Source of the DNA: a virus
DNA: 64,000 nt
Virus record (IMG/VR): IMGVR_UViG_3300011113_000202
Span: 1-64,000 of that record
Reading direction: 5' to 3' (one strand)
Shown: positions 1 through 64,000 of the stretch, piece after piece
Numbering within the stretch: the stretch's first letter is position 1
Layout of the letters: every line of letters starts with the position of its first letter
Notes under the pieces: generated by a model
Seen by the model: the letters and a program-made list of their open reading frames with translations, nothing else
Told to the model about the DNA's origin: nothing
Databases searched by the model: none
Position numbers and translations under genes: made by a program

Positions 1-2349
1 GTCCCAACTCCAGTAGCAAAACGCAGATGGGTATACGGGCAAGGCGTTATTTCTCCAGAAGGAATTGATTCTTCCTACGGTGGAAGTTCTGCGTTTATTG
101 ATTATTCTTTTGCAGACTATACAGCAAACTATACATATCCAGATTTTGCAAATTGGAGCCAAGGAACATTTGATAACTTAGTAACTGCGGGAACTTACAT
201 AAGTACGCCAAATTATCAACTTCCAACTATATTCATAGGCGATGAAACAATACAAGACTTATATGATGACAATCAAAACATACAGGCTGGACAAAATAAA
301 TTTATAACATTTAGACCAACAACAAGTTGGAATTCTGTTCATGCGTATTATAACTTCCCTAACTTTAATGTTTTAAACGAAGAAGTAAAGGCAGTATATG
401 GAGTATTTAGTCATGACGATGTTACATCAATAAATCAAACCCTATTTAAAATCTATAACAAAACAACTGGTAACTACTTTCAGGTAAAACAAGATGATAA
501 TGAACTTATTTACAGTCTATATTATAATGGAGCAAGTACATCTTTATATACGTATAGCACAATAAGCGTTAATGAAATTTTTGCTGTGGGTATAAACATA
601 CCAGATTTAGTTGCCAGATTTGGTGGAAATGTATCAGCATTTTTTGGAAACAGAAACGGACTTGAACTATATGTTGCAGGAGATGCAACAACATCCAATA
701 CCTTTGAAGGCAATCTTTATTCTTTTGGTCTTTGCACCGCCTTAAATGCAAACGAAGCAGATACATATTTTGCTAATGGTTTTGTTGCAGCAACATCGGG
801 TCAAGACCTTATATCATTTACTGCAAGTTATACTTTGCTACCTACAGAGGCATATGATACATACTTTTTAGATATTGGAGTTGCTGGATACTGGGAAGAT
901 TACCTACCTCTTTCATATTTTGCACAGTTTGTACAAAATGATATAGGTAACTCTTTTTATGATTTAGACTTTTTACAGTTTAATATAGGATATCCAAAAC
1001 CTTCTAACTTGGTGGAGCAAGCATCAACAAGCACTTGGACATATCAGGCCCTTAAGGACGACTACGAATTTCCAGTTCAAAGAACATATGGACAACTAGA
1101 CAATTATCTTTTTACTGGTTGGGAAGATTACTCTCAAATGTTAGGCAAGACAGAAAAATATTATGAATATGATACTGCAGATGCATCCGTTAGAAGTTTT
1201 ATAACGCTACAATATGTAGAAGAGGGTGCCAATGCCCCAAGATCAAACTTTACAGTAAGAACTGCAAGAGAAGGTTCAATAATTGATATAGATAATTTTG
1301 CAAACTGGGAGTCTACTAAGTTTGAAGTTGTTGATAATACATTAATATATCCAACAAAGACTTCCGACTTTAACGATTTAGCAATTGTATATCATCTTGA
1401 TTTTAATATTCGTGGTATTTTAAGAAAGCCAATTAGACTTCGTAGACTAGAACTAGCATCTCAAGCACTAAACGATAATTCATTTAATCCAATAGGAACA
1501 AGGTTTGGAATAGACATGTTTCCGTATAAGAGATCTGGAATTTATTTTGATTATAAGTCTAAAAATCCTTTTAGTATCTATAAAGGCAGCACTCCATATC
1601 TTTATATGAATAGAACCTCTGGTGTTCAAGTTCGTGGAGATTATGATCCACTTGTTAGCAGGGGAATTGCTATTCCTATAAATCCAAATACTGCAGATAA
1701 CTACCGTGTTAGCGCCTTACAGATGTGGATGAGATATGACGAAAGACAATTTCCCGCAACACCTGTAGAACTTTTTGAGGTTAAATACCGTTCAGATACT
1801 ATTAAGTTTTATTTTGTAGCAGATAGTGAAACTGGAGATCGTGCAAGAATTTATGCAAAGAGTGTAGAAACTGGAGAAGACTTTAGTGGTTTATCATATT
1901 ATTGGAATGGCAAACTAGTAAGAGAACCTGTTGCAACTAGAAATCAATGGGGGGTTTTAGGAATTGGATTTTCTTCAGCCCTTAATTTTGATTCCTTCCT
2001 TGGAGGAATAAATCTCAATGGTCCATTTGTATTTAATAATGTTGCATACTATCAGGCAAATAATTTACAGCAAGTCCAAAGCACACTTATTAGGCCTTGG
2101 CAGCAGGTAATAACTGATGGAATAACAAGTTATGACTGGGAATACTGGCTAAACTCCTCAACGTGGGAAGGGGTCCTAGTAATTGGACGATCCGACCTAT
2201 ATGGAGTAAATCCAGTTGATATTTATAATACATATATTGGAACTAATAAGATTATTTTTGATGATGATGAAGGTTTGACTGTAGACGCAGATAAAATCAA
2301 GGTCTATACAGATACAACATGGACAATTAACGTCGGTACACCAGTATAA
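1..2349 (+). CDS. Structural (tail fibre/receptor-binding-like) protein, 5' end cut by window
   Basis: The reading frame is open from base 1 to the stop at 2349, so 782 residues are visible and the true start lies outside the window. The protein is Tyr/Asn/Asp-rich and beta-rich. Two stretches look like concanavalin/LamG-type jelly rolls: about residues 130-250 and about 560-690, the second with the pattern NQWGVLGIGF...FNNVAYYQ. There are no membrane segments and no enzyme motifs. It sits just before the portal, so it is probably a virion surface or tail fibre component. The family is not recognised; the role is inferred from composition and position. Confidence 0.6.
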   Translation, partial: VPTPVAKRRWVYGQGVISPEGIDSSYGGSSAFIDYSFADYTANYTYPDFANWSQGTFDNLVTAGTYISTPNYQLPTIFIGDETIQDLYDDNQNIQAGQNKFITFRPTTSWNSVHAYYNFPNFNVLNEEVKAVYGVFSHDDVTSINQTLFKIYNKTTGNYFQVKQDDNELIYSLYYNGASTSLYTYSTISVNEIFAVGINIPDLVARFGGNVSAFFGNRNGLELYVAGDATTSNTFEGNLYSFGLCTALNANEADTYFANGFVAATSGQDLISFTASYTLLPTEAYDTYFLDIGVAGYWEDYLPLSYFAQFVQNDIGNSFYDLDFLQFNIGYPKPSNLVEQASTSTWTYQALKDDYEFPVQRTYGQLDNYLFTGWEDYSQMLGKTEKYYEYDTADASVRSFITLQYVEEGANAPRSNFTVRTAREGSIIDIDNFANWESTKFEVVDNTLIYPTKTSDFNDLAIVYHLDFNIRGILRKPIRLRRLELASQALNDNSFNPIGTRFGIDMFPYKRSGIYFDYKSKNPFSIYKGSTPYLYMNRTSGVQVRGDYDPLVSRGIAIPINPNTADNYRVSALQMWMRYDERQFPATPVELFEVKYRSDTIKFYFVADSETGDRARIYAKSVETGEDFSGLSYYWNGKLVREPVATRNQWGVLGIGFSSALNFDSFLGGINLNGPFVFNNVAYYQANNLQQVQSTLIRPWQQVITDGITSYDWEYWLNSSTWEGVLVIGRSDLYGVNPVDIYNTYIGTNKIIFDDDEGLTVDADKIKVYTDTTWTINVGTPV

Positions 2350-2351
2350 TC

Positions 2352-2360
2352 TGCTATACT
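2352..2360 (+). promoter_or_regulatory. Extended -10 promoter (TGC-TATACT)
   Basis: TG at 2352-2353, one base, then TATACT at 2355-2360. The predicted start of transcription is about 2367-2368, which is the A of the ATG at 2368. No Shine-Dalgarno lies before that ATG, so the mRNA would be leaderless. Confidence 0.5.
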
Positions 2361-2367
2361 TATGGAT

Positions 2368-2751
2368 ATGAGTAGTGGAAAATTGCCAAAAGTTGGTAAC
2401 GTCAGGCGCAAAGTTATAGAAAAAAACTATGCTTGGGGTCTTTATGTGTACAAAAAATCTAATGGTAAGTGGTTTACTGACGGACAGGGTAGCGTTTTAA
2501 ATATTCCAGCAATGCGTGGAGATATCTCTAAGATTGCTGAACTTAAGAAAGCAGCCATGTATTATGGCGACGAAGGTGACGGAGAATGTATTTTTGTGCC
2601 TGGTTTAAGCAGGGTATCTGAAGAACAGTATTCTGAAATGGTAGACAGAATGAAACAAGGGCTTATTCCAAATGTTAACGATCTTGGTGCCGTCTATGAT
2701 GCTCAACAAACCTTGAGCAAACACGGAAAGGATGTTTACGATAATGAGTAA
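2368..2751 (+). CDS. Conserved small protein upstream of portal
   Basis: 127 residues when started at ATG 2368 (an ATG six bases earlier at 2362 is the alternative). 2368 is preferred because the -10 box at 2355-2360 would place +1 there. Soluble and mixed alpha/beta, with an aromatic stretch AWGLYVYKKSNGKWF near the N-terminus and a helical C-terminus. Its last codons overlap the portal start (2744). It may be a head accessory protein; the function is unknown. Confidence 0.6.
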   Translation: MSSGKLPKVGNVRRKVIEKNYAWGLYVYKKSNGKWFTDGQGSVLNIPAMRGDISKIAELKKAAMYYGDEGDGECIFVPGLSRVSEEQYSEMVDRMKQGLIPNVNDLGAVYDAQQTLSKHGKDVYDNE

Positions 2752-4345
2752 TGATTTTGATTATATTCAAGCAAGTTTAAACACACAAAACAAAGAGCCA
2801 AACCAATTTGCAAATTTGGATCCGTTTGCTAAGTCTTGGGATGACCTAAAAACTTTAAGCGGAATTGACAATAACTTCCGTCGCAGAACTAGTAGAAATA
2901 TTACAAAGGCTGCTTCTGAAAGTCCAGCCTATTTAACAGCAGCAGGTTCAATGCCTATGGGCGATGGTATTGGATCAAAGCAACTAAATCCTGGCACGGT
3001 ATACAGAAACGGCTATGGTCTATTTGATGTAATTACACCACCATACAATATGTATGAGTTGGCTAACTTTTATGATACAAACTTTGCCAATCATGCTGCT
3101 ATTGATGCTAAGGTAGAAAATGTTGTTGGTTTGGGATACCGTTTTGATATTACAGATCGCACAATGCTTAGTTTTGAAATGAGTGAGGATGAGGGCAAGG
3201 TAGATAGAGCAAGAAATAGAATTGAACGAGCAAAGATTATGCTTCGTGACTGGATTGAAGGTCTTAATGATGATGATTCATTTACGACTACTATGGAAAA
3301 GGTTTATACAGATCTACAGGCTACAGGTAATGGATTTCTTGAGGTTGGTCGCAAGGTAAACGGTGAGATCGGATATATTGGACATATTCCAGCAACCACT
3401 GTTCGTGTACGCCGTTTAAAAGATGGCTTCTTACAGATTATTGGAAACAAGATTGTTTACTTCCGTAATTTTGCTGCAACAAATGCAAATCCGATAACTA
3501 CAGACCCAAGACCTAATGAGATTATTCATTTAAAACAATACTCTCCTCTTAATACATTTTATGGTATCCCAGATATTCTTGCTGCGCTACCTTCACTAAT
3601 TGGAGATCAATTAGCGTCTCAATATAATATTGATTACTTTGAAAACAAGGCTGTTCCAAGATATGTAATTACAGTCAAGGGAGCCAAACTTTCTGCAGAT
3701 GCAGAAGATAAGATGTTCAGATTTTTACAGACTGGCCTAAAGGCTCAATCACATAGAACTTTGTATATTCCACTTCCTGGAGATACAGAAAATAACAAGG
3801 TTGAGTTTAAGATGGAGCCAATTGAAAACGGTATTCAGGAAGGCTCATTCAAAGAGTATCGTAAACAAAACCGTGATGATATTTTGATTGCACATCAGGT
3901 TCCTATTTCTAAACTTGGTGGATCTGATTCTGCTGCTATTGCTGCTGCGATTTCACAAGATCGTACATTCAAAGAGCAGGTATCTCGTCCAGCACAAAGA
4001 TATTTAGAGAAGATGGTTAATAAGATTGTTAAAGAAAAAACAGATGTTCTTGAATTAAAGTTCAATGAACTTACCCTGACTGATGAAATTGCACAGTCTC
4101 AGATTTTGGAGCGCTATGTAAAGACCCAGGTCATGACTCCTAACGAGGCTCGTGAAAAACTAGATCTTCCACAGCGTCCAGATGGGGATAGCCCATTTGT
4201 TATGAGTCCAAGACAGGCTACTGACGCTAGGGCAGATTTGGCGGGGAATCGACAAAGAGACGTTGAAAGAACAAATAACAACTCAGATTCTCCATCCACA
4301 ATTTCTGGCAGAAATCCACAGGGAGAGGGCCGTTCATCCACATAA
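2744..4345 (+). CDS. Portal protein (PBSX/HK97-type)
   Basis: 533 residues. Forms the dodecameric ring through which DNA enters and leaves the capsid. Visible portal features: an N-terminal region with YRNGYGLFDVITPPYNMYELANFYD, a central section ending IPDILAALPSLIGDQLASQYNIDYFENKAVPRY (the conserved stem/wing helix), and the C-terminal KEYRKQNRDDILIAHQVP motif followed by a Ser/Asn-rich tail. The family length is usually 450-550, so it is complete. The ATG at 2744 follows a GGAAAGG ribosome site and overlaps the previous gene by 8 nt. The capsid protease and major capsid genes follow, as expected. Confidence 0.88.
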   Translation: MSNDFDYIQASLNTQNKEPNQFANLDPFAKSWDDLKTLSGIDNNFRRRTSRNITKAASESPAYLTAAGSMPMGDGIGSKQLNPGTVYRNGYGLFDVITPPYNMYELANFYDTNFANHAAIDAKVENVVGLGYRFDITDRTMLSFEMSEDEGKVDRARNRIERAKIMLRDWIEGLNDDDSFTTTMEKVYTDLQATGNGFLEVGRKVNGEIGYIGHIPATTVRVRRLKDGFLQIIGNKIVYFRNFAATNANPITTDPRPNEIIHLKQYSPLNTFYGIPDILAALPSLIGDQLASQYNIDYFENKAVPRYVITVKGAKLSADAEDKMFRFLQTGLKAQSHRTLYIPLPGDTENNKVEFKMEPIENGIQEGSFKEYRKQNRDDILIAHQVPISKLGGSDSAAIAAAISQDRTFKEQVSRPAQRYLEKMVNKIVKEKTDVLELKFNELTLTDEIAQSQILERYVKTQVMTPNEAREKLDLPQRPDGDSPFVMSPRQATDARADLAGNRQRDVERTNNNSDSPSTISGRNPQGEGRSST

Positions 4346-4369
4346 TGTCCACATAGTGATATAAACGGA

Positions 4370-4378
4370 TGATATAAT
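4370..4378 (+). promoter_or_regulatory. Extended -10 promoter (TGA-TATAAT) before capsid protease
   Basis: TG at 4370-4371, TATAAT at 4373-4378. +1 is expected at 4385-4388 and the gene starts at ATG 4388. The intervening bases contain no Shine-Dalgarno, so the transcript should be leaderless or nearly so. No -35 match is seen. Confidence 0.6.
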
Positions 4379-4387
4379 TAACCTGCA

Positions 4388-5680
4388 ATGATTATAAATA
4401 AAGCACACTGGGTTACGGAAGGCGACAGCGTTCGTTTTTCTATGCCCATTGGCAAGATTGACCAAGAACGTCGTACCGTTTCTGGTTTTGCAACACTAGA
4501 TAACATTGACAAACAAAATGATATTGTAACTACGGAAGCAAGCATGACTGCTTTTAAGAAATTCCGTGGCAACCTTCGTGAAATGCATCAACCCAGTGCT
4601 GTCGGCAAGGTTGTTTCTTTTAAAGAGGATCGTTATTTTGATCCTGAAACAAAGAAGTTTTATAGTGGAGTTTATGTTTCTGCATATGTTTCTAAAGGTG
4701 CACAGGATACATGGGAAAAAGTTCTTGATGGAACCTTGACTGGTTTTTCAATTGGTGGAAATATTAAAAAGTTTGATGACGAATTTAATCCAGACCTTGA
4801 TAAATCAGTGCGTATAATTAAGGAGTACGAATTGCACGAGTTGTCACTTGTTGATAATCCTGCTAACCAATTCGCTAATGTTATCTCTATTGAAAAAGGA
4901 CAACTTGGTGGATATTTGGCAAAAGCAGTAGTTGATACAGTTTACTGGTGCAAAGAAGACGATATTGTTCGCTTGTCTCCTGAAGATAAGGAAGCATGTC
5001 CTACTTGTGATAAAACAATGTCAAACATTGGTTTTGTTGAGCAGGGCGATGACAATATTGAAACATTAAAGTTCTTAGTTGATAGTGCAAAAGGCATTAG
5101 AACAATTAAGATGACAAAGGAGGATAATCCTATGACAGAAGAAACAGAAGTTGTAGCAGAGGCACCAGCCGAAGCAACACCAGTTGTTGAAAATGTTGAG
5201 GTTGCTCCAGAGGCTACAGCAGAAGTAGTAGCAGAGCCAGAAGCAGTTGCTCCAGAAGCACCTGCTGATACTGAACTTGCTAAGACTGATGAAGTTGCTC
5301 CTTCAACAGAAGAAGTTGTAGAGAAGAAAGAAGATGTTGTTACAGATATCGCCAAAGATGTAACAGACATTAAAGATTCTCTAACTAATGCCTTGAGCAG
5401 TCTAGCAGAAACCGTTAAGTCACTTCAGGTTAACGTTGATGCAATTACAAAGTCCCTTGAAACAGTTACAGGCGAAGTAAAGTCTGTAGCGAGTGAGGTT
5501 AAAGAGGTAAAGGGTTCTTTCGATGAGTTTGGAAAGCGAGTAGATCTTGTAGAAAAAGATACTGCTTTCCGCAAGTCTGGCGATCTAGGCGAGATCGTGC
5601 AGGAGTTTTCAGAAATGAAGACTCAAAAATCCCTATGGGGCGGACGTTTCCTCACAAATGCCGACCTATTTAACAACTAA
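4388..5680 (+). CDS. Prohead maturation protease, XkdF/S78-like, fused to scaffold domain
   Basis: 430 residues. The N-terminal ~170 residues match the XkdF-like serine protease group (peptidase S78-related): FATLDNIDKQNDIVT, then MHQPSAVGK with the probable catalytic His, then LTGFSIGG with the probable catalytic Ser, then HELSLVDNPAN. A CxnCPTC cluster follows near residues 185-205. The C-terminal ~180 residues are low-complexity Glu/Ala/Val/Pro followed by a long heptad coiled coil, typical of a capsid scaffold. The major capsid gene follows directly. The protease would cleave scaffold and capsid delta sequences during head maturation. An internal start gives a separate scaffold product (see 5132-5680). 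Confidence 0.82.
   Translation: MIINKAHWVTEGDSVRFSMPIGKIDQERRTVSGFATLDNIDKQNDIVTTEASMTAFKKFRGNLREMHQPSAVGKVVSFKEDRYFDPETKKFYSGVYVSAYVSKGAQDTWEKVLDGTLTGFSIGGNIKKFDDEFNPDLDKSVRIIKEYELHELSLVDNPANQFANVISIEKGQLGGYLAKAVVDTVYWCKEDDIVRLSPEDKEACPTCDKTMSNIGFVEQGDDNIETLKFLVDSAKGIRTIKMTKEDNPMTEETEVVAEAPAEATPVVENVEVAPEATAEVVAEPEAVAPEAPADTELAKTDEVAPSTEEVVEKKEDVVTDIAKDVTDIKDSLTNALSSLAETVKSLQVNVDAITKSLETVTGEVKSVASEVKEVKGSFDEFGKRVDLVEKDTAFRKSGDLGEIVQEFSEMKTQKSLWGGRFLTNADLFNN
5132..5680 (+). CDS. Nested scaffold protein (in-frame internal start)
   Basis: An in-frame ATG at 5132 is preceded by AAGGAGG at 5117-5123 with 8 nt spacing, one of the best ribosome sites in the window. The 182-residue product would begin MTEETEVVAEAP and hold only the acidic linker and the coiled coil. 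It would be a scaffold without protease, as with lambda Nu3 inside gene C. This arrangement is known in other phages; here it is inferred from the ribosome site and the domain boundary. Confidence 0.62.
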   Translation: MTEETEVVAEAPAEATPVVENVEVAPEATAEVVAEPEAVAPEAPADTELAKTDEVAPSTEEVVEKKEDVVTDIAKDVTDIKDSLTNALSSLAETVKSLQVNVDAITKSLETVTGEVKSVASEVKEVKGSFDEFGKRVDLVEKDTAFRKSGDLGEIVQEFSEMKTQKSLWGGRFLTNADLFNN

Positions 5681-5703
5681 AAAACCAAATGGAGGTGAAC
5701 AAT

Positions 5704-6822
5704 ATGTCGGAACAAGAAAAACTAATTAAGGCTGCTGAAGCGGGTTCATTCGTTTCTGGCGGTATCGGATCTGCAACAGCAACCGATGCTGGCGGTAACG
5801 TGTCTCCTGCCGAATCTCTTGGTAACGTTACTGGCGGAACTTTCGGATCAACATCTGGAGCAAACGCAGTAAACCCAACAGGAGTTAACGGCGGTATTCT
5901 AGCACCAGAGCAGGCTCGCCGCTTTATCGACTACGTGTGGGATGCAACAGTTCTCGCCAAGGATGGTCGTAGAGTTACAATGCGAGCAAACACCATGGAA
6001 ATCGAAAAGGTTAACGTTGGTGAGCGTGTAATTCGTGCTGCTGCACAAGCAGATGACGCATACACAAATGCAGGCGCAACATTTACAAAAGTAGAACTTA
6101 CAACCAAAAAGATTCGTCTTGACTGGGAAGTATCTACAGAGTCTCTAGAAGACAATATTGAAGGAGCGGCTCTTGAAGATCGTCTCGTTCGCTTGATGAC
6201 CAATGCATTCGCAAATGACATTGAAGATCTAGCGATTAACGGTGATGGTGCTACAGGATCATTCCTTTCAATCATGTCTGGCTTTATTAAGCAAACTCGT
6301 GGTACAGTAGGAAACGCTGCTCATGAAGCAGATGTTACCGTATCTGATAACGAGTGGACTCCACAAGTAATGCAGGATATCATTCTTGCAATGCCACGTA
6401 AGTATCGTGCACTTAAGAGCAATCTTAAGTTCTATGCAGGTACTGACGCATTCCAGGGTATCGTTAAGAATAACGGTACACTCGCTGACGCTATTGCTGA
6501 AGCGATTGCTGGACAAACACCAGGTAGCACACAGGCTAACCGTCAAGCATATCTTGATGGTCTAGGACAGACATTCGGTGGTTCTCGTACCACCCGTGTT
6601 CTTGGAGTGGATGTACTTGAGGTTCCTTACTATCCAGCAGGATATGTAGATCTCACATTCCCTGAGAACCGTGTCTGGGGCTTCCAGCGTGATATCACGG
6701 TAAACCGTGAATACAAGCCAAAGAAGGATACTGTAGAATATACAGTTTTCGTTCGCTTTGGTATTGCATGGGAAGAGTTGGATGCAGTTGCTTATGGCGA
6801 CGCAGACAGCGCAGATTCCTAA
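5704..6822 (+). CDS. Major capsid protein (HK97 fold)
   Basis: 372 residues, forming the icosahedral shell. The start at ATG 5704 follows GGAGGTGA at 5691-5698. The first ~60 residues are Gly/Ser/Thr-rich. The HK97-like pattern then follows: MRANTMEIEKVNVGERVI, a long spine-helix region LEDRLVRLMTNAFANDIEDLAINGDG, and a C-terminal YKPKKDTVEYTVFVRFG strand. Codons lean to C- and G-ending synonymous forms (aac, gac, cgt, ctc) more than in the neighbours, consistent with very high expression. A strong terminator follows at 6841. Position after protease/scaffold and before connectors supports the call. Confidence 0.88.
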   Translation: MSEQEKLIKAAEAGSFVSGGIGSATATDAGGNVSPAESLGNVTGGTFGSTSGANAVNPTGVNGGILAPEQARRFIDYVWDATVLAKDGRRVTMRANTMEIEKVNVGERVIRAAAQADDAYTNAGATFTKVELTTKKIRLDWEVSTESLEDNIEGAALEDRLVRLMTNAFANDIEDLAINGDGATGSFLSIMSGFIKQTRGTVGNAAHEADVTVSDNEWTPQVMQDIILAMPRKYRALKSNLKFYAGTDAFQGIVKNNGTLADAIAEAIAGQTPGSTQANRQAYLDGLGQTFGGSRTTRVLGVDVLEVPYYPAGYVDLTFPENRVWGFQRDITVNREYKPKKDTVEYTVFVRFGIAWEELDAVAYGDADSADS

Positions 6823-6840
6823 AATTAAATAAGCAGGATT

Positions 6841-6874
6841 AAGAGGGAGCGGAATAAACCCCGCTCCCTTTTAG
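6841..6874 (+). terminator. Rho-independent terminator after major capsid gene
   Basis: GGGAGCGG (6845-6852) pairs perfectly with CCGCTCCC (6861-6868) around an 8-nt loop, followed by TTTT. Flanking A's on the 5' side pair with the T's. Confidence 0.85.
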
Positions 6875-6880
6875 CATCTC

Positions 6881-6889
6881 TGGTATAAT
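6881..6889 (+). promoter_or_regulatory. Extended -10 promoter (TGG-TATAAT) for connector genes
   Basis: TG at 6881-6882, TATAAT at 6884-6889, directly after the capsid terminator. The next gene starts at 6907 with its own GGAGG at 6896-6900. It restarts transcription for the head-tail connector block. Confidence 0.7.
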
Positions 6890-6906
6890 GACAGTGGAGG
6901 AATAAT

Positions 6907-7239
6907 ATGTTAAGTGTAGAAGATTTAAAAACAAAAAGCGTATTTGAAATTAAATCATTTGCAAAGAAAAATAATATTGATCTCAAAGATGCAAGAACAA
7001 AAATAGAAATGTTAAATATTTTAGAGGGCAAAGAAGTAATACAAATAGCCAAAAAAAATGTACCAGAAAAAGTTGCTATTTATTCAGAAAGAAATAAACA
7101 TAATAGTGATAAAAAAATTGGTTCACTCAAAGTTGGTTATAATATAGTTAGTAAGGAGGCAGCCGATTGGTGGCTTTCTCGCAAGGGAGTTAGACTAGCA
7201 ACGCCCCAAGAGTTAGCAAGGCACTACGGTATAGACTAA
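6907..7239 (+). CDS. Head-proximal small protein with SAP/Rho-N-like N-terminus
   Basis: 110 residues. The first ~35 residues (SVFEIKSFAKKNNIDLKDAR) resemble the helix-extended-helix found in SAP and Rho N-terminal domains, which often bind nucleic acid. The C-terminus carries ADWWLSRKGVRLATPQELARHYGI. It sits first after the capsid gene and its stop overlaps the next start (TAATG at 7237-7241), so it belongs to the head-completion block. A role at the neck or in packaging is an inference; the family is not recognised. Confidence 0.55.
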   Translation: MLSVEDLKTKSVFEIKSFAKKNNIDLKDARTKIEMLNILEGKEVIQIAKKNVPEKVAIYSERNKHNSDKKIGSLKVGYNIVSKEAADWWLSRKGVRLATPQELARHYGID

Positions 7240-8210
7240 TGGAGATTTTGAGAATTCCCCCATACCCGCTTCAGATTGAGTACACAGTACCAACAGCAAG
7301 CACGTCATACTTTCTTGTTATAGAAAGTAACGACAGAAACGAAGAATTAGTAGATGTAGCAGTTACATCTAACTCAAGTTCTGTGGTTTCTTATACCCTA
7401 TCAGATACATTTTCCAAATACGATGAATATTATGCCCTTACAATTTATGAAAAAAATGGCACTGCTCGTGGAGACGTTGTTGTTGAGGACAACCTAGAGA
7501 TTGTTCGTCCTTACGTAGATCCTAATACCCTAGGAACAACTGCCACAGAGATAGCAGAATACACTGAGTATGAAAGTTTAGCAAGAAATATAATTGATTC
7601 ATATGTTCCAGATGGATTTTATTTTACTACAGAATGGCTTCAAACCGTAGGTCAAGGCACAGACTATATGCCTATTTGGATACGTGGCTACAAGGTTCTT
7701 AAAGTATATGAAAATGCTCAAAAGGTTTGGGATGTTGATGATGAAGACGGTCCAGCATTAGATTCATATGATTATAGTATTACAAAAGATAAAACTGCAA
7801 TTATCAAAGATCCAGTTGCTGGTGTTGATAACTGGAATAGAGATGAGCGTAAGCCAGCAAGAACTGCTATGGCAGCATCAGACTCTTTTGATTGGTATGA
7901 TACTGGCGACAGTGCAAACATTCAAACCTTTAGAGGCGGAGTAAGTTTCCCAGAAGGTGGAGACTACATGTTTTATATTGAGGCAGGGTATAAAGTAGTA
8001 CCAAATGATATTAAAGATGCAGCCAATATGCTTATTGAAGATATTAAGTGTGGCAAACTAGATTACTATAAGAGATATGTAGATTCATATAAGACTGATC
8101 AGTTTAATGTCAAATATAGCAAAACAATGCTTGAAGGAACTGGTAATCTTTTAGTGGATAAAATTTTAGATAAGTATGTGAATCTGGTAACTCGTCCTGG
8201 AGTATTATAA
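7239..8210 (+). CDS. Head-tail connector/adaptor-like protein
   Basis: 323 residues, start overlapping the upstream stop by one base. The N-terminal half is beta-rich (residues 1-85). The remainder has helices LARNIIDSYVPDGFYF and PNDIKDAANMLIEDIKCGKLDYYKRYVD, reminiscent of the helical connector fold that docks on the portal. Genes in this place between capsid and tail usually encode adaptor, stopper and tail-terminator proteins. The assignment is by position and fold impression only. Confidence 0.5.
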   Translation: MEILRIPPYPLQIEYTVPTASTSYFLVIESNDRNEELVDVAVTSNSSSVVSYTLSDTFSKYDEYYALTIYEKNGTARGDVVVEDNLEIVRPYVDPNTLGTTATEIAEYTEYESLARNIIDSYVPDGFYFTTEWLQTVGQGTDYMPIWIRGYKVLKVYENAQKVWDVDDEDGPALDSYDYSITKDKTAIIKDPVAGVDNWNRDERKPARTAMAASDSFDWYDTGDSANIQTFRGGVSFPEGGDYMFYIEAGYKVVPNDIKDAANMLIEDIKCGKLDYYKRYVDSYKTDQFNVKYSKTMLEGTGNLLVDKILDKYVNLVTRPGVL

Positions 8211-8659
8211 TGGTGATCTGCGAAGATACCGATTTTATTTTTCCAATGAAGGCTGATGTTTACTACCCGATTATTACTCAAGGTGATTATGGACAACCTA
8301 AAAAAGATTGGGTATTTGATAAAACTATAGCCTGTAATGCCACTTCTGTTGGAGGTGCTGGAAAAGAAAACATAAAGCCAGAAACATTTTTACAGTATGA
8401 AAACAAACTTATAGCAAGAACCAAAGCGGACCCACGAATCTCTTCACAAAAAGAAACAAATGCTATTACAAATATTCTTATAACAAATATCAGACATGCT
8501 AATGATGAACTGATTTACAAAGAAACTGCTGGAGTACGTGCAGGTAGAGCAACAATTTTTGAAGTAGCAACTGTGGAGCCGTATGTAAGTCCATTTAATA
8601 CTATTGAATATTATAAGATGTTATGGCGTAGGGCTGAAAATCAGACTGTAGGTGACTGA
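8210..8659 (+). CDS. Probable head closure (stopper) protein
   Basis: 149 residues. The phrase MKADVYYPIITQGDYGQPKKDW near the N-terminus resembles small beta-barrel head-closure proteins, which carry an early ADVYxP...D.YGQ.K.W-type segment. Mostly beta, no membrane segment. It overlaps the previous stop (ATAATGG) and the next start (TGATG), so it is translationally coupled. Second of four genes between capsid and tail tube. Confidence 0.5.
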   Translation: MVICEDTDFIFPMKADVYYPIITQGDYGQPKKDWVFDKTIACNATSVGGAGKENIKPETFLQYENKLIARTKADPRISSQKETNAITNILITNIRHANDELIYKETAGVRAGRATIFEVATVEPYVSPFNTIEYYKMLWRRAENQTVGD

Positions 8660-9336
8660 TGATAGTAACTACAAATACCCGTCAATTTAGAAAAACTATG
8701 AATAATATTATTGATTATTCTTATGGTTTTCTTGATGGTGTTCAAGATGGTAAAAAAATATTTTTAGAGAAGTTGGGCAGGGAAGTTATAGCAGCCCTAG
8801 GTCAATATATTGATATCAATGCAAAAGCAAATCCAAAAGCACTACATCATATCTATGAATGGTATCGTGTAGGTAGTCCAAAAGCAAGATTGTTCGATAT
8901 AGACTTTATCGTAAATAAAAATGGTTTGGCACTGTTTTCTAATTTTAGGCAGTCAAGATCAATGTCTGCAGATGCAACCACACCCTTTGTAAATAAAGCA
9001 AAAATAATGGAGCAGGGTAGAACAGTTACAATTAAACCTAAGAGTGGATCTGTATTAGCATTTGAATCTGGGGGTCAAACAGTATTCACTAAAAATCCAG
9101 TTACCATAACTAATCCAGGTGGAGATGAAGTTCAAGGTTCATTTGAGCAGGTATTTGATGAGTTTATGTTAAGATACTTTAAACAATCATTTATTCGTGC
9201 CTCTGGTTTATATGATTATATTAAAAGACCAACGGTATTTAAAAAGAATATTCGTCAAGGATCTAAAGTCGGTAGAGCAAAAGGCGTTAGCACTGGCTTT
9301 GGTTGGATAGCAAATGCAAGAATTGGGGTAGAATAG
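8659..9336 (+). CDS. Probable neck/tail-completion protein
   Basis: 225 residues. An N-terminal helical part (residues 1-55) is followed by beta segments and a basic C-terminus (KRPTVFKKNIRQGSKVGRAKG). Its place before the putative tail terminator and its basic alpha/beta composition suggest a tail-completion (gp10-like) protein. It starts within the TGATG overlap. No firm family recognised. Confidence 0.45.
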   Translation: MIVTTNTRQFRKTMNNIIDYSYGFLDGVQDGKKIFLEKLGREVIAALGQYIDINAKANPKALHHIYEWYRVGSPKARLFDIDFIVNKNGLALFSNFRQSRSMSADATTPFVNKAKIMEQGRTVTIKPKSGSVLAFESGGQTVFTKNPVTITNPGGDEVQGSFEQVFDEFMLRYFKQSFIRASGLYDYIKRPTVFKKNIRQGSKVGRAKGVSTGFGWIANARIGVE

Positions 9337-9340
9337 TAAT

Positions 9341-9910
9341 ATGGTCACTAGCATTTCAACTACTGGATTTCCACCTAAATTTTTAAATAGGTATGTCGCA
9401 GCCCAACTAGCAGAGTTTGGAATAATTGATTCAGCACCAGAAACTCCCTTGCAGGCTGGATTTGATCCTATGGTTCCAGCACAATTTCCAACTAACATAG
9501 AAGATTTATATAACGATACTATTCAGATCAGACAAACCCAGTCCCCAGTCTTAATTGTTTATGACAGAATGATGAGATTTAGACCAACACCATTTTACAG
9601 ACATAAAAGAGAGCAGTTAATATATTTTATTTATTCTTCAGATGTTGCAAAATTAATGGACTCTGTAAGAGTTATAACAGATGCACTAGATAGAGAAGAT
9701 TCAGCAGCCCAAGATGTTAATAAGTGGATTAAGGACAATCCAATTACTGGAACAACCACAAATGTATTTTTTCATAATATCAGGGTCTATCAGGCAGATG
9801 AGAGTAGGGATGTAGCAGAACTAGCCTCTGCAAGAACCCTATTTGTAAATAAGGTTATTATTGAATATGACTATCATACAAACGACCTAACTGGCACCCT
9901 TTATACCTAA
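9341..9910 (+). CDS. Probable tail terminator protein
   Basis: 189 residues, immediately upstream of the major tail protein, the usual place of the tail terminator. Pattern: N-terminal helix RYVAAQLAEFGI, a beta strand QSPVLIVYDRMMRF, an alternating region with a helical segment SDVAKLMDSVRVITDALDREDSAAQDVNKWI, then strands; this alpha/beta arrangement fits the family. Five-base gap from the previous gene. The assignment rests on order and secondary-structure impression. Confidence 0.5.
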   Translation: MVTSISTTGFPPKFLNRYVAAQLAEFGIIDSAPETPLQAGFDPMVPAQFPTNIEDLYNDTIQIRQTQSPVLIVYDRMMRFRPTPFYRHKREQLIYFIYSSDVAKLMDSVRVITDALDREDSAAQDVNKWIKDNPITGTTTNVFFHNIRVYQADESRDVAELASARTLFVNKVIIEYDYHTNDLTGTLYT

Positions 9911-9917
9911 AAAATAC

Positions 9918-9926
9918 TGTTATACT
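9918..9926 (+). promoter_or_regulatory. Extended -10 promoter (TGT-TATACT) for major tail gene
   Basis: TG at 9918-9919, TATACT at 9921-9926. The leader of about 48 nt ends with an AAAGAGGTGA ribosome site before ATG 9981. This gives the major tail gene its own transcript, ended by the terminator at 10645. Confidence 0.6.
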
Positions 9927-9980
9927 TATATCGAGGAAACACGCCCACTTATTCAACAAGGAAAAAAGAGGTGAAACAAT

Positions 9981-10622
9981 ATGCCAGCATATACCCGTGG
10001 TACGTCTAACAACATCATCGTCGGTGCCGCAGCGTTCTTTATCTGCGATACTACTCTTGATGCTGACGTTTTCACAGATTACCCATTTGTAAGCACAGAG
10101 TCCTATAAGTCAACTCTGTCTGCAAGTTCTTTCTGGACAAACGTCGGTTATACAATGAACGGTCTTGAAATGCAATTCCAGCCTGACTTCGGTGAGGTTG
10201 CAGTTGATCAAGTCCTTGATGTTGCTAAACTTTACAAGCAAGGTATGCAGGTAAATGTTGCTACAGCATTCGCTGAGGCAACTCTTGAGAATCTACTCTA
10301 TGCTCTTGCAATGCCAGAGTCAGAACTTACTGGTACAAAGTCAACTTCCGCAGGACGCCGTCTGAATCTTTCAGCAGGCGAACTCGGTGAGTGCCCAGTT
10401 GAGCGAGCAATCGCTGCTGTCGGCCCTGGTACTGGTGACTGCGATGACTCTTCAAATGTAGAACGTGTCTATGTCGGATACCGTGCACTCTCAATTGAGA
10501 ATGTAACTGTATCGGCAAAGCGTGATGAACCTTCAATGTTTGAAGTTTCATTCCGTCTACTTCCAGAAGACGCTTCTGGCGCATATGGCAAGATCGTAGA
10601 TCGTACTCATACTGCATCATAA
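9981..10622 (+). CDS. Major tail (tube) protein
   Basis: 213 residues. Polymerises into the tail tube. It has its own promoter, strong ribosome site and terminator, and uses C-ending codons like the major capsid gene, all expected of the second most abundant virion protein. The sequence is beta-rich with FFICDTTLDADVFTDYPF near the start and MFEVSFRLLPEDASGAYGKI near the end, where tube proteins carry their final strands. It is followed by two tail-chaperone genes and the tape measure, the canonical order. Confidence 0.78.
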   Translation: MPAYTRGTSNNIIVGAAAFFICDTTLDADVFTDYPFVSTESYKSTLSASSFWTNVGYTMNGLEMQFQPDFGEVAVDQVLDVAKLYKQGMQVNVATAFAEATLENLLYALAMPESELTGTKSTSAGRRLNLSAGELGECPVERAIAAVGPGTGDCDDSSNVERVYVGYRALSIENVTVSAKRDEPSMFEVSFRLLPEDASGAYGKIVDRTHTAS

Positions 10623-10637
10623 TCTAATCTTAGATTA
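10620..10637 (+). repeat. Small inverted repeat over the major tail stop codon
   Basis: TAATCT (10620-10625) and AGATTA (10632-10637) can pair around a 6-nt loop. It includes the stop codon and lies just upstream of the terminator. It may protect the 3' end; weak evidence alone. Confidence 0.35.
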
Positions 10638-10644
10638 ATAACAG

Positions 10645-10677
10645 CCCACTCCCTATATGGGGGTGGGTTTGTTGTTT
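10645..10677 (+). terminator. Rho-independent terminator after major tail gene
   Basis: A nine-pair stem, 10645-10653 with 10659-10667 (one T-G wobble), loop of 5 nt, then TTTGTTGTTT. Confidence 0.8.
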
Positions 10678-10678
10678 G

Positions 10679-10687
10679 TGGTAAAAT
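10679..10687 (+). promoter_or_regulatory. Extended -10 promoter (TGG-TAAAAT), leaderless
   Basis: TG at 10679-10680 and TAAAAT at 10682-10687; +1 would be 10694-10695, the A of ATG 10695. There is no Shine-Dalgarno, so the chaperone mRNA is predicted leaderless. Confidence 0.6.
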
Positions 10688-10694
10688 GGTTTAA

Positions 10695-11417
10695 ATGGCT
10701 ACAGAAATATATAAAACAGAAATAATTCAACTAGTTGATGGTACAGAGGTTGAGATTATTCCATTAAAAATAAAGTATCTAAGAGAATTTATGGATACTT
10801 TTGAGGCTATTCGTGTAACAAAAAATGACCAAGAAGCGATTGTTGTTTTATCAGAATGTGCAAGAATATGTATGAAGCAATATTATCCATCCATTTCAAA
10901 AACAATAACAGAATTAGAAGATAATATTGATCTTCCTACAATATATAAAATATTAGATGTGGCTGCTGGTATTAAAATAAATAAAAAATTAGAACAGCCA
11001 GTTAAAGATCAAGCAACAGATAGTGGCTCTAATTGGGACTCTTTAGACCTTGCAAAACTTGAGGCTGAAGCATTTTTGCTCGGTATTTGGAAAGACTATC
11101 AAGAACTAGAAGAATCAATGTCAATAACAGAACTTATGGCTACCCTTTCTAGTAAGCGAGAACTTGACTATGAAGAAAAAAAGTTTTTAGCAGCAATACA
11201 GGGTGTTGATTTAGATGCTAACTCATCAGGCCCAGATGGTAAAAAACGAGGGCAGCAAGAATGGGAAGATCTCAAGGCCAGAGTATTTAGTGGCGGTAAG
11301 GCAAAAGATGGAAATGACATTCTTGCACTTCAGGGTCCCGCTGCAGAAAAAGCAGGGTTTGGTATTGGAATGGGTCTAGATTATGATGACCTGCGTGATC
11401 CATCAGTAATGAAGTAA
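10695..11417 (+). CDS. Tail assembly chaperone, long form
   Basis: 240 residues. The N-terminal ~95 residues are clearly paralogous to the next gene (shared pattern: DGT-(E/K)-(V/I)...PLKI..LR.FM..FE...MKQY.P...DLPT(I/V)YKI(L/I)...G(I/V)K). The C-terminal extension (SMSITELMATLSSKRELDYEEKKFLAAIQGVDLD) matches what in other phages is made by programmed frameshifting of a G/GT-type chaperone. Tail chaperones coat the tape measure during tail assembly and are not in the virion. Lies between tube and tape measure genes. It has its own leaderless promoter. Confidence 0.72.
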   Translation: MATEIYKTEIIQLVDGTEVEIIPLKIKYLREFMDTFEAIRVTKNDQEAIVVLSECARICMKQYYPSISKTITELEDNIDLPTIYKILDVAAGIKINKKLEQPVKDQATDSGSNWDSLDLAKLEAEAFLLGIWKDYQELEESMSITELMATLSSKRELDYEEKKFLAAIQGVDLDANSSGPDGKKRGQQEWEDLKARVFSGGKAKDGNDILALQGPAAEKAGFGIGMGLDYDDLRDPSVMK

Positions 11418-11441
11418 TAATATATAAAAATAGCCGTTTTG

Positions 11442-11450
11442 TGCTATAAT
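11442..11450 (+). promoter_or_regulatory. Extended -10 promoter (TGC-TATAAT)
   Basis: TG at 11442-11443 and TATAAT at 11445-11450; a 20-nt leader carries AGGAGG at 11467-11472 before ATG 11477. It probably drives the short chaperone, tape measure and tail-tip genes. Confidence 0.65.
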
Positions 11451-11476
11451 TACATTTAGCCTATATAGGAGGATAA

Positions 11477-11806
11477 ATGGCAACAACAACGTATGAGAGC
11501 CAAGAACTTACTCTTATGGATGGTACGAAAATTGCAGTGAGGCCTTTAAAAATCTCATTGCTTCGTCCTTTCATGAGCAAGTTTGAAAAGGTAGCAGAGG
11601 TGGCAGAAGATAATGAGAAGTCAATGACTCTCCTTATTGAATGTGTAGAAATTGCTATGAAGCAGTACAGTCCAGATTTGGCTGATGTTAAGAAACTTGA
11701 GGAAGTTTTAGACCTTCCAACAGTTTATAAGATCATTGAGGCTGCTTCGGGGGTTAAACTCCAAGATGCAAATGCTCTATTGAATACAGTACTTGCAAAC
11801 AACTAA
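11477..11806 (+). CDS. Tail assembly chaperone, short form (paralogue)
   Basis: 109 residues, a single chaperone domain aligned over its whole length with the first ~95 residues of the upstream gene. The ribosome site AGGAGG gives a stronger start than the leaderless long form, which would yield more short than long product, as in frameshifting phages. No slippery heptamer leading into a downstream overlapping frame was seen. Followed after 19 nt by the tape measure gene. Confidence 0.72.
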   Translation: MATTTYESQELTLMDGTKIAVRPLKISLLRPFMSKFEKVAEVAEDNEKSMTLLIECVEIAMKQYSPDLADVKKLEEVLDLPTVYKIIEAASGVKLQDANALLNTVLANN

Positions 11807-11825
11807 AAAGTAAGAGGTGCTATAA

Positions 11826-14800
11826 GTGGCTGACGTAAATGCTAATATTGGCATACATATAGATACGTCACAATCTTTAGCAGAGATTAAAAATCTTCAA
11901 CGTCAGTTAGCACAACTCTACACAAGTATAAACAAAGGTAGTGCCGCAGCAGCGGCAGCCCAAAAGGGTCTTGCTACTAACTTAATGAACACCATCAATG
12001 CTGGTGGTAAGTTCTACGCCCAGATGGGCACAATTCGTACAAGTACGGAATCATTTACTCACGCACTGGAGAAAAACAAACTCACTATGCGTGAGTATTT
12101 CCGTTTTGCTGGCGGATCTACAAGAACATTTGGAAGACTATTTAAATCAGAATTTGACACGATTGGCAAGGTAGCCGAAGAACGTGTCAAGAGAATGCAG
12201 ACCCAATACATTAAATTAGGTCGTGATGCATCTGGAGCAATGAGAGCAATCTCTGTAACTCCAACAAGTCTCAATATGAAAGAATACGGCAATCAGGTAG
12301 CCGTAGCAGCACAGAAACAAGCAATACTAAATCAACTACTTAAACAAGGTTCAACCAATCTATTAAATTTTGGTAAGAATACACAGTGGGCTGGCCGTCA
12401 GTTGATGGTTGGTTTTACAATACCGCTTGCATATTTTGGTACAGCAGCCGCTAAAACATTTATGGATCTTGAGGCTCAGGCCCTTAAGTTTCGTCGTGTT
12501 TATGGAGATATGTTTACCACTACTGCAGAAACAAATAAGGCTCTTGCAGATATAGAAGCCCTTGCTGCACAGTTTACAAAATATGGCGTTGCGGTTAGCA
12601 AAACTATGGAAATGGCAGCATCCGCTGCTGCTATGGGTAGAACTGGTGCAGAATTAACTGCACAGGTTGCACAAGCCACAAGGCTTGCAGTATTAGGTAA
12701 TGTTGAACAAGAGCAGGCATTAACAACAACCATATCTTTAACAGATGCTTTTGGTTTGGCTGCAGAAGATTTGTCAGGAAAAATTAACTTTCTTAATGCT
12801 GTTGAAAACCAAACTATAACAGCAATTGAAGATTTAACTGTTGCTATTCCAAAGGCTGGACCAGTTGTTAAACAACTTGGAGGTAGCGTAGAAGATCTTG
12901 CATTCTTCTTAACTGCTATGCGTGAAGGTGGAATTAATGCATCCGAAGGCGCTAACGCACTTAAATCTGGATTAGCATCTTTAATTAATCCAACAGAAAA
13001 AGCAGCAGCAATGCTTGCTGATATGGGAATTAACATAAAAGCCATTGTTGAAGGAAATGTAGGAAATTTAAGACAAACCGTTATTGATTTTTCAAGAGCA
13101 CTTGATACTCTTGCACCATTAGAAAGATCAAGAGCAATTGAACAATTGTTTGGTAAATTCCAATTTGCACGTCTTTCTACTTTATTTGAAAACGTTACAA
13201 AAGATGGTGGTCAAGCAGCACGAGTTTTAGACTTGGCTGGAAAGTCTGTAGAAGAACTTGCAATCCTATCAGAACGAGAATTGGGTGCAATAGAAGATGC
13301 AATTGGTACAAACTTTAGAGAATCAGTTGAACAACTTAAACTAGCAATCGCTCCTATTGGAAAAGAATTTTTGAAAGCAATAACTCCAGTTGTTAAATTT
13401 TTAGGAGATCTTTTTGAAAAGTTTAATAATTTAAGTGACGGTTCTAAAAAGTTTATAGTTATTTTAACCACTCTTGTAGGTCTTGTTGGACCTACCCTTT
13501 TAATGACATTTGGTTTGGTTGCAAACGGTGCAGCAAATATAATTAAACTATTTTTATTAATGCGACAAGGATTTTTAAAGTTAACTGGAAATAGCACTAA
13601 TCTTGCACAACAAACACAATATTTAAATAGCGAGCAAATGGAGGCAGCAGTTGTTGCTGCGTCTTTAAATCAGGCTCATACAAAACTAACTCAGCAATTT
13701 ACTCTTGAGGCTGGTGCAGTAAATCAACTTCGTAATGCATATGTACAGGCGACAGCAGCGGCAGCAAGGTTTGCAGCAGCAAATCCTGGAATGATGATTC
13801 CTGGTGCTGGAAAGATTCCAAAGAAATTTAATTCTGGAACCATGAAGGTTCCAGGGTATTCAAAGGGCACTGACTCCGTACCTGCAATGCTTACACCAGG
13901 TGAAGCAGTAATTCCAGAACCAATAGCACAAGATGATAGATTTAAACCACTAATTGCAGCACTTGTATCTGGTGAAATTAGAAGGTACCAAGATGGAACA
14001 GTTTTTGCACATGCCGTAGATAAAAGAGTAGTTCGTGGACTAGATGTTCCTGAAAATATGAGGTCTATTGGTTTTGGATCTGCAAATGCTTTTACAGCAA
14101 TTGGGTTTGACCTTAGCCCATCAACAAATTCAAAATTAATTAATAATACCGTTCCAGTTCAAAACTACATAAGCGAACTTAGTAACCCTGGATCTGTAAA
14201 AACAATGACTGCAAGACTTATTGATTTGGGTGTGCCGCCATCAGAAGCAGCAAAAGTAACATCTCAAATAAGAACTAATTTATTAAGATCTCTTGCTGAA
14301 ATTCCCCAAGGAACTCTTATTGGCGATAAAGATATTTATTCAAGAATGGGAAATCTAAAAACTGGAATTTTAGGTGGACTTGTAAGAGACTCACGTGGCG
14401 GATTAATGGGAAGTGCTGTAAGATCCTTATATTCAGCAACGGCGTTTAGTCCACTAGGCTCTTCATCTGTAAAGATGAATGCTACTGCACCAATTGCTTC
14501 AGTTATAGACGCTGTTAAAAAAACAAAAACCTCTCAGTCTGCAATTAGAGCACTAACAAATTTACAAAAAGTAGACCCAAATATAAAGTTACCAGTAAGA
14601 CTTGATGCATCTGGAAACATAACCGCATTTGAAAGACCAGAAGTAAGTAAAAAAACTGGACAAATTACTACGACTAGAAATATTGGCGTATTAACTGGAG
14701 ATAGATTTAAAACTGCAAGATTGGGTCGTGGTGGAGGTAGAAAAATTACTCCAAGCAAAGGTGCAACTGCTCAGGCTACTCAAATTCTTATGGGAAGAGG

Positions 14801-17800
14801 AGAGGTCTTACAAACAAAAGATGGCAGACAAACAGTTGTTACTGGTCAAACTGGAACCGCAAAAAAACCAGGAACGGTTATGGTTGGTGGAGGACCAAGC
14901 GATAAAAGAGCAGTTCCAGCAACAAAAGTTAGAAGTGTTATTCCAAGAGGTTATAGAGGCGTTCCAATGTTTGGCTTTGGTGCACAAGATGGAATCGGGC
15001 CACAGCCAACTCTTGCTGAAACGGGTGGAAAAACTGCACAACAAATTGCGGCACAACATAGAGTAAGTTTAAGTCAAGCAAAAAGAATGATTGCTGATAA
15101 TGAAAAAGCAATGAGAGCACAACAACAAAATACTGCTGCAACAACTGCTCTTACAGCACAAAAAGCAACTATGGGACAAAGACTTGCAACTGGGGCACAT
15201 GTATTTAGTGGGCTTACAATTGCTGGATCTTTTATGGGTGGGAAAATTGGAGAGGTATCTCAAAAACTTGCACCTTTTGCAATGATATTATCAACAATTG
15301 CAATGATGGGGCCAGGACTTCTAAAAGGATTTGGCAAGATGAAAATGTTTTTTGCTGCAAATCCTTTGGCCTTAGTTGCAACAGCAGCGATTGCATTAGT
15401 TGCAACATTAAAATATCAAAACTCTAAAGCAAAGAAAGCAGGAGAGGCTGCTGCAGAGTTGGCAACACAACAACTTGCTACTGCAGACAGAATGAAGGCA
15501 ATAAGTTTAATAACTGATAAAGTTGGTGCAACAGAACTTGCAGCAAGAGCAGCACAATCTCCAGCATCAACTAGATTTACAACAGGATATGAACGTGGAA
15601 AATCACAATTTGGAACTACATTTTTAGAGTCTGATTTTGGAAAACAAATGTATGAAACCTTTGTTAAAAATCTTAAAGACGGCGGTAGGGAAGCAGCACA
15701 AACAATAGCACTTGAACTTGGAACATACATTTCTGATGGAGTTTTAAGTGCAGAACAAGCCTTCAGCATTGCAAGAAGCATAGGGCTAAATCTAAAAGAT
15801 ATGACGGTTGCTTCTCAGATAAAGGGTGAGTTGATAGCACTTATAGGTCCAGATGGTACTGATGTTATAGAAAATGGAATTACTATTAGGGCTAGAATTG
15901 TTGAGGCATCAGAAGATAATTTACAGACTGCAATTGAAAATACACAGGATAATTTTAAAGGTCTTGATCTTGGCGGTTTAACTTATGATGAAGAGGATAT
16001 AAAGGCTGTAGGAAAACTTGCAGCATATCAATCACAATATCTTCAAAATATAAAATCAGCAGTTGCTGCCTCTAGAAAAAATATGAATGATCGTATTAAA
16101 GAGTTGGAAATTGAAAAAGCAAAAGCAAAAAGCGCAGCAGAGGTTGCTAAGATAAATGATCAAATTAATACTTTAAAGAAAGAGCAAAATCTAGAGGAAG
16201 AGTCTTTAAGGTTAAAATATAAAGATGCCGTTGATCTTCAGGTCAAAGCCTATCAAGAGGCTACTTCTGGATTAAGAAAATATGGTGCTGTTGGCGCCGC
16301 CTATTTTGCTGGACTTGACAAAACCGTAAAACAAAAATTTAAAGGAACTGGAAATGAACCAGTAGCAGAGGAGTTTTTAAAAACTGCTACAGGAACAACT
16401 TCGCAAATTTTTGAAGTTAAATTAAAGGCTTTAGTTGCTGGAGGAGTTTTTGAGCCAAAGACCCTTACAGATTTGGTAAATCTTTTTGGACCAGAAAAAG
16501 AAGACGTTGCACAAAAATCATTAGACCTGGCTTTAACTAAAAAAGATCCTGAAAAAATTGCAGAGTTAGTAGCAACATTAACTGGTTTTGAAAATAAAAA
16601 GTTGGCCACTGATATATTAATTAGTGCAACATCAGAAGATGGTTTAAAGGGTAAAGAGTTAGAAAATAGACTTGAGGTTATAGGTCGATTAAGAGATTTA
16701 AATAATCGAGAAGTAAATATTGAAATGTTTATACAGGCCAATGGTATGGATGCTCTTGATGAACTTTATACAAGTTTAGACTATATTGAAAATATTAAAG
16801 GTCCAATTACAACAAAAGTCATATCAGATCTTCAGTCAACAAGCAATGATCCAAATATGCCAAATATGAATGCTTTGCTTGCTATATGGGATAAATATGA
16901 AGCGCTTCCAGATGAAGTAAAAAAGACAGTTATTCAAGAATATATTTCTTTGTTTAGAACTGTAACAGAAGGAGAAGCAGAGGCCTCTTTGCGTGGCAAG
17001 GGTGTTCCAGATATGGCAATAACGCCAGAATCAATTGCCAATGAACGGGCAAGAATAACAAGTAATTTAGTAACACAGGCAGCAAAATATGCTGAAGGCG
17101 CTGTTCCAAGTGGTAGTAAAACTGGTCCTGATAAAGGCAAGGGTAGAGACACGACTTTAGACGAATTATTAAAGAGACTTAAGTTTATTCGCAAAGCATC
17201 TATTGATGCTGAGGGTGGAGTAAAAGAATTGCTAAAGATAACTGGTGGTAAAGGTTTGAAAAACTTTGGCGGAGTAATACAGCAATTAATGGCTGGACCA
17301 AAAGGTGGATTTAATAGAGAATTTATTTCATTCCTTGAAGGAATGGATAATAAAACTCGTGCAACATATATGACCATTAAAAATGGCGAGGTAGTTTTAA
17401 CAAAACAAGGCAAGGCACTCAAAGAAGCATTTAATGAAAAAGTAATAGGTGAATATCAAGTAGCAAATAGACAGGCCTTGCAAGATACTAAGGCCCAAGG
17501 AGCAGCGCTACTTAAACTACAGGCTTCTGGAGTTGATTCCGCTACCGCCTTAGAAATGGTAGCAGATGCAAATTTGGCGGTAGCGATAAACTCTAAAGAC
17601 ATAACTGGTAAGGAATTGCGTCAAATGGCAGCAGATGCTAAGGCTGCTAAGGATGAAGTAGAGAGATTAAATCTAGAGGTACTTGGTTTAGCAGAAAGCC
17701 TAAAGAAAGACATTGGAGAAGCACAAAAAACTAATCAAGCATTATTAGTGGCAAGACAAGGCGGAATTGTAGATCCAGAAATTCTTGAATTTATATCAAA

Positions 17801-19862
17801 AAATATAAATATGGTTAATAAGATTTTAGATAAGGGAATCAATGATCAAGTAATTGCAGATATTGTTAAGGCTAAAAATGCATTAAAGGGTCTTGGTGAT
17901 GAAACAGAGGCCTTGATAAATCCAGCAGAAAAAGCAATGCAAACATTCTTAAAAATGAAAGATGCTGCATTTAAACTTTATGATATACAACAGCGTCAAG
18001 CACAACTCAAGTTTAATAAAGGAATGAACCAAACTGTAGGAACAATGACAAAGTTGGGCAAAATTCCACAAAGGTTCCAGGGCTTATCGCTTAAGAGCGC
18101 AATCGCAGCAGCAGAAAAAGAAGTGCAAGGGCTAAATGATCAAATTAGAACAATACAAGATCGTGAAATTAGACCAATTGATATTGAAATTGAGGCTAAA
18201 GAGTCTGCAATAAATGACATAATGAAAGCACTTGAGTCTCAAGCAGCGGGTATGCAAAGAGGGTTCAATCTTCCTGCAGAGGCATATAAAGATGTTGCAG
18301 AGGGATTGAGAGATAAAATTAATGAAATGGAACTTGATCTTGAGTTCAATCCTCAATATGGTGCAAGACTTATTGAGCAGTTGCAGGATCAGATTTCAGA
18401 TATAGAACTAGAAATAGAATTAAACTTTAGCAGACCAATTGCTGACTTGCAGGAAGAATCTTCCGATCTATCTAATGATTTGACATTAATGGATAGAATT
18501 GCTGATCAGATTAATTCTAAATATGATGCACAAGCAGAAGCACTACAAAAAATATCTGATATAAATGCAGAAATTTCACAAGAACAAAAGGGACAACTAA
18601 ATCTTGCCGATGCTTTAAGTCGTGGAGATGTTGCAGCAGCAGCAAGGGCTGCACAAGAAATGAGAGCGCAGGCAGCAGCAAATGCAAAAACAAGATCTGC
18701 TGGCGTAATAGAAGCAGCAAGACAAGCAGAGATTTCAGGAATTCGTTCCCCAGGTGGATTAACAAGAACACAAATTGAAGAGCGTCAATTCCAAATTGGT
18801 CAACAAATTTATCAACTAGAAGAGCAGTCTGAAATCAAGCAACGTTCTATTCTTGCAATACAAGATCAAATTCGTGGAATTGAAGAAATTCGTACACAAA
18901 AACAAAGAGAGATTCGTGATATTCAAGATTTAATTGCTGCTGGAGAAAGAGCAAGAGAGGCATTTTTAAGAGAAAATGTTGTACCAATTGAAAATGCTAT
19001 TGCAGTGCTACAAGAATCAAAGAGGGCAAAGGTAGAACTTATAGCGGGTCTTGAACAAAGAATACTTGATATACAGTATGAGATCTTAGATCCTTTGCAA
19101 GCAGAAGCAGATATTCTTCAACAAGAATATGATAATGCTATTGATTTAATAGATAAAGAAAAATTACATTGGGAAGAAAGAGAACTTGCCCTTATTGAAG
19201 CAACAAATCAAACTAAAGAACTTGCAAAAGAGGCTGGAAATGTTGAGGCTGCATTTAATAGAGCAAAAAGTATCTATGATCAAATAGATAGCAAAACAAT
19301 TACAATAACAATAAAATATGTTTATGAAGGATCGCCAGATCCAAGCGGTTCTAAAAAAGACGATCCTAAAAAATCTACTGGTGGATTAATGTATGGTGGA
19401 AAGGTTAAAGGATACATGGGTGGTGGAAAAGTAAAGACAATGTATCTTGCTAGTGGCGGTGCTATTGGATCTGATACCGTGCCAGCAATGCTAACTCCTG
19501 GTGAGTTTGTTGTTAATAAAGCATCTTCACAGGCATTTGCTCCTTTCTTGACAGCAATTAATGAAAGTAAATATCCTTCGATCTTGGCTAAAAATGTATC
19601 TAATGCTAGACCAATATATCAGATTCCTATTCAAACATCTTTATCTCAGCCATCATATGATATATCGTCTCCAGTATTTAGTGCATCTCCAACAAATATT
19701 GCAAATGCTGCCTATAACGATAACTCCAGTTCAGTGTATAATTATAGTGTTGGAATTAGTGTAGGTGGAACAAATGCTTCTCCAGATACAATAGCAAAGG
19801 CAGTAATGAACGAAATTAAATACCTTGACTCTCAGCGAGTTAGAAATCAGAAGGTATCATAA
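11826..19862 (+). CDS. Tape measure protein
   Basis: 2678 residues, GTG start with a nearby AAGAGG. It sets tail length and is threaded in the tube. Residues ~180-470 resemble the TP901-type tape-measure core (GRQLMVGFTIPLAYFG..., MAASAAAMGRTGAELTAQVAQATRLA). A hydrophobic segment is near residues 540-570 and another near 1140-1200. The rest is mainly Ala/Gln/Lys-rich coiled coil, dense at 2060-2470. The motif G(T/S)D(S/T)VPAMLTPGE occurs twice, near residues 680 and 2547, each after a Gly/Lys stretch. At about 1.5 angstrom per residue the tail would be near 400 nm, long for a siphovirus. The last codon overlaps the next start. Confidence 0.9.
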   Translation: MADVNANIGIHIDTSQSLAEIKNLQRQLAQLYTSINKGSAAAAAAQKGLATNLMNTINAGGKFYAQMGTIRTSTESFTHALEKNKLTMREYFRFAGGSTRTFGRLFKSEFDTIGKVAEERVKRMQTQYIKLGRDASGAMRAISVTPTSLNMKEYGNQVAVAAQKQAILNQLLKQGSTNLLNFGKNTQWAGRQLMVGFTIPLAYFGTAAAKTFMDLEAQALKFRRVYGDMFTTTAETNKALADIEALAAQFTKYGVAVSKTMEMAASAAAMGRTGAELTAQVAQATRLAVLGNVEQEQALTTTISLTDAFGLAAEDLSGKINFLNAVENQTITAIEDLTVAIPKAGPVVKQLGGSVEDLAFFLTAMREGGINASEGANALKSGLASLINPTEKAAAMLADMGINIKAIVEGNVGNLRQTVIDFSRALDTLAPLERSRAIEQLFGKFQFARLSTLFENVTKDGGQAARVLDLAGKSVEELAILSERELGAIEDAIGTNFRESVEQLKLAIAPIGKEFLKAITPVVKFLGDLFEKFNNLSDGSKKFIVILTTLVGLVGPTLLMTFGLVANGAANIIKLFLLMRQGFLKLTGNSTNLAQQTQYLNSEQMEAAVVAASLNQAHTKLTQQFTLEAGAVNQLRNAYVQATAAAARFAAANPGMMIPGAGKIPKKFNSGTMKVPGYSKGTDSVPAMLTPGEAVIPEPIAQDDRFKPLIAALVSGEIRRYQDGTVFAHAVDKRVVRGLDVPENMRSIGFGSANAFTAIGFDLSPSTNSKLINNTVPVQNYISELSNPGSVKTMTARLIDLGVPPSEAAKVTSQIRTNLLRSLAEIPQGTLIGDKDIYSRMGNLKTGILGGLVRDSRGGLMGSAVRSLYSATAFSPLGSSSVKMNATAPIASVIDAVKKTKTSQSAIRALTNLQKVDPNIKLPVRLDASGNITAFERPEVSKKTGQITTTRNIGVLTGDRFKTARLGRGGGRKITPSKGATAQATQILMGRGEVLQTKDGRQTVVTGQTGTAKKPGTVMVGGGPSDKRAVPATKVRSVIPRGYRGVPMFGFGAQDGIGPQPTLAETGGKTAQQIAAQHRVSLSQAKRMIADNEKAMRAQQQNTAATTALTAQKATMGQRLATGAHVFSGLTIAGSFMGGKIGEVSQKLAPFAMILSTIAMMGPGLLKGFGKMKMFFAANPLALVATAAIALVATLKYQNSKAKKAGEAAAELATQQLATADRMKAISLITDKVGATELAARAAQSPASTRFTTGYERGKSQFGTTFLESDFGKQMYETFVKNLKDGGREAAQTIALELGTYISDGVLSAEQAFSIARSIGLNLKDMTVASQIKGELIALIGPDGTDVIENGITIRARIVEASEDNLQTAIENTQDNFKGLDLGGLTYDEEDIKAVGKLAAYQSQYLQNIKSAVAASRKNMNDRIKELEIEKAKAKSAAEVAKINDQINTLKKEQNLEEESLRLKYKDAVDLQVKAYQEATSGLRKYGAVGAAYFAGLDKTVKQKFKGTGNEPVAEEFLKTATGTTSQIFEVKLKALVAGGVFEPKTLTDLVNLFGPEKEDVAQKSLDLALTKKDPEKIAELVATLTGFENKKLATDILISATSEDGLKGKELENRLEVIGRLRDLNNREVNIEMFIQANGMDALDELYTSLDYIENIKGPITTKVISDLQSTSNDPNMPNMNALLAIWDKYEALPDEVKKTVIQEYISLFRTVTEGEAEASLRGKGVPDMAITPESIANERARITSNLVTQAAKYAEGAVPSGSKTGPDKGKGRDTTLDELLKRLKFIRKASIDAEGGVKELLKITGGKGLKNFGGVIQQLMAGPKGGFNREFISFLEGMDNKTRATYMTIKNGEVVLTKQGKALKEAFNEKVIGEYQVANRQALQDTKAQGAALLKLQASGVDSATALEMVADANLAVAINSKDITGKELRQMAADAKAAKDEVERLNLEVLGLAESLKKDIGEAQKTNQALLVARQGGIVDPEILEFISKNINMVNKILDKGINDQVIADIVKAKNALKGLGDETEALINPAEKAMQTFLKMKDAAFKLYDIQQRQAQLKFNKGMNQTVGTMTKLGKIPQRFQGLSLKSAIAAAEKEVQGLNDQIRTIQDREIRPIDIEIEAKESAINDIMKALESQAAGMQRGFNLPAEAYKDVAEGLRDKINEMELDLEFNPQYGARLIEQLQDQISDIELEIELNFSRPIADLQEESSDLSNDLTLMDRIADQINSKYDAQAEALQKISDINAEISQEQKGQLNLADALSRGDVAAAARAAQEMRAQAAANAKTRSAGVIEAARQAEISGIRSPGGLTRTQIEERQFQIGQQIYQLEEQSEIKQRSILAIQDQIRGIEEIRTQKQREIRDIQDLIAAGERAREAFLRENVVPIENAIAVLQESKRAKVELIAGLEQRILDIQYEILDPLQAEADILQQEYDNAIDLIDKEKLHWEERELALIEATNQTKELAKEAGNVEAAFNRAKSIYDQIDSKTITITIKYVYEGSPDPSGSKKDDPKKSTGGLMYGGKVKGYMGGGKVKTMYLASGGAIGSDTVPAMLTPGEFVVNKASSQAFAPFLTAINESKYPSILAKNVSNARPIYQIPIQTSLSQPSYDISSPVFSASPTNIANAAYNDNSSSVYNYSVGISVGGTNASPDTIAKAVMNEIKYLDSQRVRNQKVS

Positions 19863-20509
19863 TGACTACCTCGGCATATTTAAGTGGTAGAAAAAGGTAT
19901 CAGCGCCCACAAGCAGTTTTGTGGTCTAATAATTCTGGCACATTAACTGGTGGCTTATACGTACCAAATGGCTATGAGGTAGGAGCAGATACTGCGGAAA
20001 CAGATCCAGATTTATTAAATCAGTTTATTATTTTGTCTGATCACAATAGAAGCGAACTATCCTTTACCCCACAAAGAATTGAGCAGCGTCAAAGAACCAT
20101 TAATGGTCGTATGCGTTCATATCACATTGCAGACAAATTACAGATTAGTTTCTCGTGGAGCATGTTGCCATCTAGATCTCATTATCAGGTAGCAGCATTT
20201 GATGATGCAACTGGTATATCTCCATATCAAAATAAAACTCAAGAATTTACTGCTGATGGTGGTGCTGGCGGGGTATCAATATTAGACTGGTACAACAACC
20301 ATACAGGACCATTCTGGATGTATCTTGCATACGATAACTATGCAAACTTTAAAGAAGACGGGGAAGTTGTAAATAACTCATTTGGTCACCTTGCACAATA
20401 TAATGAAATTATTCAGGTATATTTTGCAGACTTTAATTATTCTGTAGTCAAGCGTGGTGGCAATAATTTTGACATGTGGAATATATCGGTAACTCTGGAA
20501 GAGGTCTAA
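19862..20509 (+). CDS. Distal tail-type protein
   Basis: 215 residues, directly after the tape measure (stop/start overlap TAATG), the usual place of the distal tail protein joining tube to tip. Beta-rich with many aromatic residues; DKLQISFSWSMLPSRSHYQ in the middle and FNYSVVKRGGNNFDMWNISVTLEEV at the end, a typical final beta hairpin of tube-fold proteins. Assignment by position and fold impression. Confidence 0.6.
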   Translation: MTTSAYLSGRKRYQRPQAVLWSNNSGTLTGGLYVPNGYEVGADTAETDPDLLNQFIILSDHNRSELSFTPQRIEQRQRTINGRMRSYHIADKLQISFSWSMLPSRSHYQVAAFDDATGISPYQNKTQEFTADGGAGGVSILDWYNNHTGPFWMYLAYDNYANFKEDGEVVNNSFGHLAQYNEIIQVYFADFNYSVVKRGGNNFDMWNISVTLEEV

Positions 20510-20510
20510 A

Positions 20511-23500
20511 ATGTTTGTAAGCGAAGCATTAAAGACCCACCTTGAAACATCGGCAACAATAAATATACAGTCTTTAGTTTTGGCTGAATTAAATATGAAC
20601 ATGCCAGATAATATTTTTAAAGTTGGCAACTATAGATATCGTCCAAGAACAGCAGATTCAATTTATAATACGATATTATCTACATTTGATCAGTTAGATG
20701 ATGGCAATTATTATACAGGTGCAACAGATGCTGATGTTGTTATTGATGGTGGTTTTCAAAATGACAACACTCCACAACAGTTTACATTAACTAAAGATAA
20801 GATGAAAATGATTTATTCTTTAGAAGATTGCTTAAAACCATTTAGACCAAGATCTGGAATTAATAAAGCCCTTTATATGTCTGGAAGGCACCTTGCAAAT
20901 TCTGGAGCAAGACTTGCAGAACGTCCAAGGTATTATATGCCATCAAGATATGATCAGTTTAGATACTGGACTTCATACAGAACAGAAGATGGTTCTGAGT
21001 ACGGAGTGGCTAAAAACATTTCTAATGGTTTATATTTTATTGATGATGCTGCCCCATTTGTAGTTTATAAAGAGCCAGTTCCAGCAAACAGAGTTGTATT
21101 AAAAATGCAAACAAATGTTGGATCTGTAGACCTTGGACCATTCGCTACTAGCACAGGCAATATTTCAGATCCACTTTATGGAGATGCAAATAAAACAACT
21201 CCATCAAGATGGAAAATACAATATTTAGACGGTAACAATTGGACTGATTTATATGTCATCAGAGAGTTTGACACAAGAGATGACGATGCAAATTCTCCAA
21301 TTATAGGATCAGATGGATATCTTGAATTAGAGTATGGATTAATCATTCCAGATGCATACAAAGATATATTTATTTTTGCAGAACAACTTTCATCGGATAC
21401 AATGCTTCCAGAGTCAAATGTAACTGGATATGCTTATTTAGTTGTAGAAAATGAAGGCGAAGTCGGAACATTTCATATTTGGACTGGAACGGAATATGAA
21501 ACATTTGCACCAACATACGGCTGGTCTTTAGGATCAGAAACAATAACAAATCAAACCAACTTTGTCAATGATTTAACATCTCCAGATACATTTTCTGACG
21601 ATATTGACGGCGGTACAAAGTATAGACAATTTCAATATATAAGAGGTTTACGAATAGTAGTAGACACCATGAACAAACTAGATTCTACCTTTGATCTTAT
21701 TGAAATGTCTCCACGTTTGGTAGTTGACCTATCAGATAAAGTCATAGACTATAGAGTAACAAAGATGCTATCAGACCTTGGAAATAGTTCTATTCCAGTG
21801 GGTCAACTTTTAGCATCTACTGGAGAGATGACTATATTTGATGACGATCAAGCCTTTAATGATAATAATACTAATAGCATTATTTCAGACTACCTCCGTA
21901 AAAATATAAAATTTAATTTTTATGAAAAAATTATAAATGTTGATGGCTTTGATTATTTTATACCAATCAAAACTTTATACTCAGACGGTTTTCCACAGGC
22001 AGACGTTACAGGAGCAACAGTATCACTAAGCCTTAGAGACTTTTACTTTTTCTTAGAATCAATGCCAGCCCCAAGACTTTTAATGACAGAAACTTCTTTA
22101 AGTATGGCTGTATCCACACTACTAGATTATATTGGATTTTCTAATTATACCTTTAGAAGAATTGATGGTGAATCGGATCCAGTAATACCTTTCTTTTTTG
22201 TAGCACCAGATCAAAGCGTTGCAGAGGTTTTAAGTCAACTTGCTACTGCAACACAAACCGCAATGTTTTTTGATGAATACAACAACTTTATTGTAATGAC
22301 CAAAGACTATTTGCTTCCAGATGCAGATAGTAGAAGTACTGATTTTGTTTTATCTGGGTCAAACAATCAAACAGATAATGGAATTATTAAAAATTCAACG
22401 TCTGGAAATCTACCAAATATAATTTCAATATCTTCACAAGATAAAAAAATATATAATGATGGTAAAATTACATACACCACAAAATATATACAGCGTACAT
22501 TTGGAGTAAAAAAGCAGGCAGATAAATTAGAGTCTGAAAAAACTTGGATTTATTTACCATCGCTGTTGTGGGAAGTTGCTGGAACAGAAGAAACAAAGAC
22601 AATTAATGCAGCATCTCAACAGGCTAGTGCATATGCTTTAGCAGCAATGCCAATTAATTCAACTCTAACTTCTTCAGTGCCAACCGTATCTAATGGTGGC
22701 GTAATCAACAACATTATTGATATTGGCGAAAGTGCTTATTGGTTAGCAAGATATCAGGGATATTTTTATTCTAACGGAGAAATTATAAGATATGATGCTG
22801 TTCAGTTTAACATAACTGGAACTGGCAATGTTTATATAAGTAGTAATCAAGAATATCAAAGATATTTTGCTTCACTTCCTTTTAACGGAAAGATCTATCC
22901 AACTGGTTTAGTAAGAATATATTCTTTACCATATTATGAAACAATAGATGGAAATACTAGAATGAAATCTGGTGCCGTTTATCAGCATGGTCGTGGACAA
23001 TTTGGAACGCCAGTTGTTGAGCACACCGCTGGAATTAGTGACTACTGGACCAATAATGATTATGTTCGTGGTTGCGATATGCAGACACAATATTTATTCA
23101 CAACTGCATTAGATGAAGATGTATCATTACCATCAACAACAGTGGCTGCTGCTGGACAAAATAATACTTTGGCTCGTCAAACTACAAGAAATGGTATTAT
23201 TAAAAATTTTATGGCAACAAATTATTTAACAGAAACCCAGGTTAATAATTTAAAAAGCACTCAGTCTGGAACAATACAGTCTTCAGCACTTGTAATGAAT
23301 GGACCATCATTTAGAACAACAGAAACCCCATTAAACTTTGTCTCCTATGTTTATAAAGATTTAGACAATGCCTATAGGCACTTTGGAACAAGAATGAGAA
23401 TAATTGGAAAGATTGAAAATAATGAGATTCGTGGACAAACTCCAATTGGTAGCACACCATATTTTCAAATTACTGGATCTGGAACAAATCAAAACATCAG

Positions 23501-24830
23501 CATAGGTGGTGGATCTGGAGGATTAGCAGTACTTCTTAATCCAGAAACTAATAATGGATATTATTTTGAAATAGTTGCTTTAACTGAAAACAATATTGAG
23601 CAGTATTTAAAACGTGATAGCAGAACTGGTCAGGCTCAAATTTCTGTAAACAATGTTGTGTTTTATAAAGTAAAAAAAGATTCATCTAATAATAATGCAA
23701 TTCCAATTAAACTTTGGGGTGGTTTAACAAACATTTTGGTGGATGACGGTAGATTTACAGGGCAGTATAGAAGAACTGCCGAAGAAAATCCAACAGTATA
23801 TGATTTATCTGTTGAGTATCAAGACATAGGAAATATTAGAAGGTTTTATCTTTATATAAATAATAAGTTAATAAAGATTGTAGACGATAAAGATCCTTTA
23901 CCAATTTATAATAATATGGCTTTATTTGTTCGTGGATCTTCTCGCTGTATGTTTGAAAATATATATGCACTAACAAATAACTATGCACAGAATACTGTGT
24001 TTACTGTGGGAGAAACACTATCTAGTGCTTTTGGTGATAAAGAAATTGATGCTAATGAATCGTTAAAAAAATATGCCATGAGTGGAATTGTTCAGTCTAC
24101 GTATTTATCTGGAATAAGCACTCAGCAGCCACCTAAATATAATATGTACTTCGAAGAATTTGGAACAATTATGCGTGAGTGTGCATATTTTGATATTAGA
24201 TATGATCGTGCATACCCCGCTCTCTATGCAAAAATTGCTCCTACTTTTAATAGAATGAAGGGTTATAGCATATCTGGTTTTCAGGCAGACTCTTATGGTG
24301 CTGAGTTTTTAATTTTTAATACCACGGATACAATTCTTAATCTTGACGATACAAGCGGAAACTATTTAAGAATTTTAGGTATAACATTTACACAGGACAC
24401 AACACACGAGTTAACGGTTGATGAATACTTTAAAAAGAAAAGCAATCTGTCTGACCCAGAATTCCAAGGAGATTCGATAACAACATCTGCATTAGTAGAA
24501 AAATCTAAATATGATGAAATTAAACTTAGTAGGCTTATCTATGGTAAAAGTGAGTTTGCTTTAGAAAGTCAGTATATACAGTCTCAAGATGATGCAGAAA
24601 ATATTTTAGGATGGATTATTAACAAGACAAAAGATCCTAAAAAGGCTGTTGGACTAGAAATGTTTTCAATACCAACCCTACAACTTGGAGATATCGTTAC
24701 GTTAACTTATCAAAATAATGATGGATTGGATTTAGTAACAGATTCTGAAACAAGATTTGTAGTATATAATATTGATTACTCTAGGTCAAATGCTGGACCT
24801 GGAATGACCGTATATTTGAGCGAGGTGTAG
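20511..24830 (+). CDS. Large minor tail/tail-tip hub protein
   Basis: 1439 residues. Probably the central tail-tip protein (Tal/hub type). The middle part contains VPVGQLLASTGEMTIFDDD and SLSMAVSTLLDYIGFSNYTFRRI then QSVAEVLSQLATATQTAMFFDEYNNFIV, a hub-like domain found in actinophage minor tail proteins. Around residues 940-1150 is a beta-rich concanavalin-like insertion. The C-terminus (LQLGDIVTLTYQNNDG...TRFVVYNIDYSRS) resembles a hub barrel. One base separates it from the next gene. No lysozyme or peptidase motif was recognised. Confidence 0.65.
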   Translation: MFVSEALKTHLETSATINIQSLVLAELNMNMPDNIFKVGNYRYRPRTADSIYNTILSTFDQLDDGNYYTGATDADVVIDGGFQNDNTPQQFTLTKDKMKMIYSLEDCLKPFRPRSGINKALYMSGRHLANSGARLAERPRYYMPSRYDQFRYWTSYRTEDGSEYGVAKNISNGLYFIDDAAPFVVYKEPVPANRVVLKMQTNVGSVDLGPFATSTGNISDPLYGDANKTTPSRWKIQYLDGNNWTDLYVIREFDTRDDDANSPIIGSDGYLELEYGLIIPDAYKDIFIFAEQLSSDTMLPESNVTGYAYLVVENEGEVGTFHIWTGTEYETFAPTYGWSLGSETITNQTNFVNDLTSPDTFSDDIDGGTKYRQFQYIRGLRIVVDTMNKLDSTFDLIEMSPRLVVDLSDKVIDYRVTKMLSDLGNSSIPVGQLLASTGEMTIFDDDQAFNDNNTNSIISDYLRKNIKFNFYEKIINVDGFDYFIPIKTLYSDGFPQADVTGATVSLSLRDFYFFLESMPAPRLLMTETSLSMAVSTLLDYIGFSNYTFRRIDGESDPVIPFFFVAPDQSVAEVLSQLATATQTAMFFDEYNNFIVMTKDYLLPDADSRSTDFVLSGSNNQTDNGIIKNSTSGNLPNIISISSQDKKIYNDGKITYTTKYIQRTFGVKKQADKLESEKTWIYLPSLLWEVAGTEETKTINAASQQASAYALAAMPINSTLTSSVPTVSNGGVINNIIDIGESAYWLARYQGYFYSNGEIIRYDAVQFNITGTGNVYISSNQEYQRYFASLPFNGKIYPTGLVRIYSLPYYETIDGNTRMKSGAVYQHGRGQFGTPVVEHTAGISDYWTNNDYVRGCDMQTQYLFTTALDEDVSLPSTTVAAAGQNNTLARQTTRNGIIKNFMATNYLTETQVNNLKSTQSGTIQSSALVMNGPSFRTTETPLNFVSYVYKDLDNAYRHFGTRMRIIGKIENNEIRGQTPIGSTPYFQITGSGTNQNISIGGGSGGLAVLLNPETNNGYYFEIVALTENNIEQYLKRDSRTGQAQISVNNVVFYKVKKDSSNNNAIPIKLWGGLTNILVDDGRFTGQYRRTAEENPTVYDLSVEYQDIGNIRRFYLYINNKLIKIVDDKDPLPIYNNMALFVRGSSRCMFENIYALTNNYAQNTVFTVGETLSSAFGDKEIDANESLKKYAMSGIVQSTYLSGISTQQPPKYNMYFEEFGTIMRECAYFDIRYDRAYPALYAKIAPTFNRMKGYSISGFQADSYGAEFLIFNTTDTILNLDDTSGNYLRILGITFTQDTTHELTVDEYFKKKSNLSDPEFQGDSITTSALVEKSKYDEIKLSRLIYGKSEFALESQYIQSQDDAENILGWIINKTKDPKKAVGLEMFSIPTLQLGDIVTLTYQNNDGLDLVTDSETRFVVYNIDYSRSNAGPGMTVYLSEV

Positions 24831-24831
24831 T

Positions 24832-25794
24832 ATGGCACGTCTTGAAGATGATGCAATGCCGCCACAGGTTAAAAAAACATCTGCTTCAGAATTTGATACT
24901 GCCCTTAGAAATATTCAACAAATAATTGCAGATTCAAAGGCAGCAAGAGAAGCAAGACAAAAAGCCGCAGCCGAAAAAAAGGCACAACTTGATGCACAGC
25001 GTGAAGCAGCATTTGCTCCAATATATGAAAGAATAGAGACTGCAAGACAGAACGTAGCAGCAATTAAAGAAGATCTGGCTGATGGAGTTTATAAGGGCAA
25101 GCCAATAGTACCAATAACACCAGAGCCAAAACCAAAAACCATAACTGGTGTTACATATGTTGGAACATGCCTTAATAGAAAAAAAATAATATCGTATTCT
25201 GATGGCACAACTGTTTCTGAGGCTGCTCCAGAAAGTTGTGATGATAATACTGGAATAGGACTTGGGACAAGTCTTTTAGATACTCCAGCAGCAACAGTTC
25301 CTGCTCCAACCCCAGTTCCACCTAAGCCTCCAGCCCCACTTCCACCTCCACCACCTCCACCAAAAACTGCACCAATAGATACAGTATTAATTGATCAAGA
25401 CACAATTGATATTGATATAATGCAAGACCTTATCTGGGAAGACATTGGTGGGCAGGAACTTATAAATATTGCACGTAATGATACTGTCAATGGACAAAGT
25501 ATTTCTTATCAGCCTATTAAAAATATTACAGCCATACAGCAGCAATATAATCCAAATAATATAGTTGCTCTTCAAAATACATCAGATAAATATTTTGCAA
25601 ATTTCTCTATTAAGTTAGAAACTAAACTACCAGGCGAAGGCGAAGGTGGTGGGCCAGACGGTGCCTATGTATACATAGAAGATACAACTGGCGACCTAAT
25701 AGTAGAACTTATCAACATAGAGCCTGATGAACAAATAGAGGTTCAGATCAGTCTAAGTGGTACAATATATGAGGCGGAGTTTAATGAATCATGA
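24832..25794 (+). CDS. Tail protein with coiled coil and polyproline hinge
   Basis: 320 residues in three parts: an Ala/Lys/Gln coiled coil (about residues 15-85), a Cys-containing segment and a Pro-rich hinge with a run of seven prolines (about 160-185), and a beta-rich acidic C-terminal domain (GDLIVELINIEPDEQIEVQISLSG). It lies in the tail-tip block between the hub and fibre-like genes and overlaps the next gene by 4 nt. The architecture suggests a fibre stalk with a terminal beta domain. No family recognised. Confidence 0.55.
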   Translation: MARLEDDAMPPQVKKTSASEFDTALRNIQQIIADSKAAREARQKAAAEKKAQLDAQREAAFAPIYERIETARQNVAAIKEDLADGVYKGKPIVPITPEPKPKTITGVTYVGTCLNRKKIISYSDGTTVSEAAPESCDDNTGIGLGTSLLDTPAATVPAPTPVPPKPPAPLPPPPPPPKTAPIDTVLIDQDTIDIDIMQDLIWEDIGGQELINIARNDTVNGQSISYQPIKNITAIQQQYNPNNIVALQNTSDKYFANFSIKLETKLPGEGEGGGPDGAYVYIEDTTGDLIVELINIEPDEQIEVQISLSGTIYEAEFNES

Positions 25795-26915
25795 TAACTA
25801 ATACTGGTAAGAATATTATTGGCAAGTACCTACTTGGTCAGGCACCTGCATATGCATCCTATATAGCCGTTGGCTGCGGTCCACAGCCCCTAGGAACTGC
25901 TGACCCATATGCTGACTACTCAGCCAAACAAAACCTTGATTTTGAGATGTTTCGTGTTCCAATTTCTTCCAGGGGATTTGTAACAGAAAATAATATAACA
26001 AAACTAGTATTAACAGCAGAATTACCAACAGAAGAAAGATATGAAATATCAGAGGTTGGATTATATTCTGCTGGCACAAATCCAGCAAATGGTGCTTATG
26101 ATAGCAAAACGATATTTGCATTTACCACTGGTGAAAATTGGCAGTATCACTCTGCTACCTCGGCGGTAGCAATAGATTCATATCCAGATCCATTAGACGA
26201 TCCAGCAGACGATAATATTATTTCAGTAGCAGATGTTGTATTTCAAACCAATGCTGATAATGCTATTTTTTACAAACCAGGCAGAGCAGAAATCTATGAG
26301 CGTTGCAGATTCTTTAATAATATTATTATGATTCAGGGAGATACTTCTGATTTAACCACATCTGCTACCTCTGGATTTTCAATTGCTGGTGGATCTGATC
26401 ACATACACTTAACTGGAATAGATGTTGATCTTACAAGAAACTCTCCAACAGATGAATTAAGACTTGCATTCTCTATTATAAATAAAGATGGAGATTCTGG
26501 TTCATCACCAGACGCTGTAAAAATATTAATTGAATTTGCATCAGCAGATGACGGATCTGGAGAAAGTGCAAGATTTATTGTTAATATTGAAGATGGTGTT
26601 GGCGGGTATGATTTTGCAACCAATAGATATCATGTTGTATCAAAAGAACTACAACAGTTAATTACAACTAGTGGATTTACTTGGGATGCCGTGACCGTTG
26701 CTAAAATTTATGCTTCTGCAGAAATCGCAGGATCTCCTTCAGAAGATTATTATATTGCTCTTGATGCTATGCGACTAGAAAATGTTTCAACATCTAATCC
26801 ACTTTATGGTATGACTGGATATACAGTTGTAAAAAATACAGATGCTGAAACTGTTATTAAATCTCCAAATACTAGCAACTATATTGAATTTAGATTTACC
26901 GTTGGAGTTTCATAA
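25791..26915 (+). CDS. Tail fibre/baseplate-like protein
   Basis: 374 residues, ATGA overlap with the previous gene. The first ~110 residues (NTGKNIIGKYLLGQAPAY then ISSRGFVTEN and RYEISEVGLYSAG) resemble the N-terminal attachment region of phage tail fibre proteins of the KxIIGKYL...EVGLY type. The rest is a beta-sandwich-like region with repeated D/G loops (residues 190-340), possibly carbohydrate binding. The next gene starts at the overlapping ATG 26915. Confidence 0.6.
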   Translation: MITNTGKNIIGKYLLGQAPAYASYIAVGCGPQPLGTADPYADYSAKQNLDFEMFRVPISSRGFVTENNITKLVLTAELPTEERYEISEVGLYSAGTNPANGAYDSKTIFAFTTGENWQYHSATSAVAIDSYPDPLDDPADDNIISVADVVFQTNADNAIFYKPGRAEIYERCRFFNNIIMIQGDTSDLTTSATSGFSIAGGSDHIHLTGIDVDLTRNSPTDELRLAFSIINKDGDSGSSPDAVKILIEFASADDGSGESARFIVNIEDGVGGYDFATNRYHVVSKELQQLITTSGFTWDAVTVAKIYASAEIAGSPSEDYYIALDAMRLENVSTSNPLYGMTGYTVVKNTDAETVIKSPNTSNYIEFRFTVGVS

Positions 26916-27325
26916 TGACAAATAAAATACTTAGAATTCCTAGAAATCAACTTCCGCCAGTAGAATCAGACAATGTTTATTCTGTTAGGTTTAGAGTAAT
27001 ATCAGAAGATAAAAACAGAAATTCTCATTGGTCACCAATATTTATAGTAGACTCTGTAGCGCCAGTAGCGGTAAGTGGGGCATTGTCTGTTACAGCATCA
27101 ATTATTACTGCTGTTTGGGGAGATGAAGAGGGTAGACCAGCATATGATGTATTTGTTAATTTTGATTCTGGTGGATACCAATATCATGGAACAACATTAA
27201 CGCATTCTTATCCATTTTTAAATGAAGGGTCTTCTACGGTTCGTGTGGCTATACAGATTTCTTCTGCCTCAAAAACAAGAAATGCTGGATTAACAATTTG
27301 GGAATCTTCAGTAACATCTCTATAG
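26915..27325 (+). CDS. Small tail protein with fibronectin-III-like fold
   Basis: 136 residues, beta-rich throughout. The opening (RIPRNQLPPVESDNVYSVRF...WSPIFIV) and alternating strands with a Trp and Tyr at regular spacing look like a fibronectin type III or similar Ig-like module. Its start overlaps the stop of the upstream fibre gene. Ig-like modules are frequent on phage tails, where they bind surface glycans weakly. Function inferred. Confidence 0.5.
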   Translation: MTNKILRIPRNQLPPVESDNVYSVRFRVISEDKNRNSHWSPIFIVDSVAPVAVSGALSVTASIITAVWGDEEGRPAYDVFVNFDSGGYQYHGTTLTHSYPFLNEGSSTVRVAIQISSASKTRNAGLTIWESSVTSL

Positions 27326-27332
27326 ATGCTGC

Positions 27333-27341
27333 TGGTATAAT
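27333..27341 (+). promoter_or_regulatory. Extended -10 promoter (TGG-TATAAT)
   Basis: TG at 27333-27334 and TATAAT at 27336-27341; AAAGGAG at 27348-27354 then ATG 27358. No -35 match. It probably starts a transcript running into the replication genes. Confidence 0.65.
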
Positions 27342-27357
27342 TAACTAAAGGAGAAAA

Positions 27358-27801
27358 ATGGCAAAAGTACCACTACCAGAACGAGGTCAGCCTCTTGATG
27401 TAACATATATATATCAGTTGGCAGAGACTATTAATGATCTTGCTACTCAGGTTTCATCAGCAACATATAACTATACAACTATTGATACAGTTAGTGCTGG
27501 AAAGCAAAGCGTAAAAACATCAGAAGCAAGAGTAATCGGCGGGTATGTTGAAGTTGCTAATAACTCTACAGTTAGCGCTGGTAACGAAAAAACATTTACA
27601 TATGATTTTCCATCAGATTTTAAATATGCACCTATTGCTACTGCCACGCCAATAAATATTGGTAATACTCCTGCTGGACAAAATGTTACAGTAATTTTAA
27701 AGTCTGTAACTACCTCAAGAGTTGAGGGCGTTGTTCGCTTTGGTGCATCTGGTGATCTTTCTCTTAATGTAAATATTATTGTTGTTGGTATTCCAAACTA
27801 A
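27358..27801 (+). CDS. Small fibre/spike-like protein
   Basis: 147 residues. An N-terminal helix (DVTYIYQLAETINDLATQVSSA) that could trimerise is followed by a beta-sandwich of about 90 residues with FTYDFPSDFKYAPIATATP and a final hydrophobic strand VNIIVVGIPN, reminiscent of H-type lectin-like receptor-binding tips. It closes the tail module. The assignment is inferred from architecture. Confidence 0.5.
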   Translation: MAKVPLPERGQPLDVTYIYQLAETINDLATQVSSATYNYTTIDTVSAGKQSVKTSEARVIGGYVEVANNSTVSAGNEKTFTYDFPSDFKYAPIATATPINIGNTPAGQNVTVILKSVTTSRVEGVVRFGASGDLSLNVNIIVVGIPN

Positions 27802-27810
27802 GGGGTAATT

Positions 27811-28005
27811 TTGGTTCTTCGTTGCAGAAAGTGCAATGGCAGAATGTTTGTTGACAGACAATATTCTAGTCAGATACACTTAGAGATATATTGCTTGGCG
27901 TGTGGTAGCAGGAAATTTTTTCATCCACCGTCAGACAGTAAGGAGGGTTTATGGCTAATGGCCCAAGAACAGTTGAGAGCAAAGAGTATAATAACAAGCC
28001 TGTAA
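27811..28005 (+). CDS. Small zinc-ribbon protein
   Basis: 64 residues, TTG start at 27811 with AAGGGGT just upstream; no ATG or GTG is available in frame. Two CxxC knuckles (CRKC near residue 5 and CLACG near 30) should bind one zinc ion, like Com-type and other phage zinc-ribbon regulators. It overlaps the next gene (start 27951) in another frame, so both are probably translated from one mRNA. DNA or RNA binding is likely but unproven. Confidence 0.6.
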   Translation: MVLRCRKCNGRMFVDRQYSSQIHLEIYCLACGSRKFFHPPSDSKEGLWLMAQEQLRAKSIITSL

Positions 28006-28493
28006 TTCCTGGCAATAAAAAGATTTGGTTTTTAAATGGAGATCTTGTGAGATTTCATCATAGTTCTAGGTCAACTGGAATGGTAACTGTTTACAATATT
28101 ACCAAAGATAGATTAGAAACATGCTTGAGATCTGATTTTAGAAGCAACAGAGAAAAAGCGTTTAGTGTATCAGAAACTGCTCAACTTGTCAATAGGCATC
28201 GTAAATATTTTCCTTCATTAGTAAAAAGAGGTGTAATACCTCCACCAATGGGAGCACAATTAAACGGCAAGAGGCAATACGGAGTTAGAGCATACTACTC
28301 TGAGTCGCAAGTTAAAGAGATACGTGATATACTTGCTAGTTATCATCTAGGAAGACCTAGAAAAGATAAATTAATTACAAATAGTATTACGCCAACTAAA
28401 CAAGAGTTGACACGCAGAATTGGTAATGGTATACTGACATATACGAAGACAGAAGATGGAAGATTTATTCCAGTCTGGTCAGAGAAGATTTAA
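27951..28493 (+). CDS. DNA-binding protein with MerR-like winged helix
   Basis: 180 residues, start ATG after AAGGAGG at 27940-27946. Residues ~75-135 read FSVSETAQLVNRHRKYFPSLVKRGVIPPP...YYSESQVKEIRDIL, a MerR/excisionase-type winged helix with the usual ~10-residue beta loop. The C-terminus is basic. The gene stands at the junction between the tail and replication modules, so it may be a transcription regulator or a replication-initiation/helicase-recruiting factor. Confidence 0.6.
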   Translation: MANGPRTVESKEYNNKPVIPGNKKIWFLNGDLVRFHHSSRSTGMVTVYNITKDRLETCLRSDFRSNREKAFSVSETAQLVNRHRKYFPSLVKRGVIPPPMGAQLNGKRQYGVRAYYSESQVKEIRDILASYHLGRPRKDKLITNSITPTKQELTRRIGNGILTYTKTEDGRFIPVWSEKI

Positions 28494-28508
28494 TCCTTGG
28501 GAGGGGTA

Positions 28509-28718
28509 ATGGAAAAAGAGAGCACAAAGGTATCAGCAACACTTGGCTACACACTTAATCTTGGTAACTTTCAGTCATTGAGAGTTGATTTGGGTGTTGT
28601 AGATCATGTTCGTGATAATGAGAATACAGAAGACGCAATGAACCGTGTTTACAATTTTGTTGAAACCAAAGTTGTTGAAAAGGTTAATGAAGCAAAGGCA
28701 GCACTGGTAGAAGAATAA
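28509..28718 (+). CDS. Small conserved protein of the replication block
   Basis: 69 residues, starting at ATG 28509 after GGGAGGGG (28499-28506). It has a short beta part (SATLGYTLNLGNFQSLRVDLGV) and an acidic helical C-terminus. Two bases separate it from the next gene. It occurs upstream of the helicase gene, so a replication-linked role is likely, but the family is not recognised. Confidence 0.5.
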   Translation: MEKESTKVSATLGYTLNLGNFQSLRVDLGVVDHVRDNENTEDAMNRVYNFVETKVVEKVNEAKAALVEE

Positions 28719-28719
28719 T

Positions 28720-29028
28720 ATGGCTGATCGCAAAGACCGTATGGCTTTGCTCAGTCGGTATAACAAACTGCATTTGCAAAGATACGAAACTAAGTCTAAT
28801 CTTAACCTTAATGTTGAGCAATGGGCTGCCGATGCACTGGTTGAATCATATGGAATTCATCAATGTTATGATTTACTAACATATTATTTTGAAATATCAA
28901 AAAATCCATCATGGAATAGTTTTGCTTACAATGCACAAGATTTACTTCGTGGTAAAATGGCTATAGAGCAAGATTTAAAAGATCGAGAAGAGCGCAGAAA
29001 AAAGGCTAGGGAGTGGTTAAATGATTAA
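28720..29028 (+). CDS. Helical protein before DnaB, possible helicase loader
   Basis: 102 residues, almost entirely helical and highly charged, ending KDREERRKKAREWLND. It overlaps the DnaB-like gene by 8 nt. Small helical proteins at this place often load or regulate the helicase; that is inference from position only. Confidence 0.45.
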   Translation: MADRKDRMALLSRYNKLHLQRYETKSNLNLNVEQWAADALVESYGIHQCYDLLTYYFEISKNPSWNSFAYNAQDLLRGKMAIEQDLKDREERRKKAREWLND

Positions 29029-30247
29029 TACAGAGTCTAAACTAATTTCTGCAGTCCTTAACGATAAACAAATACACGTTTTGCTACAGGCTAATGTAGA
29101 AAATATAATGCGTACTCACACAGACGTATGGCAATTCATTCGTAGATATGCTGAGACTAATGGATCAGTGCCTCCAGTTTCGCTGGTAGTTGAAAAGTTT
29201 AGAGACTTTATTCCAGACAAAGAAGTAGGTGCTACTAAGCATCACTTAGAAGAGTTACAAGTTGAATATTTAAATGAAAGCATTAAGGATATTCTTAGGT
29301 CTGCTGCATCTGAGGTTCAATCAGGAAATGGCACAGCAGCACTAAATGACCTAATTGTAAAAACATCAGAGTTGAAGAAAAACACTTCAACTATTCGTGA
29401 TATTGATGCAACAGATATTAATTCTGCAATTGCATATTTTGAAAATGTTCGTAAGGAACAAGAGTTAGGCAAGATAGGTATCAGAACTGGTCTGCCAGGA
29501 TTTGACAATTATCTCCCATCTGGAATCATGCCAGGTCAACTCGGTATCTTTCTTGCCTACCCAGGCATTGGTAAATCGTGGCTCTCGCTATATTTTGCAG
29601 TGCAGGCTTGGAAGCAAGGAAAGACTCCGTTAATCATAAGCCTTGAAATGTCTGAAGTAGAAGTTCGTAATCGTGTATATGCAATCATGGGAGAAGGATT
29701 GTGGTCACATAGAAAATTAAGCAATGGTAATGCAGAAACAGAAATGTTAAAGAAATGGCATAAGGATAAGATTGAAGGTAAAAGCGCTTTTCATATTATC
29801 TCAAGTGATAATGGTGGAGAGATTACCCCGTCTGTGATTCGTGGAAAGATTGATCAATACAAACCAGACTTTGTTATTGTTGATTATTTACAACTTATGA
29901 GTCCAAACCAAAAATCAGATAATGAGACGGTACGAATGAAAAACCTATCTCGTGAACTTAAACTAATGTCTATTGGAGAAGAAGTTCCTATTATTGCTAT
30001 ATCATCTGCTACACCTGATGATGTTACTAATTTAAATACCGTGCCAACTTTGGGTCAAACAGCATGGTCAAGACAGATAGCCTATGATGCTGACTGGGTT
30101 CTTGCACTTGGTCGTGCAGCAAACAGTGATATTATTGAATGTGCATTTAGGAAAAACCGTAATGGTTTTATGGGAGACTTCCTAATTCAGGTTGACTTTG
30201 ATAAAGGCTATTACAGATACAAAGACTTTGAGGCTACAAATGTTTGA
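29021..30247 (+). CDS. dnaB: Replicative DNA helicase, DnaB-like
   Basis: 408 residues. Hexameric 5'-3' helicase that unwinds the fork. The RecA-type motor follows a ~145-residue N-terminal helical part: RTGLPGFDNYLPSGIMPGQLGIF, Walker A YPGIGKS (about residues 181-187), LIISLEMSE, Walker B FVIVDYLQLM (about 285), then a GQTAWSRQIAYDADWVLALGR sensor region. The family is usually 400-470 residues, so it is complete. Its stop overlaps the primase start (ATG 30240), consistent with a coupled helicase-primase pair. Confidence 0.88.
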   Translation: MINTESKLISAVLNDKQIHVLLQANVENIMRTHTDVWQFIRRYAETNGSVPPVSLVVEKFRDFIPDKEVGATKHHLEELQVEYLNESIKDILRSAASEVQSGNGTAALNDLIVKTSELKKNTSTIRDIDATDINSAIAYFENVRKEQELGKIGIRTGLPGFDNYLPSGIMPGQLGIFLAYPGIGKSWLSLYFAVQAWKQGKTPLIISLEMSEVEVRNRVYAIMGEGLWSHRKLSNGNAETEMLKKWHKDKIEGKSAFHIISSDNGGEITPSVIRGKIDQYKPDFVIVDYLQLMSPNQKSDNETVRMKNLSRELKLMSIGEEVPIIAISSATPDDVTNLNTVPTLGQTAWSRQIAYDADWVLALGRAANSDIIECAFRKNRNGFMGDFLIQVDFDKGYYRYKDFEATNV

Positions 30248-31163
30248 TGAGACATATACAGAAGAACAGGTAGAACGAGTCTTAAACGGTGTGGGCATTG
30301 AGCCTGCGTCACAAACAGAAAGCAACTTTATGGTTTTCTGTCCATTTCATAATAATTCTCGCACACCAGCAGGAACTGTATCTAAAGAGAAGGGCTTATT
30401 CTTTTGCTTTGGCTGTCAGACTAGTAAAAATCTCGTAGAGTTTGTCATGGCCGTATCCAATAGATCTTATTTTGAATCTGTTAGATATATAAAACAAAAG
30501 GATAGCGAAACCGATATTGCACAACTTGTAAACAAAAAACTATATGTTGCTCCTGAGTTTGTTCAGTTTGACGAGGTACTAATTAAACGATTAAATAATC
30601 AAGCAATACAAACACCACGAGCAATAAATTATTTATATAGTCGCAGGATAACAGAAGAGTCTATTAATAAGTTTGCTCTTGGATATTCAGATAAGCAGGA
30701 CTATGTAACAATTCCAATACAGTCTCCAGACGGCATGACTATTGGATTTGTAGCAAGGTCTATAGAAGGCAAAGACTTTAAAAATACACCAGGTCTTCCC
30801 AAGTCTAAAGTTTTATTTAATCTTCACAGAGTTAGATCATCCAGGTTTGTTTATGTAGTTGAATCATCTTTTGATGCAATTAGATTAGACCAAGTAGGTT
30901 TTCCCGCAGTTGCTACACTGGGGGCCAATGTTTCGTCTGTTCAGATGAATCTATTGGAAAAGTATTTCAGCGATGTTATACTTGTAGCAGACAATGATGA
31001 GGCGGGTTCTACAATGATAGAGCGTATTGTTGGAAAGATAGGCTCTAAGGTATCTGTAGTAAACATTGACAAAAAATATAAAGATATAGGCGAAATGAGC
31101 GATGAGGAAATCAAAAAACTAGAATATAAGTTTGACAACTCTATAGTCGCTATGCTAAAATAG
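30240..31163 (+). CDS. dnaG: DNA primase, DnaG-like
   Basis: 307 residues. Makes RNA primers for lagging-strand synthesis. The CHC2-type zinc finger is FCPFHNNSRTP...FFCFGC (about residues 32-60). The TOPRIM domain carries VVESSFDAIRLDQ (the catalytic Glu) and VILVADNDEAG (the DxD). Shorter than bacterial DnaG (about 600) because the helicase-binding C-terminal domain is absent, common in phages. Start ATG 30240, overlapping the helicase stop; the longer in-frame extension lies inside the helicase gene. Confidence 0.85.
   Translation: MFDETYTEEQVERVLNGVGIEPASQTESNFMVFCPFHNNSRTPAGTVSKEKGLFFCFGCQTSKNLVEFVMAVSNRSYFESVRYIKQKDSETDIAQLVNKKLYVAPEFVQFDEVLIKRLNNQAIQTPRAINYLYSRRITEESINKFALGYSDKQDYVTIPIQSPDGMTIGFVARSIEGKDFKNTPGLPKSKVLFNLHRVRSSRFVYVVESSFDAIRLDQVGFPAVATLGANVSSVQMNLLEKYFSDVILVADNDEAGSTMIERIVGKIGSKVSVVNIDKKYKDIGEMSDEEIKKLEYKFDNSIVAMLK
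31153..31161 (+). promoter_or_regulatory. Extended -10 promoter (TGC-TAAAAT)
   Basis: TG at 31153-31154 and TAAAAT at 31156-31161, inside the last primase codons. AAGGAG precedes ATG 31182. Confidence 0.5.
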
Positions 31164-31181
31164 AAAAAACAAGGAGAAACA

Positions 31182-31835
31182 ATGACAATAGTAAAAGGGC
31201 TAAAAAATATCAACGCTCTAGTTGATAAGCCAAAATATGAAGGTACTGGAACAAAAGTCCGTTGGCTCAAGTTGGCAGACGGTCAATCAGTAAAAATTCG
31301 TTTTATTGAAGAGTTGGACGAAGACTCTTCTAACTACAATGATAAGCGTGGTCTTGCTCTTGTAGTTAAAGAACACACAAACCCAAAAGACTATAAGCGC
31401 CGTGCTCTAGATACAATGGAAGCAGAAGGCCGTGACTGGGCAGAAGAAATGCATCGTAAAGATCCAAAGGCTGGATGGCGAGCACGTCTTCGTTTTTACT
31501 GCAATGTTCTAGTAGATGATGGTCTTGAAGAGCCATATGTTGCTGTTTGGGCAATGGGTGTAAGCAAGCAATCTGCATTTAATACAATTCGTGAGTATGC
31601 ACTAGAAACTGGTAGCATCTCAAACTTAACATGGAAGTTAAAGCGTAACGGTCAGGGAACTGAAACAAGTTACACACTTATTCCAGGGGGTCCAGATAAG
31701 GAGCCTTATGACTGGTCTAAGGTTGAGCCATTTCCACTAGAGAAGGCTCTTAACAAAATTCCATATGCTGAACAAGAGGCATTCTATCTTGGATTTGATA
31801 CACCATCTGCTGGTTCATCAAATATCGAGTGGTAA
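31182..31835 (+). CDS. Probable single-stranded DNA-binding protein
   Basis: 217 residues between primase and polymerase genes. An early segment WLKLADGQSVKIRFIEELDE is an OB-like strand pair seen in phage ssDNA-binding proteins, followed by a long basic loop region and RLRFYCNVLVDDG...YVAVWAMG strands. The best ribosome site of the replication block (AAGGAG) and a dedicated promoter suggest an abundant protein, as expected for an SSB. No other SSB candidate is seen in the window. It lacks a long acidic tail. Assignment inferred. Confidence 0.55.
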   Translation: MTIVKGLKNINALVDKPKYEGTGTKVRWLKLADGQSVKIRFIEELDEDSSNYNDKRGLALVVKEHTNPKDYKRRALDTMEAEGRDWAEEMHRKDPKAGWRARLRFYCNVLVDDGLEEPYVAVWAMGVSKQSAFNTIREYALETGSISNLTWKLKRNGQGTETSYTLIPGGPDKEPYDWSKVEPFPLEKALNKIPYAEQEAFYLGFDTPSAGSSNIEW

Positions 31836-31842
31836 TTAAATA

Positions 31843-34800
31843 GTGTCTTACGTTGGGCTTCATGTCCACACCCATTATTCTTTAATGGATGGTGTGGCAA
31901 CTCCGCAGGAATATGTAAAACGTGCCGTTGAACTCGGTATGCCAGCAATTGCGATTACAGATCACGGTACTCTTTCTGGGCATCGTGAAATGTATCGCAC
32001 CTGCAAAGAAGCGGGTATCAAACCTATTCTTGGCGTAGAAGGATATATTGCATATGATAGATTTGACAAGCGTGATAAAGCCGATAGGACTGGTCCGCTT
32101 GATCTTAACTATTTTCATATTGTCCTTCTTGCCAAGAACCAACAAGGCCTAGAAAACCTAAATAAATTAAATGAAATTGGTTGGACTGAAGGTTTCTATA
32201 AGAAACCAAGAATTGATTTTGAAGTTCTACAAAAATATAAAGAAGGCATTATTGTTTTATCTGCCTGCATGAGTGGACTCATAGCAAAAGCCATTGAAGT
32301 AGGAGAGTATGCAGAAGCAAAGAAGCATATCGAGTGGTTTAAGCAAAACTTTGGTGATGATTTTTACATTGAGGTTATGCCACATAACAAGCAGGAGATT
32401 AATGAATCGCTTGTTGAACTTGCTAAATCGTATTCTGTAAAGATTGTTGTAACTCCAGACTGCCACCATTCTACTGTTGATCAGAAGATTATTCAGGAAA
32501 TGATGTTGCTTCTTAATACCCATGCAAAATTACAAAAAGATGTTACATACGAAAAGTCTAAAAAGCAAAAAGACATGATGGATCGTCTTGATTATTTGTA
32601 TGGTGCAGAACGTCAAATGTCATTCCGTTCTTTTGATATTCATTTATTGTCTCGTGATGAAATGGCAAATGCCATGGCCGAGCACGGTATCAAAGATGAA
32701 CAAATGTTTGCATCAACTATAGAGATAGCAAACAAAGTAGAAGATTATGATATTAAGTTTGGTCTAAACCTATTACCAGTACAATATAAAAAGCCACTAG
32801 AAGAGTTAAGATCTCTTGCTATCAAAGGCCTAACAAATCTTGGTTTGATAGATAGGCAAGAATATGTTGATAGGCTTGAAGAAGAACTATCGGTTATTTC
32901 AGAAAAGAATTTTGCTCCATACTTCTTGGTTGTATATAACATGTTAAGTTGGGCAAAGAAGCAAGAAATTATGGTTGGTCCAGGTCGTGGATCTTCTGCT
33001 GGTTCATTGCTTTGTTATGCTATTGGCATTACAGACATTGATCCTATTAAGCATGGGCTTCTTTTCTTCCGCTTTATTAATCCTGAGCGTAATGACTTTC
33101 CAGATATTGACTCAGATATTCAAGACTCACGTCGTGATGAAGTAAAAGATTATCTTGTTAAACAATATCGTCACGTTGCATCTATTGCAACCTTCTTAGA
33201 ATTTAAAGATAAGGGTGTTGTGCGAGATGTTTCTCGTGCACTAAACATTCCTTTGCCTGATGTTAATAAGGTATTAAAAACTGTTGATACATGGGATGAC
33301 TTTGTAACCTCAAAGAATTCAGAATGGTTCCGTGAAAAATATCCAGAGGTTATTATTTATGGCGAGCAACTTCGTGGTCGTATTCGTGGAACTGGTATTC
33401 ATGCTGCTGGTGTTGTAACCAGTAAAGAACCAATTTTTAGATATGCTCCTATGGAAACTCGTTCGTCGCCAGGATCTGATGAGCGTATTCCAGTTGTTGG
33501 AGTTGACATGGAAGAAGCAGAAAAGATTGGTCTAATTAAAATTGATGCACTTGGACTAAAGACTCTTAGTGTTATTAAAGATTGTATTGATATTATTAAA
33601 GAGCGAGAAGGTACCAAGATTGATCTTCTTAAAATTGATATGGATGATAGAAATGTTTATGATATGTTGTCTGATGGATACACAAAGGGTGTATTCCAGT
33701 GTGAAGCAACACCATATACAAATCTGCTAGTAAAAATGCGTGTAAAAAATCTTGCTGAATTGGCTGCATCCAACGCTTTAGTTCGTCCAGGTGCTATGAA
33801 TACAATTGGTAAAGACTACATTGCTCGTAAACATGGTCGTCAAAACATTGATTACCTACACCAGATTTTAAAACCTTTTACAGAAGAAACATATGGGTGT
33901 ATCCTATATCAGGAGCAGGTCATGCAGGCTTGTGTTCAACTCGGCGGTATGACAATGGCTGAGGCTGATAAGGTCCGCAAGATCATTGGTAAAAAGAAAG
34001 ATGCAAGAGAGTTTGATGAGTTCAAAGACAGGTTTATCAAAGGTGCTTCTGCCTACATTAGCCCTAATTCTGCTTTGGATTTGTGGCATGACTTTGAAGC
34101 ACATGCGGGATATTCGTTTAACAAGTCACATGCCGTTGCTTACAGTACTGTCTCGTATTGGACAGCGTGGCTCAAATACTACTACCCGCTAGAGTTTATG
34201 TTTGCACTTCTCAAGAATGAGAAGGATAAAGATGCAAGAACAGAATATCTAATTGAAGCAAAGCGTATGGGTATTCCTATTAGGTTGCCACATATAAATG
34301 AATCTGAGATTGATTTTAAGATTGAAGGCAAAGGAATTCGTTTTGGTTTGTCTGCTATTAAGTGGATATCAAATACAATTGCAGAAAGATACATTGCAGC
34401 AAGACCATTTAAATCTTTTAAAGAGGTAGAAGAGTTTACTTTTACAAAAGGTAATGGCGTAAATAGTCGTGCACTACAGGCTATGAATTCTGTTGGTGCT
34501 CTTACATTTATAGATAATCCAGCAGATCAAGAGCGGGTGAGGGAAAATGTTTATGAGTACCTTAACTTACCAGAATTTAATATGCAGATACCGCAACACT
34601 ATTATGCATACATAAATGATATTGAAGAGTATGAAGAGAAGGGCGCTTTCATATTGATGGGTATGGTAAAATCAATTAAGAGAGCAAAAGGTTGGTCAAG
34701 AGTAGAGTTGTTAGATAAAACTGGAAGTGTGGGAATTTTCGATGAAGAAAACACGGTTATTGAAGCAGGTCGCACTTATATTGTTCTTGCAAATGATAAT

Positions 34801-35118
34801 AGGATTGTATCTGCAGTTCCAGTTGATGAAATATCTCAATCCAAAGATGCCCTAGTTAAGTTTCTAAATTATAAGATGCTACCTTATAAAGAAGGCGAGC
34901 ACTATGTTGTATCATTCAAGCCTAGAGTTACAAAGGCTGGAAAAAAGATGGCATCTCTTACTGTTGCAGATGCAGGCAGAGAATTACACGCCATAACAGT
35001 ATTTCCAACTGCATTTCCAAAAGCATACATGAATGTTCAAGCAGGAAACGTATATAAGTTTGAATTTAAAGAAACAAAAGATGGAACTACAATAATGGAG
35101 GATGTAATAAATGTTTGA
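31843..35118 (+). CDS. dnaE: DNA polymerase III alpha subunit (DnaE type) with PHP domain
   Basis: 1091 residues, GTG start. C-family replicative polymerase. N-terminal PHP domain: LHVHTHYSLMDG (H7, H9), AITDHGTLSG, VEVMPHNK, TPDCHHS; the metal ligands look intact, as in proofreading actinobacterial DnaE1. Palm domain: GPGRGSSAGSL then FPDIDSDIQ (catalytic Asp pair near residue 423) and KIDALGLKTL (third Asp near 566). Two helix-hairpin/OB-type regions follow, the last near residues 1015-1075 (KAGKKMASLTVAD). Slightly shorter than cellular DnaE (about 1160). It overlaps MazG by 8 nt. Confidence 0.92.
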   Translation: MSYVGLHVHTHYSLMDGVATPQEYVKRAVELGMPAIAITDHGTLSGHREMYRTCKEAGIKPILGVEGYIAYDRFDKRDKADRTGPLDLNYFHIVLLAKNQQGLENLNKLNEIGWTEGFYKKPRIDFEVLQKYKEGIIVLSACMSGLIAKAIEVGEYAEAKKHIEWFKQNFGDDFYIEVMPHNKQEINESLVELAKSYSVKIVVTPDCHHSTVDQKIIQEMMLLLNTHAKLQKDVTYEKSKKQKDMMDRLDYLYGAERQMSFRSFDIHLLSRDEMANAMAEHGIKDEQMFASTIEIANKVEDYDIKFGLNLLPVQYKKPLEELRSLAIKGLTNLGLIDRQEYVDRLEEELSVISEKNFAPYFLVVYNMLSWAKKQEIMVGPGRGSSAGSLLCYAIGITDIDPIKHGLLFFRFINPERNDFPDIDSDIQDSRRDEVKDYLVKQYRHVASIATFLEFKDKGVVRDVSRALNIPLPDVNKVLKTVDTWDDFVTSKNSEWFREKYPEVIIYGEQLRGRIRGTGIHAAGVVTSKEPIFRYAPMETRSSPGSDERIPVVGVDMEEAEKIGLIKIDALGLKTLSVIKDCIDIIKEREGTKIDLLKIDMDDRNVYDMLSDGYTKGVFQCEATPYTNLLVKMRVKNLAELAASNALVRPGAMNTIGKDYIARKHGRQNIDYLHQILKPFTEETYGCILYQEQVMQACVQLGGMTMAEADKVRKIIGKKKDAREFDEFKDRFIKGASAYISPNSALDLWHDFEAHAGYSFNKSHAVAYSTVSYWTAWLKYYYPLEFMFALLKNEKDKDARTEYLIEAKRMGIPIRLPHINESEIDFKIEGKGIRFGLSAIKWISNTIAERYIAARPFKSFKEVEEFTFTKGNGVNSRALQAMNSVGALTFIDNPADQERVRENVYEYLNLPEFNMQIPQHYYAYINDIEEYEEKGAFILMGMVKSIKRAKGWSRVELLDKTGSVGIFDEENTVIEAGRTYIVLANDNRIVSAVPVDEISQSKDALVKFLNYKMLPYKEGEHYVVSFKPRVTKAGKKMASLTVADAGRELHAITVFPTAFPKAYMNVQAGNVYKFEFKETKDGTTIMEDVINV

Positions 35119-35428
35119 TGAATTAGCAGAAGAAATACATAAGAATGCAGTAGACAAGGGTTTTTGGGATAGAACTGCAGACCCAATATTTTTAGCAAAG
35201 CAAATGATGATGATTGTATCTGAGGTATCAGAAGCCATGGAAGCAGTTCGTAAAGAAATGAATCCAGAACAGATATCAGATGAGTTTGCAGATATTATTA
35301 TTCGTACCCTTGATCTTTATGCTGGTATGGTTGAGGCAGGGTATGTAACAAAATCACTAGATTATGCAATTAAAGAAAAGATGGAACGCAACACACATAG
35401 ACCAAAGAAGCATGGGGTAAGATTCTAG
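35111..35428 (+). CDS. mazG: MazG-like nucleotide pyrophosphohydrolase
   Basis: 105 residues. Helical fold with the MazG metal-binding pattern: KQMMMIVSEVSEAMEAVR (ExxE) and SDEFADIIIRTLDLYAG (ExxD). Hydrolyses (d)NTPs to the monophosphates; phage versions are thought to tune nucleotide pools or the alarmone response. It overlaps the polymerase gene by 8 nt and the RecA-like gene by one base, so it is in the replication operon. Confidence 0.8.
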   Translation: MFDELAEEIHKNAVDKGFWDRTADPIFLAKQMMMIVSEVSEAMEAVRKEMNPEQISDEFADIIIRTLDLYAGMVEAGYVTKSLDYAIKEKMERNTHRPKKHGVRF

Positions 35429-36444
35429 TGACAGTTACAGTTGAAGAGGTATTGGCACAACTAAATCCTAAACTAAGAAAGAGCATTCTAGTTGGAGATG
35501 AAATTCCAAAGACCGAGTATGCAGTAACTCCTAGTTTTGGTTTGAACCGTGCACTTAACGGTGGTTTGCCATATGGTAGACAAGTTCTTATTTGGGGTAG
35601 CAAGTCAAGTGCTAAGTCATCTTTTTGTTTACAGTTAATTGCTGAGGCACAAAAAGAAGGCAAGATCTGTGCATGGATAGATGCAGAAATGTCATACGAT
35701 AAAACTTGGGCAGAAAAACTAGGCGTAGATATATCTAAATTAATTGTTTCTCAGGCTCGGACCATCAATGAAATGGTTGATGTTGGAGTAAATCTTATTG
35801 AGGCTGGCGTTGATATTATTGTTGTTGATTCAATAACATCATTGCTTCCTGCTATTTATTTTGAGAAAGACTCTACAGAACTTAAACAGTTAGAGAATAC
35901 TAAACAGATTGGTGCAGAGTCTCGTGACTTTAGCAATGCATGGAAGATGCTTAACTACGCTAACAATAAGGTAAAACCTACACTTCTTGTATTGATATCA
36001 CAATCTAGAAATAATATCAATGCAATGTATACAAGTCAACAGCCTACAGGTGGACAGGCTACAAAGTTTTATTCATCTACTGTCATAAAGTTATTTTCGT
36101 CTGAATCAGATAATCAGGCGATCAAAGGGAAGATACATGTTGGAGACAAACTCATTGAAGAAAAGATTGGTCGCAAAGTTCGTTGGGAATTACAGTTCTC
36201 TAAAACTTCGCCTGCCTTCCAGAGTGGTGAGTATGATTTCTATTTTAGAGGTGACAATCTTGGCATCGATTCTGTTGGCGATCTTGTTGATACCGCCGAA
36301 CTTATTGGTTTGGTTAATAGAACTGGTGCGTGGTACCAATTAGAAGATGGTACAAAGGTTCAAGGTAGAGATGGACTTATTACTCGTGTGAAAGAAGATT
36401 TAGATTTACAAAATCTAATCAAAAGCAAGTTGAAAAATGTCTAA
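35428..36444 (+). CDS. recA: RecA/UvsX-like recombinase
   Basis: 338 residues, GTG start. ATP-dependent strand exchange for recombination-dependent replication and repair. Motifs: LNGGLPYGRQVLIWGSKSSA with Walker A GSKSSAKSS (about residue 56), CAWIDAEMSYD, Walker B IIVVDSIT (about 130), and LLVLISQSRNNI. The loop with QQPTGGQATKFYSSTVIKLF matches RecA loop L2. Length fits RecA (about 350), and the C-terminal domain is short. Next to two nuclease genes. Confidence 0.86.
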   Translation: MTVTVEEVLAQLNPKLRKSILVGDEIPKTEYAVTPSFGLNRALNGGLPYGRQVLIWGSKSSAKSSFCLQLIAEAQKEGKICAWIDAEMSYDKTWAEKLGVDISKLIVSQARTINEMVDVGVNLIEAGVDIIVVDSITSLLPAIYFEKDSTELKQLENTKQIGAESRDFSNAWKMLNYANNKVKPTLLVLISQSRNNINAMYTSQQPTGGQATKFYSSTVIKLFSSESDNQAIKGKIHVGDKLIEEKIGRKVRWELQFSKTSPAFQSGEYDFYFRGDNLGIDSVGDLVDTAELIGLVNRTGAWYQLEDGTKVQGRDGLITRVKEDLDLQNLIKSKLKNV

Positions 36445-36625
36445 CAAGTTTACTGTGCATACAGGTAAGTTCTGGTGTAAGACCTGTAATAAAGAGGTCG
36501 GAACTATAAGAATTTACACAGAAACTGGTATGGGTTCTTGGATGTGCTCAGATAAACATTTATCAGAAGTTCAGGTTTATCAAGTTGGATATAAGAAAAA
36601 GAAGGACTATGAGCGAGAAGAGTGA
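36437..36625 (+). CDS. Small Cys-containing (zinc-knuckle) protein
   Basis: 62 residues. One CKTC knuckle near residue 14 and a later Cys-His (CSDKH) could coordinate zinc. The C-terminus is basic (GYKKKKDYEREE). Overlaps the RecA-like gene by 8 nt and the next gene by 17 nt. Likely a recombination-linked accessory protein; no family recognised. Confidence 0.5.
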   Translation: MSNKFTVHTGKFWCKTCNKEVGTIRIYTETGMGSWMCSDKHLSEVQVYQVGYKKKKDYEREE

Positions 36626-36920
36626 AAGCAAAAGAATAGGTGCTAAACAGCACAAAAATTCTGGTCGCAATACTAAAAAAGGTGATGCGACGTGGAGAGA
36701 TTTTGTTATTGATTTCAAAGAGTCCGAAAAATCTTTTACTATAAATCAAGACATATGGGCCAAAGCCGTAACTGACGCCCTAAAGGCTGGCAAAGATAAG
36801 TCGCCAGCAGTTGTTATTATTTTAGGCGAGGGAAATAAAAAAACTCGTCTTGCATTAATAGAGTTTGAATTACTAGATCAATTAACATGGAAGGCAGAAT
36901 ATGACAGAGACAACGCATAA
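36609..36920 (+). CDS. Putative PD-(D/E)XK Holliday-junction-resolvase-like nuclease
   Basis: 103 residues, ATG 36609. Basic N-terminus RIGAKQHKNSGRNTKKGD, then DFVIDFKES, spaced like GD...(D/E)xK of Hjc-type and phage PD-(D/E)XK resolvases, then INQDIWAKAVTDALKAG and strand SPAVVIILG. The catalytic reading is D (GD), D-x-K (DFK). It would cut branched DNA in replication. A similarity judgement from pattern only. The longer in-frame start at 36585 lies deep in the upstream gene and lacks a ribosome site. Confidence 0.5.
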   Translation: MSEKSESKRIGAKQHKNSGRNTKKGDATWRDFVIDFKESEKSFTINQDIWAKAVTDALKAGKDKSPAVVIILGEGNKKTRLALIEFELLDQLTWKAEYDRDNA

Positions 36921-37212
36921 AAATACAATAGAACAAGTAAATGGTTTGACAGAGATTGCAGACTACATGGATGATGAGGAACTGACTACTGCCCTAACAT
37001 TTATTGCCAAACTTATTCTAAAACCAGACATTCCACTAAACGTGGCTACTGTAGAGATCGTTAGACTACAGGCTATAGCAGCAAAAATGTCGTTTAGGGC
37101 TACCTGGATGGCTAATGTTGATAAAGGTGATAGAGGTAAGAAGAATATTTACTATACCGCTGCTGAAGCCATTAATAATTTGGTATCTGCTTTGAAGTAT
37201 ACGATACGCTAA
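36901..37212 (+). CDS. Conserved helical protein of recombination block
   Basis: 103 residues, all-alpha, overlapping the previous gene by 20 nt. Sequence features: acidic N-terminal helix, ALTFIAKLILKPDIPLNVATVEIVRLQAIAAKMSF, and a Lys-rich turn KGDRGKKNIYY. Possibly a nuclease or recombinase partner given the place between resolvase-like and Cas4-like genes. Function unknown. Confidence 0.5.
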   Translation: MTETTHKNTIEQVNGLTEIADYMDDEELTTALTFIAKLILKPDIPLNVATVEIVRLQAIAAKMSFRATWMANVDKGDRGKKNIYYTAAEAINNLVSALKYTIR

Positions 37213-37213
37213 C

Positions 37214-37222
37214 TGATATAAT
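37214..37222 (+). promoter_or_regulatory. Extended -10 promoter (TGA-TATAAT)
   Basis: TG at 37214-37215 and TATAAT at 37217-37222; ATG 37239 follows after AAAAAGGG. It likely starts a transcript running through the terminase genes. Confidence 0.6.
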
Positions 37223-37238
37223 AGATAAAAAGGGATAT

Positions 37239-38078
37239 ATGACAAAAAACTTATTAAAGCAGATGATGGTAAAAGAAGAACCTAAGCCAAAGAAAAAGGA
37301 AAGCGATTTTAAACTAGATGGTCTTGTAGAAAAGATCAATACTGGTTATACAATAAAAAATGAGCCAAAGCATCAAACAAAGAAAACTTTTGCTCCCTCA
37401 ACCCTAGCCTACAATCATGGTGAGTGTCCAAGATATTGGTACTTAGCATTTTCTGGTGTAACATTTGAAGATAATTCAGATGCGTTTGGTGTTGCCAATA
37501 GAACAAACGGAACATATGGTCATAAAAGAATTCAAGATGCACTAATTAATTCTGGTATTGCCAAGATCTTTCAAGAAGAAGATAAAGAAACTGGCAAACT
37601 AAAAAATACAACAGAGTTAAAAATTTCTAATGAGAATCCACCAATATTTGGATACGGTGACGGCATTCTTAATTGGAATGATGAAGAGGTTATACTAGAA
37701 ATAAAAACAGTTCCAAATGAGGGATTTGAGTATCGCAAAAATACTGGCAAGGCAAAGAAAGATCATATCTTTCAAACTCTTATCTATATGAAAATTTTGG
37801 GATACAAACGTGGAATAATTCTGTATGAAAACAAAAATAATCATGCATTGCTACCAATATTAATAGAGGTAGATGATTATTATCGTGAATACATTAATAA
37901 TGCATTTGATTGGATGAAGACTGTTCGGGCTAGTTGGATGAAAAACGAACTTCCAATTAAAAACTATAGATCTAATTCTAAAATATGCAAAGGTTGTCCA
38001 ATTCAAAAAGCATGTGAAGAGGCTGGTGCGGGAGTAGTGAAGATCGCTTCACTGGAGGAACTGCGTGAAACAATGTGA
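37239..38078 (+). CDS. Cas4/RecB-like PD-(D/E)XK nuclease with Fe-S cysteines
   Basis: 279 residues. Motifs: Cys63 (ECPRYWY), His95, Asp141 (YGDGIL), Glu154-x-Lys156 (LEIKT), Gln179-Tyr183 (QTLIY), and Cys250/253/259 (CKGCPIQKAC). One Cys before and three after the nuclease core is the Cas4/AddB Fe-S layout, so a 4Fe-4S exonuclease is likely. There are no cas genes or repeats nearby; the neighbours are RecA, RuvC and resolvase genes, so DNA recombination or end processing is the likeliest role. Confidence 0.8.
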   Translation: MTKNLLKQMMVKEEPKPKKKESDFKLDGLVEKINTGYTIKNEPKHQTKKTFAPSTLAYNHGECPRYWYLAFSGVTFEDNSDAFGVANRTNGTYGHKRIQDALINSGIAKIFQEEDKETGKLKNTTELKISNENPPIFGYGDGILNWNDEEVILEIKTVPNEGFEYRKNTGKAKKDHIFQTLIYMKILGYKRGIILYENKNNHALLPILIEVDDYYREYINNAFDWMKTVRASWMKNELPIKNYRSNSKICKGCPIQKACEEAGAGVVKIASLEELRETM

Positions 38079-38358
38079 AAGATGTGATGTCAGATTTAAA
38101 CCCAAAGTAACCTATCAGATATACTGCAGTGAACTTTGTAGAGATGAGGCCACAAAGGAAAAAATTGCAGAAAGATATCAGATAACACGCAGGCAAAAAA
38201 GAATAGGCAAGCGTAGAATTTGTTTGGGTGGATGTGGTACACAACTTTCTATTTATAATGATTCTGGATTTTGCGCTAATTGCAATATACATGAAAAAGC
38301 AGTAGAAAAAATGTTAAAAGAACTGAAAGGCATTGTTGAGTATGAGCAAGACAACTAA
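38065..38358 (+). CDS. Small zinc-finger protein
   Basis: 97 residues, GTG start at 38065, overlapping the Cas4-like gene by 14 nt. Two cysteine clusters: CERC...YCSELC at residues 4-28 and CLGGC...CANC near 52-70, with a basic helix (RYQITRRQKRIGKRR) between. The first cluster resembles MYND/recombination-endonuclease-type fingers. Probable nucleic-acid-binding protein; partner unknown. Confidence 0.55.
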   Translation: MKQCERCDVRFKPKVTYQIYCSELCRDEATKEKIAERYQITRRQKRIGKRRICLGGCGTQLSIYNDSGFCANCNIHEKAVEKMLKELKGIVEYEQDN

Positions 38359-38923
38359 TCAGCCACAAATAATTTGTGCTATTGATGCTAGTACCAATAG
38401 TATTGCTTTTGCATTTTACTCATACAAAAACATAACTCAATATGGAAAAATAAACTTTGATGGTGGAAACATATACGAAAAGGTTATAGACGCTACTGCA
38501 AAGGTAAAAGCATTTTTTGAAATGTATAATAAAACAGAAGCCATAGTAATTGAGCATACAGTATTTATGAATAGCCCAAAAACCGCAGCAGATCTTGCCT
38601 TGGTTCAAGGTGCAATACTTGGTGGCGCAGGTCTTGCTGGAGTAAAAATTATTGGCAGGGTATCTCCAATAACATGGCAGTCATATTTAGGAAATAAAAA
38701 ATTAAGTAAAGAAGAACAGTTACAAATAAGATCCCTTAATCCAGGAAAGTCTGATTCTTGGTACAAATCCTATGAAAGAAATTTTAGAAAGCAAAGAACA
38801 ATTAAATTGTTAGATGTGATTTATGACAAGAAAATAGAAGATAATGATGTGGCAGATGCAGCAGGTATTGGGCATTGGGCTGTCAATAACTGGGATAAAG
38901 CAGTTAAATTTGACAAGGAGTAG
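38342..38923 (+). CDS. RuvC-like Holliday junction resolvase
   Basis: 193 residues, start ATG 38342. RNase H-like fold: AIDASTNS with Asp15, strand YGKINF, VIEHTVF with catalytic Glu, a helix/strand VQGAILGGAGLAGVKIIGRVSPITWQ, and DNDVADAAGIGHW with the final Asp pair. These are the four acidic residues of RuvC. Resolves branched DNA before packaging, fitting its place two genes upstream of the terminases. Confidence 0.8.
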   Translation: MSKTTNQPQIICAIDASTNSIAFAFYSYKNITQYGKINFDGGNIYEKVIDATAKVKAFFEMYNKTEAIVIEHTVFMNSPKTAADLALVQGAILGGAGLAGVKIIGRVSPITWQSYLGNKKLSKEEQLQIRSLNPGKSDSWYKSYERNFRKQRTIKLLDVIYDKKIEDNDVADAAGIGHWAVNNWDKAVKFDKE

Positions 38924-38925
38924 TC

Positions 38926-39081
38926 ATGGGTGCTAAACTATACACAAGCGAGTCTTGGCTTCGTAAAAGGTATTTTATTGACAAAAAGACTCCACAAGAA
39001 ATAGCAAAGGAGTGTGGGGCAAGCGTAGAAACAATTTACGTTTACCTTGCAAAATTTGGATTAAGGAAGTCAAAACGATGA
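38926..39081 (+). CDS. Small HTH protein
   Basis: 51 residues, ATG 38926 two bases after the RuvC-like stop; ribosome site AAGGAG in the last RuvC codons. The pattern WLRKRYFIDKKTPQEIAKECGASVETIYVYLAKFGLRK is a classical helix-turn-helix. Its stop overlaps the next start (ATGA). Possibly a DNA-site recogniser for regulation or packaging. Confidence 0.6.
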   Translation: MGAKLYTSESWLRKRYFIDKKTPQEIAKECGASVETIYVYLAKFGLRKSKR

Positions 39082-39329
39082 GCGATAAATTTAATATTAT
39101 TGTAGATCAGGTAAACCACCCTATGCACTACACGTCAGATCCTTCTGGTGTTGAATGTATTCAAATAACACGTCATCGTAATTTTAATATTGGTAATGCC
39201 TTTAAATATCTATGGAGGGCAGGACTAAAGAATGAAGAAACTCATACTGAAGATTTAAAGAAAGCAATTTTTTATATTCAAGATGAGATTAACAGAATAG
39301 AAGGCAAATATGGCAGATACCGAGATTGA
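39078..39329 (+). CDS. DUF3310 protein
   Basis: 83 residues, ATG 39078 within the ATGA overlap. VNHPMHYT near the N-terminus, then ECIQITRHRNFNIGNAFKYLWRAGLK and KKAIFYIQDEINR; this YxHPxHY...F..GNAxKYlwR..K pattern is the DUF3310 family of phages, sometimes annotated as nucleotide kinase-like, with no proven activity. The gene overlaps the terminase small subunit-like gene by 20 nt. Confidence 0.78.
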   Translation: MSDKFNIIVDQVNHPMHYTSDPSGVECIQITRHRNFNIGNAFKYLWRAGLKNEETHTEDLKKAIFYIQDEINRIEGKYGRYRD

Positions 39330-39849
39330 ACTTGTCAAACACCTTGACGAAGTAAATAAGGTAGTTGAAGAATATCTAAAAGGTAATGATCCCACAAGAA
39401 TATCAAAAGAACTTGATATTCCAAGAACTCGTGTAGTTGCTCATCTTAATGAGTGGAGAGTAATGGCATCTGCTAATGATGCTATTCGTGCTCGTGCTAA
39501 AGAAGCACTTGTTGGTGCAGATGCACATTACACAAAACTAATTCAGCAAGCATATGAAGTTATAGAAGATGCAAGCACTACTGCAAACCTTAGTGCAAAA
39601 ACAACTGCAATTAAACTTGTTATGGATATTGAAGCAAGACGAATTGATATGTTGCAAAAGGCTGGTCTATTAGAAAATAAAGAACTAGCAGAAGAAATGG
39701 TTGAGATTGAAAAGCGTCAAGAGGTATTGGTAGGAATTCTTCGTGATATTGCATCCGAGCATCCAGAGGTTAGAGACTTAATTATGTCTAGATTATCTAC
39801 AATAGCCAGAGAGGGCGAGGTAATTACAATTGTCCACGATGTTCAATGA
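39310..39849 (+). CDS. Terminase small subunit-like protein
   Basis: 179 residues, helical. An N-terminal HTH (DPTRISKELDIPRTRVVAHLNEW, about residues 28-50) is followed by a long coiled segment (ANLSAKTTAIKLVMDIEARRIDMLQKAGLLE), the layout of small terminases, which recognise pac/cos DNA and regulate the large subunit. Overlaps the large subunit start. Assignment rests on architecture and on the adjacent large subunit. Confidence 0.65.
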   Translation: MADTEIELVKHLDEVNKVVEEYLKGNDPTRISKELDIPRTRVVAHLNEWRVMASANDAIRARAKEALVGADAHYTKLIQQAYEVIEDASTTANLSAKTTAIKLVMDIEARRIDMLQKAGLLENKELAEEMVEIEKRQEVLVGILRDIASEHPEVRDLIMSRLSTIAREGEVITIVHDVQ

Positions 39850-41611
39850 TTTCTTAGATGTTCTAAGAGATGAGCAGTTTGAAGAAGTTCCAGTAGATGT
39901 AAAAACATTTGTTGAGTCACCTGACTATTTGGGACAACCACCTCTTTCTGCTATTCAATATGACATTGTTGAGGCAATGAGCCAGATCTATAAGAAACCA
40001 GATTTGCAAAATCTTTTAGGAATGGATGTAGGAGCAAAGCACTATGACAAATATACAAAGAACGAAATTATTCTTCAACTTGGGAAGGGCAGTGGGAAGG
40101 ACCATACCTCTACTGTTGCCTGTGCTTATATTGTATATAAGTTACTATGTCTTAAAGACCCTGCTAGATACTTTGGTAAGCCGTCGGGAGATGCAATAGA
40201 TATTATTAACGTGGCTGTAAACGCAGAGCAGGCTAAAAATGTTTTCTTTAAAGGATTTAAAAACAAGGTTGAAAAGTCTCCATGGTTTGCAGGAAAGTAT
40301 GATCCAAAAGTTAACTCTATTGGTTTTAATAAATCAATTACAGTTTATTCTGGACACTCTGAACGTGAATCACATGAGGGTCTAAACCTTTTTATGGCAG
40401 TACTAGATGAGATTTCTGGTTTTGCATCTGAGGTTGGAACAGGAAATGATCAAGGTAAAACTGCAGAAAACTTGTATAAAGCATTTAGAGGAACAGTAGA
40501 TTCTCGTTTTCCTGATTTGGGTAAAGTAGTTCTTCTTTCATTCCCACGCTATGCTGGTGATTTTATTTCAAAGCGGTATGAAGATGTAATTATGGAAAAA
40601 GAAACAGTAGAACGCAGACATACATTTACCATTAATGAAGAATTGCCAGAAGGACCAGATAATGAATTTGAGATTGTTTGGGAAGAAGATCACATAATTT
40701 CATACAAATACCCCAGAATGTTTGCACTAAAAAGACCCACATGGGAAGTAAACCCTACTCGTAAAATAGAAGATTTCAAGATTGCATTTTTAACGGACAT
40801 GGGTGATGCAATGATGCGTTTTCTATGTACACCTACATATTCATCAGATTCATTTTTTAAGCAAAGAGATAAATTAGAAAGATGTATGACCCTAAGAAAT
40901 CCTATAGATTCTCACAGGAGATTTGACTTGTCTTTTAAGCCAGATCCTGATAAGATATATTATGTACATGCTGACTTGGCACAAAAACATGATAAGTGTG
41001 CTGTTGCTATAGCGCATGTAGATAAATGGGTAAACGTACAGGTAATAAAAGATTACGAGCAGGTTGCACCTATCGTAGTTGTTGATGCCGTTGCATGGTG
41101 GGAGCCAAAGGTAGAAGGACCTGTAAATTTATCTGAAGTAAAAAACTGGATAATAAATCTTCGTAGAGAGGGATTTAATATCGGAATGGTGACATTTGAT
41201 AGATGGCAGTCGTTTGATATTCAACAGGAATTAAAAGCCGTTGGAATGAGAACTGATACTGTCTCTGTTGCAAAAAAACACTATGAAGATCTTGCTATGA
41301 TGATTTATGAAGAAAGAATTGCTATGCCTATGATTCCTTTGCTTCTTGACGAAATGGCTGAACTTAAGATTATGAAAAATAATCGTGTTGACCATCCACG
41401 CAAGAAATCTAAGGACTTGGCTGATGCCGTCTGTGGGGCGGTATTTGGAGCAATATCACATACCAGTAGGGACTCTAATCTTGAGATTGAGGTTCATACA
41501 TGGGCTTCTGCTAGTCGACTTGCACAAAAGAACAAGTCTATGGTAGAATTGGAAACTAGGGAAATACCTAACGATGTTAGAGATTTCCTAACAGAATATA
41601 AACTAATATAA
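39839..41611 (+). CDS. terL: Terminase large subunit
   Basis: 590 residues from ATG 39839 (a TTG at 39830 is the alternative). ATPase-nuclease that packages DNA. Walker A LGKGSGKD (about residue 81), Walker B MAVLDEIS (about 185), and an RNase H-like nuclease starting YVHADLAQKHDKC (about 374) and ending DHPRKKSKDLADAV (final Asp near the C-terminus). It is encoded some 37 kb downstream of the portal in this linear order, so the genome is probably circularly permuted or the assembly opens inside the structural block. Confidence 0.9.
   Translation: MFNDFLDVLRDEQFEEVPVDVKTFVESPDYLGQPPLSAIQYDIVEAMSQIYKKPDLQNLLGMDVGAKHYDKYTKNEIILQLGKGSGKDHTSTVACAYIVYKLLCLKDPARYFGKPSGDAIDIINVAVNAEQAKNVFFKGFKNKVEKSPWFAGKYDPKVNSIGFNKSITVYSGHSERESHEGLNLFMAVLDEISGFASEVGTGNDQGKTAENLYKAFRGTVDSRFPDLGKVVLLSFPRYAGDFISKRYEDVIMEKETVERRHTFTINEELPEGPDNEFEIVWEEDHIISYKYPRMFALKRPTWEVNPTRKIEDFKIAFLTDMGDAMMRFLCTPTYSSDSFFKQRDKLERCMTLRNPIDSHRRFDLSFKPDPDKIYYVHADLAQKHDKCAVAIAHVDKWVNVQVIKDYEQVAPIVVVDAVAWWEPKVEGPVNLSEVKNWIINLRREGFNIGMVTFDRWQSFDIQQELKAVGMRTDTVSVAKKHYEDLAMMIYEERIAMPMIPLLLDEMAELKIMKNNRVDHPRKKSKDLADAVCGAVFGAISHTSRDSNLEIEVHTWASASRLAQKNKSMVELETREIPNDVRDFLTEYKLI
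41541..41549 (+). promoter_or_regulatory. Possible extended -10 (TGG-TAGAAT) inside terL end
   Basis: TG at 41541-41542 and TAGAAT at 41544-41549. It would give a ~75-nt leader with AAGGAG before ATG 41630. It suits the secreted Ala-rich gene, which has its own terminator. Confidence 0.4.
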
Positions 41612-41629
41612 AAGAAAACAAGGAGAAAA

Positions 41630-42781
41630 ATGAATTCATTTAAGAAGATTGCGCTTGTATTGGCTGCAGCCCTTACTGGCTCGGTATTCGCAATTCCATC
41701 GGCTAACGCTGCACCTATGTCTGTCGCTTTGACAGTCAACGGATCTGCACCTGCAACCGCTGGTACTTCTACAACTACTGCAGTTGAACTTCCAGTTCCT
41801 GCTGATAACTCTGTAGACGCTGCTGATGCCCTCAAGTTTGTTGTTACTGTAGATACAGGAACAGCAGTTACTGTGTCCGCAACAAACGCATCTATTATTC
41901 TTGCAACAGCAACTGCTGCTGCACCAGTAACCGCATCTAGCGGTTCTGCATCATCAACAATTGCAACAGGAACTGGCATAACTGCTACATTCTTTGTCTT
42001 TACAAAGACTACTGCAGTAGGAACAGTTTCTATTACAAATCAAGGTGAAACCAAAGTTTATTATGTACAAGGTGCAGTCGGAAAGATCAATGATATTTCG
42101 GTATCAGGTCTTGATGTTGGCGCTTCAGGTACACAAGTAACTTTGACTGTAACTGCCAAAGACGTATTTGGTAACAAGGTTTCTGGAAAGTCAATTACCG
42201 CAGTAGTTGCTAACGGAACTCTTGATACTACAACTGCTACAACTGGCGTAGGTCTAACAGATTTTGGTACACGTGATTTTAAGGTAACACTTCCAACCGC
42301 TGGTTCGGCTGCTGTTATTTTCTCAGTCACAACTGCATCTGATCTTGCAACTGCTGTAACTGGTTTCAATACCGTTACATCATCTGTTGCAAAGAATATT
42401 GCTGTCCGTGATCTTGCTGCAGAACTTGCTGCAATGACTGCTGCAAAGACTGCTGCCGATGCTGCTCTAGCAACTGAAAAGGCTGCTCGTGCTGCTGATG
42501 CTGCAACCGCTAAGGCTGCTGCTGATGCTGCTGCTGCAACTGCTGCTGCTGATCTAGTTAAGGCTAATGCAGAAATTGCAACGCTAAAGGCTAATGCAGT
42601 TATTGCTAAGGCTGCTGCTGATAAGGCTCTTGCTGATGCATCTGCTGCACACGCTGCAGAACTTGCTAAGGTAAAGGCTGATAATGATGTAGCACTAAAG
42701 GCTGTAAAAGATGCTTTCAACTCACTTGCAAAGAAGTGGAATGCAAAGAATCCAAAGGCTAAAGTTGCTTTAGTTAAGTAA
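41630..42781 (+). CDS. Secreted protein with Ig-like region and Ala-rich coiled coil
   Basis: 383 residues. A clear signal peptide (FKKIALVLAAALTGSVFA, cut after SANA near residue 26). Residues ~27-140 are Thr/Ala/Val beta-rich; ~140-255 contain an Ig/invasin-like module (VGASGTQVTLTVTAKDVFGNKVSG). Residues ~260-360 are an Ala-rich coiled coil, then a basic tail. AAGGAG ribosome site, favoured codons and a terminator suggest high expression. It lies between terminase and lysis genes. It may coat or alter the host surface, or block other phages. Not a recognised phage family; it resembles actinobacterial surface proteins in style. Confidence 0.7.
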   Translation: MNSFKKIALVLAAALTGSVFAIPSANAAPMSVALTVNGSAPATAGTSTTTAVELPVPADNSVDAADALKFVVTVDTGTAVTVSATNASIILATATAAAPVTASSGSASSTIATGTGITATFFVFTKTTAVGTVSITNQGETKVYYVQGAVGKINDISVSGLDVGASGTQVTLTVTAKDVFGNKVSGKSITAVVANGTLDTTTATTGVGLTDFGTRDFKVTLPTAGSAAVIFSVTTASDLATAVTGFNTVTSSVAKNIAVRDLAAELAAMTAAKTAADAALATEKAARAADAATAKAAADAAAATAAADLVKANAEIATLKANAVIAKAAADKALADASAAHAAELAKVKADNDVALKAVKDAFNSLAKKWNAKNPKAKVALVK

Positions 42782-42798
42782 TTAATACTTAAAAGATA

Positions 42799-42830
42799 GG
42801 GCGGGATTTAAATATCCCGCCTTTTTCTTT
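42799..42830 (+). terminator. Rho-independent terminator after the secreted Ala-rich gene
   Basis: GCGGGAT (42801-42807) pairs with ATCCCGC (42814-42820), extended by G42800-C42821, loop TTAAAT, followed by TTTTTCTTTT. Confidence 0.85.
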
Positions 42831-42840
42831 TGCAATAAAA

Positions 42841-42849
42841 TGGTATAAT
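42841..42849 (+). promoter_or_regulatory. Extended -10 promoter (TGG-TATAAT)
   Basis: TG at 42841-42842 and TATAAT at 42844-42849, just after the terminator. The leader has AAGGGAG at 42871-42877, 5 nt before the ATA at 42883. Confidence 0.7.
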
Positions 42850-42882
42850 TAACTATATAATTACATATATAAGGGAGATAAA

Positions 42883-44421
42883 ATAAGTAAAATCCTACGC
42901 ATAATTGCAGTGGTGGGGATTTTATTTGCAAGCATTGGTTTTCCAAACAATGCGTATGCAGACTGTGTTAACTATCTTCAATCTCAAACTATAGCAGCAG
43001 CCTATGAAGGCGACGCAGAACCTACAGTTCATACAATGGATACCTGTGGTGGAGACGATACTTCTTATCAAATACCAATAGCAACAACAATTACATTTGA
43101 TGGTGTTCAATATTCAAATATCTATGCTACAACTAACTCTGTAATTACATTTGGCAATCCAGATAATACATATTGGGCTTATCCATCTACCCCATCTATT
43201 TCTTTATATTCTATGGACTGGGTTTCAGGCTGGTATGCTGCACAAGATACTTTAAATATATCTTATTCTGAAGGTGGATTTCAGTTAGATCTTGAAGTAA
43301 TACCGTTTGGAAACTGGAATGCACCAGTAAGTAATATTAATATTCTTGTAGCAATTACAAATACTGGTGGAATATCTGTAGCATACAGTTATCAAGGACC
43401 AGAATATTGTTGCTTAAGAACTGGTGTTAGATTACATGATGGTTCTATTGTTTCATTAGAAGCATGGGGAGCAACACAAATACAACCAGGATCCGCTACA
43501 CCAACATTAGCGCCAGAACCAGTTGTAGTTGGACCAACACAAGAACAACTAGCAGTTCAAGAAGAAATGCGTGTAACTGCTAACTTAATTGCAAATGCTA
43601 TTGCTAGTTTACAAAATGAACCTGATCCAGAGCCAACTCCTGTGCAAACTGAACCAGCCGAACCCACTCCAACTCCAACGCCTGAAACAACTTCTGAACC
43701 AGAACCAACTCCAACTCCTGAGCCATCGCCCACTGTTGAGCCTTCACCAGAGCCTTCACCTCAGCCAACGGATATAGATCCAACCCCAGAGCCATCACCT
43801 GAGCCAACTCCAATTGAACCTTCTCCAGAACCATCGCCTTTGCCATCTCCTGATATTACCACAGATCCAGAAATAGTTGTAGTTGAACCAGAAATAGTTA
43901 CACCAGAAGATCCTAGATTTCCAGATGAAGATATTGTAATTCCAGTTCCAGATAAAACAGAAAACTCAGAAGTATCTGAAGATATGTCAAGATTACTTGC
44001 AGATCTTACTAGTTCACAAACACTTGCAGCATTAAGTCCAGAGCAAAAGGCTGCAGTAGCCTCAACACTTGGTATTAAATCTAGTGAAGTAGCGGTAGTG
44101 GCAGAATTGGCAAAATCAAATGAAGCAGTAGCAACAGCACTAGAAGAGTTTGGTAGCAGAGCAAATGAAAATCTAGAGGCACCTATGCCCTATACTCTTG
44201 CAGATGCTGTAACAGAGGTTCAGGCAGAAAAATTATTAGAAGATCCAGTAGGGGCAATTGCAGCGGTATTTACAAATATTGACCTAGAAAAAATAACAAG
44301 TCCATCTGAGTGGGGCAAAGACATGACAGATGATCAAAGAGAAAAGGTTCAAGAAGTTATTATTCCAGTAATTCTGGTTTCTAACATTATTAGTTCTGTT
44401 ATGTCAACAAGGAGGATATAA
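42883..44421 (+). CDS. Exported Pro-rich surface protein (probable AUA start)
   Basis: 512 residues if read from ATA 42883; the first standard start is GTG 42910 (503 residues). The ATA has AAGGGAG at ideal spacing and adds the charged n-region (SKILR) missing from the GTG version, giving a complete signal peptide cut near NAYA-D. An N-terminal domain (~30-210) has four or more Cys and a beta-sandwich look (ATTNSVITFGNP, GWYAAQDTLNISYS). A (E)PTPEPSP-type linker spans ~240-330, then a helical domain and a C-terminal hydrophobic stretch VIIPVILVSNIISSVM with RR. It resembles a wall-spanning, membrane-anchored surface protein. Function unknown. Confidence 0.65.
   Translation: MSKILRIIAVVGILFASIGFPNNAYADCVNYLQSQTIAAAYEGDAEPTVHTMDTCGGDDTSYQIPIATTITFDGVQYSNIYATTNSVITFGNPDNTYWAYPSTPSISLYSMDWVSGWYAAQDTLNISYSEGGFQLDLEVIPFGNWNAPVSNINILVAITNTGGISVAYSYQGPEYCCLRTGVRLHDGSIVSLEAWGATQIQPGSATPTLAPEPVVVGPTQEQLAVQEEMRVTANLIANAIASLQNEPDPEPTPVQTEPAEPTPTPTPETTSEPEPTPTPEPSPTVEPSPEPSPQPTDIDPTPEPSPEPTPIEPSPEPSPLPSPDITTDPEIVVVEPEIVTPEDPRFPDEDIVIPVPDKTENSEVSEDMSRLLADLTSSQTLAALSPEQKAAVASTLGIKSSEVAVVAELAKSNEAVATALEEFGSRANENLEAPMPYTLADAVTEVQAEKLLEDPVGAIAAVFTNIDLEKITSPSEWGKDMTDDQREKVQEVIIPVILVSNIISSVMSTRRI
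43619..43862 (+). repeat. PEPTPEPSP-coding low-complexity repeat
   Basis: Degenerate repeats of codons for Glu-Pro-Thr/Ser-Pro within the exported protein gene; the encoded linker is of the cell-wall-spanning type. Confidence 0.75.
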
Positions 44422-44422
44422 T
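44417..44422 (+). promoter_or_regulatory. TATAAT box 7 nt before ATG 44429
   Basis: TATAAT at 44417-44422 places +1 on the A of ATG 44429. AAGGAGG at 44409-44415 lies 13 nt before the ATG, so the gene could be read both leaderless and from a longer mRNA. Confidence 0.45.
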
Positions 44423-44428
44423 ACGATT

Positions 44429-44794
44429 ATGGACAAATTTAAAACTATCTTATCAAAGATGCCCAAGGTAAAGGTTAAACTACCCAAAGTAAAGGTTAAT
44501 CTACCTAAGCCTAACCTTAAACCATGGCTTGAGAAACTAAAGCCATATATGTCAAAGGTATGGAAAGTCCTAAAGAAGGCTCCAGAATGGGGTTTAAAGG
44601 CTCTAAAAGGCTTTATAGGCTGGTTTGGTAAGGCTATCAAGGAAAGCATTGCCCAGGTATGGACATTACTAGGTTTCTTTATTGCTTGGCTTACTTTAAC
44701 TGGTACCGCCCAACAAATCGTAGGTTTGGCTACTATTTTGGCTACTATTTTGTGGCTTGTCACCATTCCATTAAGGGAAGAAAAAGAAGAATAA
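44429..44794 (+). CDS. Cationic membrane protein, possible holin
   Basis: 121 residues. The N-terminus has a Lys/Val/Pro heptad repeat (PKVKVKL, PKVKVNL, PKPNLKP; residues 12-32), then amphipathic Lys/Trp-rich helices (about 33-72), then two hydrophobic segments (about 73-91 and 94-112) and an acidic tail. Two TM segments and closeness to the CHAP endolysin (four genes downstream) fit a holin or other membrane-disturbing protein, but the cationic half is unusual for one. No family recognised. Confidence 0.5.
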   Translation: MDKFKTILSKMPKVKVKLPKVKVNLPKPNLKPWLEKLKPYMSKVWKVLKKAPEWGLKALKGFIGWFGKAIKESIAQVWTLLGFFIAWLTLTGTAQQIVGLATILATILWLVTIPLREEKEE

Positions 44795-44797
44795 ACT

Positions 44798-44806
44798 TGG
44801 TATAAT
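44798..44806 (+). promoter_or_regulatory. Extended -10 promoter (TGG-TATAAT), leaderless
   Basis: TG at 44798-44799 and TATAAT at 44801-44806; +1 falls at 44813-44814, the ATG of the lipoprotein. An ATG at 44805 lies inside the -10 box and is therefore unlikely to be the start. Confidence 0.6.
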
Positions 44807-44813
44807 GGTGGGT

Positions 44814-45005
44814 ATGCTAAGGATATTCGGGGTAGTCCTTCTTGGGCTAATACTTTCAGGTTGTGGCTATGATGGCCATTATCGTTATCCCTGTCAGGAT
44901 CCAATGAATTGGGAAAAAGCGGAGTGTAAGCCCCCTATATGTACTGCTGCGGGTGCATGTCCAGAAGATTTATTAGAAATAAAGAAAGAAGAGAGCAATG
45001 GCTAA
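44814..45005 (+). CDS. Small lipoprotein
   Basis: 63 residues from ATG 44814, chosen from the promoter position. A type II signal peptide with lipobox LSGC (Cys17) is followed by a Cys-rich 46-residue mature part with four further cysteines (YPCQDP, KPPICTAAGACPED), probably disulfide-bonded outside the membrane. Phage lipoproteins are often superinfection-exclusion factors; this is inference. It overlaps the next gene by 8 nt. Confidence 0.6.
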   Translation: MLRIFGVVLLGLILSGCGYDGHYRYPCQDPMNWEKAECKPPICTAAGACPEDLLEIKKEESNG

Positions 45006-45408
45006 AGACAGACTAACACCTCAAGATTTAGATGCAAGACTTAAATTTATTTTAGGAATAACCTTGGGATCAATTTTATTTTTAACATCAGTAGGAATTA
45101 TGTATGCTTTAATATTTGTTACACAACCGATTACAGGACAATCAGAAAATGATAAAATGTTTTTTAATGTTCTTGGTAGCGTTGCAACATTTATTACAGG
45201 AACACTTGCTGGTTTATTGATTGGTAATTCTGGTGCTAAAGACATTATGCAGGCACAAGTAGAAAACAAAAAAGTAGATTCAGAAATTAGAATGGCAGAA
45301 GATAAACTTGATGCAGAACTTGATGAAGTTAGAGCAAGACTTGCTAAAAAGCCAGATGGCGCTATGCCAGAAGAGCAGCCAGTAGATACTGATTGGGATA
45401 AGGATTAA
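44998..45408 (+). CDS. Membrane protein with two TM segments and coiled coil
   Basis: 136 residues. TM1 at about 19-41 (FILGITLGSILFLTSVGIMY), TM2 at about 58-78 (FFNVLGSVATFITGTLAGLL), a helix-rich charged part (about 85-120) and an acidic tail. It stands immediately before the endolysin gene (2-nt gap), so a holin or holin-partner role is plausible. Confidence 0.55.
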   Translation: MAKDRLTPQDLDARLKFILGITLGSILFLTSVGIMYALIFVTQPITGQSENDKMFFNVLGSVATFITGTLAGLLIGNSGAKDIMQAQVENKKVDSEIRMAEDKLDAELDEVRARLAKKPDGAMPEEQPVDTDWDKD

Positions 45409-45410
45409 TC

Positions 45411-46001
45411 ATGGCAGAAATGGGAACAGCAGAAAAATTAATTGAAGTAGCCAAGGGTGAAGTTGGAACTATTGAAGGTCCGAAAGATAATGAAACTAAA
45501 TATGGTAAATTTGCTAAGGCCAATTTTCAACCATGGTGTGGTTCATTTGTTATGTGGTGTGCAAATGAGGCAGGCGTAAAGGTTCCCAATACTGTTTATA
45601 CTCCAAGTGGTGCTGCTGCATTTAAGAAAGCAGGCTCATGGATTGATGGAGACTTAGCAGATCCAGAACCAGGAGATATCGCCTATTTTGATTTCCCATC
45701 AGACGGTGTCGATAGAATTTCCCACGTAGGTATTGTTATTGAAGATAATGGCGATGGTACTGTTTGGTGCATTGAAGGAAACACATCTTCAAATAAAAAG
45801 GGAAGTCAGAGAAATGGTGGAGAGGTTTGTAAGCAACTCCGTGCCTATAAGAAAAATAAAAAAAATATTTTTATTTCAATTGTAGGATTTGGTAGACCTA
45901 AATTTGCTGGACAAAAATCTATTGCAAAAAAGGCTGAAAATCCACAGATTAAAGCAGCAATAGAATTATTAAAATCAAATGGATATAAAATAACAAAATA
46001 A
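45411..46001 (+). CDS. CHAP-domain endolysin (peptidoglycan hydrolase)
   Basis: 196 residues. A CHAP-type Cys/His hydrolase: QPWCGSFVMWC with nucleophile Cys43, ISHVGIVIED with His about 105, VWCIEGNTS with the acidic/Asn partner about 125. It would cut the peptide or amide bonds of the cell wall. No signal peptide, so it needs a holin. The basic C-terminus (KSIAKKAENPQIKAAIELLKSNGYKITK) could be a small wall-binding segment. Confidence 0.8.
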   Translation: MAEMGTAEKLIEVAKGEVGTIEGPKDNETKYGKFAKANFQPWCGSFVMWCANEAGVKVPNTVYTPSGAAAFKKAGSWIDGDLADPEPGDIAYFDFPSDGVDRISHVGIVIEDNGDGTVWCIEGNTSSNKKGSQRNGGEVCKQLRAYKKNKKNIFISIVGFGRPKFAGQKSIAKKAENPQIKAAIELLKSNGYKITK

Positions 46002-46006
46002 TAAAC

Positions 46007-46035
46007 TTGCAAAATTTAGTGATAGGTGGTAAACT
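46007..46035 (+). promoter_or_regulatory. Promoter TTGCAA-17-TAAACT, leaderless
   Basis: -35 TTGCAA at 46007-46012, 17-nt spacer, -10 TAAACT at 46030-46035 with an upstream TG. +1 falls exactly on ATG 46042. Confidence 0.65.
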
Positions 46036-46041
46036 AGAAAC

Positions 46042-46806
46042 ATGCCAATTGATTTTAGTACATTTTCAGAAATAAACATTTCTGCTAAAAAATATGGAAA
46101 CATAGAAATTGTTCCAGAATATAGAGATGGTTTATTAGTTCCAATAAAATATTCAATATATGAAGATAACAATTTATGGATGGAATATGATAATTTAGGG
46201 TTTTATAGCATTAAGCAACTTTATTCGTTTTATGATATTGCTAATGGAGATGTACTACTATCTGGTTTAGGATTTGGAATTATTCCAGTTTGGCTATTAA
46301 ATAAAAAAGAAGTAAAGTCAATAACAGTTGTAGAAAAAAATAAAAACATCATAGATTTATTTAAAGAATCAAACAATATTGAAAATATTAATATTATAAA
46401 TGATGATATAAGAAATTATAAAACCACAAAAAAATATAACTTTGTTGGTTTAGATCATTATGAATTAGAAAGTCAAGAATATATAATTGAAGATTCAATA
46501 AATATATTAAAAAATATACAACATGATAGTTTTTGGATTTGGTCTTTAGAAAAAATATACTTAAAAATGTCTTATGATTTTAGTGAAATAAATAAAAACC
46601 CTTATAAAAATTTATCTGATTTTGATTATTTTTTTACATTTTATAAAGAAGATATTGTTTCTGAATGGAAAAATTTTGTAAATAAAAACTTTCCAAATAA
46701 TTATTTTATCAAAAATATAGATGTTGATAAAGTAAAAGAATATATATATACTTTTTATTCTAGAAATAATCTTATTGATAAATATAAAGATATAAATAAG
46801 GAATAG
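46042..46806 (+). CDS. SAM-dependent methyltransferase/spermidine-synthase-like protein
   Basis: 254 residues. Rossmann-type motifs: VLLSGLGFGIIP (the SAM glycine loop), ITVVEKN (acidic end of strand 2), INDDIRNY (motif III). The surroundings of this core resemble spermidine synthase-type proteins, but the substrate is not evident. Base use is clearly more AT-rich (AAA, ATA, TTA codons) than in the flanking genes, suggesting later arrival. It has its own leaderless promoter. Confidence 0.6.
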   Translation: MPIDFSTFSEINISAKKYGNIEIVPEYRDGLLVPIKYSIYEDNNLWMEYDNLGFYSIKQLYSFYDIANGDVLLSGLGFGIIPVWLLNKKEVKSITVVEKNKNIIDLFKESNNIENINIINDDIRNYKTTKKYNFVGLDHYELESQEYIIEDSINILKNIQHDSFWIWSLEKIYLKMSYDFSEINKNPYKNLSDFDYFFTFYKEDIVSEWKNFVNKNFPNNYFIKNIDVDKVKEYIYTFYSRNNLIDKYKDINKE

Positions 46807-46814
46807 GATAAAGC

Positions 46815-47348
46815 ATGACCTGCATAGTCGCCGTAAAAGATAAAATAGACAACAAAATCTGGATGGCTGGTGATCGTGGTATTTCAGATGACAACTCTAT
46901 TAGTGTTGGATCAAGTCCAAAGATTTGGAAAAAAGAAGGCTATCTGTTTGGATATGCTGGATCAATGGATGGAGATAGAATAAGACACTTATTTGTACCG
47001 CCAGAATTTGAAGGTCGTGGCAGTATTGATAAATTTATGTATAGTAGATTTTTAAAAGCCTTAAGAAAATTTTATGAAGAGTGGTGGGTTGATACATCTC
47101 CATCCGCTGATTTTGGTATGATCATTTGTGTTCGTGGCAAAATATATGAACATAGTTCTGGAGATATGTCACTAACCCAATATGAACAAGATTATTTAAC
47201 AATGGGTTCTGGTGGAGATATTGCATTAGGCTCACTTTATGCTACACAAAAAACAAAAGATACACGAAAAAGAGCAGCAGCAGCGGTTCAGGCTGCTATT
47301 AATCACTCCCCATCTTGCAAAGGCCCTATTGACATTCTGAGCATTTAG
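46815..47348 (+). CDS. Proteasome/HslV-like Ntn hydrolase
   Basis: 177 residues. After Met removal the N-terminus is TCIVAVKD, with Thr as the probable nucleophile. The HslV pattern follows: WMAGDRGISD (Asp20; HslV D17) and GSSPKIWKK (Lys36; HslV K33), then YLFGYAGSMDGDR. No HslU-like ATPase or second subunit is nearby, so it may be a stand-alone peptidase or may work with host factors. Such orphan genes occur in some phages; the role is unknown. Confidence 0.7.
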   Translation: MTCIVAVKDKIDNKIWMAGDRGISDDNSISVGSSPKIWKKEGYLFGYAGSMDGDRIRHLFVPPEFEGRGSIDKFMYSRFLKALRKFYEEWWVDTSPSADFGMIICVRGKIYEHSSGDMSLTQYEQDYLTMGSGGDIALGSLYATQKTKDTRKRAAAAVQAAINHSPSCKGPIDILSI

Positions 47349-47357
47349 GTATATACT
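47329..47357 (+). promoter_or_regulatory. Consensus promoter TTGACA-17-TATACT, leaderless
   Basis: -35 TTGACA at 47329-47334, 17-nt spacer, -10 TATACT at 47352-47357; +1 falls on the A of ATG 47364. It lies over the end of the Ntn hydrolase gene. The strongest promoter of the accessory region by consensus. Confidence 0.78.
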
Positions 47358-47363
47358 AAATAT

Positions 47364-47567
47364 ATGAATCATATGCACGAAGAAGATCTAACTCCAGAAG
47401 ATCAGGAGTTTGGTATTTGGCTACAAAACGGTATTGAAAGAGGTTGGGTAACAGAACCTTTTTGTAATACTCATGATGGTGGCTATCAATATATGAGTGA
47501 AGAAGAGTTAGAAGAATGGGAAGCAGGAGGCGACCCATGCCAACACGTCATTAGAATAATGATATAA
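47364..47567 (+). CDS. Small acidic protein
   Basis: 67 residues, leaderless start ATG 47364. Highly acidic with a conserved-looking set GWVTEPFCNTHDGG...GGDPCQHVIRI: one Cys and two His around GG, suggesting metal binding. Sits between the Ntn hydrolase and the subtilisin-like gene. Unknown function; likely a strong early transcript. Confidence 0.55.
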   Translation: MNHMHEEDLTPEDQEFGIWLQNGIERGWVTEPFCNTHDGGYQYMSEEELEEWEAGGDPCQHVIRIMI

Positions 47568-47575
47568 GGAGAGCA

Positions 47576-48436
47576 ATGAAAAAGGTAGTGGGACTATTAA
47601 CAATGCTATTTATCGCTGCATTTTTACCAGCGGTATCAGCAAATGAAAAACCAGCAATTGCAATTATTGATACAGCAATTGATACATCAAGGGTAAATGT
47701 AATTCACGAAGTATGTATTCTTTATGAAATCCGTTGCCCAAATAGAAAAGCATTTATGGAGGGTCCAGGAGCAGCAAGCCTTCCAGCATCACAACTATAC
47801 AAAAATGGATTTCAACATGGCACCATTATGTCAACCATTGCATCGGCTGTTAACAAGGATATGAATATTGTTTTTATTCGTATTGTTGCAATGACAAACA
47901 CAGGTCGTCAAGGATACTATGATGATAATCTTGTCAATGAGGCTTTAAAATGGGTTGCTGCAAATAAAACTAAATTTAATATTGTTGCAGTTTCTGCATC
48001 GGTAGGAAATCACACAAGATTAAAAACTGGTGCAAACTACTGTCCAATTAATCAAGCGCTTAGAAACAGCATTGTTTCCCTTCAGGGTCTTGGCGTAGCA
48101 ACAGTGTTTGCTGCAGGAAATAATTATGATACTGCTCGTGTTGATACACCAGCATGTACTCCTGAAGCAGTTGCTGTTGGATCAGTAGGAGAACGTGATA
48201 ATGTAGAAAACTATAGTAATGGCGGTCCTGACTTGGATTTCTATGCATTAGGTACATACAATACTAGTGTTGGCAGAGCAATGGGAACTTCTGCTGCTAC
48301 TGCTGCATTTACTGCATACTGGGCTAAAAACTACAAGGGTAGTTATCAGGCAACATATGATTATCTAAAGTCAATTGGTAAGTATGCTGAAGGCAATGGG
48401 GTTAAGACAAACCTATTTGTCAATGTTTTAGGTTAG
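47576..48436 (+). CDS. Secreted subtilisin-like serine protease (S8)
   Basis: 286 residues. A signal peptide (KKVVGLLTMLFIAAFLPAVSA, cut near residue 22). Catalytic triad: Asp32 (AIIDTAID), His81 (FQHGTIM), Ser in AMGTSAATAAF (about residue 240), with the oxyanion Asn in VFAAGNN (about 182). No pro-domain is visible, so activation may be simple. Starts with AAGGAGAGC. It would act outside the membrane, perhaps on surface proteins, the wall or competing phages. Its terminal region overlaps the -35 of the next promoter. Confidence 0.82.
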   Translation: MKKVVGLLTMLFIAAFLPAVSANEKPAIAIIDTAIDTSRVNVIHEVCILYEIRCPNRKAFMEGPGAASLPASQLYKNGFQHGTIMSTIASAVNKDMNIVFIRIVAMTNTGRQGYYDDNLVNEALKWVAANKTKFNIVAVSASVGNHTRLKTGANYCPINQALRNSIVSLQGLGVATVFAAGNNYDTARVDTPACTPEAVAVGSVGERDNVENYSNGGPDLDFYALGTYNTSVGRAMGTSAATAAFTAYWAKNYKGSYQATYDYLKSIGKYAEGNGVKTNLFVNVLG

Positions 48437-48445
48437 TGGTATAAT
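48417..48445 (+). promoter_or_regulatory. Promoter TTGTCA-17-TG-TATAAT for Hsp20 gene
   Basis: -35 TTGTCA at 48417-48422, 17-nt spacer, TATAAT at 48440-48445 with TGG extension. +1 is near 48452, at the first bases of a hairpin. Confidence 0.8.
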
Positions 48446-48449
48446 AGAT

Positions 48450-48476
48450 AGTGCACCTGCCAAATGGGGGTGCACT
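48450..48476 (+). promoter_or_regulatory. 5' leader hairpin of Hsp20 mRNA
   Basis: AGTGCACC (48450-48457) pairs perfectly with GGTGCACT (48469-48476), 11-nt loop. Because transcription starts at or beside it, it would cap the mRNA 5' end. The ribosome site (AAGGAGG, 48492-48498) lies downstream and is not covered by it. Confidence 0.65.
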
Positions 48477-48504
48477 ACTTACTCGCTTAATAAGGAGGCA
48501 AAAA

Positions 48505-48936
48505 ATGGTAAGTTCATTTGCACTGGATCTTTTTAAAGATCCATTTTTTATTGGTTTCAACAGAGAGTTGGACCGTCTTTCAAATATCCATCGTGAGGCA
48601 ACTCGTCAGTCGTTTCCACCATATGATTTGGTGAAACTTGATGAGGACAACTATAAGATATCTCTTGCAGTTGCTGGTTTTAGTAACAGCGAAGTAGAGG
48701 TTTCTGTGGATAACGGAAGTCTAATTATCAAGGGTGAGAAAACCGAAGAGGCTTCTACTGAAGTTCTGCATAAGGGTATCGCAACCAGAAAGTTCACACG
48801 CACCTTTGCTCTTGGAGAGTATATGGAGGTTGATCGTGCTGAAATGGCAGACGGTATTCTTAGCGTCTTTGTGGAAAGAAACATTCCCGAAGAAAAAAAG
48901 CCTAAGAAAATCCAAGTTAAATCTACTAAAAAGTAG
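48505..48936 (+). CDS. Small heat-shock protein (Hsp20/alpha-crystallin)
   Basis: 143 residues, start ATG 48505 after AAGGAGG. Alpha-crystallin domain residues ~30-135: DNYKISLAVAGFSNSEVEVSVDNG SLIIKGEK, FTRTFALGEYMEVDRAEMADGILSVFVER, with the conserved A-x-G-I-L; C-terminal I-x-V/I anchor in KKIQV. It is an ATP-independent holdase; phages may use it for capsid or tail assembly. Upstream hairpin and strong promoter are noted separately. Confidence 0.88.
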   Translation: MVSSFALDLFKDPFFIGFNRELDRLSNIHREATRQSFPPYDLVKLDEDNYKISLAVAGFSNSEVEVSVDNGSLIIKGEKTEEASTEVLHKGIATRKFTRTFALGEYMEVDRAEMADGILSVFVERNIPEEKKPKKIQVKSTKK

Positions 48937-48944
48937 ATAGAATA

Positions 48945-49034
48945 GTAGAACCCCATACAGGAACTTAGGGTGGATTAGTTACCTACTTTACATTCCGTGG
49001 CATTCGTGCTTCGATTCCTGTGTGGGGCTTCTAT
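48945..49034 (+). ncRNA. Long-stem structured RNA or large-loop terminator
   Basis: 5' arm 48945-48963 pairs with 49015-49034 in about 17-18 pairs with one bulged C (49028) and G-U wobbles; core CCCCATACAGGAA with TTCCTGTGTGGGG. The loop is about 51 nt. The T-rich tail CTATATTTT follows. It may end the Hsp20 transcript or mature as a small RNA. It is not a tRNA: the TTCGATT-like loop seen does not have a proper T-stem. Confidence 0.6.
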
Positions 49035-49038
49035 ATTT

Positions 49039-49047
49039 TGATATAAT
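49039..49047 (+). promoter_or_regulatory. Extended -10 promoter (TGA-TATAAT)
   Basis: TG at 49039-49040 and TATAAT at 49042-49047; ATG 49058 is 11 nt after the box, with no Shine-Dalgarno. The leader would be very short. Confidence 0.55.
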
Positions 49048-49057
49048 ATTAATTGCT

Positions 49058-49333
49058 ATGACTGAAAAAGAATTAGCAACAAAAACAAAGCAGCAGTATA
49101 AAAAAAGACTCGCTGAAATAAAGCAGGCGAGTGGGTGTGTAGACTGCGGAGAAAATAATCATATAGTTCTTGATTTTGATCATTTAAGAGATAAAAAATA
49201 TAACATTTCAAGAATGATTCATGATGGTTTTTCTTGGAAAGCAATATTAAAAGAAATTCAAAAGTGTGAAGTTGTTTGTGCAAATTGTCATCGAATTAGA
49301 ACATATGATAGGTTGACAACAGAAACAGCCTGA
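49058..49333 (+). CDS. HNH-type endonuclease-like protein
   Basis: 91 residues from ATG 49058. Cys27-x2-Cys30 (GCVDCG), LDFDHL (Asp41-His42), and CANCHR (Cys74, Cys77, His78) form a zinc-stabilised His-Me finger/HNH core. A stand-alone nuclease of this size is likely a homing or packaging-type HNH. Whether it is catalytic is unproven. Nearby genes carry no obvious interruption. Confidence 0.7.
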   Translation: MTEKELATKTKQQYKKRLAEIKQASGCVDCGENNHIVLDFDHLRDKKYNISRMIHDGFSWKAILKEIQKCEVVCANCHRIRTYDRLTTETA

Positions 49334-49342
49334 TGCTATAAT
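49313..49342 (+). promoter_or_regulatory. Promoter TTGACA-18-TGC-TATAAT for FmdB-like gene
   Basis: -35 TTGACA at 49313-49318, 18-nt spacer, TATAAT at 49337-49342 with TGC extension. +1 near 49349, giving a ~95-nt leader with structure. Confidence 0.78.
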
Positions 49343-49350
49343 TGACTTAT

Positions 49351-49390
49351 CCTTATGGGCAGTCTTTTTTCCTTTCTCTTCTGCCCAAGG
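49351..49390 (+). promoter_or_regulatory. 5' leader hairpin with pyrimidine-rich loop
   Basis: CCTT (49351-49354) and GGGCAG (49357-49362) pair with CTGCCC (49381-49386) and AAGG (49387-49390), giving about 10 pairs with a two-base bulge and an 18-nt T/C-only loop. It lies at the start of the leader of the FmdB-like mRNA. Confidence 0.55.
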
Positions 49391-49443
49391 GTACGGACAC
49401 CTGAGTATGTGTATAAACTGCTCATTAATAAAAAGGAGTATTA

Positions 49444-49620
49444 ATGCCTAAGTATGATTACAAGTGTGACACTTGTGGTTCTATAGTTGAATTTGAGCGT
49501 GGTATGGGAGAAGATAGAGGGCCATCTTGTTGCTCTAATATCATGACACGTATATGGAATTCTGCACCTGGCATTATGTTTAATGGTTCTGGTTTTTATT
49601 CAACTGACAATAGAAAGTAG
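49444..49620 (+). CDS. FmdB-family zinc-ribbon protein
   Basis: 58 residues. The FmdB signature MPKYDYKCDTCG...FNGSGFYSTDNR is clear; Cys8/Cys11 and Cys29/30 form the knuckles. AAAAGGAG ribosome site. FmdB proteins are thought to be regulatory or metal-binding. The transcript has a consensus promoter and a structured leader, unusual for such a small gene. Confidence 0.78.
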   Translation: MPKYDYKCDTCGSIVEFERGMGEDRGPSCCSNIMTRIWNSAPGIMFNGSGFYSTDNRK

Positions 49621-49623
49621 AGA

Positions 49624-49629
49624 TATAAT
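49624..49629 (+). promoter_or_regulatory. TATAAT box, leaderless gene at 49636
   Basis: TATAAT at 49624-49629 places +1 on the A of ATG 49636. No Shine-Dalgarno and no good -35. Confidence 0.55.
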
Positions 49630-49635
49630 TATATT

Positions 49636-49896
49636 ATGAGTTTAATTGTAAAAGAGCATCCTAGTGTAAAGCAAAAAGAATGGCTATTAAAAGCAATAGA
49701 CAGGTGTGATAGTTGTGGTGCTCAAGCCTATGTAATGGTAAAAGGCTCTACTGGAGATCTGATGTTTTGTGGTCATCACTATGAAAAAATTATGAATAAC
49801 CCAGATGCCTATACAAAAATGATGGCATTTATGCTTGAAGTTGTTGATGAGCGTGAGCGTTTGATAGACAATAAATTGATAGGGAGTCATAACTAA
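49636..49896 (+). CDS. Small zinc-ribbon protein of actinobacterial type (DUF7455-like)
   Basis: 86 residues. RCDSCGAQAYVMVKGSTGDLMFCGHHY: CxxCGAQAYV...L.FCGHH is the pattern of a small actinobacterial family (DUF7455-like by memory). A helical tail follows. Function unknown. It supports an actinobacterial host. Overlaps the next start (TAATG). Confidence 0.65.
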   Translation: MSLIVKEHPSVKQKEWLLKAIDRCDSCGAQAYVMVKGSTGDLMFCGHHYEKIMNNPDAYTKMMAFMLEVVDERERLIDNKLIGSHN

Positions 49897-50303
49897 TGTA
49901 CCAATATTATGTAAGAGAAGTAAAATCAGTTGTTGATGGAGATACCATTGATGTTATTATTGATTTAGGTTTTAATATTCTTTTTGAACAACGTGTCCGT
50001 ATGGCTGGAATAGATACTCCAGAATCTCGTACTAAAGATAAGTTTGAAAAAAGTCTAGGTATTGAATCAAAAGAATATTTAAAGAAACATCTAAAGGATG
50101 CTAAATCTGTTGTAATTAAGACTGAGAAAATGGATTCGTCTGAGAAGTATGGTCGTATTTTAGGTTGGGTATATATCAATGGAGATACAGAATCTCTTAA
50201 TGATAAGATGATTAATGATGGTTATGCTTGGGGCTATCTTGGAGATACCAAAGTTAAAGATTTTTCAGCATTAGCAGCACAAAGAAAAAAATCTGGTAAA
50301 TGA
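49896..50303 (+). CDS. Thermonuclease (SNase-like)
   Basis: 135 residues, no signal peptide. The SNase active site is visible: VVDGDTID (Ca ligand), RMAGIDTPESR (Arg and catalytic Glu), EKYGRILG (Arg). It cuts DNA or RNA without sequence choice; inside the cell it may degrade host DNA. Overlaps the thioredoxin gene by 4 nt. Confidence 0.85.
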   Translation: MYQYYVREVKSVVDGDTIDVIIDLGFNILFEQRVRMAGIDTPESRTKDKFEKSLGIESKEYLKKHLKDAKSVVIKTEKMDSSEKYGRILGWVYINGDTESLNDKMINDGYAWGYLGDTKVKDFSALAAQRKKSGK

Positions 50304-50554
50304 AAACCGTATATTATTTTACTGCAGATTGGTGTTCGCCATGCAAGCGAACAAGACCAATAGTAGAGGAACTTAGTCGTGAGCAAACAACTGCCATGTT
50401 TCAAATAATAGACGTTGATGATAATTCTACTTTAGCAAATACATTTGCGATTCAATCTATTCCAACATTTATTTTATTTGAAAACGGTATAGAAAAGAAT
50501 AGAATTATAGGTGGACAAACCAAGGAAAGTTTGATAGGCTTTATAAATGGATAA
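50300..50554 (+). CDS. trx: Thioredoxin-like protein
   Basis: 84 residues, short thioredoxin fold: active site ADWCSPCKRTRP (CxxC at 12-15), IIDVDDN, and the cis-Pro SIPTFILF. Reduces disulfides; may serve phage nucleotide synthesis or act as a polymerase partner. Overlaps the SNase gene by ATGA and the next gene by 8 nt. Confidence 0.85.
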   Translation: MKTVYYFTADWCSPCKRTRPIVEELSREQTTAMFQIIDVDDNSTLANTFAIQSIPTFILFENGIEKNRIIGGQTKESLIGFING

Positions 50555-50879
50555 AAACAGTAAAGAAATAGAAAGGCTCATTCTGGCTGGAGCAATACAG
50601 GTTGCTGGTGTAGATGAAACTGGAGAACTGCTATATCAGTTTACCCCAAAAATGCAAGAGGTAAATGAGCAACTGTATAAAGATCATCTTAATTTTGTTA
50701 ATTCTGAGATTATGAAACTATGGGAAACTGGCTATGTCAATGTTGATCTATTGTCAGATGAGCCGATAGTGACCTTAACCAAGAAGGCTTTTATTCCAGA
50801 TGCCCTTGCCAAATTAACAAAACAACAGCGCTGGTCTTTAGAGGAAATAAAAAGGCTGCTTAAAAAGCGAGAAGTCTGA
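50547..50879 (+). CDS. Conserved helical protein
   Basis: 110 residues, overlapping the thioredoxin gene. Contains VDETGELLYQFTPKMQEVNEQLY and a C-terminal helix with LTKQQRWSLEEIKRLLKKRE. The mixture of a short beta hairpin and helices resembles a small regulatory or adaptor protein. No family recognised. Confidence 0.5.
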   Translation: MDKNSKEIERLILAGAIQVAGVDETGELLYQFTPKMQEVNEQLYKDHLNFVNSEIMKLWETGYVNVDLLSDEPIVTLTKKAFIPDALAKLTKQQRWSLEEIKRLLKKREV

Positions 50880-50885
50880 TATAAT
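50877..50885 (+). promoter_or_regulatory. Extended -10 promoter (TGA-TATAAT), leaderless
   Basis: TG at 50877-50878 and TATAAT at 50880-50885; +1 falls on the A of ATG 50892. The box overlaps the upstream stop codon. Confidence 0.65.
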
Positions 50886-50891
50886 CTTAGT

Positions 50892-52133
50892 ATGCCATAT
50901 CGTGTAGGTTCAAGAGGTTCGTATGGGTGCTCTGGCTACCCTGCTGTAAAAGAGGACGGTACCGTAATGGGCTGTCACGAAACACGAGCACAGGCTGCTG
51001 CACAGATTTATGCAATTAATCAAAGCGAAGGCAATATTGGTAAGAACATGCACGAAATCAAAGAAGGAGATTTTGTCATGGGTGCAACCAGTGAAGGTCT
51101 TGTTCATGGTGTAGTTGAGCATATAATGACTGAAGGTGGAACTCTTGGAACACCTGGAACAAGATATGCTCTTGAGTCAATGCCACCAGAAAATCCTGCA
51201 ATGTCTGTCAGGGTTTATAAAGAAGAAGATGGCGAATGGGAACCAACTGCTTATAGCATCGGAATGATGTATGCAGATGCACAAAAAATAGATATTGAAA
51301 CACATAGCATGGACGCAGAAGAAACTATGAAATCTTATCATTCTGATAATGAAGAAGAAGACAAATGGGATAATATTACTAAGGCATGTTGGGTAGGATA
51401 TGAACAGCAAGGAATGAAAGAAAAAGATGGCAGAATGGTTCCAAATTGTGTTCCAGTTGGAAAGTCAAATAATATAGATAAAGCAAAAGGTATCTCCGTT
51501 GGAGATCACGTTTTGTTTGCTGTTCCAAAACCACCAGATAAGACTGAATCTGCTCATGGACTTGTAGAAAGAGTTGAAAGATCTGGCACTGTAAAAATTC
51601 CTGGAACAAATGAAAGCGTTGAAGCATCTGCAGATAATCCTGTTGCTATTGTTAGAGTATATGCAATGGATGAAAATGGCAAGATGACTAGAACAGATAG
51701 ACGTGTTGCAAAACCTTTTAGTTCTTTAAGAATTTCTTCTAAACCTATTGATAAATCAATGCATGATGAAGATGATGACGAAGATGATGATGTAAAAAAA
51801 GCATCTGCAAAAGTAGAATCAAGACTAAGAGAATTAGTTGAAGATTATAATAAAGGTAAAGAAGGAAACAAAAAAATAACTGTTGGTACTTTAAGACAAG
51901 TATATAATCGTGGCATCGGTGCATATAGAACTAACCCATCTTCTGTACGTGGTAGCGTAGCAAGTGCAGAACAATGGGCTATGGGAAGAGTTAATGCTTT
52001 TATGGCAGGACTTCGTGGTAGATTTCCAAGAAAACCATTTGATTTAGATTTATTTCCAAGTGGTCATCCAAGATCAACTAAAAAGTTTGACTGGTCTGGA
52101 TCATTATTTGATATTAAAACTTTTAGGAGATAA
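50892..52133 (+). CDS. Multi-domain protein with two TUDOR-like (DUF2945-like) modules
   Basis: 413 residues. (1) N-terminal GSYGCSGYPAVKEDGTVMGCHETRAQAAAQIYAIN. (2) Small barrel-like module IKEGDFVMGATSEGLVHGVVEHI (about 55-115). (3) ACWVGYEQQGMKEKDGRMVPNCVP (about 160-185), a Cys-containing phage motif. (4) A second barrel ISVGDHVLFAVPKPPDKTESAHGLVERV. (5) An acidic run HDEDDDEDDD. (6) A C-terminal helical domain (VGTLRQVYNRGIGAYRTN...EQWAMGRVNAFMAGLRGRFPR). The repeated barrel and Cys motifs occur in phage head-associated proteins; a virion or internal head role is possible. Leaderless start. Confidence 0.6.
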   Translation: MPYRVGSRGSYGCSGYPAVKEDGTVMGCHETRAQAAAQIYAINQSEGNIGKNMHEIKEGDFVMGATSEGLVHGVVEHIMTEGGTLGTPGTRYALESMPPENPAMSVRVYKEEDGEWEPTAYSIGMMYADAQKIDIETHSMDAEETMKSYHSDNEEEDKWDNITKACWVGYEQQGMKEKDGRMVPNCVPVGKSNNIDKAKGISVGDHVLFAVPKPPDKTESAHGLVERVERSGTVKIPGTNESVEASADNPVAIVRVYAMDENGKMTRTDRRVAKPFSSLRISSKPIDKSMHDEDDDEDDDVKKASAKVESRLRELVEDYNKGKEGNKKITVGTLRQVYNRGIGAYRTNPSSVRGSVASAEQWAMGRVNAFMAGLRGRFPRKPFDLDLFPSGHPRSTKKFDWSGSLFDIKTFRR

Positions 52134-52134
52134 A

Positions 52135-52275
52135 ATGTCATCTGGTTCATATAAAAAACATCATGGTTTTAATCCAGTTCAAATAAAAAATGGGATGATT
52201 GTTCGTCTTCGTAAAGACGGAACAATTAAAGCAGTTCTAGGAAAATACGGAGAGTACAAAAAGAATGAAAAATAA
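52135..52275 (+). CDS. Very small basic protein with KOW-like turn
   Basis: 46 residues, ATG 52135 after TTAGGAGAT. MIVRLRKDGTIKAVLGKYGEYKK is a short basic beta hairpin reminiscent of KOW/SH3-type. One base after the multi-domain gene and overlapping the next gene by 11 nt. Confidence 0.5.
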   Translation: MSSGSYKKHHGFNPVQIKNGMIVRLRKDGTIKAVLGKYGEYKKNEK

Positions 52276-52666
52276 TATTAAGGTTGTACAGCCAGCCGAT
52301 ATACATAAAGAAGAAACATATACACCAACAGCAGGAATGAAATCTGCTGCTCGTCGTGCTCTTCGTTGGAAAGAAGAGGGCAAGGCAAGGGGCGCAGGAA
52401 CTCCAGTTGGTTGGGGTCGTGCTACTGATATTGTAGCGGGTAGATCAATGTCATTGTCTACAGTAAAAAGAATGTACTCTTTCTTTTCTCGTCATGAAGT
52501 TGACAAAAAAGGAAAAGACTTCTATAATACTAGTAACCCTTCTAATGGTCGTATCATGTGGGATGCATGGGGCGGAGATGCGGGGTTTTCTTGGTCACGC
52601 AAAATTGTAGAACGTGAAAAGAATAAAGCAAACAAAGCGTGGGAAGGCAGCGCATTTAGTCGCTAG
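52265..52666 (+). CDS. Conserved phage protein with R-W-G-G-D motifs
   Basis: 133 residues. GMKSAARRALRWKEEGKARGAGTPVGWGRATDIVAGRSMSL, then VKRMYSFFSRHEVDKKGKDF, then GRIMWDAWGGDAGFSWS. This pattern (R.AL.W..E...G.TpVGwgRA.di..., MysfFsRHEvDk, WdaWGGDaG) is widely found in phage proteins, often beside head genes or as part of protease/MuF fusions, and has no assigned activity that I can state. Linked with the 50892 gene. Confidence 0.65.
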   Translation: MKNNIKVVQPADIHKEETYTPTAGMKSAARRALRWKEEGKARGAGTPVGWGRATDIVAGRSMSLSTVKRMYSFFSRHEVDKKGKDFYNTSNPSNGRIMWDAWGGDAGFSWSRKIVEREKNKANKAWEGSAFSR

Positions 52667-52677
52667 GGGGTAGCGAA

Positions 52678-52848
52678 ATGGATGATTTAGGAATTGAAGA
52701 ACTAAAACAATTAGTTTCTTTTTATAAACAAAGATCTTCTGAGTTAGAGTTTTCTAATTTGCAGTGGCAGTTGAGGTATGCTAAATTACAAGCATCTTTA
52801 TCTCAACCGATTCCAGCAACTAAGGTAACAAAAACCAAATCTGAGTAA
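52678..52848 (+). CDS. Small coiled-coil protein
   Basis: 56 residues, ATG 52678 after AGGGGGT. Sequence MDDLGIEELKQLVSFYKQRSSE... is a single long helix with heptad spacing followed by a Pro/Lys tail. Short, but well placed with a ribosome site; 11 nt downstream of the previous stop. Confidence 0.6.
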   Translation: MDDLGIEELKQLVSFYKQRSSELEFSNLQWQLRYAKLQASLSQPIPATKVTKTKSE

Positions 52849-52859
52849 CGGATAATAAA

Positions 52860-53276
52860 ATGGAATACGCACTTGCTAGTGTTCTGGCTTTAGCGTTGTC
52901 TTTTATTTTAATAAGTTGGATTGGATCTAAAAGAAAAATATCATCAAAGAAAATTATGTATCGTCAAAGCGATACTCATAATTTTTTAAAAGAATTTTTT
53001 TCTAGAAATATAGAGTCAAACAATAAAAAATCTCAGATTCAAAAAAGAAAAGAAGAAAATAGTACAAAAATAATAGTAACAGAAGATGATAGAGCATACT
53101 GGGTAATTAATAACATTTTTTACACGGCAAATGTAATAGACGGCAGACCAGACTTTGATAATGCAATACCAGTAGACACTTCAAATATGTCTAAGAAAGA
53201 ACTTGACAAAATGCTTTTTATACTGGATAATTTAGGTAGAGGTGATAAGAATGAACGTGGTAGTTCAGGGAACTAG
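52860..53276 (+). CDS. Single-TM membrane protein
   Basis: 138 residues. N-terminal hydrophobic segment YALASVLALALSFILISWIG (about 3-22) followed by a basic stretch, Nin/Cin orientation likely. The cytoplasmic part is Lys/Ser-rich then EDDRAYWVINNIFYTANVIDG RPDFDN. Overlaps the next gene by 26 nt. Function unknown. Confidence 0.55.
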   Translation: MEYALASVLALALSFILISWIGSKRKISSKKIMYRQSDTHNFLKEFFSRNIESNNKKSQIQKRKEENSTKIIVTEDDRAYWVINNIFYTANVIDGRPDFDNAIPVDTSNMSKKELDKMLFILDNLGRGDKNERGSSGN

Positions 53277-53601
53277 CGACTTTAACGAATACAATGTATT
53301 CCTTCGTGCTATGGGTGTAGCCATGTCTGGTATGCCAGATGGCGATGTAGAGTTTAATGTTTATTCTGTAGGGCCTGCAAGAATTAATTCTATGGTTTCT
53401 GAGTTTTGCAATCTTTCAGAAAGAGGAATGAAGGCAAGAGGTAAAAAGATTAAGTATTATAAAGTTCCATTTTCTTGGGTAGAAGAAAATATGGAATACA
53501 TTAATTACTTTGCTTTTATGAGCAAACCAAAACAACCAGTATCTAAACTAATAGCAAATGCGGAACTACAAGGTAAAGAGATAGGAATATTCAGGTATTA
53601 A
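53251..53601 (+). CDS. Rossmann-like (SLOG-type) small protein
   Basis: 116 residues, ATG 53251 after AGAGGTGA. It begins MNVVVQGTSDFNEYNVF, a short strand-loop with a GTSDF turn like YspA/SLOG nucleotide-binding proteins, then alternating strands and helices. A nucleotide- or ligand-sensing role is possible; not proven. Confidence 0.5.
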   Translation: MNVVVQGTSDFNEYNVFLRAMGVAMSGMPDGDVEFNVYSVGPARINSMVSEFCNLSERGMKARGKKIKYYKVPFSWVEENMEYINYFAFMSKPKQPVSKLIANAELQGKEIGIFRY

Positions 53602-53602
53602 T

Positions 53603-54565
53603 ATGACACAACAAGATCCAAGATTTTTTTGCTACAAAGAAGAATTCTTTGGTGGCACAGAATATATGGCAAGATATTTTCATAAAAATGTTGCACCATA
53701 TGTTCCACAACTAAAAGAATATAACTGTTTAATTTTACCAGGACAGACAGACAAATCATATGCAGAACTGATATATGAACCAAAAGAAATTATTATATGG
53801 CTACATAATCTGGTAGACCAGTTTGGTTTTCAACTGTATCATATGTTTACAGATAAAAGATTTATAGATAAAGTTAAATACATCATTACTGTATCTGAAT
53901 ATCATAAACAGGACGTAATCAATAAAACTGGTATTGACCCAAATAAGGTTGTTGTAATTTATAATGCAATTGATCCTATTGATAATAATCTTTCTAGATT
54001 TAAAAATGTAGATGTGCCACAATTAATATATACATCATCTCCAGGTCGTGGACTTGAAATAGGATTAACAGCATTATCTAAATTAGATATTGACTTTAGA
54101 TTGAGCATATTTAATGAAATTATTCCAGATTTAGTTAAAATAGATGATAAAAATAAAAAGATCTTACAAGACCCAAGATTCTTTTTCTATGGTAAAACCC
54201 CGCACAAAACGGTTCTAGATCATATGTCACGTTCGCATATCTTTATGCATACTAGCAACTGGCATGAAACCTTCTGCCTATCTCTTGTAGAGGGCTTAAG
54301 TGCTAATTGTTTGGCTGTATACAGTACCTTCGGATCTTTGGGAGAGGTTGGTTGTGGTTTTGGTTTGCCATATGATATAGAAAATAAAACACAAAAAGAT
54401 ATTGAAAAGCATGTAGAGGTATTCTCTAATAAGATTACTAAGGCAATCAGCATGATTAAAAATGGAGAATTTAATCCAGGCAATCAGGCAGAAACTATAA
54501 ACAAAAAGTATTCTTGGGAAGCATTTACTAACGCTTGGATTGATTTTTATGAAAAGAGAATATAG
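53603..54565 (+). CDS. Glycosyltransferase (GT4-like, GT-B fold)
   Basis: 320 residues. The C-terminal half has the family-4 pattern SSPGRGLEIGLTALSKL, SRSHIFMHTSNWHETFCLSLVEGLSANCLAV (acceptor/donor loop with the conserved Glu), and CGFGLPYDI. Transfers a sugar from an activated nucleotide donor. It is on the plus strand apart from the minus-strand glycan operon (57874-64000), suggesting an independent arrival or an extra sugar step. Overlaps the next gene by one base. Confidence 0.75.
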   Translation: MTQQDPRFFCYKEEFFGGTEYMARYFHKNVAPYVPQLKEYNCLILPGQTDKSYAELIYEPKEIIIWLHNLVDQFGFQLYHMFTDKRFIDKVKYIITVSEYHKQDVINKTGIDPNKVVVIYNAIDPIDNNLSRFKNVDVPQLIYTSSPGRGLEIGLTALSKLDIDFRLSIFNEIIPDLVKIDDKNKKILQDPRFFFYGKTPHKTVLDHMSRSHIFMHTSNWHETFCLSLVEGLSANCLAVYSTFGSLGEVGCGFGLPYDIENKTQKDIEKHVEVFSNKITKAISMIKNGEFNPGNQAETINKKYSWEAFTNAWIDFYEKRI

Positions 54566-54774
54566 TGATAATTAAAAACTTAGAACAAATGGAAAAAATA
54601 GTTTCCAAAAACAAAGGCCTATGTTGGGTTGGTTGGGATGTTGCAGATCGTCGCCGTACAGAGGCTGGCAGAACTGCTATTAACGGTGTTAGAGTAGATA
54701 GTCAATGGTACGTCCAGACACTTTATCCACTCACTAGCAACGGATGGGATTTACCGAATAAGTATAGGATGTAA
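54565..54774 (+). CDS. Small protein upstream of WhiB
   Basis: 69 residues, GTG start at 54565. Contains KGLCWVGWDVADRRRTEAGR and GVRVDSQWYVQTLYPLTSNGWDLP. No family recognised. Two bases before the WhiB gene, so likely co-expressed. Confidence 0.5.
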   Translation: MIIKNLEQMEKIVSKNKGLCWVGWDVADRRRTEAGRTAINGVRVDSQWYVQTLYPLTSNGWDLPNKYRM

Positions 54775-54776
54775 GC

Positions 54777-55058
54777 ATGAAGCAGCACCTTTGGAAGGAT
54801 GATGCTTTGTGTCTAGGATCAGATACAAACATGTTCTTTGATACATACGAAGAAAAACCAGATACAAGAGAGTTTGTTGATTCTCTTTGTCGTACCTGCC
54901 CAATGGCAAGAAAGTGCTTTGCTGTTGGAGTTTCTGGAAAAGAATGGGGCATCTGGGGCGGGGTATATTTAGAAGAAGGCAAAATATCAAAAGAGTTTAA
55001 TAGTCATAAGACTAAAAACGATTGGTCTTATACTTGGCAAGCATTAACGATGGGATAA
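54777..55058 (+). CDS. WhiB-like Fe-S transcription regulator
   Basis: 93 residues. Four cysteines Cys12 (ALCLG), Cys38 and Cys41 (LCRTC), Cys47 (ARKC) hold a 4Fe-4S cluster; the G(I/V)WGG turn (EWGIWGGVYLEEG) follows. WhiB proteins bind the principal sigma factor of actinobacteria; phage copies (such as those in mycobacteriophage TM4) can shut down host WhiB functions and block superinfection. The basic C-terminal DNA-contact segment is short. Confidence 0.88.
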   Translation: MKQHLWKDDALCLGSDTNMFFDTYEEKPDTREFVDSLCRTCPMARKCFAVGVSGKEWGIWGGVYLEEGKISKEFNSHKTKNDWSYTWQALTMG

Positions 55059-55060
55059 TT

Positions 55061-55291
55061 ATGTATACAGATAATATGCGTAGGGCTTTTCATTCTATAC
55101 CTGCGCCTAAAAACTTTGTTATTTCTCTTATTGACAATGAGCACTTTCTTACGATAAAATTAGATGAGAGGTCTTTCTTGCCATTAACACATGACGAGAA
55201 AATGGAAGCGGTGAAATACGTCACCCTTGTAAAGAATGCTTTAGAGATGGAGGGCGCTGTTGTGTTGGTAACACGAGAGCCACTAAAATGA
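55061..55291 (+). CDS. Conserved small protein
   Basis: 76 residues, start ATG 55061, two bases after the WhiB stop. Alpha/beta with FVISLIDNEHFLTIKLDERSF and helix DEKMEAVKYVTLVKNALEMEGA. Overlaps the next small gene by ATGA. Unknown role. Confidence 0.55.
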   Translation: MYTDNMRRAFHSIPAPKNFVISLIDNEHFLTIKLDERSFLPLTHDEKMEAVKYVTLVKNALEMEGAVVLVTREPLK

Positions 55292-55419
55292 TAAAACTAT
55301 TATTTAAATCTTTAGTTTGTATTGCAAAAGATCATCAATTTATTGATGTTGGTAAGTGTCCATTTACTGGAAATCAATATAAAATGTGTACTAGGTGTCA
55401 AGAAATGGCTATTGCATAA
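55288..55419 (+). CDS. Very small Cys-containing protein
   Basis: 43 residues, ATG 55288 in the ATGA overlap. Cysteines at GKCPF and CTRCQ could form a zinc knuckle. Ends in TAATG shared with the next gene. Real by overlap, function unknown. Confidence 0.5.
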   Translation: MIKLLFKSLVCIAKDHQFIDVGKCPFTGNQYKMCTRCQEMAIA

Positions 55420-55916
55420 TGCAAACATTTCTTCCACACTCTACATTTGATAAATGTGCTCAGGCATTAGATAACAAAAGACTTAACAAACAAATCTTAG
55501 AAGGCTATCAAATATTAAATGTTAATTCTGGTATGTCAAAAACTGGGGGTTGGCGTAATCATCCTGCAGTTCTTATGTGGAAAGGTCATGAAGGTAGCCT
55601 TCTTCAATACATTCAAGAAATGATAACAGAAGCAAAAGTGCGTGGTATTAATACAGAAGGTAATGAAAATAATATTAAAGCATTATTTGAAAAAGTTGGA
55701 GATTCTTGGAACTATAGCATTCCAACATGGATGAATGACAACATAAAGTTGATGCGTGTAATTACTACTCATAGATATAATCTATTCAAAAAAGATCCTT
55801 TATATTATGCTAGATATCAGATTGCTATGAATAGTCCTTATAACATACCCTGCTGTCCTGAGCGTAAAACACCATGTCAATACTACTGGGTAACACACGA
55901 AAGTAGAGTACAATAG
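55419..55916 (+). CDS. Pyrimidine dimer DNA glycosylase-like protein
   Basis: 165 residues, ATG 55419. MQTFLPHSTFDKCAQALDNKRLNKQILEGYQIL, then GWRNHPAVLMWKGHEGSLLQYIQEM, matches the Pyr_excise family related to T4 DenV: starts DNA repair at UV dimers, with the N-terminal amine as nucleophile in DenV. C-terminal CCPERKTPCQYYW could bind metal. It fits a sunlit habitat. The longer upstream start at 55395 lies within the previous gene. Confidence 0.75.
   Translation: MQTFLPHSTFDKCAQALDNKRLNKQILEGYQILNVNSGMSKTGGWRNHPAVLMWKGHEGSLLQYIQEMITEAKVRGINTEGNENNIKALFEKVGDSWNYSIPTWMNDNIKLMRVITTHRYNLFKKDPLYYARYQIAMNSPYNIPCCPERKTPCQYYWVTHESRVQ
55909..55914 (+). promoter_or_regulatory. Possible TACAAT -10, leaderless gene at 55921
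   Basis: TACAAT at 55909-55914 would put +1 on ATG 55921, which lacks a Shine-Dalgarno. No TG extension. Confidence 0.35.
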
Positions 55917-55920
55917 GTAT

Positions 55921-56352
55921 ATGGACATGCTAACATTAATTCTTGGAATCTTTTCAATCTCTTTTGCTTGTGCCTATGCTTTGTCAGTTTACAGGTCAAA
56001 AAAACTAACAGAGGCATTTGCACAACTTTTAATTTCTCAAGCCCAATTAGAGCAGGCACAAGAAAACTTTTTTAAAACAACAGCAGCAATAAATGATTCT
56101 GATGTTCACACTCAAAATTTTATAAAATTTTTATCTGATTCTCGTGATTGGGCATTTCAGTATATAGAAGAAGTACAAAGTGGTCTACAAAAATTTGTTG
56201 AAGAGGTAGAGCCACAGATTAACCATTACAATAAGTATGGTGCTGCAATAGAAGGAACTATGCCACCATATGATATCGCTTTGAAAAAGATTTCAAAGGA
56301 GATGGAAGATCTTAAAAAGTTTCTTCCAGAAGAAACAATTGATAGACGCTAG
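55921..56352 (+). CDS. Membrane-anchored coiled-coil protein
   Basis: 143 residues. N-terminal TM helix TLILGIFSISFACAYALSVY followed by a long helix with heptads (residues 30-140). Possibly a cell-envelope scaffold or a holin-like spacer. Overlaps the next small gene by 14 nt. Confidence 0.5.
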   Translation: MDMLTLILGIFSISFACAYALSVYRSKKLTEAFAQLLISQAQLEQAQENFFKTTAAINDSDVHTQNFIKFLSDSRDWAFQYIEEVQSGLQKFVEEVEPQINHYNKYGAAIEGTMPPYDIALKKISKEMEDLKKFLPEETIDRR

Positions 56353-56533
56353 AGGTATTCCAACTTGCAGGTGCCCGAATTGTGGAGACACATTATTTAG
56401 AGCGCTTGTTTCTTTTGATCCAGAAACTTATACAATAGGTATGTATCATCTTGACATTCAATGCAATAACTGTGGCGCTCTTGCTACCGCACCAACACCA
56501 TTAGATAATCCAGAGGATAACAATGAAAGATAA
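56339..56533 (+). CDS. Small zinc-ribbon protein
   Basis: 64 residues, TTG start at 56339. Two knuckles CRCPNCG and QCNNCG. ALVSFDPETYTIGMYHLDIQC forms the strands. Overlaps both neighbours. Unknown function. Confidence 0.5.
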   Translation: MIDARGIPTCRCPNCGDTLFRALVSFDPETYTIGMYHLDIQCNNCGALATAPTPLDNPEDNNER

Positions 56534-57242
56534 AAAAGTATTTTTTATACCAAAAAGTGAAGAAGTTTTTGATTGTATAAAACATCCACAACCAGCAAAA
56601 AGATATATTCCAGACTGGTTTAAACAGATGCCGCAATATCTTTTAGATGTTGATGGAAATAAACGTGATGGAACAGCAAAAATTTGTCCTCCATTTACTG
56701 ATTCATTTTTAATGGGTTACATACAAGAACTTCCATGCGATATTTTAATTAATTATAATGGTTATGATGAAAAAAATAAAATGGATTTAATAGAATATGA
56801 ATGGTCTGGAGATTTTAGACCATTATCTACAAGACTAGAAGAATCTAGATCAAGCAGAGTCTTGCCAGATTTTAATGGATATTATAAAACAGAATTTCAC
56901 TGGAATACTCTTTGGGAACCAGAAACTCCAGTAGGATATAGTACTCTTTATATGCATCCATTAAACAGATATGATTTGCCATTTTTAACACTTAATGGAG
57001 TTATAGATACTGATAAATGGAGTGTTAGTGGGGCACTTCCATTTTTACTTAAACATGGCTTTCAAGGAATAATTCCTGCTGGAACACCTATTTATCAAAC
57101 AATTTTTATTAAAAGAGAGTCTTGGTCTTCAAATGCAAAAGAATATGATAAAAGAAAACAGTCTAATATGGGGTATAGTGTAAAAAAATTTTTTACAGGC
57201 GGGTATAAAAAACAATATTGGTCAAAAAAAGAATATAAGTAG
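56523..57242 (+). CDS. Conserved phage protein of unknown function
   Basis: 239 residues. Aromatic-rich alpha/beta protein: HPQPAKRYIPDWFKQMPQY, TAKICPPFTDSFLMGY, FHWNTLWEPETPVGYSTLYMHPLNRYDLPF, LPFLLKHGFQGIIPAGTPIYQ. This pattern (kP..kyiP.W.k.mP, T.K.C.P..D....GY) is seen in marine and freshwater phages without a role. The aromatic patches and conserved His may bind a sugar or metal. Overlaps the previous zinc-ribbon gene by 11 nt. Confidence 0.55.
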   Translation: MKDKKVFFIPKSEEVFDCIKHPQPAKRYIPDWFKQMPQYLLDVDGNKRDGTAKICPPFTDSFLMGYIQELPCDILINYNGYDEKNKMDLIEYEWSGDFRPLSTRLEESRSSRVLPDFNGYYKTEFHWNTLWEPETPVGYSTLYMHPLNRYDLPFLTLNGVIDTDKWSVSGALPFLLKHGFQGIIPAGTPIYQTIFIKRESWSSNAKEYDKRKQSNMGYSVKKFFTGGYKKQYWSKKEYK

Positions 57243-57243
57243 T

Positions 57244-57411
57244 ATGATTAAATATAAATTAAAACGAGCAGAAGAGGTTTTTGCATACGATTACCCAGTA
57301 TGCGAGATAAAAGATTGCACAGAAGAAAGTGAAAAACTTGCAATGACAGAAACAAGAATGGTTGATTTTTGTAAAAAACATCACGAAGAATATATATTGG
57401 GGGAACTATGA
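57244..57411 (+). CDS. Small protein (zinc-knuckle-like)
   Basis: 55 residues, ATG 57244. CEIKDC and DFCKKHHEEY give a C-x4-C...C-x2-HH arrangement, possibly metal binding. Its stop overlaps the next start (ATGA). Unknown function. Confidence 0.55.
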   Translation: MIKYKLKRAEEVFAYDYPVCEIKDCTEESEKLAMTETRMVDFCKKHHEEYILGEL

Positions 57412-57566
57412 GAGAAATATTTTTATCAATACTAACAGGTTTTGGGTGTGGCGTAGCATTTGCCGCATTCAAATTGCCAGTTCCAGCCCCGCCAGTTTTT
57501 TCTGGCGTTGCAGGAATAATTGGGCTTTGGGCTGGCTATGCTATACTAGTTAAAGTTATATCCTAG
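57408..57566 (+). CDS. XapX-family small membrane protein
   Basis: 52 residues, ATG 57408 in the ATGA overlap. Two hydrophobic segments around KLPVPAPPVFSGVAGIIGLWAGY: the LP(V/I)PAPPVx(A/S)G motif is the XapX domain signature. Function of this family is unknown; two TM segments place it in the membrane. Confidence 0.72.
   Translation: MREIFLSILTGFGCGVAFAAFKLPVPAPPVFSGVAGIIGLWAGYAILVKVIS
57539..57547 (+). promoter_or_regulatory. Extended -10 promoter (TGC-TATACT)
   Basis: TG at 57539-57540 and TATACT at 57542-57547, with TTGGGC at 57520-57525 as a weak -35. AGGAGG before ATG 57576. Confidence 0.55.
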
Positions 57567-57575
57567 GAGGAAATA

Positions 57576-57827
57576 ATGACACAAAAAGAAATTAAAGCAA
57601 TGCTTGCATCTTATCTAAGATCAATCGTAGGTGCAACAGCAGCATTGTACGTCGCTGGAGTAACAGATCCAAAAGATCTATGGGCAGCACTTGTTGGTGC
57701 GCTTATCCCAGTAGCAGCACGTGCAGTAAATCCTAACGATCCAGCATTTGGACGTTTACCAGCAGCATCTGTTGTTGATTCGGCTTTGAAAAAGGCTAAG
57801 TCAAAAAAGTCTAAAAACGCAGAGTAA
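57576..57827 (+). CDS. Holin-like small membrane protein
   Basis: 83 residues. KAMLASYLRSIVGATAALYVAGVTDPKDLWAALVGALIPVAARAVNPNDPAF, with two moderately hydrophobic segments, a charged N-terminus and a basic Lys-rich tail; this type is common in actinophages and often annotated as holin. GC-richer favoured codons, strong ribosome site and own terminator point to high expression. Also possibly a structural or assembly protein. Confidence 0.6.
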   Translation: MTQKEIKAMLASYLRSIVGATAALYVAGVTDPKDLWAALVGALIPVAARAVNPNDPAFGRLPAASVVDSALKKAKSKKSKNAE

Positions 57828-57845
57828 TTAACTATTCTGTTATAG

Positions 57846-57880
57846 AAGGCGGGCTTAGAAATAGGCCCGCTTTTTATTTT
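57846..57880 (+). terminator. Rho-independent terminator, convergent junction
   Basis: GCGGGC (57849-57854) pairs with GCCCGC (57865-57870); extended by T-A pairs, followed by TTTTTATTTT. On the minus strand it lies just after the glycosyltransferase stop but with a weaker T tail. Confidence 0.8.
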
Positions 57881-58923
57881 AATGAATCAAATAATTCAAT
57901 ATATTTATCTTTTAATACTTCTGGAGAAAAGGATCCCACTCCAATATCAAGCGCTTGCTCTTTAAGTTTTATCTTATCTTTCTTTTTCATATTAATAAAA
58001 TTATCAATTAACTTTGCTAATTGTTTTGGATCACCTTCATAAACATCTATAATAGATTTAGCCCTAAACTCACCTATTTTTTCAGCATCTACTAGCCATT
58101 CTTTTGGAAGTATTTGATTGTTTGGTGATAAGTCTGTCATAAAAACGGGAAGTCCACTTATAAGAGCCTCATTCATAGGCAAACATAGTCCAGCATACCT
58201 TCTTGGTAAAACCATTGCATCAAATCCATAATATAGATCTTGCCTATCTTTTAAATTTTGATATAAAAATGATACTCTTGGATCTTTTGGTCTTCCCTCA
58301 AATTCTGTTTGAGAGGTTATCACTAAGTTATAATCTTCTTGAGAATACTTAAGCATTTCAAGAACCGTATCTGTTCCATTTCTATCTCTTGCTGCTTTTT
58401 TACCAGCAACATGCAAAATACGATTGTGCATTTTTGCCATGTTTTCATTTCTAGCACGATCAAATAGTTTTATGTCTGTAGGCGGGGGTAGATGAATAAG
58501 CCTTGCCTGATCTCCAAACATGGTCTGCATTTTATTAAAATTCCATAGGCTAGGGGCTAACAATACATCTGGTAAAGACTCGCTTTTATGTTCCATATTA
58601 ACTAAGAATTCATAGTTATATTGAAGAACTGTTTTAACTCCCATATCTCTTGCTATATCAACAAACATAGAAGAGTAAAAAGTTTCACAAGATAATACAA
58701 CATCTAGGTCTTTAAGAAAGGATATTATTTCTCCACGTTTTGGAAAACCAAATCTTGTCACTGTATTATCGTAGTTTTCATACCACTCAAAATGTTGTTT
58801 ATTTTTATTAAATTTTGTTGAGTCTATTATGAGAACCTTTCTAGGCTTGAGCATTTTTACAAGTTCTCTAGTTTGATTGCCTAAGCCTGTATTGTCGCAT
58901 CGTACGATTATGCCAAGTCTCAT
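57874..58923 (-). CDS. Glycosyltransferase (GT-B fold)
   Basis: 349 residues. RLGIIVRCDNTGLGNQTRELVKMLKP at the N-terminus and a C-terminal DRQDLYYGFDAMVLPRRYAGLCLPMNEALISGLPVFMTD, the GT-B donor-binding helix region with the conserved Glu. A sugar transferase of the last position in the minus-strand operon. Start overlaps the stop of the upstream gene (ATGA). Confidence 0.7.
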   Translation of the reverse strand: MRLGIIVRCDNTGLGNQTRELVKMLKPRKVLIIDSTKFNKNKQHFEWYENYDNTVTRFGFPKRGEIISFLKDLDVVLSCETFYSSMFVDIARDMGVKTVLQYNYEFLVNMEHKSESLPDVLLAPSLWNFNKMQTMFGDQARLIHLPPPTDIKLFDRARNENMAKMHNRILHVAGKKAARDRNGTDTVLEMLKYSQEDYNLVITSQTEFEGRPKDPRVSFLYQNLKDRQDLYYGFDAMVLPRRYAGLCLPMNEALISGLPVFMTDLSPNNQILPKEWLVDAEKIGEFRAKSIIDVYEGDPKQLAKLIDNFINMKKKDKIKLKEQALDIGVGSFSPEVLKDKYIELFDSLK

Positions 58924-59681
58924 TCTTTATATCCCCAAACTAAATCATCGGTTGTAAACTTTTTTGTTCCCTCACGACCATCTAAATGATATGATCTTTT
59001 TATGTTTCCTTCAGGATGATAAATCCACAACTTATGAGTGTTCCATCCATCTTCATTAAAGTAGCCATAAGGCAGCATGTCATCTTGAACCTTTCCGTGA
59101 AAAGTATCTTCTATAAAAAACTTATCTTTACAACTTGGTAATACAATATTTTTATAATAATTTACTCTTGTCAGATGTGGTCTTTGACTCCATTGAGATG
59201 TTTTCATAAAACCATTCTCAAGCCCAAGCATCAAATGTTTATGAGGCTCAGGTATGGATGCTTCAAAATGAAAACGAATTGTGTTAGCCTTTTCATATTC
59301 AAACATATCTAAACACTTTGACCAGTCTATGTCAACATCTGGTGTTAATGGGGCATCTGCTTCAACATAAAGCATTAAAGGTGTTTTAATTTCATTAATA
59401 GTTTCACGCATCATATTTGTTTGATGGCTGTGTTGTTCAAATATAAATGGTATTACATTTTTATATTCATGCAAACATTTCCAAAGTATGCGATTTTTGT
59501 ACTCATCGTAATCATTTTTTCTATTTTTTTGTTCTTTTCGCAATCCATCTATCTGCATAATTATTTCATTATTTGGAAAATGAACTCTAATAGAACTAAT
59601 AGTCTCATCTATAATGTTTGTGTTTGGGTGGCTTGCTAAAACAGAACTAGCAATAACTATTGTGACATTATCTTTATGCAT
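58920..59681 (-). CDS. Glycosyltransferase-like (GT-A, DxD-like) protein
   Basis: 253 residues. VTIVIASSVLASHP strand-loop at the start, DETISSIRVHFPNNEIIMQIDG, then PLMLYVEADAPL with a DxD-like acidic cluster, and a C-terminal Trp/His-rich region. Looks like a family 2-type transferase. Eight-nt overlap with the previous gene in the operon. Confidence 0.55.
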   Translation of the reverse strand: MHKDNVTIVIASSVLASHPNTNIIDETISSIRVHFPNNEIIMQIDGLRKEQKNRKNDYDEYKNRILWKCLHEYKNVIPFIFEQHSHQTNMMRETINEIKTPLMLYVEADAPLTPDVDIDWSKCLDMFEYEKANTIRFHFEASIPEPHKHLMLGLENGFMKTSQWSQRPHLTRVNYYKNIVLPSCKDKFFIEDTFHGKVQDDMLPYGYFNEDGWNTHKLWIYHPEGNIKRSYHLDGREGTKKFTTDDLVWGYKE

Positions 59682-60522
59682 TTACTTGCTCCATAATCTT
59701 TATACCTAAATCTCTCTTATATTTAATCCACCAAGCAACAACCTTGTGCATATTTTCTGGGTATTGACTCAATAACTCAGGAGCCAAGTTGTGTAACTCA
59801 AACCAGTTAGAGACATGGGTAACAGGAATATGATACCCAAATAAATAATTATAAAAATCTAAACTGTTACCGTTTGGATCTATCCTATCAAAAATAGGAA
59901 GACATAGCATTTCTATAGCCTCATAAAACCTAAAGGAGTCTATCACTACAGCCCCAGAGGGCACAGGAGCAACCTTGGCACTGGCTAGAGTTCTGTAGTA
60001 GTCTATTGGTTTATCTCCCTGTGCAAAGCCTGCTGTGGGCTTAAAAAGGGCATTTGGCATAGTTTGTATAGCCTTAGCCAACTGCTGTCTTCTTGAGTGA
60101 GTTATCTGACCACCAAAATATAAATCATTATCCTTAGAAGGATATTCAGGAACGAACCTTTTTAGATGTTGGGGCACACCTATCGGTAATTTATTATAGT
60201 TCTTATGTTTTTCATGAGGGTACTGAATCCATATCTCAGCATTGGGATGATTAATCTTAGTTATATCAAACTTACCTTCTTCATCCCCCGTAATAAATAA
60301 AACAACTCTTGAAAGGTTTTGTATTTGAGCATTAATATCTTCTTCATGACCAAGGTTTTGAGGTCCAGGAACTACAACAAATCCACGATCAGTATTAGGA
60401 ATAGAAGTTACCTTTACTTGATCCACGTCGTATTTATCAAATATTTCTTTAAGAAGACCATAGTCCCACTTATCAGCAGCACAGTCTTCTTGTTTAACTG
60501 AGTAGAGATATGCGTTAGTCAT
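59674..60522 (-). CDS. Exostosin/GT-like glycosyltransferase
   Basis: 282 residues, start at ATG 60522 in the ATGA overlap with the upstream PIG-L gene (an earlier ATG at 60537 is possible). RFVPEYPSKDNDLYFGGQITHSRRQQL and SAKVAPVPSGAVVIDSFRFYEAIEMLCLPIF resemble the exostosin-type domain (SRFCLxPxG...S.R..Ea...GcIPV). Sugar transferase of unknown specificity. Confidence 0.62.
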   Translation of the reverse strand: MTNAYLYSVKQEDCAADKWDYGLLKEIFDKYDVDQVKVTSIPNTDRGFVVVPGPQNLGHEEDINAQIQNLSRVVLFITGDEEGKFDITKINHPNAEIWIQYPHEKHKNYNKLPIGVPQHLKRFVPEYPSKDNDLYFGGQITHSRRQQLAKAIQTMPNALFKPTAGFAQGDKPIDYYRTLASAKVAPVPSGAVVIDSFRFYEAIEMLCLPIFDRIDPNGNSLDFYNYLFGYHIPVTHVSNWFELHNLAPELLSQYPENMHKVVAWWIKYKRDLGIKIMEQVNA

Positions 60523-61136
60523 GTTAAAATTTTCCATAATTTTTCTTCTACAATAAGTTTACCAATTAAATCTTCGTCTATGTAAGATGGATCATGTACA
60601 TATGCTATCTGTGAGTTATACTTTTTGATTGCCTCAATTTTATGCTTTGTAAAATTAATTGAAATGTTTTTTAAAGTATAGACTGACTCAAACTGTTTTA
60701 ATCTTTCTTTATGTAACTTTGGATGCGACATCCTATATGGCAATTCAGCATATACAAAATATGTTTTATTAAAATTTTTCATTAAATTAAAGAGATTATC
60801 TGATAACAAAACATGGTCTGGATGATAAATACCCAATGGAATATATATATTATCAAAATTTACAATTATACTTTTTATCCAATCAATTAAAATATCTTCA
60901 TCTTGTTTTCCATAAACATCATCTAGTAAATCTCCATTAATAACTTTAGCATTTATCATAGAACAGGCTTCCTCATGTTCTTTTCTTAATCTAATATGCT
61001 TTTTGTATCCTGCCCAATCTTTTGGTATACCAGCAAATGCAGATGCAATAGTAAACTCATTATTATTATCAATAATATGATCACCTAAAGAAAAAATTGC
61101 ATCATCTGTATGTGGACAAAATATAAGACTACTCAT
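60519..61136 (-). CDS. PIG-L/LmbE-type deacetylase
   Basis: 205 residues from ATG 61136. FCPHTDDAIFSLGD carries the PHxDD metal-binding motif; IYIPLGIYHPDHVLLSD gives the second His. Zinc-dependent removal of acetyl groups from GlcNAc-type sugars, as in MshB and Mca of actinobacteria. Overlaps both neighbours. Confidence 0.78.
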   Translation of the reverse strand: MSSLIFCPHTDDAIFSLGDHIIDNNNEFTIASAFAGIPKDWAGYKKHIRLRKEHEEACSMINAKVINGDLLDDVYGKQDEDILIDWIKSIIVNFDNIYIPLGIYHPDHVLLSDNLFNLMKNFNKTYFVYAELPYRMSHPKLHKERLKQFESVYTLKNISINFTKHKIEAIKKYNSQIAYVHDPSYIDEDLIGKLIVEEKLWKILT

Positions 61137-61839
61137 AGAATAAGTGCACCTCATGCTGATAATCTAAAATAGTTTCTTTATATCCTAATTTTTTTATCCA
61201 TTGTCTAAGATCATATAAAAATTCATTCCATTGTTGTAGCATAAATTCAGGGTGTCCAGATAGCCAAATCTTTGGTTTATACTGTTTAAGCACCTTCTCA
61301 GCCCCCTCTAATACTCTCCATTCGCTACCCTCTACGTCTAATGAAATGGCGGTAGGTGGCTTAATACCATGATCATATACACAAGAGTCTATAGTTATTT
61401 GACCATATAAATCACCTTCAAGGTATAACTCTTTAAAGCCATGTGCGATATCAACATAATCTATCTCTGCTTCTGGAGGAAATTTCTTATAATATATTTT
61501 TGCAAGATTATTTATTTTATTAGAAGCAAATGCAGCAATACAAGCCATTGGAAGTTCTAAATTATTAGAAGACCAAGTTAGTGGAAAATGTGACCATACT
61601 TTAGGGTTTGGTTCAAACAAAACAACTTCTGCCCCCCACATTTGGCATAAGGCTGGGAACTCTCCCTCTTCTGCACCAACATAATAAACAACATCTCCTT
61701 TACCAATGTGTTCATTCATTGATTTAAGTCTTAGTTTTTCCCAACCCTTTTCTGAATGCCACTCTGGTCTATCTGCACGATGTTTTGGAAGCACAATTTC
61801 AAACTCTCCATTTAAAATTGTTTTAATCATCTCTGTCAT
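61129..61839 (-). CDS. FkbM-family methyltransferase
   Basis: 236 residues. VVYYVGAEEGEFP (glycine loop), EVVLFEPNPKVW, ISLDVEGSEWRVLEGAEKVL: the FkbM pattern. Transfers methyl to a sugar or peptide hydroxyl. ATGA overlap with the upstream methyltransferase. Confidence 0.82.
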   Translation of the reverse strand: MTEMIKTILNGEFEIVLPKHRADRPEWHSEKGWEKLRLKSMNEHIGKGDVVYYVGAEEGEFPALCQMWGAEVVLFEPNPKVWSHFPLTWSSNNLELPMACIAAFASNKINNLAKIYYKKFPPEAEIDYVDIAHGFKELYLEGDLYGQITIDSCVYDHGIKPPTAISLDVEGSEWRVLEGAEKVLKQYKPKIWLSGHPEFMLQQWNEFLYDLRQWIKKLGYKETILDYQHEVHLFYE

Positions 61840-62345
61840 TTCATTGCCTCCATAAAATAGAATTCATGTTCCCGTGTATCAAGTTCATAAATTTTGTTGT
61901 TTGATAGTGCACTTTCTTTATAGTTTACTTTTGTTATATTTTTAAATCCACTATCATGTAACTTATATTTTAATGCTTTATGTGTTAATAAAGATGTTGA
62001 TGTTGAGTACCAAGTTAGCCAAGAAGAAAAACGTATGTCTATATTGTCTTCAGAGTTAGGAAAAAAGTTAATATTATTATTTTTATATGCATCAAATCCA
62101 GAAACAATATCTGGCAAACTAATTCTAACCACACCACCAGGCTTTAACACACGATTAAATTCTAGTAAGGCTGCATTAATTTTATGATAGGGTATTGAAC
62201 AAATTGTTGCATGAGAAACTAAAATATCACAGGAGTTGTCTGGAATTAAGTGTAAATTTTTGTGCTCCGTTTTATACTCAGGATCAATATCTATGTTTAT
62301 CCAGTCAGCAGGCTGTATGCTTCCACATCCAAAATTTATTTTCAT
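61836..62345 (-). CDS. Type-11 methyltransferase
   Basis: 169 residues from ATG 62345. MKINFGCGSIQPADWINIDIDPE with the SAM loop, CDILVSHATICSI, and EFNRVLKPGGVVRISLPDI, the class I methyltransferase core. ATGA overlap with the epimerase. An earlier ATG inside the epimerase frame is less likely. Confidence 0.78.
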   Translation of the reverse strand: MKINFGCGSIQPADWINIDIDPEYKTEHKNLHLIPDNSCDILVSHATICSIPYHKINAALLEFNRVLKPGGVVRISLPDIVSGFDAYKNNNINFFPNSEDNIDIRFSSWLTWYSTSTSLLTHKALKYKLHDSGFKNITKVNYKESALSNNKIYELDTREHEFYFMEAMK

Positions 62346-63226
62346 TGTTGTATCCAATCCATTATAGATATCTTTGGAGTCCATCCAGTTAATTCTTTAA
62401 ACTTTGCGTTTGATGCAAGAGTTTCTTGAACTTCTCCAACTCTTGGCGGTATAAACTTAATATCATTTGAAATCATATTAGCGATATCAAGTATAGAATA
62501 GTTACTTCCATACCCAATATTATACACCTCACCAAACCCATTTTTAACTTCAGACGCAAGTATGTTTGCTTGAACTACATCTGATATGTGCGTAAAGTCT
62601 CTACGCTGAGATCCATCTCCAACTACTGTTAGTGGCTTTCCTTCTTCATGCTGTTTTAAAAATAAACCTATAACTGGTGCATATTGACCTTTTAATGGCT
62701 GTCTATCTCCATATACGTTAAAGTATCTAAGGGAAACAGTCTCTAGTCCATATAGATTATAGTAGACTCTTGCAAGGTTTTCACCAAAAACTTTAGCAGT
62801 AGAGTATGGTGTTAGTGGGTCAGAAGGCTGTGTCTCTATGTTTGGAAGAATTGCCTTCTTGCCATATGCAGAGGATGTACTTGAATAAATAAATCTTTTT
62901 ACTTTATTAATTCTAGATAACTCAATAACATTTGCAGTACCAACTGCGTTTGATTCAATAGACTTTCTTGGATTTAATATTGCAGGCTGTATTCTTGCAT
63001 CTGACGCAATGTGAAAAACATAGTCAATACCATTAAATAGTGGAGCAATCTTATCGTAATCACAAATATCATACTTGTAGTTGTTTGCTTTTGGGTTCCA
63101 ATAAAACTGATCATGGCACTCTGCTGACTCATTATCTATACAAATAACTTTATGATCAAGTTCAATTAACTTATCAACAAGGTTTGAACCAATAAATCCA
63201 GCACCACCTGTTACCAAAGAGTTCAT
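62342..63226 (-). CDS. NAD-dependent sugar epimerase/dehydratase (GalE/WcaG-like)
   Basis: 294 residues from ATG 63226. Extended SDR: VTGGAGFIGSNLV, FHIASDARIQ, SSTSSAYGK, YSTAKVFGENLARVYYNL (Tyr-x3-Lys), RYFNVYGDRQ, YNIGYGSNYSI. Converts NDP-sugars, the donor supply for the neighbours. ATGA overlap with the upstream glycosyltransferase. Confidence 0.88.
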   Translation of the reverse strand: MNSLVTGGAGFIGSNLVDKLIELDHKVICIDNESAECHDQFYWNPKANNYKYDICDYDKIAPLFNGIDYVFHIASDARIQPAILNPRKSIESNAVGTANVIELSRINKVKRFIYSSTSSAYGKKAILPNIETQPSDPLTPYSTAKVFGENLARVYYNLYGLETVSLRYFNVYGDRQPLKGQYAPVIGLFLKQHEEGKPLTVVGDGSQRRDFTHISDVVQANILASEVKNGFGEVYNIGYGSNYSILDIANMISNDIKFIPPRVGEVQETLASNAKFKELTGWTPKISIMDWIQQ

Positions 63227-64000
63227 TTGATTCCAAGTTCTTCTAGAATTTCTGACCATCTATTAAGATATGTGTGCTCGCTCTTTGTTCGTTCATGACC
63301 ACGCTTTCTTATTGCTTCCCGCTCATCTCCATGCTCAAGATAGTAATCTATCTTTTGCTTAAGATCATCAAGGTTGCCATGTTCATACCAAACAATTTCA
63401 TCTTCATTAAAGTATTTATCAAGTCCGACTATCTTAGGATAAATAGTAAAGCCACCACGACCAGTACTTTCAAATAGCCTATCGCTTGTGTAATATGGAT
63501 AGTTAAAGTTTAAATTTAATGTATCTCCAATAGCAATCTTGCTTTTTGCATAAATACGATTTAATGCATCACCTCTGATTGTTCCTGTATCTCCATCTCC
63601 ACCTACATGACAAAATCTATCTTTATATGTTTCTCTTAAAAAATCTATTAGTTGTGGTCTAAATGGATATTCGTGATGATATCTTTTGCTTCCCACGAAA
63701 ATTACATCGTGTTCATAATATTTTTTATTGTAGTCTATATGTATATAACACTCTTTGTCGTATACTCCAGGTGGCATAAAGTGGCCTTTTACCTTTGTAT
63801 TTTTATTAAACCAGTCAGCCATCAATTTGTCAACGGTAAAAAAATGTCCTATTGATTTATAAAAACCATCATTTTCAAGATCCTTTTGCCTATTAATACC
63901 AAACCATAGGTCAAGATGATATGTCATTGTTGGTATGCCCTGCTTTTTTAGTTCATGCAAAACATCAACCATGTCTATACTTCCTGGTGTCTGCCAGCCG
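63223..64000 (-). CDS. Glycosyltransferase-like protein, 5' end cut by window
   Basis: The frame stays open from 63972 to the window edge (GWQTPGSIDMVDVLHEL), so the start is outside. Visible are 258 residues: TYHLDLWFGI, VIFVGSKRYHHEYPFRPQLIDFL, AKSKIAIGDTLNLNFNYPYYTSDRLFESTGRGGF, GLDKYFNEDEIVWYEHGNLDDLKQKIDYYLEHG. The C-terminal part matches the Glyco_trans/spore-type GT-B region with DRLFEA..CGG.. logic. First gene of the minus operon in this window. Confidence 0.7.
   Translation of the reverse strand, partial: GWQTPGSIDMVDVLHELKKQGIPTMTYHLDLWFGINRQKDLENDGFYKSIGHFFTVDKLMADWFNKNTKVKGHFMPPGVYDKECYIHIDYNKKYYEHDVIFVGSKRYHHEYPFRPQLIDFLRETYKDRFCHVGGDGDTGTIRGDALNRIYAKSKIAIGDTLNLNFNYPYYTSDRLFESTGRGGFTIYPKIVGLDKYFNEDEIVWYEHGNLDDLKQKIDYYLEHGDEREAIRKRGHERTKSEHTYLNRWSEILEELGIK

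Follow-up and report, generated by a model that had tools for sequence, protein, structure and literature searches.

An eight-gene phage operon predicted to build a decorated glycan combines a conserved core with exchangeable cassettes

Introduction

Among actinophages, glycosyltransferases accompanied by a methyltransferase, as in the operon described here, are found in Che8 (gp108-110) and in Corndog and Firecracker (an O-methyltransferase and three glycosyltransferases), the Firecracker set consisting, like genes g8 to g1 of this operon, of consecutive genes with short overlaps. In Corndog, the glycosyltransferase and methyltransferase genes lie beside the capsid genes and were proposed to modify its capsid (PMC4351075), and Che8, Corndog and Myrna are cited for glycosylated virion proteins (PMC12363180). 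The Corndog and Firecracker sets are located inside the structural operon and the Che8 set at the right end, whereas g8 to g1 occupy a different arm, well away from the capsid genes; the Che8, Corndog and Firecracker sets comprise three to four genes, with no epimerase or PIG-L protein in the portion of their annotations available, whereas the present eight genes include both. BLASTP and phmmer comparisons of the operon genes and 17 of their neighbours detected no homology to Che8 gp108-110 or Firecracker gp33-36, and profiles of the eight operon families gave no significant match to these proteins.

In the Stenotrophomonas phages DLP3 and DLP5, a PIG-L protein, an epimerase-type protein (WcaG), a methyltransferase and a glycosyltransferase are encoded close together (PMC7326821); compared by description, their stretch holds an aminotransferase (WecE) and one glycosyltransferase, whereas four glycosyltransferases are predicted here. 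According to PMC9614988, viral glycosyltransferases and sugar methyltransferases of the chlorovirus PBCV-1 (A064R/A061L) make a virion glycan whose variants correspond to antigenic classes, although PBCV-1, compared by description, is a eukaryotic algal virus whose glycan variants arise from mutation or deletion. Phages E7 and F5 of Ca. Nanopelagicales are likewise WhiB-bearing actinophages with phage glycosyltransferases but, unlike the present virus, have 39 kb genomes with a glycosyltransferase in each (PMC10202952). In literature searches, no paper was recognised as describing this operon locus, which belongs to a virus of actinobacteria.

Organization of the operon

The window, i.e. the whole 64,000-nucleotide stretch that was analysed (positions 1 to 64,000 of IMG/VR record IMGVR_UViG_3300011113_000202), ends inside the operon (Table 1); the whole record is 70,056 bases long and may be incomplete. 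An earlier note on this DNA had proposed at least eight genes extending beyond the window. The operon does reach past it, by 179 bases only, to a TTG start codon of g8 with GGAGG upstream, and consists of exactly eight genes since the next gene past this start, g9, is divergent. Nor does it run opposite to all other genes, as had been stated: most predicted genes from 64931 to approximately 69500 are also on the minus strand, so that the left arm of the record reads plus and the right arm minus. A promoter scan returned 54 candidates for 56.9 expected, i.e. no excess.

In transcription order from g8 to g1, the junction overlaps are 4, 4, 4, 8, 4, 8 and 4 bases, all five 4-base overlaps being ATGA and the two 8-base overlaps following TAG and TAA stops, in agreement at 7/7 junctions with the pattern noticed earlier. 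Longest-ORF starts would give overlaps of 19, 26, 43 and 37 bases for g3, g4, g6 and g7, respectively, so that the 4/8 pattern holds only if these four genes begin at internal ATG codons; these predicted starts are supported by relatives, in which the overlap is identical for g4-g3 in 21/21, g5-g4 in 17/17, g7-g6 in 7/7 and g8-g7 in 27/27 pairs. Where genes are missing, the resulting junctions still overlap, by 4 or 8 bases for g7-g5 (20/20) and by 4 bases for g8-g5 (3/3). Short gene overlaps are by themselves ordinary in phage operons; the unusual part is their retention after cassette swaps. From this arrangement we infer that g8 to g1 are translationally coupled.

Table 1. Coordinates and assignments of the operon genes and associated features (record positions).
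Feature	Position	Strand	Length	Assignment	Matches and remarks
g8 to g1	64179 -> 57874	minus		8 consecutive ORFs	179 bases of span beyond window
g8	63223..64000 within window, start 64179	minus	318 aa	CgeB-like glycosyltransferase (Glyco_trans_1_2)	first gene; PF13524 E 1.5e-24; phrog_28745 E 2.7e-34
g7	62342..63226	minus	294 aa	NAD-dependent nucleotide-sugar 4-epimerase, GalE/WbgU/WbpP type (predicted)	PF01370 E 3.6e-58; phrog_540 E 2e-90
g6	61836..62345	minus	169 aa	SAM-dependent methyltransferase (Methyltransf_11)	PF08241 E 5.3e-07; phrog_5399
g5	61129..61839	minus	236 aa	FkbM-type methyltransferase	PF05050 E 2.7e-13
g4	60519..61136	minus	205 aa	PIG-L-type de-N-acetylase (predicted)	PF02585 E 2.1e-06
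g3	59674..60522	minus	282 aa	exostosin/GT47-like glycosyltransferase (weak assignment)	family-level Pfam matches
g2	58920..59681	minus	253 aa	GT-A (GT2-like) glycosyltransferase (weak assignment)	fold only
g1	57874..58923	minus	349 aa	GT4-type glycosyltransferase	last gene; PF00534 E 9.1e-07, PF13692 E 2.2e-06 (both above cut-off); phrog_2170
m1	57576..57827	plus	83 aa		flanks operon on opposite strand; same flank in 92/92 related loci
GT4-type gene	53603..54565	plus		GT4-type glycosyltransferase	outside operon, upstream of WhiB; PF13439 E 4.5e-08, PF00534 E 1.9e-07; phrog_2170 E 2.5e-17

Predicted enzymes

The enzyme content announced by the earlier note (three to four glycosyltransferases, an epimerase, two methyltransferases and a PIG-L deacetylase) was recovered as four, one, two (both SAM-dependent) and one, respectively, g2 and g3 being only weakly assigned as glycosyltransferases. 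The best solved relatives of g7 are the UDP-glucose 4-epimerase 4zrm, WbgU and wbpP, its profile spanning nearly the full length of 4zrm (E 5.6e-58) and matching also WbgU and wbpP, and Y141 and K145, which we take to be the SDR YxxxK site, are invariant in its family. These features are consistent with membership of the GalE/WbgU/WbpP 4-epimerases, the substrate being a prediction. Although g4 scores just above the PF02585 cut-off (28.7 against 28.2 bits), H9, D11, D12, H105, P106, D107 and H108, presumably the HxDD and HPDH metal-site motifs of PIG-L proteins, are invariant in 13/13 aligned members, which fits assignment to the PIG-L de-N-acetylase family.

For g3, RXYLT1_C is matched by 14/15 family members and Exostosin_GT47 by 12/15, the window's own protein scoring below both Pfam cut-offs (22.7 versus 27 and 17.3 versus 33.4); its AlphaFold2 model is poor (pLDDT 60) and yields no significant fold match. 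g2 had no PHROG match and stayed below the cut-off of every Pfam family, and its AlphaFold2 model, confident in the N-terminal half and of low confidence in the C-terminal half, has TarP as its top PDB fold match, followed by AvpGT, GtrB and TarS. No hydropathy window above 1.6 (KD19) was found in any of g1 to g8, and the operon is therefore without a flippase, polymerase or GtrA-type partner. The flanking m1 looks holin-like by eye and had no PHROG match. The GT4-type glycosyltransferase outside the operon is a possible helper.

Conserved core and exchangeable cassettes

Comparison with related loci revealed what the earlier note had missed and what is the main result of this analysis, namely a conserved core (g8, g5, g3, g2 and g1) combined with exchangeable cassettes. 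Relatives of g2 are encoded on 230 IMG/VR candidate stretches, and related loci were picked by g2 or g4 similarity (for g2, the best 80 of 230), so that close relatives are over-represented in the estimate of core conservation. Among the 38 g8-containing loci, g8, g5, g3, g2 and g1 were each present in 38/38, g7 in 31, g4 in 12 and g6 in 11, the epimerase, methyltransferase and deacetylase slots being exchanged or empty in relatives. The exchange is well illustrated by loci L005 and L042, which share 93-99% DNA identity in g8, g7, g3, g2 and g1 and 79% in g5, and of which only L005 has g4 and g6. L269 has had the central part of its operon replaced; its flanks remain 84-91% identical, and the capsid protein of the record is 96% identical. 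The g5 gene itself is allelic, a 27%-identical FkbM protein being encoded in its place in L010 and L269.

On a g1+g2 tree (45 rows), the presence of PIG-L requires 10 changes, at least 7 of which are forced by starred branches, whereas on the g5 tree, from which L010 was left out, it requires only 3 changes compared with 11.7 when labels are shuffled. Changes in the presence of PIG-L are thus mostly moves of a g6-g5-g4 block. An independent coupling of g4 and g6 was considered, with 7 independent pairs on starred branches, g6 changing in parallel in a mean of 6.8 of them, and was rejected because the g5 tree shows mostly block transfer with g5. Strict coupling is also contradicted by L011 and L012, where g4 is present without g6, and by L010, L013 and L269, where g4 occurs with a different or differently placed g5.

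At the level of whole records, g2 and g8 were both present in 4/16 records with a related capsid protein (16 searched, of 80 loci), and the capsid protein in 4/11 g2-bearing records. A WhiB search of the 12 capsid-related records without g2 and g8 matched only G005, and the other 11 probably do not include that genome end, given that no WhiB match was found there. The related phage G005 carries at the operon site an unrelated glycan cluster, including a GT25 (LPS-type) protein.

Origin and possible targets of the glycan

The earlier note had allowed that these genes might turn out to be a contiguous host cluster, implying an assembly chimera. Genes of these types are often found in the O-chain and capsule clusters of hosts, and the GC content of the operon is 32.9% compared with 36.5% in the left part of the record. 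It is nevertheless extremely improbable that the genes are an assembly chimera, or a host polysaccharide cluster that was captured recently and serves no function in the phage: order and site are kept in 92 further IMG/VR contigs, in every one of which (92/92) the operon adjoins the opposite-strand m1, and this conservation across related contigs indicates that the operon belongs to the phage. The constancy of m1 in 92/92 loci likewise rules out a mobile cassette independent of the phage. A scan of the genome collection with two peptide patterns, of limited sensitivity, found no relative of g2, the g3 profile gave a single weak and short match in 396 actinobacterial genomes, and no relative of g2 or g3 was found in the phage collection. 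The best 80 of 563 cellular relatives of g7 are all distant, the first of them being a 51%-identical protein of a Giovannonibacteria MAG, and none carries a Nanopelagicales label. As judged from these comparisons, the operon is a phage locus at a fixed site, and neither a host cluster nor a chimera.

As to what such a locus modifies, the favoured reading, held with middling confidence, is that a coupled phage pathway builds a methylated, partly de-N-acetylated oligosaccharide, most likely on a virion protein as a strain-specific coat. The Corndog and Firecracker sets and the glycosylated virion proteins cited for Che8, Corndog and Myrna speak for this reading; against it count the lack of significant matches to the Che8 and Firecracker proteins, the distance of the operon from the capsid genes and the weak or fold-based assignment of g3 and g2. 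It is unlikely that the glycan is instead placed on the host surface or on lipid-linked wall precursors at the cytoplasmic face, so that during infection the receptor is altered and other phages are kept out, a role put forward for the glycosyltransferases of E7 and F5, two cultured phages of Planktophila (PMC10202952). The predicted fold of g2, which is similar to those of TarP and TarS, both wall teichoic acid transferases, and weakly to that of GtrB, the GT25 (LPS-type) protein of G005 and the exchange of cassettes, which would suit changing host envelopes, all point that way. The GtrABC seroconversion modules also represent phage glycosylation with a GT-A transferase; they have, however, a membrane flippase and membrane-bound transferases, whereas g1 to g8 include no predicted membrane protein, and the possibly incomplete record gave no Phage_integrase match (control, 14/14 matched), hence nothing that points to lysogeny, the state in which seroconversion is most rewarding. 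Hypermodification of phage DNA against restriction enzymes, in which PIG-L and the methyltransferases would decorate a base-linked sugar, is quite improbable. Cytosolic enzymes devoid of membrane anchors are compatible with it, and nucleotide kinase PHROGs were matched within a set of 34 small proteins; Pyle is also said to have described, in 2024, phage glycosyltransferases that hypermodify DNA. In PMC10202952, protection of DNA is put forward as the second role of glycosyltransferases in actinophages. Yet a thymidylate-synthase-family hydroxymethylase (PF00303) had 0 matches in the possibly incomplete 70,056-base record, compared with 9/14 control genomes, and a four-transferase chain with exchangeable decorations would exceed the need of DNA protection; TET/JBP (PF12851) had 0 matches in the record and likewise matched nowhere in the control.

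On the favoured reading of a virion coat, a short decorated oligosaccharide would be assembled in the host cytoplasm by phage-encoded, translationally coupled enzymes. g7 would convert host UDP-GlcNAc or UDP-Glc into UDP-GalNAc or UDP-Gal, the sugars would be attached in turn by g8, g3, g2 and g1, g4 would take off an N-acetyl group, and g5 and g6 would carry out methylation, the product most likely residing on a head or tail protein as a strain-specific coat. The enzyme families found fit the whole pathway for a methylated, partly deacetylated chain put forward in the earlier note, whereas the specificities, the order of action and the virion as acceptor are those that we infer. Recombination within the core genes on either side would swap the epimerase and g6/g4 slots from phage to phage and, with slots exchanged on a conserved scaffold, related phages would display different versions of the glycan.

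Biological implications

It is tentatively suggested, at somewhat less than an even chance, that an uncultured and widespread actinophage lineage carries an O-antigen-like serotype locus, with a fixed site, a conserved glycan core, exchangeable decoration cassettes, preserved stop-start overlaps and, sometimes, whole replacement by an unrelated carbamoyltransferase/GT25 cluster, and that its virions carry many coats without adaptive immunity as a driver. L005 and L042 form a natural pair, nearly identical save for the g6-g5-g4 cassette, that is suited to probing deacetylation and methylation, and such pairs would also help to reveal whether the target is DNA or the host wall. Should the glycan be carried by the virion, this locus would represent a natural coat polymorphism comparable to that of bacterial O-antigens, and it may then be asked what selects for diverse coats in the absence of antibodies, be it host defences, decoys, grazers or competing phages.

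Organization of the operon and identity of the phage

The glycan operon is made up of exactly eight genes, since the next gene, g9, is divergent from it; past g9, most predicted genes lie on the minus strand again. All eight are minus-strand and are named g8 to g1 in order of transcription. The first of them, g8, starts with TTG and is preceded by GGAGG, and consecutive genes overlap by 4, 4, 4, 8, 4, 8 and 4 bases, a pattern that uses internal ATG starts also supported by relatives. GC content is 32.9% in the window from 57874 on vs 36.5% in bases 1-57800.

The virus record is 70,056 bases long, and the window spans its positions 1-64000. The record may be incomplete, as no end repeats were found in it and related records are up to 88-114 kb long. 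PHROG matches identified a tailed-phage genome (portal, head protease, major head protein, tail protein, terminase) also encoding a DnaB helicase, primase, DNA polymerase, UvsX-like recombinase, endolysin and WhiB. Two features point to an actinobacterial host: WhiB itself, and a capsid protein sharing 43% identity with that of Streptomyces phages.

Coordinates of features in the virus record (L002, the record's own stretch) and in one related locus
Feature	Position	Strand	Remarks
Methyltransferase-like protein	46042-46806		separate; flanked by endolysin and HslV-type gene
HslV-type peptidase, protease-type protein, Hsp20 chaperone	46815-48936		adjacent
phrog_7084 protein	56523-57242		no known function
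m1	57576-57827	plus	83-aa protein gene
g1	ends 57874	minus	last operon gene
g8	63223-64179	minus	first operon gene
g9	64218-64928 (L002:7219-7929)	divergent from operon	weak Stealth_CR2 match
Second FkbM methyltransferase, GT21-like glycosyltransferase (phrog_34859)	64931-66938 (L002:7932-9939)		outside operon; HNH-like gene between them
Promoter-like sites	69885 and 70009 (L002:12886-12914, 13010-13038)		record's end, 124 bases apart
PIG-L ORF	L094:7982-9163		393 aa vs about 211 usual; possibly fusion or extension

Both promoter-like sites are near-perfect (TTGACA, 17, TATACT; 11/12 match), and the total in the scanned stretch was not above chance.

Enzyme assignments

Family matches assigned g8 to Glyco_trans_1_2, g6 to Methyltransf_11, g5 to FkbM and g1 to the GT4 type (Pfam). 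The closest solved relatives of the epimerase g7 are UDP-glucose 4-epimerase, WbgU and wbpP. The Pfam score of g4 as PIG-L barely exceeds the cut-off, and residues H9, D11, D12, H105, D107 and H108 are invariant in all 13 aligned members. Most g3 family members match GT47-type families, with the window's own g3 under the cut-off and its structure model giving no usable fold. For g2, no Pfam family exceeded the cut-off and no PHROG family was matched; its modelled N-terminal half appears GT-A-like, with TarP as best fold match.

Gene content and cassette exchange

A PIG-L query returned 14 IMG/VR loci and a g2 query 230 stretches, the best 80 of which were retained; 93 loci were used, two on one contig, and g2 is present in all. 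As this sample is skewed to close relatives with several near-copies, locus counts are not independent. On the opposite strand, m1 flanks the operon in 92/92 loci (duplicate removed). Where g8 occurs (38 loci), g5, g3, g2 and g1 are each present in 38/38, g7 in 31 (four of them divergent epimerases, 24-27% identity), g4 in 12 and g6 in 11; in three of the seven loci without g7, an epimerase with 55-57% identity is encoded at another position, on the opposite strand. Alternative proteins occupy the slots: between g5 and g3 there can be a SAM methyltransferase (188-199 aa), and between g7 or g8 and g5 proteins of 225-301 aa, the 225-aa type weakly matching glycosyltransferase families.

Both slots are visible in 43 loci (a further two were skipped), of which 13 have g4 and g6, 29 neither and one g4 alone. 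A g1+g2 tree was built from the window and 44 loci; on it, the distribution of PIG-L requires 10 changes, of which starred branches force at least 7, and in an average of 6.8 of 7 independent pairs g6 follows the direction of g4. The g5 tree, with 44 rows and without L010, requires 3 changes for this label vs 11.7 when labels are shuffled, so g6-g5-g4 usually travel as one block. Loci L005 and L042 directly exemplify this exchange: DNA identity is 98% for g8, 93% for g7, 97% for g3, 95% for g2 and 99% for g1 vs 79% for g5, and only L005 has g4 and g6. The block is also breakable, as L010, L011, L012, L013 and L269 show; the L269 record has a capsid protein 96% identical to the window's and flanks of 84-91% DNA identity, with g5 27% identical and nothing matching g7 or g6 of the window's operon.

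Short overlaps persist across these swaps: 4 bases in 92/94 g2-g1 pairs, 8 in 81/89 g3-g2 pairs and, where intervening genes are missing, 8 (12) or 4 (8) in 20 g7-g5 junctions, 4 in 3/3 g8-g5 junctions and 4 (2) or 1 (1) in three g8-g6 junctions, counting both L004 and L055 (one contig) and dropping non-adjacent pairs by a distance limit. Coupling thus seems to be maintained, either by selection or by the manner of cassette joining.

Around the operon, g9 follows g1 in 62 of the 73 loci showing it, precedes g8 in 10 and lies elsewhere in one, and so switches sides; several loci carry at least two divergent phrog_7084 copies. The cellular epimerases nearest to phage g7, among the best 80 of 563, come from two Giovannonibacteria MAGs (L184, L185; 51% and 49%), and lateral transfer is possible.

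Neither g2 nor g8 was found in G005, a related phage record of 114,443 bases with related capsid and WhiB. Beside m1 it encodes, on both strands, a GlcNAc-transferase-family protein, a carbamoyltransferase, two methyltransferases, a GT25 protein and an alpha-1,4-glycosyltransferase-like protein, so that the locus looks like a replaceable glycan island. Next to this cluster (L268:2220-3410 and 4521-5569, on the G005 stretch) lie what we take, by eye, to be a PstS-like phosphate-binding protein and an AhpC/AhpD-like peroxide-defence pair.

Possible function

Modification of the host surface is a less likely alternative to which the GT25 protein in the G005 cluster lends some support; against it, none of the eight operon proteins has a predicted membrane segment (0/8) and no integrase was found in the record (control matched 14/14). 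Modification of phage DNA is likewise less probable, and the search of the record for a hydroxymethylase, which found none, argues against it. These absences, the solely cytosolic enzymes and actinophage precedents for virion glycosylation (PMC4351075; Freeman 2023 as cited by others) favour a virion glycan as the operon product, to which we give an even chance. Compared with Che8 gp108-110 and Firecracker gp33-36, the operon enzymes are not members of the Che8 or Corndog-type families by homology, yet the operon may work like those systems.
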